38,176 nt of DNA from positions 1 to 38,176 of IMG/VR virus record IMGVR_UViG_3300006793_000096; one strand, given 5' to 3'. Source of the stretch: a virus. The position numbers were made by a program, and so were the translations under genes. This document shows positions 1-38,176 of the stretch, piece by piece (the first letter of the stretch is position 1; the number at the start of each line of letters is the position of its first letter). Below the pieces are notes generated by a model that saw only the letters and a list, made by a program, of their open reading frames with translations, was not told the origin of the DNA and ran no database searches.

Positions 1-104
1 TATCTTTGTATTCCAATCCTCTTAGCAAGAAAAACCGCGACACAATGTGCGAGAAAAGAAGCGGAGAAACATTTAACCAGAATACCGTTTCCTCCCAAAA
101 ATCC

Positions 105-221
105 ATGAAAAACCTAAAATTAGTAAAAGATTATTTTAATACACTGACCAGTAAAGGTAAGGCTTTTTTTGTACTCGCGGTAATCGTCGCGGCTTACTTA
201 ATTTTAGATCAATTAGGATGA
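105..221 (+). CDS. Small single-pass membrane protein
   Basis: A 38-residue product that I do not recognise. The N-terminal half is basic and polar, followed by one hydrophobic segment (residues about 20-34, FFVLAVIVAAYLIL), so it should be a single-span inner-membrane peptide. I chose the ATG at 105 because everything upstream in frame is polar and unlike a coding region; an ATG at 45 and a TTG at 6 are possible longer starts. Its stop codon overlaps the start of the next gene (ATGA at 218), which suggests coupled translation with the holin-like protein. A lysis accessory or virion membrane role is possible but not shown by the sequence. Confidence 0.5.
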   Translation: MKNLKLVKDYFNTLTSKGKAFFVLAVIVAAYLILDQLG

Positions 222-373
222 GCGACAGTACTCCAATAATAGGTATGATCGGTACCGGGCTCTCTTTTACGCTCGGGCAGTGGAATGATTTAGTAGGGCT
301 GTGTGCCGGTATACTAACATGCTGTTATATGATTTGGAAACTTGTTAAATTTTATAAAGATGGCAAAAGATAA
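218..373 (+). CDS. Holin-like small membrane protein
   Basis: A 51-residue product. It has a short polar N-terminus, a first weakly hydrophobic stretch (IIGMIGTGLSFTL, about residues 7-19), a second stronger one (LVGLCAGILTCCYMIWKLV, about 25-43) and a basic tail (KFYKDGKR). Small size, one or two membrane segments and a charged C-terminus are typical of phage holins, which make the membrane lesion at lysis. The GQWNDLVGL stretch before the second span also resembles short podoviral holins as I remember them. No endolysin lies in the window to support this. It begins at ATGA with the gene before it and overlaps the next by 14 nt. Confidence 0.5.
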   Translation: MSDSTPIIGMIGTGLSFTLGQWNDLVGLCAGILTCCYMIWKLVKFYKDGKR

Positions 374-500
374 AAAACAATTCACACCTTGCGAAAAATG
401 TAAAAACCAGCCCGAATGCATAAAGGCTGGTAAATGCGCATTAAGTAAACCTAAAAGCAAGCCCTCAAAACCGGGCAAGCTAGGTATTTACAACAGGTAA
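360..500 (+). CDS. Small Cys-rich, probably zinc-binding protein
   Basis: A 46-residue basic protein with four cysteines spaced C-x2-C-x5-C-x5-C (residues about 11, 14, 20, 26), a plausible single-metal knuckle, followed by a Lys/Pro/Ser-rich tail. The start lies inside the end of the holin-like gene. No family is recognised; a nucleic-acid or protein-binding role is only a guess from the Cys pattern and charge. Confidence 0.5.
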   Translation: MAKDKKQFTPCEKCKNQPECIKAGKCALSKPKSKPSKPGKLGIYNR

Positions 501-501
501 T

Positions 502-527
502 ACAACCGGTTTTCAGCTCCGTATAAC
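502..527 (+). promoter_or_regulatory. Recurrent late leader element, copy 1 (scaffold gene)
   Basis: ACAACCG (502-508) is followed 14 nt later by ATAAC (523-527), 17 nt before the scaffold ATG. The same pair of words precedes three other virion genes (1564, 19366, 21524; the 1564 copy has only CCG for the first word). The TATAAC word resembles a -10 box, so these may be late promoters; they could equally be mRNA leader signals. A bulged hairpin (CCGTA...TACGG, 518-541) overlaps this copy. Confidence 0.35.
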
Positions 528-544
528 AATAGTATTGTACGGGA

Positions 545-1570
545 ATGGAAGAACAAGCCGGGGTGGTTGATTCCCCCCAACAAACCGAATTAAATCTTGC
601 GGATGTGTCTACAGACGACCTTCGCCAGGCAATGTTAACGCAACCCGAAGCGGTAGAAGAAGCACCAGCTCAGCCTGAGGAGGAATCCCAGACAGAACCG
701 GAGCCCGAAGCTACTACTACGGAGGAGGTTTCTTCAGATGAACCGGTAGAAGAAGTTTTTGGTGAAACTGAAGAAGAAAGATTGGCTAAGAGAAGAATCA
801 GGCCGAAGAACGAATTAGACCAACAAGTCATCGATCTATATAGATCAGAAGGATTTAGCGGGACATTCGCAGACGCGGCTTCGGTAATTTACGGTCAAAC
901 TTCCCAACCGAATCAACCACAACCGCAACCAGTACAACCTGAGCCTATAGGCCCAGACCCTTTTACAACGGAAGCGGGTAAGCTAAATGGTGAAATTCAG
1001 GATCTCGAAATTAAGGTTAAAGAAGCCGCCGAAGATTTGGATACCCTTCAAGCTCTCAATTTACAGAGAGAAATTATGAAAAGGGAACTCCAGCTTCAAA
1101 GCCTCAACGACCGAAAAGAGAGGGAATCTGAAAGAATCCAAGAAGCGCAATACAACACCCACCGCAATAAAGCGGTGGAGAGCAGAGAAAGAGCTTATGA
1201 AGCTTATCCTGAATTGTCGGATAAATCCACAATTTACAGAAAAGAATTCGACCATTTCATAAACCAAGCTCAAGAACACTCTGATTACGCAGCAATTTTC
1301 AACTCTCCTAATTGGCCCGAACTCATGGCAAATGATTTCGCAGCTAGGAAAGGGGTAAATAGACCAGCGCCAGCGGCACCTGAGCCGGTTCAACAAAAAC
1401 AAGTTCAACCACTCGGAAGCCAGGCAAAAGTTTTGACAACAGGTCAAGCTGCACAACCCGTACAACAACCACAAACGGCGGAATCAATCATCAATAACTT
1501 AGGGGATATCAGTAACGATCAATTATTTGAAATGCTAGGTACCCCCGATGGAAGATCGTTTCTCCGTTAA
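545..1570 (+). CDS. Capsid scaffolding protein (probable)
   Basis: 341 residues. The first 85 are strongly acidic and Pro/Glu-rich; residues about 85-120 are globular; a Gln/Pro linker follows; and about 140-210 is a heptad-rich Glu/Arg/Leu coiled coil. The C-terminal third is Gln/Pro/Ala-rich and ends in a small helical motif. This acidic, coiled-coil, low-complexity architecture directly upstream of a capsid gene is the usual look of an internal scaffolding protein, which guides procapsid assembly and then leaves. It has no protease motif. The assignment rests on composition and position rather than on a conserved motif. The stop overlaps the leader element of the capsid gene. Confidence 0.7.
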   Translation: MEEQAGVVDSPQQTELNLADVSTDDLRQAMLTQPEAVEEAPAQPEEESQTEPEPEATTTEEVSSDEPVEEVFGETEEERLAKRRIRPKNELDQQVIDLYRSEGFSGTFADAASVIYGQTSQPNQPQPQPVQPEPIGPDPFTTEAGKLNGEIQDLEIKVKEAAEDLDTLQALNLQREIMKRELQLQSLNDRKERESERIQEAQYNTHRNKAVESRERAYEAYPELSDKSTIYRKEFDHFINQAQEHSDYAAIFNSPNWPELMANDFAARKGVNRPAPAAPEPVQQKQVQPLGSQAKVLTTGQAAQPVQQPQTAESIINNLGDISNDQLFEMLGTPDGRSFLR

Positions 1571-1581
1571 TTCAATATAAC
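1564..1581 (+). promoter_or_regulatory. Recurrent late leader element, copy 2 (capsid gene)
   Basis: CCGTTAA (1564-1570, sharing the scaffold stop) is followed 10 nt after CCG by ATAAC (1577-1581), 20 nt before the capsid ATG. It lacks the ACAA that precedes CCG in the other copies, but the TTAA...AATATAAC part closely matches copy 4 at 21524-21546. There is no Shine-Dalgarno sequence between the element and the start, although capsid protein must be made in very large amounts. Confidence 0.35.
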
Positions 1582-1601
1582 AAATCTAATTATTAAATAT
1601 C

Positions 1602-3116
1602 ATGGCTAATAAAGCATCAGCACCAGCAGCACAGTCGGCAGCCGGAAGTTTCGGAAATGTTGACTTGCTCAATACAAATACTAACTATAATACCTCCGCT
1701 AATAAAGGTACTACTAAAATTTTCGGCGATACCGATTTGCGTACCAGACTATGGTCTGAGCTCGTAACTCGTGACGCTCGGGAAAAGAATGTATTCTCAA
1801 AGTTCATCGGTTCGGAAGGCTCAGGCTCGCCGGTCGTAGAAAAACGCGATCTATCCGCAGGCGGATCTGACAAGGTAACTTTTACTACTGTCGCTCCAAT
1901 TCGTGGACAAGGTGTTCGTGGGGAGCAAATCCTCAAGAATAAAACCGGGAAGCTCAAATTTGGCGCATTCAGCGTTGAAGTGGATCTTATCCGTCACGCT
2001 GTTGCTTGGACGCAAGTTGTAAAACTTATGCGCTTCACAGGCAAAACTATCGACCAGCTTTCAGCTGAAGTTATGGCTGAGTGGGCAGGACGCACTGAAC
2101 AGGATCATATCCAAATGGTTCTTCGCGATACTTGCTTGAATAACTCTACTTCAAACCTTATCTCCGGATATGGCGCAGCGCAAAACCTTGCATATACAGA
2201 AGGTCTTAGTACCGACATCATTCAAGAAGCCAAACAAGCATTGATCGCCCAGGGTGGTGAGCCAATGAATGTTGGTGGTGATGACAAAACCGAAATTCCC
2301 GGTTATTTGTTCTTCGCACCTGACGCTTGTTTACGCCCTCTTCGTTCAGATCCTGATTACCTCGAAGCTATTCTTCAAGCTGACGAGCGTAGTAGTTCTA
2401 ACAAGTTGTACAGTGGTAACTATGCAATGTGGGACGGTAATATTATTGCCAACCATAATGTATTAATCGACACAGCTGACGGACGCCAAGGTTCTCCTTT
2501 GCTTCCTACCGCTCTTGTTGGCACTGCTCATACTATCGCTACCGCAGCTAAGCTTAACCTTGGTTACGACTGCTTTGCAAACTTCATAGGTTTCGACGCA
2601 AAGATCCCAGGCGGAGGCGGAGGTCAGTATGCAACTTCTGCTAATTCAGGAGGCATTGACGGATACATTCTCGCAGTTGCTCCTAGTGGGGACTACGGTT
2701 GTGCTTCTTATACGGCAAATACTGGTAACGAACTTACCGGTCTTGCTCGCGTAAGTGGCGGAGGTCAGCTCGCAGCAGCATCAACAGCAGGTACTCCTAC
2801 AAAGAACTCCATTAACTTGGCAACAACGAGTACAATTCCGGCCGGAACTGTTATCTATCAGTGCAACGCTCTTGGAACTCCAATCGGATATGCGTTAGCA
2901 ATGGGTAAAACTGCATTATACTACGCAAAAGGTGCAGTATCCAATGAGCAGATATTCCACTATGACGACTTCGCCAACTCCGGCAACGAAGCACACTTGT
3001 CAGCTGTAGGTATTCAGTCCGTTTACGGAATGGCCGCTTACCAAGATACAAACGGGAGAATCCCCGGAGTACAGCTCGTAGAGTCGGTTAGGCAGATTCC
3101 AGGTTTTAGTTTCTGA
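1602..3116 (+). CDS. Major capsid protein, N4-gp56 family
   Basis: 504 residues. The N-terminal two thirds match the N4-gp56 capsid type: an opening region around DLRTRLWSELVTRDAREKN (about residues 45-63), then a dl..Gdkvtf-like segment (SGGS/DKVTF, about 85-92), an RGQGVRGEQ loop, and the long spine-helix region KTIDQLSAEVMAEWAGRTEQD (about 147-167). Family members form the HK97-fold shell of podoviruses and some other phages. The C-terminal third contains a Gly/Ala/Ser/Thr-rich insert (about 355-420, ASYTANTGNELTG onward) that looks like an added surface or decoration domain before the conserved ending. It follows the scaffold gene directly and is closed by a strong terminator at 3163-3194. 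Confidence 0.88.
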   Translation: MANKASAPAAQSAAGSFGNVDLLNTNTNYNTSANKGTTKIFGDTDLRTRLWSELVTRDAREKNVFSKFIGSEGSGSPVVEKRDLSAGGSDKVTFTTVAPIRGQGVRGEQILKNKTGKLKFGAFSVEVDLIRHAVAWTQVVKLMRFTGKTIDQLSAEVMAEWAGRTEQDHIQMVLRDTCLNNSTSNLISGYGAAQNLAYTEGLSTDIIQEAKQALIAQGGEPMNVGGDDKTEIPGYLFFAPDACLRPLRSDPDYLEAILQADERSSSNKLYSGNYAMWDGNIIANHNVLIDTADGRQGSPLLPTALVGTAHTIATAAKLNLGYDCFANFIGFDAKIPGGGGGQYATSANSGGIDGYILAVAPSGDYGCASYTANTGNELTGLARVSGGGQLAAASTAGTPTKNSINLATTSTIPAGTVIYQCNALGTPIGYALAMGKTALYYAKGAVSNEQIFHYDDFANSGNEAHLSAVGIQSVYGMAAYQDTNGRIPGVQLVESVRQIPGFSF

Positions 3117-3162
3117 GCTATTTAAGCTTGAGAATATTAACCATATTCTAATCAAATCCACC

Positions 3163-3194
3163 ACCCCTCCCTGAGTATTCGGGGAGGGGTTTTT
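3163..3194 (+). terminator. Rho-independent terminator after the capsid gene
   Basis: A perfect 9-bp GC-rich stem (ACCCCTCCC, 3163-3171, with GGGAGGGGT, 3182-3190) has a 10-nt loop and is followed by TTTTT. It lies 46 nt past the capsid stop and would insulate capsid/scaffold transcription from the tail genes. The next gene starts only 16 nt later. Confidence 0.9.
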
Positions 3195-3210
3195 ATTACA
3201 CAATACTATC

Positions 3211-3555
3211 ATGAAAATCATAATCATCGGAAAGAGAGATCAAATGGGAACAATCCCGGTAATGCGAGTAAAAGGCATGAGCCGTTTACAGTACACTTTT
3301 GAATGGGATAAGGAAAGTAGGCACTACGCTTACGAACCGAAAACCCAAAGAGAAGCGGACGACATATTTAGAACACAAGGGCGTCTCTATAAGAGGATGT
3401 TTTTCTCCGTTCTTATGGATGAAAAAAAAGAGCCGGAAACAGATCACCATTTTGTAAAAGAAAAAACGGCTCCTAAAAAGAAAAAAGCGAAAGCTGAAAA
3501 AATAGATCCTACTCCCGAATTACAAGCGGTAGTAGAAAAAGATGTCGCAGTGTAG
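3211..3555 (+). CDS. Small virion-module protein of unknown function
   Basis: 114 residues. The N-terminal part is compact (MKIIIIGKRDQMGTIPVMRV) with a conserved-looking WDKESRHYAYEP segment and a helical region near residues 48-70. The last 45 residues are a Lys/Glu/Pro-rich tail (KTAPKKKKAKAEK) that is probably disordered. Its place right after the capsid gene suggests a head-completion or connector accessory protein, but I recognise no family. It is the first gene after the capsid terminator, so it needs its own promoter or read-through. Confidence 0.65.
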   Translation: MKIIIIGKRDQMGTIPVMRVKGMSRLQYTFEWDKESRHYAYEPKTQREADDIFRTQGRLYKRMFFSVLMDEKKEPETDHHFVKEKTAPKKKKAKAEKIDPTPELQAVVEKDVAV

Positions 3556-3564
3556 CATGACTAA

Positions 3565-4494
3565 ATGCCGGCACAATTAACAGGTTTATCCGTTTCCCAA
3601 AGCCCAGTTGTACAACTTACTGTACAAGGGGTTCAAACATCCCCCACATCTTCGCTTAGCAATTTAAGCTCAGTAGGTTCTCCGCTAAACAGCTTTTCAA
3701 TTTTAACATTAAATTCTCCAACGAGTTTTATTGGAGATATTAAAATTAGAAAACTGTGCATGTTTGAGCACATACTAGACCAAGTAGCGAGTATGCTTGG
3801 TGCGGATAGGTGGGACGAACTTCCATTAGTAGACCAAGAGCGTATAAAAATCGTAGTTAACCAGGCTTATCGAGAATGTTACGCCCCCGTTGACGGGCAC
3901 AGGCCTAGGTGGGCTTCTCGTAAAATAAAGCTGTTTTTCCCTCAAGGAGCTCAGTCAGCCGATTTAGAACTAGATGTAATAGATGTAGAAAAAGTCCCCG
4001 TTCTTGTAGGGCATGGGCCTCTTTCACCTATGAACTCTCGTAATGATGAAATTACGGCTAGGGCTCATTATTCAGGAGATTTTAGACCAGTAGGGGGTTA
4101 CCAAGGAAGCTTTCCCTCGATTGATATGGATGAGCCTGAAGTAGACAGACCTATTTGGTACTTTATCGATCAAGTCGATAATGAAGAAGATTTCACGGTT
4201 GTGCCTAGAATGGTTTTATACCCAATTCCCGATAAAGATTACGAAGTCGAACTAGTCGGCAATATAATACCGGATAATCTAGAAGTAGGGGATTCCCCAA
4301 GACTTCCAGGAGAGGTGTGCTGGGATATTCTTTTACCTATTGCGCAGTATAAGCTTCTTTCAGATCCCCGCTATAATGGAGGGAATAGAGAAGTTATAGT
4401 ACAAGCGGCAAAAGAAGCAAAAAGAAAACTTAAACATTTTTCTTCTCCGCAGAAACAGAGAACTACTAGGATTATAAGAAGAGGGGGTTGGTAA
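3565..4494 (+). CDS. Probable head-tail connector / tail tube protein
   Basis: 309 residues. From the internal Met at about 66 the protein reads as a compact connector-type structural protein: MFEHILDQVASMLGADRW, VNQAYRECYAP, RWASRKIKLFFPQG, then mixed alpha/beta with an ending of RIIRRGGW. Size and place (shortly after the capsid gene) fit a podoviral adaptor or tail-tube protein; this is inference. The first 65 residues are unlike the rest, being Ser/Thr/Leu/Pro-rich (QTSPTSSLSNLSSVGS, LNSPTSFIGDIKI) and resembling the PT-x-L repeats of the downstream tail proteins. So either the true start is the ATG near 3760 or an extra repeat segment has been added. The stop overlaps the next start as TAATG. 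Confidence 0.6.
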   Translation: MPAQLTGLSVSQSPVVQLTVQGVQTSPTSSLSNLSSVGSPLNSFSILTLNSPTSFIGDIKIRKLCMFEHILDQVASMLGADRWDELPLVDQERIKIVVNQAYRECYAPVDGHRPRWASRKIKLFFPQGAQSADLELDVIDVEKVPVLVGHGPLSPMNSRNDEITARAHYSGDFRPVGGYQGSFPSIDMDEPEVDRPIWYFIDQVDNEEDFTVVPRMVLYPIPDKDYEVELVGNIIPDNLEVGDSPRLPGEVCWDILLPIAQYKLLSDPRYNGGNREVIVQAAKEAKRKLKHFSSPQKQRTTRIIRRGGW

Positions 4495-6356
4495 TGGCTA
4501 AAGATTTAAGAATCCGCCCAATCGGAAAGCCTAAGATTGAGGAAGATTCCCAATTAGGTTTTCAAAAACTAACCCGTAGATTTGCCGCCGAAGGAACTAA
4601 GGTAACTAAAGATGGGTTAGATGGAACTGACGACGGAATCGCCTTATTTAGAAGAGTAGGGGAGCCCGATGAGGAGTACCCAGACCACTACCTCGTTAAT
4701 CAACAAACCATACCCGGCGAGACATTGGACAGTTGTACTTTGGTAAGGCAGTATGCTCAACTCAGAGACTCTTGGTTTAGCCAACAGTCAAGTGAGTCAG
4801 GTGAACTTAAAAAGTTAACTAGGAAATACGTAGTTCTTAAAAACAGTAATCATATATTAAAGCAGTTAGGTAACCTTAAGAATCTAGGCTATGACTCCAG
4901 AGAGTGGTCGTTACACCCAGCTACCGGTAGTGGTTTACCTGATGGCGCTGAAGCGTTGGACGACGGTACGCCGGAGTCAAATGCAGACTGCTGGGATATG
5001 CTTCCCGAAATAATTAGAAGAACGGAACCTAAACTAGCTTCTTATGTTGACGGCGATGCGGCCGGCAATATACCAGACGAAGCGGGTCAGGCTTTAGTAA
5101 GCTTAGCCACCGTTTCTATTGCTTCTTATGTAGTATATCCGAGATCTATAACAATAGGTGCAGTGGACACCGTTACGAATAAAGCCACCGTTACTGTTGA
5201 AAGTGCAGCCCCTTGGAAGCTAGGTGGTCAAGTATTCAGCTCACAGGAGGGAAGAGCCGTACTAGACGACACTCAATTAATAGCAGAAGGAGAAACTTTT
5301 GTAGTACTAGGCGACCCGAGAGATGGCCAGGGAATTGACGACCCGGACACCCACCACGAATGTAATGAGGAAGTTTATACCGAACAAATTAATAAAGTAG
5401 GTGTAGGGGAGTCGATAGAATTAGATATTTCTAAAATAAAACCCGTGCAGCCTAATATGACTTCCGTAAATGCTCAAGGGGAAGACGGGTACATAGCTTA
5501 CGATTTAGAAGAAGAGGATAGACAATCCCATTTCATAGAAGACCTGGCGCTTACGGATCAGCAAATAAGTATTAGCTCTAATGAGCACGGTTATAATTTA
5601 CGCTGGCTAAGGGCTTCGGCAAGTGTAGACACCAGTAGTCCCGGTGTGGATATATGGACTTGCTCATGGGTTGCCCCTATCGGTTCATATTGGAAAATAC
5701 TATCGAGCACTGAAAAAAACGCCACACACCCTACAATAGTAGGCTTTGACCATACAGGTTTTAAAGCTTTTAAAAGAGGGAGTAAAAAACAGGGAGCTCC
5801 AGCGGTATTAACTTATTTTACCGTAGCGGAACAAGCCCCTTACTACGCCACTACTTACGCTAAAAACAGCGGAGCGGTAACTATGGACTTTTACATAGTA
5901 CTAGCGGAAGGAAGCTCTAAAAGTTTAACATTTAAACAAAGCTTTTCTAACGCGGCTTTTTATCAATCGGTTAACGGTACTCAACTTAGATTTCCTACGG
6001 AATTTATGAGGACAACGGGTGAACCGGATTTTATCGACGTAGCTTGTTTAAAAGGAGCAGGCTGTGGAGGTATCGCGGCCGCTCAGTATATTAATAGAAT
6101 GGGGGCAGGTGATGATGTAACTGTACCCGGAGGTAGTACGTTAGTTTTCTTTTACAATGACCCGTATGGCGACACAGACTGGAGGGAAAAACCATTATTT
6201 CAAGGAAGACCTATACAAAGTGCCGGAGGGCATATTTCATGGGACGCCACTATTTGGAATAATAAATTAACTAAAAGCCCTTCTTCTATGAAGGTAACTC
6301 CCCTTCACCACCATCACCGAAATAGAATTTGGAAAATTGAAGTAATATTTTTCTAA
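4494..6356 (+). CDS. Large virion structural protein, unknown
   Basis: 620 residues from the ATG at 4494, which overlaps the previous stop (TAATG). No family is recognised. Residues about 1-150 are charged and mixed. From about 200 onward the protein is rich in Val/Thr/Ser beta-type sequence (SYVVYPRSITIGAVDTVTNK), and near 530-600 it ends with aromatic-rich strands and a basic, His-containing tail (HHHHRNRIWKIEVIFF). The beta-rich composition and its position between a connector and the giant repeat protein favour a tail or baseplate-like structural role. It is joined to the next gene by a TAATG overlap at 6356. Confidence 0.65.
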   Translation: MAKDLRIRPIGKPKIEEDSQLGFQKLTRRFAAEGTKVTKDGLDGTDDGIALFRRVGEPDEEYPDHYLVNQQTIPGETLDSCTLVRQYAQLRDSWFSQQSSESGELKKLTRKYVVLKNSNHILKQLGNLKNLGYDSREWSLHPATGSGLPDGAEALDDGTPESNADCWDMLPEIIRRTEPKLASYVDGDAAGNIPDEAGQALVSLATVSIASYVVYPRSITIGAVDTVTNKATVTVESAAPWKLGGQVFSSQEGRAVLDDTQLIAEGETFVVLGDPRDGQGIDDPDTHHECNEEVYTEQINKVGVGESIELDISKIKPVQPNMTSVNAQGEDGYIAYDLEEEDRQSHFIEDLALTDQQISISSNEHGYNLRWLRASASVDTSSPGVDIWTCSWVAPIGSYWKILSSTEKNATHPTIVGFDHTGFKAFKRGSKKQGAPAVLTYFTVAEQAPYYATTYAKNSGAVTMDFYIVLAEGSSKSLTFKQSFSNAAFYQSVNGTQLRFPTEFMRTTGEPDFIDVACLKGAGCGGIAAAQYINRMGAGDDVTVPGGSTLVFFYNDPYGDTDWREKPLFQGRPIQSAGGHISWDATIWNNKLTKSPSSMKVTPLHHHHRNRIWKIEVIFF

Positions 6357-9300
6357 TGGACGAAGAAACCCCCGATCAATTAAAAGAACGCCTCATACAA
6401 TTAGAGGAAAGCGTTGAGGAGTTACTTAAAGGTAAAACCGATGAAGGTTTTGAAGGTACGCTTGAGGTAGTTCAAAGTGACGGCGGGCACCGCCAGACTA
6501 TTGTTCATTTCGTAGATGTCGAAAAATACCAGTTATCTAAGCCCCCGTCTAAAGAGATAGCTCACGCGTGTTTTACTAAAATTATAGAAGACGAGTGGGA
6601 TCCAGAAGAAAGGAAAATGGATCGGTTTATATCCCACGGAGATTTAGTAGTTATAGAAGGCGAGCCTTGTCTTTACTATTGCTATGTAGCTAAAGTAGAT
6701 AGAACCCCAGACAGCCCCGCGGGGTTTCAACAAGAGTCTAGCCTAGGTGGCGGGATAAAAAATAAAAACGAAAAGGACCAGACTAGACTAGAGCTTATAA
6801 TTTGGTCTGAAGTTTACCCAGGTGGAGGGGCTAATGTAGATGTTAAATTTTCAAGAACTTCACTCACACCGGGCAGTGAGTCGGAAAGTGGTATAACTGA
6901 TTTAATAATAACCCCCGACGACCCTCAGCCCGATAGTATAGATCTTAGTATACCAAAATTAGAAATCACACCAAGTGAAGAGGAGCCCGAACCGCTTGAA
7001 ACGACATTTCCTACAAAACTTTCTTTTAAAGAGGAAACCCCCGCAAGTTCAGACACCGGTGAGTGTGAGTTTTATACTCAAAAAATAACTACGAAAAACA
7101 CACCCGATGAACATTTTTACATTAAAACTTTTAAGATCACTCCTGACACTTCGACATTGTCCACTCTAAATTGGACGGCTTTTAATTTAACGGTTAAAAA
7201 AACCAATACTCAGGGTAGTCAAAAGCAGTTCCTTACAACCGGAGTTACATTGGAGCAACCGGCAAACGGCCCAGACAAAGATATATACGGAAGTAAGCCT
7301 TGGAAATACGACGGGACTTGGTCCGCTGTTAATGGACTAACTTCGAGAGTTTGGGATATAGAGGTACGAGATTCCTCGTCTTACTTAGATTGCGCTTACG
7401 CAAAGTATAAATCGAATCATATTAAAATAACAGATGGGGTTGAATCGACAACCCCCGATCAAATTGAAAGTAATACTTTAAATATTACCGATTTAACACC
7501 CACCTCGAGGGTTGCCAAAAAATCGTTTACTGTAAATAAACTTAAACTTACTGATGGGACTGAGCCGTCGCAGCCCGATATAATTGAGAGTAATACGTTA
7601 GATATAGAAGATGTAACCCCTTCGGGCACTGCCGATATAAATTATCAAACGAATAAAATAAAGCTCACCGATGCAACCGAAGACCCTAAAATTGAGGTTA
7701 AAAGTAGTGATTTAACTATTGCAGACGTAACTCCCTCCTCAAACACCCCCGACGTATTTAAGACAAATAAGATAAAGCTTACTGACGCGCCCGAAGACCC
7801 TAAAATCGAGGTTGAGAGTAATACTTTAGACCTTACAGATATAAATACAGTACCTTCGGATACCATTAGTATGTTCGATGGTTCCCATCGATGGATCGAC
7901 TCAGCCGATACTACCGACACCATGTACTACGGGGCGGCTAAAGCCGAACCTGTTGTGCCTAAAGGAACGCACAAGTTAGCTAAAGATTTAGATATCAGTC
8001 TTACATGCGAACAGGTGACTCCTGGTGACGCCGGAGCGACGTTAATAAATGTTAGTGAAATTACGGATTTAGATTTAAGTCAAAGCTCACCCGAGCCCGT
8101 AGATACTTTTACATACATAACTAATTTAGCTACTACGGTCACGGCCGGATCAGATACTACTAAGTACAACGAAAATACGAGCTTAATAACCGCATTTAGT
8201 AATGTAAATGGCACTGAAGATGATATAAATAATTCTACCGTTTTAAAAAAATTAGACGGTTGTTATATCGACCCAAAATCACCAAACGACGGCACTCCTT
8301 TTGATATATTAACCCAAGTTGGGACTAAAAGTACCATTCAAGAAAATAAATTTTCGGGGATAGTCTTTGAACAAAGCACGAGTTCTTGTAGCAATTGCCT
8401 AGTTCTAAACCCTAAGTCCCTAAAAATAGCCGAAAAAAAGCAGACATTTAAATCAAAAACGGCTACACCAAAGCTGCAAGAACATGATTTTTATGTAAAA
8501 AGCACTCCTGTAAAAATAACTACTTATGAGCGCGAAGATATCCTTAAGATAGAGCAGAAAAAGAAGAAGCTAAAAGTTTTAGAAAAAGTAAATCAATATG
8601 CGGTAGTCGCAAATAGAGAGACGCTAAAACTGGACAAAGTCGCCATTAATCTCAAAATTGATTCCACCATCCACGAGGTTAAAGAAATACTTATACGGCA
8701 AGTTTTCAAAGCCGACTGGAACGAGCTGGAGGTGAAAATTGAGGACCAAACCTTTAATTTTGACGGCAAAAAATTAGTAATCGTTCGAAGGAGGGGTGAG
8801 TTTTACGGGACTAAAAAGGATGCAACTTTTGATTTTGAAAAGTGGAAAGTTGAGCAAACAAAAAGGGTAGACGAGGTTTATAAAAAAACAGTTAAAGCAA
8901 ATGTTAGTTTTAATAAAACTATAACATTTTTAAAAAAGAATTTTACTATTGATGAGGTAAAAAGAGTAGATGAGATTTATAAAAAGACGGTTAACGCCGA
9001 AGTCAGTTACAATAAAACTCATCATATATCAAAAATAGTATGGGATGTTACACAAACAAAAAGGGAAGATAAGATCTTCAAGAAAACGGTTAACGCCGCT
9101 ATTTTAGATAATTATTCTCTTTCATTTGAGCGTAAACTTTGGAGATTTGCCCAAACAAAAAGAACTGACAAGATTTACGCAAAAACTGTTAATTTAGTAA
9201 CTACCGACGAAAAAACGATAGAAATAACTCCTTGGAATTTATACATAGTATGCTTATCCGAAGACAAACTTTTTTGGCAAGATAAAGAGAGTAGTTTTGG

Positions 9301-17158: not shown

Positions 17159-19359
17159 TGGGTATCGAATTTCAAGGTAAAAGAATTGCTATAGGTGTAC
17201 CTAAAACCATACCCGTTGGCTCCGTCACTAACGTATACTACGCCGTATATTGCACATACAAAGGGGTTACCGAATTAAATAATGACAACCTAGATATTGC
17301 GGCTATTTTTGATGAAAATAATAGAAATGTTATTGATTATCAATGGTACGGAGTACCCGGAGATTACCAGATACAAATTGTATCTAATGGCACTTGCCCT
17401 TCTATAGGTCCGGATAAAGCACCATTAAATATTGAGGCTAAAGAAATTACTTTAAGGGGCGAAAATGCTCCTTCGGGTATGCAGGCGGTTGATGGAAGGC
17501 TAGGGCCAGGCCAAACGCCTACCGAGATTAACGCTTTAGATTTAACTTTTAAATTCGGGCCTACTGACATAGACACGCTTTTTTTGACTAGGTGGCACAA
17601 GCCTACCGGAGTATCTATTACCGATTTAAATCTAACTCACCCGCTTAGGGACTTTCTTGCTGCAAAGTACCTAGTAAATCAGGAAGACGCTCCTCAATTA
17701 CTAGGCGCGATAGAAAAACTTTTAGAAGATGACGCACCTACTGGTATCCAAAGTAATGAGATACTAGGGGTTAATTCACAACCTACGGGTTTAAGTTCCG
17801 CTGAAAAATTAGGGTTGAGTGCCGGCTCAACTTTACTTTCGGCAAACGAGCTTCTAGGAGAATCCCATAAACCTACTGGAGCCGACGCTGACGAAATTGA
17901 CGAAGACGCACCAGCTCCGCCCGCTTCAATAACTGCGATTGAAGTCTTAAATGAGTCTAATAAGCCCGTCGGTATTTCTGCGTTTAATTTAACAGATTAT
18001 ATGCCCAGTAACGTTACAGTAGAGTCTCTTTATATCGGAGATGAAATGGGCGTTTACCATCCGAGAAATGTACAAATAACGGATATAACATTAAGGGCGT
18101 CTTCGCGGCCTGTCGGTTTACTTGCGGAAGAATCTTTAGATTTTAATATGCACAAACCCACTGGGCTTACAGCAGTGCCTTTCCTTACAATTGGAAATTT
18201 GGGGGCTAATTTATACTTACCTTCGAGCTTACAAGCACACCTACCTATAGTACCTTTATCAGCCGCGCAAGCCCCAACAAGTTTGTCATCCGAAGTAACA
18301 ATAATAGGAGATTTTCGATCAGCACCTCAATATTTAGAATCGGTAAATATTGCGGAACAAACTCCTTCTAGTCTTTCGGCCACCACTAACTTAGGTTTTA
18401 CCGCTAACCAAGCGCCCACTTCTTTATCGGCATTTTGGGATAATGGGCTACCTTTCGGGCACAATGACTCGGGTTCGGGAGATTATACCCCCGTTTACAA
18501 CAGGCCATGGTTGTTTACACTTGAGCAACTGGACACTGGAGAAACGGAAAGATTTAGGTTAGGCATAGGCAACAATGCAATTGAGAGGCGAATACGCTGG
18601 GAATCATTAGATTACTATGAATCCGCGTGTGATGGGCTTAACTTTTTGGATTATTTTGAGGGGGAGCACGGTAGTATCATATCACAAAGAACTTGGAGAA
18701 ACGGTGCGAGTATACAGAAAGATTGGGATTGCGATGACGATGGTTACTTCGATGCGACAAGCACGCAGCAGCCGATGCTAACTTCTTGGTTTATTGAAAA
18801 CAGTAAAACTGGGCCTTTTTCTATATTATTTATTTACCATGTCTACAAGACTTACGAGAAAGCTTTAGATGTGTACCACTTTATACATAAAGAAAACTTA
18901 CAAGGGGCGGAGTTAGCAGAACAAGTAACGGCTAAAGATTTTCTACGGCATATATTCCGAAAGACGGTGATACACCCAAATCAATTTGCCGGCATTGTAG
19001 GAGTTTTCAGTGAGGAAGTGCTAATGAAAGCAGACGACACCTTCACTGCCGACGAAGTGCGACCGCCTAACCCTTACACTAAACCGGATTTTTGGCATCA
19101 GTGGTCAACCGACAGCGGAAACCCATGTGAAAACGGAGATGGAGCGGTATCAGGGTATCTTAATTGCGAGACGGCAGCCGTAGCTCCTTGGGGGCAGTAC
19201 CCATTAGGTACTCATTCCAATTCAACGGGCGCTCATTTTAAGCAATATGATGTTTGGGATGGTTATAATGTACACTACACCGGCCCCGATTACCTATATT
19301 GGATGGCGAGATCTACATGGGACAAAAGAGCGTGGGATGCTTACGGCATCAACCAATAA
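17158..19359 (+). CDS. Tail/receptor-contact protein with repeated P-T-x-L motif
   Basis: 733 residues from the ATG at 17158 (TAATG overlap; an in-frame ATG at 17107 lies in the upstream gene and is rejected). Residues about 85-440 hold at least a dozen short repeats of the type (A/K/Q)-P-(T/S/V)-(G/S)-(L/I)-x-A-x3-L, for example APTGIQSNEILG, QPTGLSSAEKLG, TPSSLSATTNLG and APTSLSA. The remaining about 290 residues form a non-repetitive C-terminal domain rich in Trp, Tyr and Asp (DWDCDDDGYFDAT) that could be the receptor-binding part. No known family is recognised. The same PT-x-L motif recurs in the gene starting at 19409 and at the start of the gene at 3565. Confidence 0.68.
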   Translation: MGIEFQGKRIAIGVPKTIPVGSVTNVYYAVYCTYKGVTELNNDNLDIAAIFDENNRNVIDYQWYGVPGDYQIQIVSNGTCPSIGPDKAPLNIEAKEITLRGENAPSGMQAVDGRLGPGQTPTEINALDLTFKFGPTDIDTLFLTRWHKPTGVSITDLNLTHPLRDFLAAKYLVNQEDAPQLLGAIEKLLEDDAPTGIQSNEILGVNSQPTGLSSAEKLGLSAGSTLLSANELLGESHKPTGADADEIDEDAPAPPASITAIEVLNESNKPVGISAFNLTDYMPSNVTVESLYIGDEMGVYHPRNVQITDITLRASSRPVGLLAEESLDFNMHKPTGLTAVPFLTIGNLGANLYLPSSLQAHLPIVPLSAAQAPTSLSSEVTIIGDFRSAPQYLESVNIAEQTPSSLSATTNLGFTANQAPTSLSAFWDNGLPFGHNDSGSGDYTPVYNRPWLFTLEQLDTGETERFRLGIGNNAIERRIRWESLDYYESACDGLNFLDYFEGEHGSIISQRTWRNGASIQKDWDCDDDGYFDATSTQQPMLTSWFIENSKTGPFSILFIYHVYKTYEKALDVYHFIHKENLQGAELAEQVTAKDFLRHIFRKTVIHPNQFAGIVGVFSEEVLMKADDTFTADEVRPPNPYTKPDFWHQWSTDSGNPCENGDGAVSGYLNCETAAVAPWGQYPLGTHSNSTGAHFKQYDVWDGYNVHYTGPDYLYWMARSTWDKRAWDAYGINQ

Positions 19360-19365
19360 GACAAC

Positions 19366-19392
19366 ACAACCGCTTTAAAAATAAAACATAAC
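19366..19392 (+). promoter_or_regulatory. Recurrent late leader element, copy 3
   Basis: ACAACCG (19366-19372) and ATAAC (19388-19392) are separated by 15 nt of A-rich sequence, with the ATG of the next tail gene 16 nt further on. This gap also lacks any Shine-Dalgarno sequence. Confidence 0.35.
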
Positions 19393-19408
19393 AAACTATT
19401 ATCTGACT

Positions 19409-21361
19409 ATGGCCGACTTACGAATTAAATGGGATCCTCCTATTAGGACCGACATTGTAGACTCTATCTCTATTTACAGATACCCAGGCTTGCTTTCCGA
19501 TTGCGATCAAATTTCGAGCTTAGGTGTCGAGATAGCTTCGGATTTACCTACGGATACTATTACTTATGACGATTTAGGCACTCCCGATTTTGAAGTAGTA
19601 ACTTATGGAGTTTATTCCGTCAATTCCTCCGGGCTTTCTTTATGCTCTTATTCGACCAGAGAGTTAGCGCCGACTTTACTTAGCGCTCCGGGAGATTTAA
19701 CTAGTATGATATACGATCTAACAGCGGACAACGCTCCTACGAGCCTAGGTACGGGAGATGCTACTTTAGGAGAAGATGCGAAACCTTTAAATATCGAAGC
19801 GAGGCCCGTATTTGACGAGGCTACTGCAAGCACTTTCTATTGGATGCAGGTTAATGGTAAATATATAGCCCCCTTATTCAAAGATGAAAACAAAGCTCGT
19901 TGGGCGCAGATTAACGGGACATTTGCGGATCCAGTGCGATACTCTTTTGCAGTGCCTAATCAAGTTCCATATGAAACTTACTATAAACCGGCAGATGTAG
20001 GCGGAACCGATTTAGGTTACGAAGAATGGGATTCCGAAGTTTGGAGAACTAGTCATTTTAGAGGAAAAGCTAATATCGAATGGACTAGTGAATATGCAGA
20101 ATCGTATTTAAGCCAGACTATATTAGATGAAGCAAAAGAAGCTCCGACTGGTCTTCAGGTTTACAAGGATATAAACCCACTTGATCTAGATTACAGTGTC
20201 CCGGGAATATATGATGCCAGCCCCTTCCCGAAGGATTTACTAAGCGAACAAGTTCCCGACGACCAGCTAAATAATTTATTATGGAATGACGTAACTTTTA
20301 ATAGAACGTATTATAGATTTACCTCAGACACGATCTCCGATCATAATGGTACTATAATGCCCAACTTAAGTAACTACGAATTTCAAAATCAACTTTTCAC
20401 CGGGAATTCCGGATTTGGTCGCCATGCCACCTGGTATACTGATGCTAATCACACCTTTGTTTGGGTAAAATGGATTGCAAAATCTAATAGAGACTGGGAA
20501 CAAGGCAAAGTTTACTTGAGGGAGATTAAAAACGGAGCATTTTACTATTGGCCACACGACAGCTGTGGGCAGAACCACAATTACCTACAACAAAGTGGCG
20601 ATTTTGAAATGAGAAAGCGCACTAATGAGCCTTCTAATTACAAATTAGGTGGACGCGATGTACAGCTTTCCGGTCACGAGAAATGGCTCGATTGGGATAC
20701 CGGTTACGAAGAAGGGAAATATAATAAAGTGCTACCACCCGACCCGGATGATTCTCAAAAAACTTTGAGTATAAACGACTGGGGTGTTAATTGGGTTGTA
20801 TGTAAAGAAAACGGTATGGAAGATTTAGGCAACTTGGTGTACAGCGGTTGGTACACTCAAGATACCGTGGAGACTCAAGAAATGCGGGATAGCCGGATAC
20901 CTTATTTGACCGACTACTCAAATGGAGCTAATCCGGAGTTTCACGTAGGCACACATACAAGACCGAGTTATGGGCCTTGGAGAGACCGCTTAGGCGTATA
21001 CACAATCTACGCTTGCGGTGGTGGTACTTGCCGGACAAGTCTTTGGAACCCAGACCATATTTACCAATTCTCTTTTAGCCAATCGGCATTTAACGCACCT
21101 TCGGCTTTAACGGCAGGTATACAAGGCGCCGGTCCCGTTTACACTGTCCACTCGGGCACCGTAGAAGTTGGTATGCTTGTAGAGATTTTAAGAGAGCCCG
21201 ATCAGGCGGGGAATGCTCATATGACGCCAAGTAAAAATTATTGGACGGTTACAAGCGTAGATGGCGCTGGAAATGTAAATGTAGAAGCAAGCGATGGCAC
21301 AGCTGCATTTCTGTCTACCAATTGGCGCGATGACTTTTGGCAGGCCTTAGCCCCAGCGTAA
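19409..21361 (+). CDS. Tail protein with N-terminal fibronectin-III-like unit
   Basis: 650 residues. The first about 85 read as a fibronectin-III-like unit (LRIKWDPP, VDSISIYRYPG, ITYDDLG, TYGVYSVNSSGLS), the same plan as the two small proteins at 21570 and 21922. PT-x-L motifs then follow (APTLLSAPGDL, APTSLGTGDATLG, later APTGLQVY and APSALTAG). A large region (about 130-570) is rich in Trp, Tyr, Asn and Asp and looks like a carbohydrate- or receptor-binding beta domain. The final 85 residues contain a small beta module (YTVHSGTVEVGMLVEI). Probably a receptor-contact or side-fibre protein; enzymatic activity is not evident. Confidence 0.68.
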   Translation: MADLRIKWDPPIRTDIVDSISIYRYPGLLSDCDQISSLGVEIASDLPTDTITYDDLGTPDFEVVTYGVYSVNSSGLSLCSYSTRELAPTLLSAPGDLTSMIYDLTADNAPTSLGTGDATLGEDAKPLNIEARPVFDEATASTFYWMQVNGKYIAPLFKDENKARWAQINGTFADPVRYSFAVPNQVPYETYYKPADVGGTDLGYEEWDSEVWRTSHFRGKANIEWTSEYAESYLSQTILDEAKEAPTGLQVYKDINPLDLDYSVPGIYDASPFPKDLLSEQVPDDQLNNLLWNDVTFNRTYYRFTSDTISDHNGTIMPNLSNYEFQNQLFTGNSGFGRHATWYTDANHTFVWVKWIAKSNRDWEQGKVYLREIKNGAFYYWPHDSCGQNHNYLQQSGDFEMRKRTNEPSNYKLGGRDVQLSGHEKWLDWDTGYEEGKYNKVLPPDPDDSQKTLSINDWGVNWVVCKENGMEDLGNLVYSGWYTQDTVETQEMRDSRIPYLTDYSNGANPEFHVGTHTRPSYGPWRDRLGVYTIYACGGGTCRTSLWNPDHIYQFSFSQSAFNAPSALTAGIQGAGPVYTVHSGTVEVGMLVEILREPDQAGNAHMTPSKNYWTVTSVDGAGNVNVEASDGTAAFLSTNWRDDFWQALAPA

Positions 21362-21367
21362 TAAAAT

Positions 21368-21535
21368 ATGAGCGAATCTGAAAAAGAATTAGAAGTAGAG
21401 GTTTCGGATGAAACATTTGAGCTTTGCGTAAAGGTAGGCATGCAGCTCGCAACAGATAGAGACTATTTTCAAATATGCCTCAACCACGCTTCAGAACAAT
21501 TTAAAAAGGAAAATCCGGAAATTACAACCGCTTAA
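21368..21535 (+). CDS. Small acidic protein, paralogue of the 33728-33925 gene
   Basis: 55 residues, starting 6 nt after the previous stop. It is acidic at the N-terminus and helical. The core VKVGMQLATDRDYFQICLN aligns with VIAHGKTVATDQDYFAIGCRN in the minus-strand gene at 33728-33925: shared G, A-T-D, D-Y-F, I and N at matching spacing. The function is unknown. The end of the frame overlaps leader element copy 4. Confidence 0.65.
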   Translation: MSESEKELEVEVSDETFELCVKVGMQLATDRDYFQICLNHASEQFKKENPEITTA

Positions 21536-21546
21536 CTAAATATAAC
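21524..21546 (+). promoter_or_regulatory. Recurrent late leader element, copy 4
   Basis: ACAACCG (21524-21530) and ATAAC (21542-21546) are separated by 11 nt; CCGCTTAACTAAATATAAC closely resembles the capsid copy. The downstream ATG lies 23 nt away behind an A-rich stretch with no Shine-Dalgarno sequence. Confidence 0.35.
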
Positions 21547-21569
21547 TTAAACATTAATATCAAAAAATC

Positions 21570-21917
21570 ATGGCAAATATACTATTATCTTGGACCTCTC
21601 CAGCGAACATCACAAATGTTGATTCTATCGAACTTTTTCGAATTAAGAAACTGGCAGGCGACGCTGACGTAGCTACCGCACCCGCTTGTTCGGATTACGT
21701 AGATTCCGACAACAACCCCGTATCTTCAGCAGACCACTTATCGGCAAGCTTTACGGGATCCGATGTCATCGTACCATCCGCTGCCTCAACAGCAATGTCT
21801 TATGTCGACACAGTTTCAGAAATTGGGGAGTATTATTACGCAGCTTTTTCAAAAAACGCAGCCGGATACAGCCCTTGTACAACTACTACAAGTAGAGTTT
21901 CTATAACGACCGTTTAG
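21570..21917 (+). CDS. Stand-alone fibronectin-III-like protein A
   Basis: 115 residues forming a single domain of fibronectin-III type: an opening W (MANILLSWTSP), VDSIELFRI, a central Asp/Ser/Pro loop region, then SYVDTVSEIGEYYYAAFSKN and AAGYSP, the usual Y-x-Y-x-(A/V)-x3-N-x2-G-x-S pattern of the F and G strands. It is probably a virion surface decoration or a subunit attached to the fibre encoded just upstream. It is a diverged tandem copy of the next gene and of the N-terminus of the 19409 product. Confidence 0.7.
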   Translation: MANILLSWTSPANITNVDSIELFRIKKLAGDADVATAPACSDYVDSDNNPVSSADHLSASFTGSDVIVPSAASTAMSYVDTVSEIGEYYYAAFSKNAAGYSPCTTTTSRVSITTV

Positions 21918-21921
21918 TCTG

Positions 21922-22227
21922 ATGGCTAATGTTTTACTAAAATGGGACGCTCTGCCGACCGATACCACCGATGTAGATGGTATCAGGGTATTTCGGACAC
22001 CGGACACCGGAACGGCGGCTACAAGCGATTCTTTTGTAACTGCGAGCGCAGCCCCAACTGACGCAATCCCAAGTACTTCAACTCAGTTGGCTGACATTAC
22101 GGGGATTACCGGTGTTCAGCATATTGATAAAGGTGTACCTACCGGTGACTATTACTACGCAGTATATAGTTACAACGACGCCGGATACAGCACCGCTAGT
22201 ATTACCTCGCTGGTACAAGTTTCTTAA
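21922..22227 (+). CDS. Stand-alone fibronectin-III-like protein B
   Basis: 101 residues, with the same plan as the preceding protein: MANVLLKWDALP, VDGIRVFRT, then GDYYYAVYSYNDAGYS near the end. It begins 4 nt after the previous stop and ends the plus-strand late module; its stop codon overlaps that of the convergent integrase gene. It shares clear identity with the 21570 product (MAN-LL-W, VD-I--FR, YYYA--S-N-AGYS), so this is a tandem gene duplication. Confidence 0.7.
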   Translation: MANVLLKWDALPTDTTDVDGIRVFRTPDTGTAATSDSFVTASAAPTDAIPSTSTQLADITGITGVQHIDKGVPTGDYYYAVYSYNDAGYSTASITSLVQVS

Positions 22228-23372
22228 GCCGCCCAACAAGCCAGCATGTTTTTGCTAGGCATCAATTTCGCATAGTATTGTGATGTAACCGAGGGGCTTG
22301 TGTGGCGCAAATAACTTTGGGCTACATAAAGCCCCTTTGTTGTAGCTAAATAAGATCCGTAAAGTTTTCTTAACTCATGCAGCGGGCTCTGCCTAGTCCA
22401 ACCGATATCTCTCAATGAGTCTGTTACTTTCTTAAAAGTTTTTTCAGCGATCCGAGCGCGGTCTGTTACTAGAAAATCAAAGCCTTCAGATGTGTCTAGT
22501 ATTTTAGAACCCCAGTTTACATCCCCAGCCGTGTAGCCATCGAGACCGTTTTTAGGCTTAAACTTACCTTCTGCGGCAATGCAAATAGAACAACGGTCTT
22601 CATCAATATCGAACCAGTTTCTTTTTGCAAAAAAAATCTCTTTCCGTCTCATACCAAAATGTAAGGCTAATGCCATAATCACAAATTGATCGCCGTCTAC
22701 TTCGTTCATTAACTTAAAAGTATCCTCAATCAAAGATGTCCCCGGTAGCGTGTAATCTTTTTTTACCCGATTAAAAAAGATCTCCTTTCGTAAAAAACCG
22801 AGACCTTCAAAACTCCAAGTCTCAGGGTAATAAGCCATAGCGGTCTCCGAAAAGACCGATTTAGCATTTCGAAGAAGAGTATTATAAGACCTTTTCTTTT
22901 CCTGCAAAGTCACTTTATCGGAGATTCCACGAACACTACCCGCTTTAACTTCGCGAAGCATTTTCTTAGTTAGTCTCTTCAACGGTAATGCTCTAGCCTC
23001 TTTATCTGGTAAACCTGTGACCCGGTATAAACCGCGCCTATAGCACTGAAATGTTCGATGCTCTATGCCTATCAAATTTTTATTAATTCTTAAAAAATCT
23101 ACTATGTCACCAAGGGTCGGTGATACTAGGACGCTGGTCTTAGGGGCGGCTTTCCCTTTCACTTTATTAGGGTTATATTTAAGAATAGTGTCTTCCATTG
23201 AGTTAAACACTAAGTAAGCATCTATCTCATCCGCCATTTTTTTGGCGATTGCTATCTCTTTTCCTAAATTAAAATAAACAGCCCTACCATCTACGGTCAC
23301 TTTAAATGACCAATGCTTAGCCCCTTTATTTCTTTTATAAACCCTGTTTCCTTTTTTTGTTATGTACTTCAT
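22224..23372 (-). CDS. int: Tyrosine recombinase (phage integrase)
   Basis: 382 residues. The N-terminal part has an arm-type DNA-binding look (KHWSFKVTVDGRAVYFNLG, about 20-38), then a SAM-like core-binding domain (about 95-190). Catalytic residues of the family are visible: Arg in ALHFGMRRKEIF (about 240), HELRK (about 330-335), LRHTSPSVTSQYY with the H-x-x-(S/T) His (about 357) and the nucleophile Tyr in SQYY (about 367). The start is supported by AAGGA 8 nt upstream of the ATG. The enzyme would integrate the phage at a host attachment site; a tRNA-Tyr-like sequence lies just upstream of its start. Its stop overlaps the convergent late gene with no terminator between them. Confidence 0.93.
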   Translation of the reverse strand: MKYITKKGNRVYKRNKGAKHWSFKVTVDGRAVYFNLGKEIAIAKKMADEIDAYLVFNSMEDTILKYNPNKVKGKAAPKTSVLVSPTLGDIVDFLRINKNLIGIEHRTFQCYRRGLYRVTGLPDKEARALPLKRLTKKMLREVKAGSVRGISDKVTLQEKKRSYNTLLRNAKSVFSETAMAYYPETWSFEGLGFLRKEIFFNRVKKDYTLPGTSLIEDTFKLMNEVDGDQFVIMALALHFGMRRKEIFFAKRNWFDIDEDRCSICIAAEGKFKPKNGLDGYTAGDVNWGSKILDTSEGFDFLVTDRARIAEKTFKKVTDSLRDIGWTRQSPLHELRKLYGSYLATTKGLYVAQSYLRHTSPSVTSQYYAKLMPSKNMLACWAA

Positions 23373-23420
23373 GTTGTATCCTTTTTTGAACCTTTTTATT
23401 TTTGTTTATATCGCAATATA

Positions 23421-23528
23421 TGGTGTATGGCGGTTTGGAACGCCAGTATTTAAGCGATTGTCTACAACATGTTGTGGTTTTCGGTCGAATTTACAGTCCG
23501 CATCCTTTAGCCACTTGGATACCCTACC
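23421..23528 (-). other. tRNA-Tyr(GUA)-like sequence, candidate attP
   Basis: Read on the minus strand, 23528-23485 folds as the 5' half of a tRNA: 7-nt acceptor strand GGTAGGG, TA, D-arm TCC/GGA around AAGTGGCTAAA, then a near-complete anticodon arm with loop CTGTAAA (anticodon GTA, Tyr). The 3' half is degenerate: a 12-bp palindrome ACAACATGTTGT (23464-23475), a hairpin TGGCG/CGCCA (23445-23428) with a T-loop-like TTCCAAAC, and CACCA at the end. The acceptor strands do not pair well, so a functional tRNA is unlikely. Identity to a tRNA next to an integrase gene is the classic mark of an attachment site. Confidence 0.6.
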
Positions 23529-23538
23529 ATGCAGTTGA

Positions 23539-23567
23539 TTGACAATGCTTTACAAATTTGTTAATTT
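23539..23567 (+). promoter_or_regulatory. Sigma-70-like promoter for the small plus-strand genes
   Basis: TTGACA (23539-23544), a 17-nt spacer, then TAATTT (23562-23567) lies 33 nt upstream of the ATG at 23601. The -35 is perfect and the -10 is weak. It would drive the two small genes next to the integrase, divergently from it. Confidence 0.5.
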
Positions 23568-23600
23568 TATCTTCAGTGTGGTGTAACTTGATTTGAACTT

Positions 23601-23852
23601 ATGAAATGGTTGAAAAATTCGGCGGATATTGAAAAACCTTTAATTAAAACTTGTGGTGATACTGTTGCAGCCTTAATAGACGAGCTGATACCACAAATAA
23701 AACTGTCTGCATTTGAACAGGAAGGAGCTGCGGATGTCGAGATTAAAATTAATATTGAGTTTAAAGACGACACTTTTGAGATAGAGACTCATGGGTTTGT
23801 AGAGTTTCCCGCTCGTATGGTTCGCATTAAAGCGGTTGAATTAGATGACTGA
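23601..23852 (+). CDS. Small protein of unknown function, integrase-adjacent
   Basis: 83 residues, unrecognised. Residues 1-40 are helical and amphipathic (TVAALIDELIPQIKLSAFEQE). Residues 46-80 form two or three beta strands (VEIKINIEFKDDTFEIETHG). It overlaps the following helix-turn-helix gene by 8 nt, so the two are probably co-translated. The position opposite the integrase and behind a TTGACA promoter suggests an excision or lysogeny accessory role, which is inference only. Confidence 0.6.
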   Translation: MKWLKNSADIEKPLIKTCGDTVAALIDELIPQIKLSAFEQEGAADVEIKINIEFKDDTFEIETHGFVEFPARMVRIKAVELDD

Positions 23853-24165
23853 TTTTTTAGCTCAGTTAGGGCTTACAAAAAAATTTGTTCAAGATACTTT
23901 TGGAACAGCGCCCGTTAAGGATGTAAAAGAAAATAAAAAAAATTATCTTGATGTAGAGGATCAAAAAAGAATACGCAGGCGTTTAAAAGAGTATTCCGCC
24001 TTTGTATTAGCAAGGTATATGGACGGGCACGACCCGCTTACTATTTCTCTTTTATTAAATGTTTCAGAAGAATCTGTTAGGTCTAGGTTAAGAAAAGCAG
24101 ATCTCTTTAATTCAGAAGGCCCCGGCCGTCCAAAGAAGAACCAAAGACGTTCCAGTTTTCTTTAA
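23845..24165 (+). CDS. Small helix-turn-helix DNA-binding protein
   Basis: 106 residues. The middle (about 55-90) reads as a helix-turn-helix: YMDGHDPLTISLLLNVSEESVRSRLRKADLF, with the turn around LNVSEES and a basic recognition helix. The C-terminus (GRPKKNQRR) has an AT-hook-like GRP core. It is a plausible transcription regulator of the integration/early region, or a small terminase-like DNA-binding protein; the former is favoured by its place beside the integrase. Its last 59 nt overlap the 3' end of the convergent nuclease gene, so the two mRNAs are antisense there. Confidence 0.65.
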   Translation: MTDFLAQLGLTKKFVQDTFGTAPVKDVKENKKNYLDVEDQKRIRRRLKEYSAFVLARYMDGHDPLTISLLLNVSEESVRSRLRKADLFNSEGPGRPKKNQRRSSFL

Positions 24166-24562
24166 ACTTTTCATACATCCCTTTCGACTTAGGGTTGTGT
24201 CCGAAAACTGTAACGGAATTACTCGTTATTTTTCCAACTGGTATGAAGTACCATACATCGGGGCCGGGGGCGAATACACAAAGATATTGTACATTAGTGT
24301 CCCTTAAGTGGACTGAGTTGTTTTTACAAGTAGCTCTAACGGAAAATTTATAACTAGCTTTCGAAAACTCGGCTGTTCGGATCTGGACGATAATTGGTCT
24401 GCCCGACCTAGCGTTTATAACTATCATGTCAAAACACGGAGTCTCCCCCATAACTGAGCTACATGGGTACAAGCCCCTTCTTTGGGCTTCATAAGCGAAT
24501 AATAATTCCCCAGAAGTCCCCCTAAAAATATTAGTTTTTACTCCTTTCGAGAGATTATCCAC
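24107..24562 (-). CDS. PD-(D/E)XK nuclease-like protein (small, resolvase type)
   Basis: 151 residues from a GTG at 24562 that overlaps the primase-helicase stop by 25 nt. The arrangement fits the small PD-(D/E)XK nuclease class: GTSGELLFAYEAQRRGLYP (Glu about 19), CFDMIVINARSGRPIIVQIRTA with the catalytic Asp in FDMIV (about 45) and QIR in the place of the usual (E/Q)-x-K. The Arg instead of Lys is unusual and could mean reduced or lost catalysis. Members of this class cut DNA in recombination, repair or intron homing. It is the last gene of the minus-strand replication operon. Confidence 0.65.
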   Translation of the reverse strand: MDNLSKGVKTNIFRGTSGELLFAYEAQRRGLYPCSSVMGETPCFDMIVINARSGRPIIVQIRTAEFSKASYKFSVRATCKNNSVHLRDTNVQYLCVFAPGPDVWYFIPVGKITSNSVTVFGHNPKSKGMYEKFKENWNVFGSSLDGRGLLN

Positions 24563-26634
24563 CTATACACCCCCTTGGTAGAGTCTCGCTCTAACCATTT
24601 AAAACCTTTTGAAGCCATGTGCCTTAATCCCCAACCTAATTTTCTGGAATTTACATCGCGTAATAAAACTTCAACTCCCGACACTTTCGCAAGGTGTTTA
24701 AGGAGTTCAGAGCAAGTGCCCCGCCATTCAGTTCCTTTGTCTACTTGTGTGTCCCTAAAGATCTCCATTAACTCAATGATATGAGCGTAATTGCCGTCCG
24801 CTTGGGCTGCACTTTCTATACTAGAATCTAAGTAAGCTTTTACGCCAAATCGGTACTCTTTCATTTCATCCGGTATTTCGTGATTGTCTAACCAAGCGGC
24901 AAAATACGGTAACTCTTTTAATACCTTCCCTGCAAACAAGTCGTCAAAACCAGTAAAGGGGCTGCAATTAAAAACCATCAACTTGTCGCGGGTTGACATG
25001 TCGAGATCTGGTAACATCCGCATGGACATAGGGTCGTTGTTCAATGTAATGCTCATTCGACCTCTCCAATAAACCCTGCCTGATTTTTTAAATTTTGCAT
25101 TTACGACAAAGGTATCATTTGCCACGAATTCTTTTATCTTAGAAGAAAACTGAACATGAGACTCACCACTAGTTCCAGCTTCGTCATCTACCGTCCACAT
25201 ACCGCATTCAAATAAATGGTCGTTGAAATCGGTCTTACCTACGAGGTACTCGGAGCACTTCATATGACCTCCGAATAAAGCCCCGAGAATCTTCGTATTC
25301 CACATTGTCTTACCGCAATTCGGTGGGCCGACTAGAACATGGCAGTGGCCTTTCTGCGGAGTCCCTTTTAAAGCATTTTTGTATGCGTAGGAGAGCCAAG
25401 CTAACTCCCAAGGTAGTTGCTTTTCCCCAAACATATCCTCGGCCCACTTTGCTATAGTAGGGAATTTAACTCCCCATTTAGAGTTGTCCTCAATAGGTTT
25501 AATTGGCGTTATCCTAGCTGTATTAAAATAACGCTTACCTTCAAAGTGTACGATTCTGTTTTTATCAAAGCAAAACGGTACCGCTGATTCAACCCTCTTA
25601 GTCGTGTGGATCTGATGCAACGCTCGTTGAGCTTCTGATAAATTTTCGCGACGCCCTCTTTGATTAGATAAATTATGCCGTGCCTGTAGGTCTAAAAACG
25701 CTTCGTCTTTGCCAGCTATTATGAAACCGTTCGTATCGTCTTCTATTAAAAAATTCCTACCATCATACCAGTACTTATCAATGCACTCACCAATGCGACC
25801 CACCTCAAATTGAGAAACAAACCTAGTGCCTAAAATTTCCTTCCATGTATAAAAAGGTTTGTCCGCGCTAAAGCATTGCATTCCTTCTTGGCGAACAATA
25901 CACGCTGTAGGGTTCCAGTCTGAGTTAGCCCCCGGCCCCCAAAACCATATACCTCTTGAACCTTCTTGAAACGCACCGCTCCATAAGTTTGGAAACTGAC
26001 GCTGAACTTCCTCGGCAATTAAATCTAACGGAATTACGGCACCTCTTCCTTCAAAGTCTTCGGATCGGCTAGTCTCATATTGCCAAAAATGCAGGGTGTT
26101 AGATGGTATTTTTGTATCAGAAACCTTCTTCCACTCAGTCCCTAGATTATAATAGGTATGGGGGTTTGAGAAAGCGGGTTTGTCAAAACCGCGACAAAGT
26201 TTATCTAACTCAAGCTCCGCCGCTATTCTTTGCAACAGCCGTTTAGTAGCTTTGGAGCCATGAAGCATTATTGGTTTTTCAAACTCCCAAGTCGCGTGAA
26301 TCCCTTTAGAATAAGAACGTGATACCCAAGTACAAGGGAATTGAAGATCAATCATTCGCAGCATTACCTGGCGAAATTCTTTTTCATCTAGCTTTGCATC
26401 AAAATCAGCGGTAACTGAATGTAAGTAAAGAGGTGGGTTCTGAGAAGTGACCCGTTGATGTGGGTCGACACCCTCGCTCCCATTATACAATAAATACTTA
26501 GTCGTGGGGTAGGCTATATACTGCCGAAACTTAGCTTTACTCTCAAATTTAGGTAAAACTATGTTGGAATTCCAAGGCTCTTTTTCTTCAACAATTGATG
26601 CAGAAACATTGGGTATGCAAAGATACTTAGACAT
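24538..26634 (-). CDS. Primase-helicase: PrimPol (AEP) domain plus SF3/D5-like helicase
   Basis: 698 residues. N-terminal AEP-type primase signature: ADFDA (metal-binding DxD at 77-79) and SYSKGIHATW (S-x-G-x-H class, His113). C-terminal superfamily 3 helicase: Walker A GPPNCGKT (about 433-440), Walker B WTVDDEAG (about 475), and a motif C-like SITLNNDP (about 525) with downstream Arg. It primes and unwinds phage DNA for the family A polymerase encoded two genes upstream. It starts within the end of the dNMP kinase gene (8-nt overlap), showing a tight operon. The PrimPol-SF3 fusion differs from the TOPRIM-type primase-helicase of T7. Confidence 0.85.
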   Translation of the reverse strand: MSKYLCIPNVSASIVEEKEPWNSNIVLPKFESKAKFRQYIAYPTTKYLLYNGSEGVDPHQRVTSQNPPLYLHSVTADFDAKLDEKEFRQVMLRMIDLQFPCTWVSRSYSKGIHATWEFEKPIMLHGSKATKRLLQRIAAELELDKLCRGFDKPAFSNPHTYYNLGTEWKKVSDTKIPSNTLHFWQYETSRSEDFEGRGAVIPLDLIAEEVQRQFPNLWSGAFQEGSRGIWFWGPGANSDWNPTACIVRQEGMQCFSADKPFYTWKEILGTRFVSQFEVGRIGECIDKYWYDGRNFLIEDDTNGFIIAGKDEAFLDLQARHNLSNQRGRRENLSEAQRALHQIHTTKRVESAVPFCFDKNRIVHFEGKRYFNTARITPIKPIEDNSKWGVKFPTIAKWAEDMFGEKQLPWELAWLSYAYKNALKGTPQKGHCHVLVGPPNCGKTMWNTKILGALFGGHMKCSEYLVGKTDFNDHLFECGMWTVDDEAGTSGESHVQFSSKIKEFVANDTFVVNAKFKKSGRVYWRGRMSITLNNDPMSMRMLPDLDMSTRDKLMVFNCSPFTGFDDLFAGKVLKELPYFAAWLDNHEIPDEMKEYRFGVKAYLDSSIESAAQADGNYAHIIELMEIFRDTQVDKGTEWRGTCSELLKHLAKVSGVEVLLRDVNSRKLGWGLRHMASKGFKWLERDSTKGVYRWIISRKE

Positions 26635-27169
26635 GTAAACCTCCCAGCAAATTGGTTACTGCAAAATCTAAGTCGGACGAGTAGCAACTAACATTCTCAA
26701 GCTGCATAGTAATAAACTCCATCGCCACACCTCTTTCACTTATATGGCTGTCGCCGTCAAAAACATCGGGGCGGACTACCTCAATAACCACACCGCCCAG
26801 ATGTAATATGGCGCGCGCTTCGTTGTTAAACCGTATGTCGTCCACCACGATATCTTCAACACCACTTTCGAAAAGAGTTTCAATATCGTGTACAAGTTTA
26901 TCAACCCATATCGTGTTCGAAATCATAGCTCTCGCGAAATCCGTACCGAAAAGCTGCATAACCTGTCTTGCAGATTTATTACCGAACTCTTCAATGGGTA
27001 TTTCCTTTAAACCCGGAGTCTCCATATTCTCTATTGGGACTCCAAACTTTACTAAAGTCTCTTTTAAGGGCGTCGCTAGACTCCTAATAATATATCCGTG
27101 GTTGTCTCTTAATGAAGTTGCGGCACTTGTTTTCCCGCACCCTTTTTTACCTGTTAATCCTATAAGCAT
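26627..27169 (-). CDS. Deoxynucleoside monophosphate kinase
   Basis: 180 residues. P-loop GKKGCGKTS at the N-terminus (about 7-15). Then comes the dNMP-kinase pattern KSARQVMQLFGTDFAR (about 69-84), NTIWVDKL and VVDDIRFNNEA (about 108-118), as in T4 gene 1-type enzymes. It phosphorylates deoxynucleoside monophosphates to diphosphates and supplies dNTP precursors for phage DNA synthesis. An AAAGGA sequence 5-6 nt upstream of the ATG is a good ribosome binding site. It lies between the polymerase and primase-helicase genes in the same operon. Confidence 0.88.
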   Translation of the reverse strand: MLIGLTGKKGCGKTSAATSLRDNHGYIIRSLATPLKETLVKFGVPIENMETPGLKEIPIEEFGNKSARQVMQLFGTDFARAMISNTIWVDKLVHDIETLFESGVEDIVVDDIRFNNEARAILHLGGVVIEVVRPDVFDGDSHISERGVAMEFITMQLENVSCYSSDLDFAVTNLLGGLHV

Positions 27170-27194
27170 ATTTTTCCTTTATGTCGATTTTTTG

Positions 27195-29123
27195 TTATTT
27201 TGTGTACATATCCATAATCACCGTTTCTGAATCTAACGGTGCATCACACCAAAGTGGTGGAGTTTTCATTATCTCCCTAATCTGTTTCTTGGCTTGCTGT
27301 GCCTTGTTTGAATCTACCTCGACCACAACTTCATCATGCACTTGCAGTATGATATCGTAACCGGCTTTATTAATTTCCAGCATATGCCCCCCAAATAAAT
27401 TTCGGGCATTCGCCTGAACTTCATTTTGAAAAATGTTAGCACCGTAATAACTTGATCTACGGGCTCCGCCTTTTTGTAACTTCGCGGTAGTCTTTTCCTT
27501 AGTAACTTGAATGTTCCAAAAGTTTATTTTTCTACCATTCATCAACTCGATAGACATATCCTGACCGTCATTTTTGTCTTTATACTCCGCGTCGTATTTT
27601 TTCCATCGGTCGACAATTAATGGATTTTTGTCACGGTAATCCATTACTTGGATGAACGCATTTACCCAGTGTTGCTTGGTAGTGGCGTCGGAAGCCTCAA
27701 ACCACTCGTGGTATTTCTTTTGGTAATTACTTAAAAAATTAGTAAACCTACGCTTATCCCCATGGGAGTACTCTCCTTCGAGAATGTGAAGCTGGCCGAA
27801 AGATCTGACGGTTTCATAAAATTTATACCAGCCGCAACCGTAGCCCAATTGCAACACACGGGTTTTAGCTAATAAATATAAATCGGGATCCTCGTCTTTA
27901 AGCTTTCCACCAGTCCAGCCCATAGTGTTTATCGCATGAGCTTCATAGGGATTATACCCATCGCGGACAAGATCAAGAGATTCTTCATCGCCTACGCACT
28001 TCCATATCAATCTAGCCTCAATTTGACTAAGATCGCTTACTATAAACACCTTACCTTTTGGAGCTTTAATGCAGTTACGGATATTAATCCCGTACTTAGT
28101 ATCACGAGGTAAATTCTGAACATTAAACCCCCCAGCTCCACTCCATCGGCCGGTGACTTCCGCACCAAAATACATAAGAGAGTAGGGCATCCGGCCTTCC
28201 TCATTGACACGGGATGCCATAGTTTTGAGCTTTTGCAAATGAGTATTCATTCGCTGGTAGTTCTGCATGTCGGCAACAAAAGTTAAGCTATCTTGATGCT
28301 CGGCTAACCACTTCTTCGCGTCGTCGTTGCCTTTGGCTAGAGATTTCGGAGGCTCGATCCCGCGACGACGACACTCTATTGCTAATGCTTTCTTTGAATA
28401 AACAACATAAGGCTTTCTTGTGTCCGGATCTATCTCGTTGTACCAAGGTAAAGCGTTTCGACACTCCCACATTTTTTTCTCAAGAGTGTCTATGGCGTCT
28501 TCTACCATTTCAATATCCACGGGCAACCCGCGAAGCCCCATCTTAATTGTTAAATCTTCCAGTTCTAATTCCTCTTTCGGAATTAACGGATACAGCTCAG
28601 TGAACAAACGCCACTCTAAGATTGCGTCCGTGATTGCGTACGCAATTACATCTTCCGCTTTCCCGTCTGCCTCTATGTCTTTCCAGGTTTTACCCTTCAT
28701 GTAGTCACGAACTTCTTTAGACATTTCCTCATCAAAAACTCCGCGCATCGCATCTGCTAACGACCTGCCTAATTGGAGATAGCAAGACATAGCAGAAGTG
28801 TCGTGCCATCCATTAATTTTTATGTCGGGCATCTTACCCATTTCAATGGCTCGCAGGGTCACCGGATGGTCGAAGCCTCGATTGTGAGCGATAGCGGTCT
28901 TACCCTCAACTATACTCCAGTCAAAATCCTCAGGCGGACCAGAATACCTTTGGTCTTCCTCGTCGCCCCAACAAAGAGCCACGAGATAAGGGTCAAATTT
29001 GTGGTGCTTACAATACTCTACCGCAGTTGTACCTTTTATTGTACAATCCGAATCGTAGTAAGTCTCCCAATCGATAACAAAAAATTTATCGCGCCAATCT
29101 TTTAAAGCTTTTCGTCTACTCAT
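27195..29123 (-). CDS. Family A DNA polymerase with 3'-5' exonuclease
   Basis: 642 residues. Exonuclease motifs: IDWET (Asp18, Glu20), AHNRGFD (Asn81, Asp85), YAITD (Tyr162, Asp166). Polymerase motif A is VSDLSQIEARL (about 360); motif B is LAKTRVLQLGYG (about 415); motif C is VHDEVVVEV (about 590). There is no 5' nuclease domain, as in T7-type replicative enzymes. In motif B the residue matching E. coli Pol I Phe762 is Leu, and the usual Arg four residues before the Lys is Tyr. It replicates phage DNA with the primase-helicase encoded downstream. The leader has no Shine-Dalgarno sequence, and a terminator hairpin sits 10-55 nt upstream. Confidence 0.93.
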   Translation of the reverse strand: MSRRKALKDWRDKFFVIDWETYYDSDCTIKGTTAVEYCKHHKFDPYLVALCWGDEEDQRYSGPPEDFDWSIVEGKTAIAHNRGFDHPVTLRAIEMGKMPDIKINGWHDTSAMSCYLQLGRSLADAMRGVFDEEMSKEVRDYMKGKTWKDIEADGKAEDVIAYAITDAILEWRLFTELYPLIPKEELELEDLTIKMGLRGLPVDIEMVEDAIDTLEKKMWECRNALPWYNEIDPDTRKPYVVYSKKALAIECRRRGIEPPKSLAKGNDDAKKWLAEHQDSLTFVADMQNYQRMNTHLQKLKTMASRVNEEGRMPYSLMYFGAEVTGRWSGAGGFNVQNLPRDTKYGINIRNCIKAPKGKVFIVSDLSQIEARLIWKCVGDEESLDLVRDGYNPYEAHAINTMGWTGGKLKDEDPDLYLLAKTRVLQLGYGCGWYKFYETVRSFGQLHILEGEYSHGDKRRFTNFLSNYQKKYHEWFEASDATTKQHWVNAFIQVMDYRDKNPLIVDRWKKYDAEYKDKNDGQDMSIELMNGRKINFWNIQVTKEKTTAKLQKGGARRSSYYGANIFQNEVQANARNLFGGHMLEINKAGYDIILQVHDEVVVEVDSNKAQQAKKQIREIMKTPPLWCDAPLDSETVIMDMYTK

Positions 29124-29133
29124 AATATTTTAG

Positions 29134-29178
29134 AAAAAACGGGGCGCCGGGGAGAAACACAAAAACCCTCGGCGCCCC
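29134..29178 (-). terminator. Rho-independent terminator (minus strand)
   Basis: A 9-bp perfect stem GGGGCGCCG/CGGCGCCCC (29141-29149 with 29170-29178), extended by further G/C pairs, has a roughly 12-20-nt loop. On the minus strand it is followed by GTTTTTT (29134-29140). It lies between the SSB-like gene and the polymerase gene, so transcription may be cut back there, leaving abundant SSB-like protein and less polymerase. Confidence 0.85.
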
Positions 29179-29204
29179 TATACCAACTCTACCCCTAGAG
29201 CAAA

Positions 29205-29873
29205 TTACATAAATTCACCAAGGAACGCTACGAAGTCGTCATCATTCAACCCCTTGCGTTTAAGTTGAGACACCCACCAAGAACCTTTTGAATTCTCAGC
29301 TTTCTTTGGTTCGAGAATAAACGAACCCTTTCGGATGTTGCCCTTAAGGTAGGTTGAATCGGCCGTAACTATAGGCTTAGCCGCAGTGTCGTAGGATGTA
29401 CCTTTAATCCTCCAGAGACAAAAGAGATAACGCTCACCCTTGAAATCATAAGGGAACTGAGCAGGGTCTGCATCTTTGCCTCCATGGACGCAAATCATAG
29501 TGTCCATGATTGCGTTGGCCGTTGGGCGTTGGTTGTCCGCCCACTTAAGAGAAAGACCAGCTTCCACTACTTCCTCTTCGGTATTAAAGAAGCGGGATGT
29601 TTCACCTGTCCCATAAGGGATGTACTCCACATACTGCTTCTTGTAAGAAAGAACCGTTATAATAGCCGGCTTTTCAACCTCGAACTCCGCGTCGACTACG
29701 AGCTGACCCTTTGGCCAATCTCCTAATGCTCCCGCACCTTGAGATAATTTAATCTCAGGCATGATAATGTCGTTTTGGTTGAAGTCACCTTCTGCGAAAG
29801 AAGATGTAGCCACCGCTACTGCGGTACTTTCTGATGTTTCAGTCGTTTCTGACTTTTTTGTTTTAGTTGCCAT
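29205..29873 (-). CDS. Probable phage ssDNA-binding protein
   Basis: 222 residues. The N-terminal 30 are Ser/Thr/Glu/Lys-rich and probably disordered. The body is beta-rich (GQLVVDAEFEVEKPAIITVL, RYLFCLWRIKGTSYD, about 55-165). The end is acidic with a terminal aromatic (NDDDFVAFLGEF), a layout reminiscent of phage and bacterial ssDNA-binding proteins whose acidic tip recruits replication partners. No signature motif proves it, so function is inferred from composition, length and position beside PolA. The gene has a terminator right after it and a distinctive CA-rich leader with four 8-nt repeats, which suggests high expression. Confidence 0.6.
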   Translation of the reverse strand: MATKTKKSETTETSESTAVAVATSSFAEGDFNQNDIIMPEIKLSQGAGALGDWPKGQLVVDAEFEVEKPAIITVLSYKKQYVEYIPYGTGETSRFFNTEEEVVEAGLSLKWADNQRPTANAIMDTMICVHGGKDADPAQFPYDFKGERYLFCLWRIKGTSYDTAAKPIVTADSTYLKGNIRKGSFILEPKKAENSKGSWWVSQLKRKGLNDDDFVAFLGEFM

Positions 29874-29881
29874 GTCGTTTT

Positions 29882-29913
29882 GTTGTTACGTTGTTACGTT
29901 GTTATGTTGTTTT
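29882..29913 (-). repeat. Four tandem 8-nt repeats in the leader of the SSB-like gene
   Basis: On the plus strand GTTGTTAC occurs twice, then GTTGTTAT and GTTGTTTT, with no gaps. As mRNA this is (RTAACAAC)-type repeats, unstructured and lacking a Shine-Dalgarno sequence, ending 8 nt before the ATG. An A/C-rich unfolded leader can help ribosome loading. Confidence 0.85.
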
Positions 29914-29930
29914 GTTTGTTTGTTTCAGTC

Positions 29931-29949
29931 CGTATAATTTTTTTATACG
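29931..29949. promoter_or_regulatory. AT-rich inverted repeat (CGTATAA / TTATACG)
   Basis: Seven-bp perfect arms (29931-29937 and 29943-29949) flank five T/A bases in the gap between the SSB-like gene and the nuclease C-terminal half. It could be an operator; on the plus strand it has no following T-run, so a terminator is less likely. Confidence 0.4.
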
Positions 29950-29961
29950 ATCCTTATAAAA

Positions 29962-30819
29962 TTAATTCTTCTGCTTAGATAAGTAAGGAGTCCTAGAGTC
30001 TTCTTCTCCGTCCGCATCATCGGAAGGGATAGCTCCTCCTTTAAGTAAAGCTAACTCGATTGCGGCTCTTGCGTCTTTCTTCTGCCCTCGTGGCAGTTTA
30101 TTCCCGTAAACTTTTGCAAGTGCTGGAAGCGTGACCTTACAAGCCTCAGTAAATTCATCAGTGCTCAAGAGGCCGGAAACGGCATCGTATGCAACTTGTG
30201 GGTCGTTTATCTTAACAGTAGGAGAGCGGTATTTTAAATCAAAACCGGGAATCTCCCAACCCTCATCAGTTGCAAGCTCCAGAGCCCTAGCATTTACGGC
30301 ACTGACCCAACGATCCATGACCATACCCACAATTTTCATCTTTCCGATGGTCGCCGGATCGTCGATTAATGCCGGATCCATCTTGTCTAAAAGAGATACC
30401 TCGAACTCGTCCGCTTTTTCGGCGTACTTCTTTGCGATTGGCAAGAGCTTATCAGACAGGGCGGGGCATACTAAACGCTCCCCGCAGAAACGACACGCTT
30501 CGGTCGTAGGATTGTACTGCTTCTCCTCCGCGGTAGCTTTCTCAAGAATAAGCTTAATCCGCTCACGCAGACCCTCAATCTCCATCCTTGTGAAAGTATG
30601 AGTTAATACTTCACTGCGCCTTGGGCATACAAAGTATATTTCTACAATGTTCACCCATTCGTATTTCTGAATAAGACCGATAGCGTAGGCCAATGATTGC
30701 GGGTTGATGTCCGCCGGTTCGACGGCTAGGTATCCAAACTTGTAGTCTACAAGCCTAGCTAATTCCCTATCCTTGAACAGTATTATTTCGTCCGCCGTCC
30801 CAAATATTGAATGTGTCAC
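29962..30819 (-). CDS. RecB/Cas4-like Fe-S nuclease, C-terminal part
   Basis: 285 residues from a GTG at 30819; a TAA lies two codons upstream, so it cannot start earlier in frame. It holds the catalytic core of the PD-(D/E)XK family seen in DUF2800/Cas4/RecB-type nucleases: FGTADEII (Asp10), VDYKFG (Asp25, Lys27) and NPQSLAYAIGL (Gln41, Tyr45). Three cysteines follow, C109-x2-C112-x5-C118, matching the C-terminal trio of the AddB/Cas4 Fe-S cluster. The fourth Cys and the GxxxH motif are in the separate gene at 30970-31236. The two halves are in the same frame, 51 codons apart. The activity is expected to be DNA end processing in replication or recombination. Confidence 0.75.
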   Translation of the reverse strand: MTHSIFGTADEIILFKDRELARLVDYKFGYLAVEPADINPQSLAYAIGLIQKYEWVNIVEIYFVCPRRSEVLTHTFTRMEIEGLRERIKLILEKATAEEKQYNPTTEACRFCGERLVCPALSDKLLPIAKKYAEKADEFEVSLLDKMDPALIDDPATIGKMKIVGMVMDRWVSAVNARALELATDEGWEIPGFDLKYRSPTVKINDPQVAYDAVSGLLSTDEFTEACKVTLPALAKVYGNKLPRGQKKDARAAIELALLKGGAIPSDDADGEEDSRTPYLSKQKN

Positions 30820-30973
30820 AGAATTTTATAAAGTTAGAGTTACAGGTGAATGAAGCCACGGGGTAAAGAAACCCGTCGGTGCATTTAACTTGAGCGTATC
30901 CATTAGTCCACTGGACATACTTAACTTCCACATCTCCTCGGTTTCTTATTAATTGTAAGGGCCAAGTTTTCAT
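30767..30973 (-). CDS. Small ORF spanning the interruption of the nuclease
   Basis: 68 residues, starting with ATGA over the stop of the N-terminal nuclease half and ending 53 nt inside the C-terminal half. The product (KYVQWTNGYAQVKCTDGF, LYPVASFTCNSNF) reads like a real small beta-rich protein rather than random sequence, but no family is recognised. It is either a separate small protein inserted into the nuclease gene, or a coding segment joined to its neighbours by frameshifting. The tail after about residue 52 is just the nuclease gene read in another frame. Confidence 0.5.
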   Translation of the reverse strand: MKTWPLQLIRNRGDVEVKYVQWTNGYAQVKCTDGFLYPVASFTCNSNFIKFCDTFNIWDGGRNNTVQG

Positions 30974-31236
30974 CCTAAATCGATGTGAAGTTTAATTTCT
31001 TTGACGACCTCATCCGCACCCTCTCTCAAGGGGCGGACTTCATCTAAAACCTTATTCACAAGGTAAAGCTGGTCGTCGGTTAATCCTTCGAAGTTCTCAG
31101 TCTCGACGGCGTGGTGAAGCATTGTGCCTTCCTCAGCCGCGGGATTAGTTTCTCCGGAATTCCTAAAGCTCGGGCAGATCTCAAGATACTTGAGAGTGCT
31201 CGGACCGAACTTATGGTGATCAATCGGAGTCGCCAT
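30970..31236 (-). CDS. RecB/Cas4-like Fe-S nuclease, N-terminal part
   Basis: 88 residues. KFGPSTLKYLEICPSF supplies the first Fe-S cysteine (Cys21), and EEGTMLHHAVE contains the GxxxH motif (Gly37, His41) of AddB/Cas4-type nucleases. It ends at EIKLHIDLG, just where a family member would continue into (F)GTAD of the second half at 30819. The stop TGA therefore cuts one domain in two, so activity would require association of both fragments, ribosomal readthrough or bypass, or else the nuclease is dead. It starts within the end of the 31220-31525 gene (17-nt overlap). Confidence 0.72.
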   Translation of the reverse strand: MATPIDHHKFGPSTLKYLEICPSFRNSGETNPAAEEGTMLHHAVETENFEGLTDDQLYLVNKVLDEVRPLREGADEVVKEIKLHIDLG

Positions 31237-31525
31237 TCTGAATGTCGGCTACCTGGTCGATAAGAGCGGCTAACTGGATCTTTATAAAAGACAGCTCCAT
31301 GATGAAGGGCATTAGCACAACCCCAAGGTCATCTTGCTCTTGCCCCTCTTTTTTCAACTGCTCGACAACCGAGAGAGATGATTGCTCTAAACTCTTAGCA
31401 AGCTCCGCCGCATTGGCCGAAACAATCTCAAGCATTGGCTCGGGAAGATCCGGGACATTCTTAAGGGATTTAAATACATTCGACTCTTCATTAGAGTCGG
31501 CACTGAAGTCGGTGTTTATTCTCAT
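31220..31525 (-). CDS. Small acidic protein of unknown function
   Basis: 101 residues, acidic, mostly helical. PEPMLEIVSANAAELAKSLEQ and SVVEQLKKEGQEQDD suggest two helices, followed by a hydrophobic helix MPFIMELSFIKIQLAALIDQV (about 73-93), which is probably a dimerisation coiled coil rather than a membrane span because it has charged neighbours and Gln/Glu. The gene overlaps the split nuclease gene and may encode a partner of it. No family is recognised. Confidence 0.6.
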   Translation of the reverse strand: MRINTDFSADSNEESNVFKSLKNVPDLPEPMLEIVSANAAELAKSLEQSSLSVVEQLKKEGQEQDDLGVVLMPFIMELSFIKIQLAALIDQVADIQNGDSD

Positions 31526-31622
31526 TTTTTTAGTTTGGTTTATAATCTAGGGGGCTTAGAAAGCTTCCCCTTCGGGATCTCATCAAGGTGAGGCTTCGCG
31601 CCCCTTTTGTCAAGTTTTTTAT

Positions 31623-31644
31623 AAAAAAATATAACAATGTTATA
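31623..31644 (-). terminator. Palindrome plus U-run after the SNF2-like helicase gene
   Basis: TATAACA/TGTTATA arms (31630-31636, 31638-31644) overlap the helicase stop codon. On the minus strand they are followed by seven T (31629-31623), the shape of a weak terminator. The AT-only stem and very tight loop make an operator role possible instead. Confidence 0.45.
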
Positions 31645-32992
31645 CAAAAATTGGGTTAAGTTCGTCATCATTTATTAAATCTAGGTGGGCTAACTTCTTC
31701 TTTATCAACGCACAGACTCGCATTTCAACGCTTCCAGCGGCAAAAATTATTTTTTGTATCGCGGGGCTCTTCGAACCTGCTCGGTGAATCCGTCCAAGAG
31801 TTTGTCTCAAGTCAACGGCACTAAATCCGGGGCTAATAAGAGACACCCTTGGATGACCCCCTAGCTCGTCGTGTAAATTAATTCCAACCCCTCCGGCTTG
31901 GATCATACAGATAATTATTTTAGCGTCGTTGTGTTGGAACTTAGCTATGTTTAAATCCCTAACAGCGTCACTCTGACCACCCTCTACAATAGCCACTGGG
32001 CCTGCGGACATAAGTCGTTGGGCGATGGCCTCAAGGGTGTCTTTAAAGTTTACAAATATAGCAACGCTCGAACCTTCTGCTAAAGCATCCTCGGCCAGCT
32101 CTACAAAAGTAGGAACTTTTAACAGCTCAACCTCCTGACGGGCACGAAGCTGAACTATCAGAGGCGTGTCCTCGTGCTCACCTTCTTCTACCTTAGCTTT
32201 AAAAGATTCTAGCTCATCCTCCATGTTGACATAAATAGAATCTATATCGCCGTCCAGTAGGTAGCCGTCGGGTATTATTAGATTATCGGGGAATGCTCCT
32301 TCGGGTAAATCTGATATTCTGATTCTTGAACCACGGCCATCTTCATAGATATGTTTATGAAAGCGCTTAAGCGTAGGCCCGGGGTTTGAGAACTCCAAGG
32401 AGAAGCGGCCTTTCTTACACCCGTTCTTTTGGCACCAATTCCACCAATCCTTACCCTCATGCATATCGAGGGCGTAACCCATCGCTCGCATTTCGAGAGG
32501 ATTAGAGCAACTAGTAGCACCAAGAAGAAGTATCTTAAACCCCAGGGCCTTCGCGCTGATTAAGATCTTCGAATTAAGGCTCTTGTGGCCCTTCATCCTG
32601 TGATCTTCGTCAAATATTATTAAGTAATCTTTAGGCTCAAGACCTTTCCAGCGAAAGAATCCTTTCTTCGGGATCCAACCGTAGTCAGTCTTGCCAGCCT
32701 TAAGCTTTTCGTAATTAATTACGTGGTCTGTGTCGTTACCAAAAGCGCTCATCCACTGAACCCACGCCGGTATTACTGCCTTAGGGCATACTATGAATGG
32801 TTTTAAACCAACCCTAGCCGCCACCTCTAAAGCAATAATAGTCTTTCCCGTGCCTGTGTCGGAACCGTCTTTCGCGAAACCGTGCTTTTTGACTGATTTA
32901 ACAAGCGTATCGCAGTGATCCTCCTGCCATTCATAAAGATCGGGGGCTAAGTCGGAACTATTGCCTGATTTATCAAGCGGATTGGTACTCAT
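31640..32992 (-). CDS. SNF2/DEAD-like superfamily 2 helicase
   Basis: 450 residues. Motif I is SDTGTGKT (44-51), motif Ia-like IVCPKAVIPAWVQW (67-80), motif II DEDH (128-131) with FDEDHRMKG, motif V-like GGVGINLH, and motif VI QTLGRIHRAGS (about 395-405), the pattern of short SNF2-type phage translocases. Such proteins are ATP-driven DNA translocases or helicases used in replication restart or recombination in many aquatic phages. The start overlaps the stop of the sigma4-like gene (ATGA). A hairpin with a U-run lies at its end. Confidence 0.85.
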   Translation of the reverse strand: MSTNPLDKSGNSSDLAPDLYEWQEDHCDTLVKSVKKHGFAKDGSDTGTGKTIIALEVAARVGLKPFIVCPKAVIPAWVQWMSAFGNDTDHVINYEKLKAGKTDYGWIPKKGFFRWKGLEPKDYLIIFDEDHRMKGHKSLNSKILISAKALGFKILLLGATSCSNPLEMRAMGYALDMHEGKDWWNWCQKNGCKKGRFSLEFSNPGPTLKRFHKHIYEDGRGSRIRISDLPEGAFPDNLIIPDGYLLDGDIDSIYVNMEDELESFKAKVEEGEHEDTPLIVQLRARQEVELLKVPTFVELAEDALAEGSSVAIFVNFKDTLEAIAQRLMSAGPVAIVEGGQSDAVRDLNIAKFQHNDAKIIICMIQAGGVGINLHDELGGHPRVSLISPGFSAVDLRQTLGRIHRAGSKSPAIQKIIFAAGSVEMRVCALIKKKLAHLDLINDDELNPIFV

Positions 32993-33165
32993 CTTTGGAA
33001 TTCCTCTATGTCTAAATTATCATCCTTAACTATTTGAGTAAGCAATCGGCGAAGCCTCATTAGACCCTTCTCCTCAATCTGACGGATACGCTCGCGGCTA
33101 ACCCCAACAAAATCAGCTATCTCCTGCAAAGTATGGGGCTTGCCGGGCTCGCATGTCTCAGCCAT
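32989..33165 (-). CDS. Minimal sigma-region-4-like HTH protein
   Basis: 58 residues from the ATG at 33165, which lies one base after the stop of the zinc-ribbon gene. A longer in-frame reading to 33423 exists but is only the zinc-ribbon gene read out of frame. The sequence TLQEIADFVGVSRERIRQIE (12-31) followed by EKGLMRLRR is a near-textbook region 4.2 of sigma-70 factors, which contacts the -35 element. No region 2 or 3 is present, so it cannot act alone as a complete sigma. It may bind -35 elements or core polymerase as an activator, anti-sigma or DNA-binding regulator of phage promoters. Confidence 0.72.
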   Translation of the reverse strand: MAETCEPGKPHTLQEIADFVGVSRERIRQIEEKGLMRLRRLLTQIVKDDNLDIEEFQR

Positions 33166-33166
33166 C

Positions 33167-33439
33167 TCACGCAATTTGAAATCCACTAGCGTCAATTTGC
33201 TCTTTAACAGCGTGGGAGATTGAAGACTGATCGAGTCCAAGGGCACGTTCAAAGACTTGGTTTTTTTGTCTGAGCGTTTTGTTTTCGAGCAAGATATTGT
33301 GGATGAATTCCCCATTAACCTCTTTGGTCGAGAACCTAAAGCCGCAAGTAGGACAGCTACGGCGTCTTCTCCAACTATGTCCCCCCGCTGCACGGCTGTC
33401 GATAACTTGGGTTTTGCCATCACACTTTGGGCACTCCAC
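33167..33439 (-). CDS. NrdR-type zinc-ribbon protein
   Basis: 90 residues from a GTG at 33439, chosen because AGGAGG lies 6 nt upstream and the product then opens with (M)ECPKCDG as NrdR does. The four Cys (ECPKC and SCPTC) and the DSR...WRRRRSC...FRFST context match the N-terminal zinc ribbon of NrdR, which binds DNA at ribonucleotide reductase promoters. The ATP-cone domain of NrdR is missing; instead a coiled-coil-like helix follows (ILLENKTLRQKNQVFERAL). It may be a phage-specific regulator or DNA-binding adaptor working with the sigma4-like protein encoded next to it. Confidence 0.72.
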   Translation of the reverse strand: MECPKCDGKTQVIDSRAAGGHSWRRRRSCPTCGFRFSTKEVNGEFIHNILLENKTLRQKNQVFERALGLDQSSISHAVKEQIDASGFQIA

Positions 33440-33587
33440 GAGCGACCTCCTCTTGGTTGTCGTTACAAAGATAGCACGGACCATGCCCGGGCTCAGGACA
33501 GCTATGCGAATCTACCTGGCAATTTAAACCTTGGCAACCAGTCATCGCGGAAACTGCTATTAATATTATTATTTTTGTCGTTAACAT
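33420..33587 (-). CDS. Small lipoprotein-like peptide
   Basis: 55 residues from the ATG at 33587. The N-terminus MLTTKIIILIAVSAMTGC is a short lysine-containing signal followed by a lipobox-like AMTGC, then a Cys-rich mature part (QVDSHSCPEPGHGPCYLC). Phage lipoproteins of this size include Rz1-like spanins and superinfection-exclusion proteins; neither is proven. It overlaps the zinc-ribbon gene by 20 nt. The start is uncertain: GAGGGG touches the ATG, and an in-frame TTG lies six codons upstream. Confidence 0.42.
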   Translation of the reverse strand: MLTTKIIILIAVSAMTGCQGLNCQVDSHSCPEPGHGPCYLCNDNQEEVARGVPKV

Positions 33588-33727
33588 CCCCTCACTGTAT
33601 AACAAATCTATGCGGTGTCAAGAAAAGTTTTAATTTGTTTTACAAAAAAGGCAAAAAACCGACACTAAGGTGTTCGTCAAGGGAGAAAATGGATTGAAAC
33701 TCCCGGCTCGGAATTCTCTTCCGATTC

Positions 33728-33925
33728 CTATTCCGTCGTGTCGGCTATATTATCTTTTAAAATGTTCCGGCAGCCTATAGCAAAGTAATCTTGGTCGGTT
33801 GCTACGGTCTTACCGTGGGCTATGACTCCGGCTTTAACATCTTCGGATACAGAAAGATCGACGGACACATACCCCGTGGTTGTTTCGTCGACTGCTGTGC
33901 TACATTCGCAATTATTTTCAGGCAT
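33728..33925 (-). CDS. Small protein, paralogue of the 21368-21535 gene
   Basis: 65 residues. The N-terminal 20 are Cys/Thr/Glu-rich; the rest carries VIAHGKTVATDQDYFAIGCRN, which matches VKVGMQLATDRDYFQICLN of the small tail-region gene at 21368-21535. The function is unknown. It lies between the RuvC-like and lipoprotein-like genes, 15 nt after the former, in the minus-strand early/replication operon. Confidence 0.6.
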   Translation of the reverse strand: MPENNCECSTAVDETTTGYVSVDLSVSEDVKAGVIAHGKTVATDQDYFAIGCRNILKDNIADTTE

Positions 33926-33940
33926 GGCGATTGAATGTGG

Positions 33941-34399
33941 TTATTTCGTAGGTAACGTCAACAAATTATGCCTTTTTAGGCCATAATGTAATAATAATAA
34001 TGCGTCCGCGGTAGCATTTGTTATATTTTTTACTTTTGGGTATAACCTAATGGCGTTGTCCTTCAATGCACGTTTTCTCTCAGTATAACCCATCTTCGGT
34101 TTCAGGTGAGCTAAGCCTTTCTGCCAGATCTTAGGGCCTACTAAATCGACCGTAAATGCGTAGGCGCGCAGGGCTCCCATTATAAAGCCCATATTATAAC
34201 CAAGCTTAAAGCTGCTGGAATTGCTCGTTGCACTTGAAACATAACTAGGTACATCCTCAACTAATGTTAGAGTTTTTGAATCAAAACCCTGCATGACTTC
34301 TAAATAAGTGCTCTCAGTCTTGAAGGGAAATAAAAAAAATTCCTCCCCATCAAAGTAAGCTGCACCTCCGGATTTTCCCGGGTCAAACGCCGCGATCAT
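33941..34399 (-). CDS. RuvC-like Holliday junction resolvase
   Basis: 152 residues. RNase H-fold pattern of phage RuvC-type resolvases: FDPGKSGGAAYFD (Asp6), LTLVEDVPSYV (Glu48), GYNMGFIMGALRAY, VGPKIWQKGL (about 88-96) and NATADALLLLHYGL (Asp132). It would cleave branched replication or recombination intermediates, and perhaps trim DNA for packaging. The residue three before Asp132, usually acidic or His, is Ala here (an Asn sits four before), so one metal ligand may be lost or shifted. It begins within the stop of the RHH gene (TAATG). Confidence 0.78.
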   Translation of the reverse strand: MIAAFDPGKSGGAAYFDGEEFFLFPFKTESTYLEVMQGFDSKTLTLVEDVPSYVSSATSNSSSFKLGYNMGFIMGALRAYAFTVDLVGPKIWQKGLAHLKPKMGYTERKRALKDNAIRLYPKVKNITNATADALLLLHYGLKRHNLLTLPTK

Positions 34400-34584
34400 T
34401 ACTCTCCTATGACCTCCAAGGTACGCTCCAATTTACGACCCCTGACCCGACGCTCCAACTCCTTGCGGATCGCTTCACGAGCAATCTGCGAGCGGGTTGT
34501 TCCCGATCTCTCCGCTTCCTTTTCTAGCTTCTCATTCGTTTGCGAATCTAGTCTTATATTAATCTGCGTGACCCATCTGCTCAT
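34399..34584 (-). CDS. Ribbon-helix-helix (CopG-type) regulator
   Basis: 61 residues from the ATG at 34584 (a TTG 12 codons upstream is possible but adds an unlikely peptide). The sequence INIRLDSQTNEKLEKEAERS, then TTRSQIAREAIRKEL, is the beta-strand/helix/helix plan of the Arc/MetJ/CopG fold, ending in a basic tail. These dimers bind palindromic operators. It heads the minus-strand early operon and is divergent from another RHH gene at 34733, so it may repress one or both promoters in the gap between them. Confidence 0.82.
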   Translation of the reverse strand: MSRWVTQINIRLDSQTNEKLEKEAERSGTTRSQIAREAIRKELERRVRGRKLERTLEVIGE

Positions 34585-34660
34585 GTGACTATGGTACACT
34601 GGTCGTAGGGGCGTTGGCAAGGGGTTGGTTTGCTTTATACCACATTTTGTATATCAATTG

Positions 34661-34690
34661 TTGACAAACATTATAATTATGTTCTATTTT
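34661..34690 (+). promoter_or_regulatory. Promoter and operator region between divergent RHH genes
   Basis: TTGACA (34661-34666) and TATTTT (34685-34690) with an 18-nt spacer form a plausible sigma-70 promoter for the gene at 34733. The imperfect palindrome ACATTATAATTATGT (34668-34682) fills the spacer and is a likely operator for one of the RHH proteins. AT-rich sequence surrounds it. Confidence 0.5.
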
Positions 34691-34732
34691 ACACGTCTAT
34701 TATAAATTATCTGCCGAATTGTAATACAAATC

Positions 34733-35017
34733 ATGAAAAAAAACCTAAAAGAACCTGGCGTAAAAGACATCACTTGCGCCGTCCGGTTTAACATATCGAT
34801 GTACAACCGTTTAAAAGAAACGGCCGAACAGGAAGGATTATCCCTTTCTGATATCATAAGACAAGCTCTGACCAAGTTCATGGAAGAGCACTCTAAATCC
34901 CTACTCGAGAAAAAACTCGAAGAAATCGAATTAAAAAAGAAGGTCAAAGAAGCGACCTCGGGCGAAGATGCCAGCTTAAGAGCTGTACTTCTCGACCTAT
35001 TAGATAAGACAGCTTAA
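34733..35017 (+). CDS. Ribbon-helix-helix regulator with coiled-coil tail
   Basis: 94 residues. CAVRFNISMYNRLKETAEQE followed by GLSLSDIIRQALTKFMEE (residues about 16-53) is an RHH domain. It is followed by a Lys/Glu coiled coil (LLEKKLEEIELKKKVKEA) and a short helix (LRAVLLDLLDKT). It is transcribed away from the other RHH gene and toward the iteron-bearing region, with a nested hairpin 18 nt past its stop. It could be a repressor, a partition-type or replication-control protein (inference from its neighbour sequence). Confidence 0.8.
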   Translation: MKKNLKEPGVKDITCAVRFNISMYNRLKETAEQEGLSLSDIIRQALTKFMEEHSKSLLEKKLEEIELKKKVKEATSGEDASLRAVLLDLLDKTA

Positions 35018-35034
35018 CAGTCTTAAAGTTCAAT

Positions 35035-35096
35035 TAAACCCGAGGGGGGCCTCCTAAAAGCGGGAAAACCGCTTAAACCCCCCTAAATCGGGTTTA
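35035..35096. terminator. Large nested inverted repeat / possible terminator
   Basis: Three nested arm pairs: TAAACCCGA (35035-35043) with TCGGGTTTA (35088-35096); GGGGGG (35044-35049) with CCCCCC (35078-35083); AAGCGG (35058-35063) with CCGCTT (35069-35074) around GAAAA. It lies just past the RHH gene and may stop transcription, but no T-run follows, so a cruciform at the adjacent candidate origin is also possible. Confidence 0.6.
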
Positions 35097-35097
35097 T

Positions 35098-35358
35098 TAT
35101 GGTTTATTTATGGTTTCCAAATATCAAAACCATATTCGTAAGTCATTGGTATTTATTTCTTTATATATATATATATGGTTTTATGGTTTTTAAATAGAAA
35201 GAGAAAGAGAAAGAAAGAAAAGAGAGAAAATAGGGGGGTATAAAAATAGAGAAAAGAGGGGAGGGGAAAGAATACTAGGAAACAAAACCATAAAACCATA
35301 TTTGTGCCGTAAACCCCTGCTAAGCAAGGGCTTGGTTTCTATATGGTTTTTATGGTTT
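35098..35358. other. Candidate replication origin: TATGGTTT iterons, AT tract and polypurine tracts
   Basis: This gene-free stretch carries TATGGTTT on the plus strand at 35098, 35109, 35174, 35182, 35342 and 35351, and on the minus strand (AAACCATA) at 35127, 35285 and 35293, plus a near copy AAACCATG near 35365. Between them lie an AT tract (TTTATATATATATATATGG, about 35160-35178), a 35-nt pure purine run (35196-35230) and a 25-nt one (35248-35272). Iterons with an easily melted AT element and strand-asymmetric tracts are the hallmark of origins or of a repressor-binding array. Confidence 0.6.
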
Positions 35359-35377
35359 TAAAAAAAACCATGTGGGC

Positions 35378-35518
35378 TTAGTCCTGCGCTGGGGGATGTG
35401 ATAAATTCATGTAAAAATCTACCACATTATCGTTATCCCAATCGTGCTCAGCCTCCTCACTAATTACTCCAACCATGACACCTTCGTCTAAGTTGATAAG
35501 AATGTGGGTGTGCCTCAC
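35378..35518 (-). CDS. Small acidic protein coupled to the HNH gene
   Basis: 46 residues from a GTG that overlaps the HNH stop (GTGA). The product (ILINLDEGVMVGVISEEAEH, then DWDNDNVVDFYMNLSHPP) is acidic, with a beta-strand start and a short helix. It is unrecognised. The overlap and clean frame make it likely real. It ends just before the iteron region and might modulate the HNH enzyme or be an independent early peptide. Confidence 0.45.
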   Translation of the reverse strand: MRHTHILINLDEGVMVGVISEEAEHDWDNDNVVDFYMNLSHPPAQD

Positions 35519-35769
35519 TTGCGCTTAAAGCTTCTATTCTTGCTTTTACTAACAACCCTTAGGTTTTTACTCCTATTGTCAGCAGTGTTCCGGTTTTTGT
35601 GGTCAACATCCTTACCATCGCCTTTCCTGACTCGGCCCGACTTGGTTAATTTACGCCTAGCCGCGTTCCTTTGAGCCCGCCTTTTCTTTTGAATTGGCTG
35701 CGAGTTGTATTTCCGTTGTTGGACGCTCCTTTTCTTAGCACCGGTTTTCATTTGTCCTTTTTTAGCCAT
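35515..35769 (-). CDS. Small HNH-like endonuclease
   Basis: 84 residues, extremely basic. The N-terminal half is a Lys/Arg/Gln tail (KKRRAQRNAARRKL). The C-terminal half holds the HNH-like core KDVDHKNRNTADNRSKNLRV (53-72), with the D-H pair, the N-x3-D-N-R element and N-L-R-V-V-S-x-S-x-N. Such short HNH proteins in podoviruses act as nicking or homing-type nucleases. It lies next to the candidate origin and transcribes toward it, so origin nicking is conceivable but unproven. Confidence 0.72.
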   Translation of the reverse strand: MAKKGQMKTGAKKRSVQQRKYNSQPIQKKRRAQRNAARRKLTKSGRVRKGDGKDVDHKNRNTADNRSKNLRVVSKSKNRSFKRK

Positions 35770-35814
35770 AATACCAGCATATCTTAATATCGCCTTCTTG
35801 ATCTACCGGTTGCA

Positions 35815-35858
35815 TTGGCGAGCAATTCTCATCACGCGTTGGCGAGCAACTATCATCA
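35815..35858. repeat. Two 20-nt direct repeats with 24-nt period
   Basis: TTGGCGAGCAA-NNN-TCATCA occurs at 35815-35834 and 35839-35858, separated by CGCG, in the gap between the divergent HNH gene and the rightward operon. A two-helical-turn spacing suits two protein dimers on one face, so these are likely operator or activator sites. The rest of the gap (to 36032) is AT-rich with one small hairpin GGGGA/TCCCC (35968-35980). Confidence 0.75.
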
Positions 35859-36032
35859 ATTAAACGTATAACAAAATAAAACTTGTAATACAGGATAATG
35901 CGCGCAATAACAAGTTATACAAAATTATACGACTCAAGTCCCGTGTTATGGATCGTTTGCGGAATTGGGGGATGTTCCCCTCTTCGTCACTACGCTCCGT
36001 GGGTTCGGGGTTATCTAACAACACAAAACAAA

Positions 36033-36437
36033 ATGGCTAAAAAATCAAAACAAACAGAGTATATAAACAAAAATAGAATATCTTTCGAGCTTCCTCACGA
36101 AGAAGTGCGAATGCTTAAAGTATACGAAAAGTACGACAAACGTAATACAATTAACATTGAGCTCAACGCATCAGACTGCACCTGGGCTCATGACCATGTT
36201 TACGTAATCCAGTACCTTATATCAAAACTAATGGCAGACTGCGAATTCAATAAACTGTCAGCATCTATAATTAAATTAGAATTCATAAAAAATATGTTCC
36301 AAGAAATGGAAAACAGAATGGCAGAATTCGACTGTTTTCACCGACTAGTAGACCTAGATAAAGATGAAAACGCAGACAAGTACACCATAGAAGATCCAAT
36401 AGACTCATACTTAAACACAGATCCAATAAATGATTAA
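36033..36437 (+). CDS. First gene of the rightward small-gene operon, unknown
   Basis: 134 residues from the ATG at 36033, which has an A/C-rich leader (ACAACACAAAACAAA). A longer in-frame reading to 35898 exists but would translate a hairpin-rich non-coding stretch and is rejected. The product is charged, with helices in IQYLISKLMADCEFNKLSAS and IKLEFIKNMFQEMENRMAEF, and an acidic tail. No family is recognised. It overlaps the glycosylase gene by 8 nt and so may be its translational partner. Confidence 0.68.
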   Translation: MAKKSKQTEYINKNRISFELPHEEVRMLKVYEKYDKRNTINIELNASDCTWAHDHVYVIQYLISKLMADCEFNKLSASIIKLEFIKNMFQEMENRMAEFDCFHRLVDLDKDENADKYTIEDPIDSYLNTDPIND

Positions 36438-36990
36438 TTATAAAAAAATTACCAACTACCGACGTAAACCTGAAGAGCTTACAGAATTCTTAATGTGGTG
36501 TACAGTAACACCAGGCAAAAGATCTGATGTAATCACTCCAAAATTTAACAGCATGTTCGTAGAACAAACACCTACAAAACTGCTACGCTCTCATAAGAAA
36601 AATATGCAAGCGTCATTAGAAAAAGCAGGAATAGGGCAATACGACCGCATAACTAAATGTTGGAATCAAATAAAACTTCTTCTCAAACACCAAAACCTAA
36701 GAGATGTAAAACGAGAAGAATTAATAAACATAGAAGGTATAGGACCAAAGACAGCTTCATTCTTCATCGCTCACTCACAAGCGTGGAGCGAAGTAGCCGT
36801 CTTAGATGTTCATATACTCAAATATCTACAACAACAATTCCCAAGTTATCCAGTACCAGAGCAAACACCACAAAATCTAGAAGAGTACCAAAGATTAGAG
36901 TGGATGTTCATAGGCATAGCAGCCTCAAAAAATATGAGCTCTGCTGAACTAGATAACGAAATATGGCAATCAAACGCACTATCACAATGA
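36430..36990 (+). CDS. HhH-GPD DNA glycosylase-like protein
   Basis: 186 residues. The helix-hairpin-helix is NIEGIGPKTASFF (100-112), with Lys107 where bifunctional glycosylases have the Schiff-base lysine, and the catalytic Asp is in VAVLDVHILKYL (Asp126). This is the arrangement of Endonuclease III/AGOG-type base-excision enzymes; the Cys cluster of EndoIII is absent. It would remove damaged or modified bases and may also nick the abasic site. Such enzymes are uncommon in small phages. A role in protecting phage DNA or attacking modified host or rival DNA is inference. Confidence 0.78.
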   Translation: MINYKKITNYRRKPEELTEFLMWCTVTPGKRSDVITPKFNSMFVEQTPTKLLRSHKKNMQASLEKAGIGQYDRITKCWNQIKLLLKHQNLRDVKREELINIEGIGPKTASFFIAHSQAWSEVAVLDVHILKYLQQQFPSYPVPEQTPQNLEEYQRLEWMFIGIAASKNMSSAELDNEIWQSNALSQ

Positions 36991-37181
36991 CAAATACTAC
37001 ATCAAGCAAACACTCAAAATCAAACTCACCTACACTTGGGGGGTTACAAGCAGTAGGCAGGCCATGGATGGGCCAAGGTCATAAACACGATGTTGTTTAT
37101 AGAATCAAAAAAAGCGGATCAACCAAAGCTTCAGGCAGAGCCTCACATAGACCTAAACCCAAATCTAGAAAAAGAAAATAA
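36987..37181 (+). CDS. Small basic protein, unknown
   Basis: 64 residues from the ATG that overlaps the glycosylase stop (ATGA at 36987; an earlier in-frame ATG at 36963 lies inside that gene). It is Ser/Lys/Gly-rich, with GLQAVGRPWMGQGHKHDVVY in the middle and a strongly basic end (KPKSRKRK). Probably a nucleic-acid-binding peptide, with no recognised family. Confidence 0.55.
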   Translation: MTNTTSSKHSKSNSPTLGGLQAVGRPWMGQGHKHDVVYRIKKSGSTKASGRASHRPKPKSRKRK

Positions 37182-37183
37182 TT

Positions 37184-37327
37184 ATGTATGAAGAACTACT
37201 AACACTACTCGAAGAATCAATCGACGAATTAGCACAAAAAGGCGAACAAGGATTCGAAGATGTACTAATCAAACTAGCCAAAAGCATACAATCACTGGCC
37301 AAACGACAATACCAACCAGATGAATAA
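37184..37327 (+). CDS. Small helical acidic protein
   Basis: 47 residues starting 2 nt after the previous stop. A single amphipathic helix dominates (EELLTLLEESIDELAQKGEQ, then DVLIKLAKSIQSLAKRQ). Unknown function; a coiled-coil-type regulator or adaptor is possible. Confidence 0.5.
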   Translation: MYEELLTLLEESIDELAQKGEQGFEDVLIKLAKSIQSLAKRQYQPDE

Positions 37328-37415
37328 ACTAAAAGGATTCATAATCGGATTATATTACAAACTAAAAAACAAAACATATAAACTATGCAAAATACAATCA
37401 GCAGATCAAAATTAG
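37320..37415 (+). CDS. Very small basic peptide (tentative)
   Basis: 31 residues, MNKLKGFIIGLYYKLKNKTY onward, overlapping the previous gene by 8 nt and the next by 31 nt. It is basic and amphipathic, so it may be a membrane-active peptide, or simply leader sequence for the gene at 37385. Coding status is doubtful. Confidence 0.25.
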   Translation: MNKLKGFIIGLYYKLKNKTYKLCKIQSADQN

Positions 37416-37744
37416 AATCTGCAATCAAATCATTGAAAGGTAAAATATTCAATGTCTGCTGGACTAAGAAGTCCGGAGCGCTCAGATGCGCAAATGTAAG
37501 GTGTGGAGTATACAAAAAAAGAACAACAACAGGGTGGAACAAAGGAAGGGCAAAACAATCAAACTCCCTAGTCACAGTATGGCTCATGCATAATCAACAA
37601 GGAAACACATTCTACGCAGAATCTGGGTACAGAGTAATCAACCTAGATACTATAGAATTCATATCCTTTAAAAATAAAACATACCGAGTCACCCCGTCGG
37701 CAATATTAGAATTCCATGACACAACAGTCACAACAGCTGCCTAA
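37385..37744 (+). CDS. Phage early protein, probable SH3-like beta barrel
   Basis: 119 residues. The pattern IFNVCWTKKSGALRC, then NSLVTVWLMHN and GYRVINLDTIEFISFKNKTY is that of a small phage protein family I know by its (F/V)-x-V-x-(F/W)-x-K-K-x-G-x-(L)-R...GYR-x-(I)-NLDT core, usually predicted as an SH3-like barrel. The function of the family is not established. It lies in the early-type operon and overlaps the next gene by 29 nt. Confidence 0.6.
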   Translation: MQNTISRSKLESAIKSLKGKIFNVCWTKKSGALRCANVRCGVYKKRTTTGWNKGRAKQSNSLVTVWLMHNQQGNTFYAESGYRVINLDTIEFISFKNKTYRVTPSAILEFHDTTVTTAA

Positions 37745-37952
37745 ACCAGCTAACTCTAAAAGATTCTATTACCACTACAACAAAGTTAAAAAATGTTTAA
37801 CAGTACACTTCAATGGAACCTGTTATTTTACAGAAGATATACTTTGTTTAGTTCCAACAGAATCTCACTCACAAAAACACCAACCACGCAAAATCGTGCG
37901 AGGTTGGTATAACAAAATCAAACATACAAATACATTAACAACTATATTATGA
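37716..37952 (+). CDS. Small protein of unknown function
   Basis: 78 residues. The N-terminus is Gln/Pro/Lys-rich; the core is beta-rich with Cys and His (KKCLTVHFNGTCYFTEDILC) and a basic C-terminus (PRKIVRGWYNKIK). It overlaps the previous gene by 29 nt and the next by ATGA. No family is recognised. Confidence 0.5.
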   Translation: MTQQSQQLPKPANSKRFYYHYNKVKKCLTVHFNGTCYFTEDILCLVPTESHSQKHQPRKIVRGWYNKIKHTNTLTTIL

Positions 37953-38176
37953 ACGGATTATACTTACACTGCGGATCAGCACCGACTGAATTAACCAATA
38001 TTAACAACGCGTTTACGCCACAACCAACAGCAACGCACCACCCAATAAGTCATTCAGATTTCCTAGAAACTGTAGAAAAAGGCTTAGACGGTGTAGGTTT
38101 AAATATAGATAAACGCTCCTACGGATTATCTCACGACGACAACCGCATGTTCAGCCTATTCGAACTATCACGCGAA
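37949..38176 (+). CDS. DUF932-like protein, 5' end only (partial)
   Basis: 76 codons are present with no stop before the window edge. The start MNGLYLHCGSAPTELTNIN followed by FTPQPTATHHPISHSDFLE and GLDGVGLNIDKRSYGLSHDD, then NRMFSLFEL, matches the opening of DUF932-type phage/plasmid proteins (TP.pT..h.PI.H..l and a (d)G.rmF..l.l block). Their molecular role is uncertain. The ATG overlaps the previous stop (ATGA). Confidence 0.65.
   Translation, partial: MNGLYLHCGSAPTELTNINNAFTPQPTATHHPISHSDFLETVEKGLDGVGLNIDKRSYGLSHDDNRMFSLFELSRE

Follow-up and report, generated by a model that had tools for sequence, protein, structure and literature searches.

A DUF2800-type phage nuclease encoded in two pieces around a conserved small gene

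Gene organization of the locus

The window analysed here, that is, the whole stretch of DNA under study, is a complete IMG/VR virus record of 38,176 bases. The genes around the split nuclease, given in the order in which the minus strand is read, are the following:

31640-32992, minus strand: SF2 helicase (Helicase_C, 2e-8; phrog_62, 8.8e-37), in the same operon as the nuclease
31220-31525, minus strand: small gene upstream of the N-half, 101 aa (ORF call), with a 17-nt overlap with the N-half start
30970-31236, minus strand: N-half of the split nuclease, 88 aa, with GPSTLKYLEICP carrying the Fe-S cysteine Cys21, and EEGTMLHH (GxxxH, His41)
30767-30973, minus strand: gene S, nested, 68 aa, beginning with ATGA on the N-half stop
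29962-30819, minus strand: C-half of the split nuclease, 285 aa, GTG start, with FGTAD, DYK, QSLAY (QxxxY) and C-x2-C-x5-C
29205-29873, minus strand: gene in the gp2.5 position of the module (ssDNA-binding/annealing type), downstream of the C-half
27195-29123, minus strand: family A DNA polymerase (DNA_pol_A, 4.4e-19)
26627-27169, minus strand: dNMP kinase
24538-26634, minus strand: DUF5906 protein

This gene order is that of the duf2800-gp2.5-polA module described in phages (PMC8093625). The product of 29205-29873 has no match in Pfam, so that a gp2.5-type function is assigned to it by position only; the gene is kept beside the C-half in relatives. For the product of 31220-31525 a homologue was found in two related contigs, L003 and L004 (47%), and no family match was obtained. 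The two ORFs, their 51-codon same-frame offset and the ATGA-started ORF at 30767-30973, from which a previous sequence-only reading of this DNA had started, are all present.

Some other features of the window were recorded. An NrdR-type zinc-ribbon ORF (33167-33484, minus strand; 1.7e-12) shares a 257-nt out-of-frame overlap with a sigma-70 region 4 ORF (32989-33423, minus strand; 2.1e-11), the real start of which may be later than listed. Two tandem repeats lie within ORFs: TGATCC, near-perfect and repeated 12 times, at 15516-15587 (ORF 13741-16434), and an imperfect 120-nt unit in 2.6 copies at 10466-10776 (ORF 6356-11680). The leader directly upstream of the gp2.5-position gene (29882-29911) holds 8-nt AAC-rich repeats (GTAACAAC, coding strand), and a weak tyrosine-integrase match (22224-23372, minus strand; E 0.0011, below the Pfam cut-off) is found beside a strand switch.

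The two halves make up one nuclease domain

The C-half matches DUF2800 (PF10926, E 2.5e-18) and the PHROG exonuclease family phrog_69 (2.2e-25); the window's N-half on its own gave no significant family match in Pfam or PHROGs. That one nuclease domain is shared between the two genes, as had been proposed from the sequence, is borne out by a naturally whole homologue, L011, which aligns to the N-half and then to the C-half. The N-half covers L011 residues 1-87, and between the parts aligned to either half L011 has just a short turn, REDGSS. This alignment also places the break where it had been expected, with the N-half ending after strand beta1 (EIKLHIDLG), at L011 residues 87-92.

The structure was modelled with AlphaFold2 on the joined L011 protein, which stands in for the separate halves of the window. 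The model has a mean pLDDT of 83.6, with 93-97 across most of the core, and shows strands at residues 76-86 and 93-104 with a short turn between them, in which the break site (87-92) lies. Reading this strand-turn-strand as a hairpin, the break is predicted to fall in the turn of the beta1-beta2 hairpin. The best fold matches of the model in the PDB are AdnAB, the Cas4 protein SSO0001, RecE, ACE1 and MGME1.

In 31 of 31 split members, the N-half has Cys21, Gly37, His41 and Glu80, and the C-half has F6, G7, D10, D25, K27, Q41, Y45, C109, C112 and C118. Over the two halves taken together, GxxxH, the aspartate of GTAD, DxK and QxxxY are thus invariant (31/31), and the four-cysteine site is made up of Cys21 of the N-half, ahead of GxxxH, and Cys109, Cys112 and Cys118 of the C-half, which form C-x2-C-x5-C. 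The catalytic and cysteine residues are also the same, where aligned, in the joined homologues and in a second split clade described below. Values of dN/dS were 0.03-0.20 for the N-half and 0.01-0.14 for the C-half (finite pairs), which points to strong purifying selection on both. In place of a nuclease domain on a single polypeptide, the window has two ORFs with their own starts; these are two parts of one DUF2800 RecB/Cas4-like phage exonuclease of the PD-(D/E)XK type with four cysteines and, judged by sequence, jointly hold every residue required for one working enzyme.

The split is conserved among metagenomic viruses

Searches by C-half or DNA similarity gave no close relatives. With the helicase as bait, 11 relatives were recovered, ten with separate N- and C-halves and one, L011, with one continuous ORF; an alignment of the C-half then extended the set to 80 loci. 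The order N-half, S, C-half is found in 37 IMG/VR contigs and in one MAG contig (L102, from a Rickettsiales MAG), with C-half identities of 43-75%. One further contig, L021, has the split without S, which brings the split relatives to about 39 (38 IMG/VR contigs and the MAG), all relatives of the split clade being metagenomic sequences. In L021 (2515-3658) the N- and C-halves overlap directly; on this short contig the arrangement may be a split that lacks S, or may stem from a sequencing error of one base. A joined nuclease occurs in one contig of the window's clade (L011, which is also L049 and L103). The annotated phage records that were inspected (L014-L018, L104-L106) have the whole nuclease in a single gene. 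A further candidate split, in MW202897, was rejected, since the start is mis-annotated and the gene whole.

The record is metagenome-derived and a split gene is the usual appearance of an error, which is what a sequencing or assembly chimera, or a decaying pseudogene, would look like. However, the split is carried by some 40 independent contigs from different metagenomes, with different sequences and gap lengths, and all parts have dN/dS well below 1; the chance of such an artefact, which the sequence-only reading had kept among its options, is negligible. On this comparative evidence we take the split to be real and conserved, far beyond chance.

The same distribution bears on whether the halves could serve unrelated functions as individual proteins, without ever reassembling. 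Their separate translation would fit this; each half by itself, however, has an incomplete active site and an incomplete cysteine set, both of which, taken over the two halves, are invariant in 31/31 members. Nor were homologues found in which the parts are always separate with different partners: they are always adjacent, and in L011 they are naturally fused. We consider this explanation highly improbable.

Reading frames and translation signals of the interruption

The interruption had been described as a frame-preserving gap of 153 nt. This did not hold beyond the window and L003/L004, to which the 51-codon same-frame relation is confined; elsewhere the C-half lies in another frame than the N-half, and gap lengths vary. 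In the window and L003/L004 the step from the N-half to S is -1 and that from S to the C-half is +1, and because the two steps cancel, the halves fall in the same frame. The N-to-S step is +1 in the other lineages and the S-to-C step is +1 in most members, L055 departing from the pattern. The same-frame 153 nt is best taken, from these alignments, as a chance feature of the small lineage to which the window belongs.

The N-half and S overlap by 4, 8, 11 or 14 nt in most members, the ATG of the C-half overlaps the stop of S by 8 nt in 16 of 31, and GGAGG or GAGG stands 6 nt ahead of that ATG in 13 of the 31. Such overlaps and Shine-Dalgarno sequences are commonly seen where neighbouring genes are translated either in a coupled manner or independently. 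The window is a less clear case, since its C-half starts with a GTG within S that has no Shine-Dalgarno sequence. The differing frames, together with start codons of their own that often have a Shine-Dalgarno sequence, argue against an assembly error, an in-frame insert and ribosomal bypassing.

Were the gap skipped, whether by bypassing, by frameshifting through S or by RNA splicing, one full-length nuclease would result. In T4 gene 60 bypassing, GGA is the last codon ahead of the stop, and the window resembles it in having GGA before the N-half stop and both halves in one frame; the +1 step in most members would likewise suit frameshifting from S into the C-half. However, the N-to-S step depends on the lineage and L055 falls outside the S-to-C pattern, so that the frame relations vary among relatives, and many members have C-halves with their own start codons and Shine-Dalgarno sequences. 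There are no conserved take-off or landing codons: the GGA is not conserved (L003 ends ...ACA TGA), and the window has no in-frame GGA landing codon ahead of FGTAD. The interruption folds worse than its shuffles (z +1.4), which leaves no stable structure, and no Rfam family of group I or group II introns was detected in the gap, even at E<=5. Gap skipping is, in our assessment, very unlikely.

The nested gene S is a conserved small-protein gene

The ORF in the third frame, which had been seen as what fills the gap, is indeed there, but it is a conserved gene and not filler. When the window's lineage was left out of the profile, S still ranked first among the 580 stop-to-stop ORFs of the window (E 4.8e-4; next 2.5), and a two-sequence profile (window and L003) matched the remaining S proteins with an HHalign probability of 83.6%; homology of S over the deepest lineages is suggested by a significant but modest signal. 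S is present in every split relative except L021, and a search of nine complete S-split records found it exactly once in each, at the split. It was sought in the joined and second-clade records, including the whole 54-kb record of L011, and none was found. For the part of S that does not overlap its neighbours, dN/dS is 0.1-0.5 (finite pairs; 0.21 for the window versus L003), and S evolves faster than both nuclease halves.

The S protein gave no match in Pfam, PHROGs or PADLOC, none to the phage records, and no HNH, GIY-YIG or other family match. AlphaFold2 predicts four strands and a helix for the S homologue of L043 (pLDDT 91-94 over residues 21-70); searches with this fold gave nothing significant in the PDB or among viral folds, the weak matches being Sm/SH3/Tudor-like proteins in the PDB (E above 0.1) and a best viral E of 0.03. 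Taken together, conservation and modelling indicate that S is a real gene of a new small-protein family, with a predicted fold of beta-sheet plus helix.

Instead of being an independent passenger, S might be a third subunit that the split enzyme cannot do without, clamping or completing it. Its single occurrence at the split in the nine whole records, its absence from the joined L011 record, the purifying selection on it and its translation between the halves are all in keeping with such a role. Against it stand the split without S in L021 (a short contig, with maybe a frameshift error), the filling of the second-clade gap by unrelated, interchangeable genes and the faster evolution of S compared with the halves; moreover, its loss with re-fusion may have been a single deletion. 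We regard a subunit role as possible, though rather doubtful.

Origin and history of the split

A tree of 49 rows places the joined L011 inside the split clade, where it forms a group with 27 split rows (100/99) that leaves out the window and the L010/L012 lineages. A tree uniting all S rows was rejected (p 0.00035; AU p 0.01 without the long-branched L021). This placement suggests that L011 re-fused from a split ancestor. One split followed by one re-fusion is the simplest reading, since three separate insertions of homologous S at one site would otherwise be required; it rests on one contig, and a second joined member like L011 was sought and not found.

A second viral clade (L057-L062, L071, L073, L077; e.g., L057:4612-4941 and L071:3928-4941) split the same domain independently, slightly upstream. 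Its N-half is the tail of the helicase ORF and its C-half begins upstream of beta1 (MTTIVKDLREIRVKIDLG...FGTCD). Between them stand one to four small genes of coiled-coil, HTH, Cys-rich and other types, and close relatives differ in their set. The break points differ between the two clades, and a single origin of all splits was rejected (p 6e-5). The small genes of the second clade are joined mostly by 4-nt ATGA/GTGA overlaps.

The sister group of the second clade (L063-L070, L072) has the helicase and the whole nuclease in one ORF, and this fusion suggests the helicase as the partner of the nuclease. These helicase-DUF2800 ORFs (e.g., L063:3345-5816) are of about 820 codons and resemble a single-chain AddAB/AdnAB.

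Discussion

Taking into consideration the conserved split, the invariant residues, the selection and the natural joined homologue, all of which are observed, we hold it very probable that the locus encodes a two-chain Fe-S nuclease assembled in trans, with a small gene nested between its parts. This combines two options of the sequence-only reading, the two-subunit nuclease, with translation probably coupled, and the small gene in the domain, and drops bypassing and the chimera. In an ancestor of this phage group, a single-chain DUF2800 gene would have been split in the beta1-beta2 turn, with S standing between the parts since. The three ORFs would now form one operon segment for a heteromeric RecB/Cas4-type Fe-S exonuclease and a small accessory protein, the N-half, S and C-half being translated separately off one mRNA, possibly with the termination-reinitiation coupling that the overlapping stops and starts suggest. 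We infer that the two half-proteins then combine in trans, with the GxxxH histidine and one Fe-S cysteine coming from the N-half and the catalytic aspartate, DxK, QxxxY and three cysteines from the C-half; with the residues so divided, neither active site nor cluster would be complete until the two chains associate. Working with the adjoining helicase, the enzyme probably resects DNA ends, and may thereby feed the gp2.5-position protein in replication and recombination.

Beyond this, the beta1-beta2 region, with at least two splits, could be a tolerated niche for nested genes in phage replication operons, and S, in one clade, could have turned into a dedicated third subunit controlling or clamping a nuclease whose two chains assemble across its Fe-S cluster, activity needing all three proteins; we offer this as speculation and think it unlikely.

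Phage enzymes encoded by genes in pieces are known: NrdA of Aeromonas phage Aeh1 (split by mobE), the T4 topoisomerase 39/60 (mobA) and the 43A/43B polymerase, the halves of NrdA and of 43A/43B having been shown to function together (PMC2988022). The closest precedent is the mobE-split NrdA of Aeh1. As in these cases, a small gene breaks up a phage gene for DNA metabolism within a critical domain, with stop and start overlapping. Unlike in them, S has no homing-endonuclease match, the enzyme is a predicted Fe-S PD-(D/E)XK nuclease, and the split is fixed across a deep clade, arose twice and was apparently undone in one member.

With the DUF2800 phage exonuclease (PF10926; PMC8093625) the window shares family, motifs and operon position, but the annotated phage members examined are single genes, whereas the window has two genes and S. 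The joined L011 matches AdnA-AdnB and SSO0001 Cas4, and also RecE, in fold, and the one-plus-three arrangement of cysteines is like that of the Fe-S members; in AdnAB, AddAB and Cas4, however, the nuclease domain is one chain, and here Cys21 is on a separate polypeptide from the other three. The arrangement of split nuclease and S had no match in the literature searched, which is not proof of its being undescribed.

Naturally split enzymes are usually single oddities attributed to a homing endonuclease. The nuclease described here was split twice at neighbouring points, was kept in pieces over a deep viral clade and was apparently rejoined once, and its Fe-S cluster and active site would span two chains. 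Since the N-half alone escapes the family profiles tried, such enzymes are probably under-annotated. S adds a new conserved small-protein family, and the breaks suggest natural break points for split nucleases. The split and joined relatives constitute natural before/after pairs that bear on why phages retain genes in pieces.
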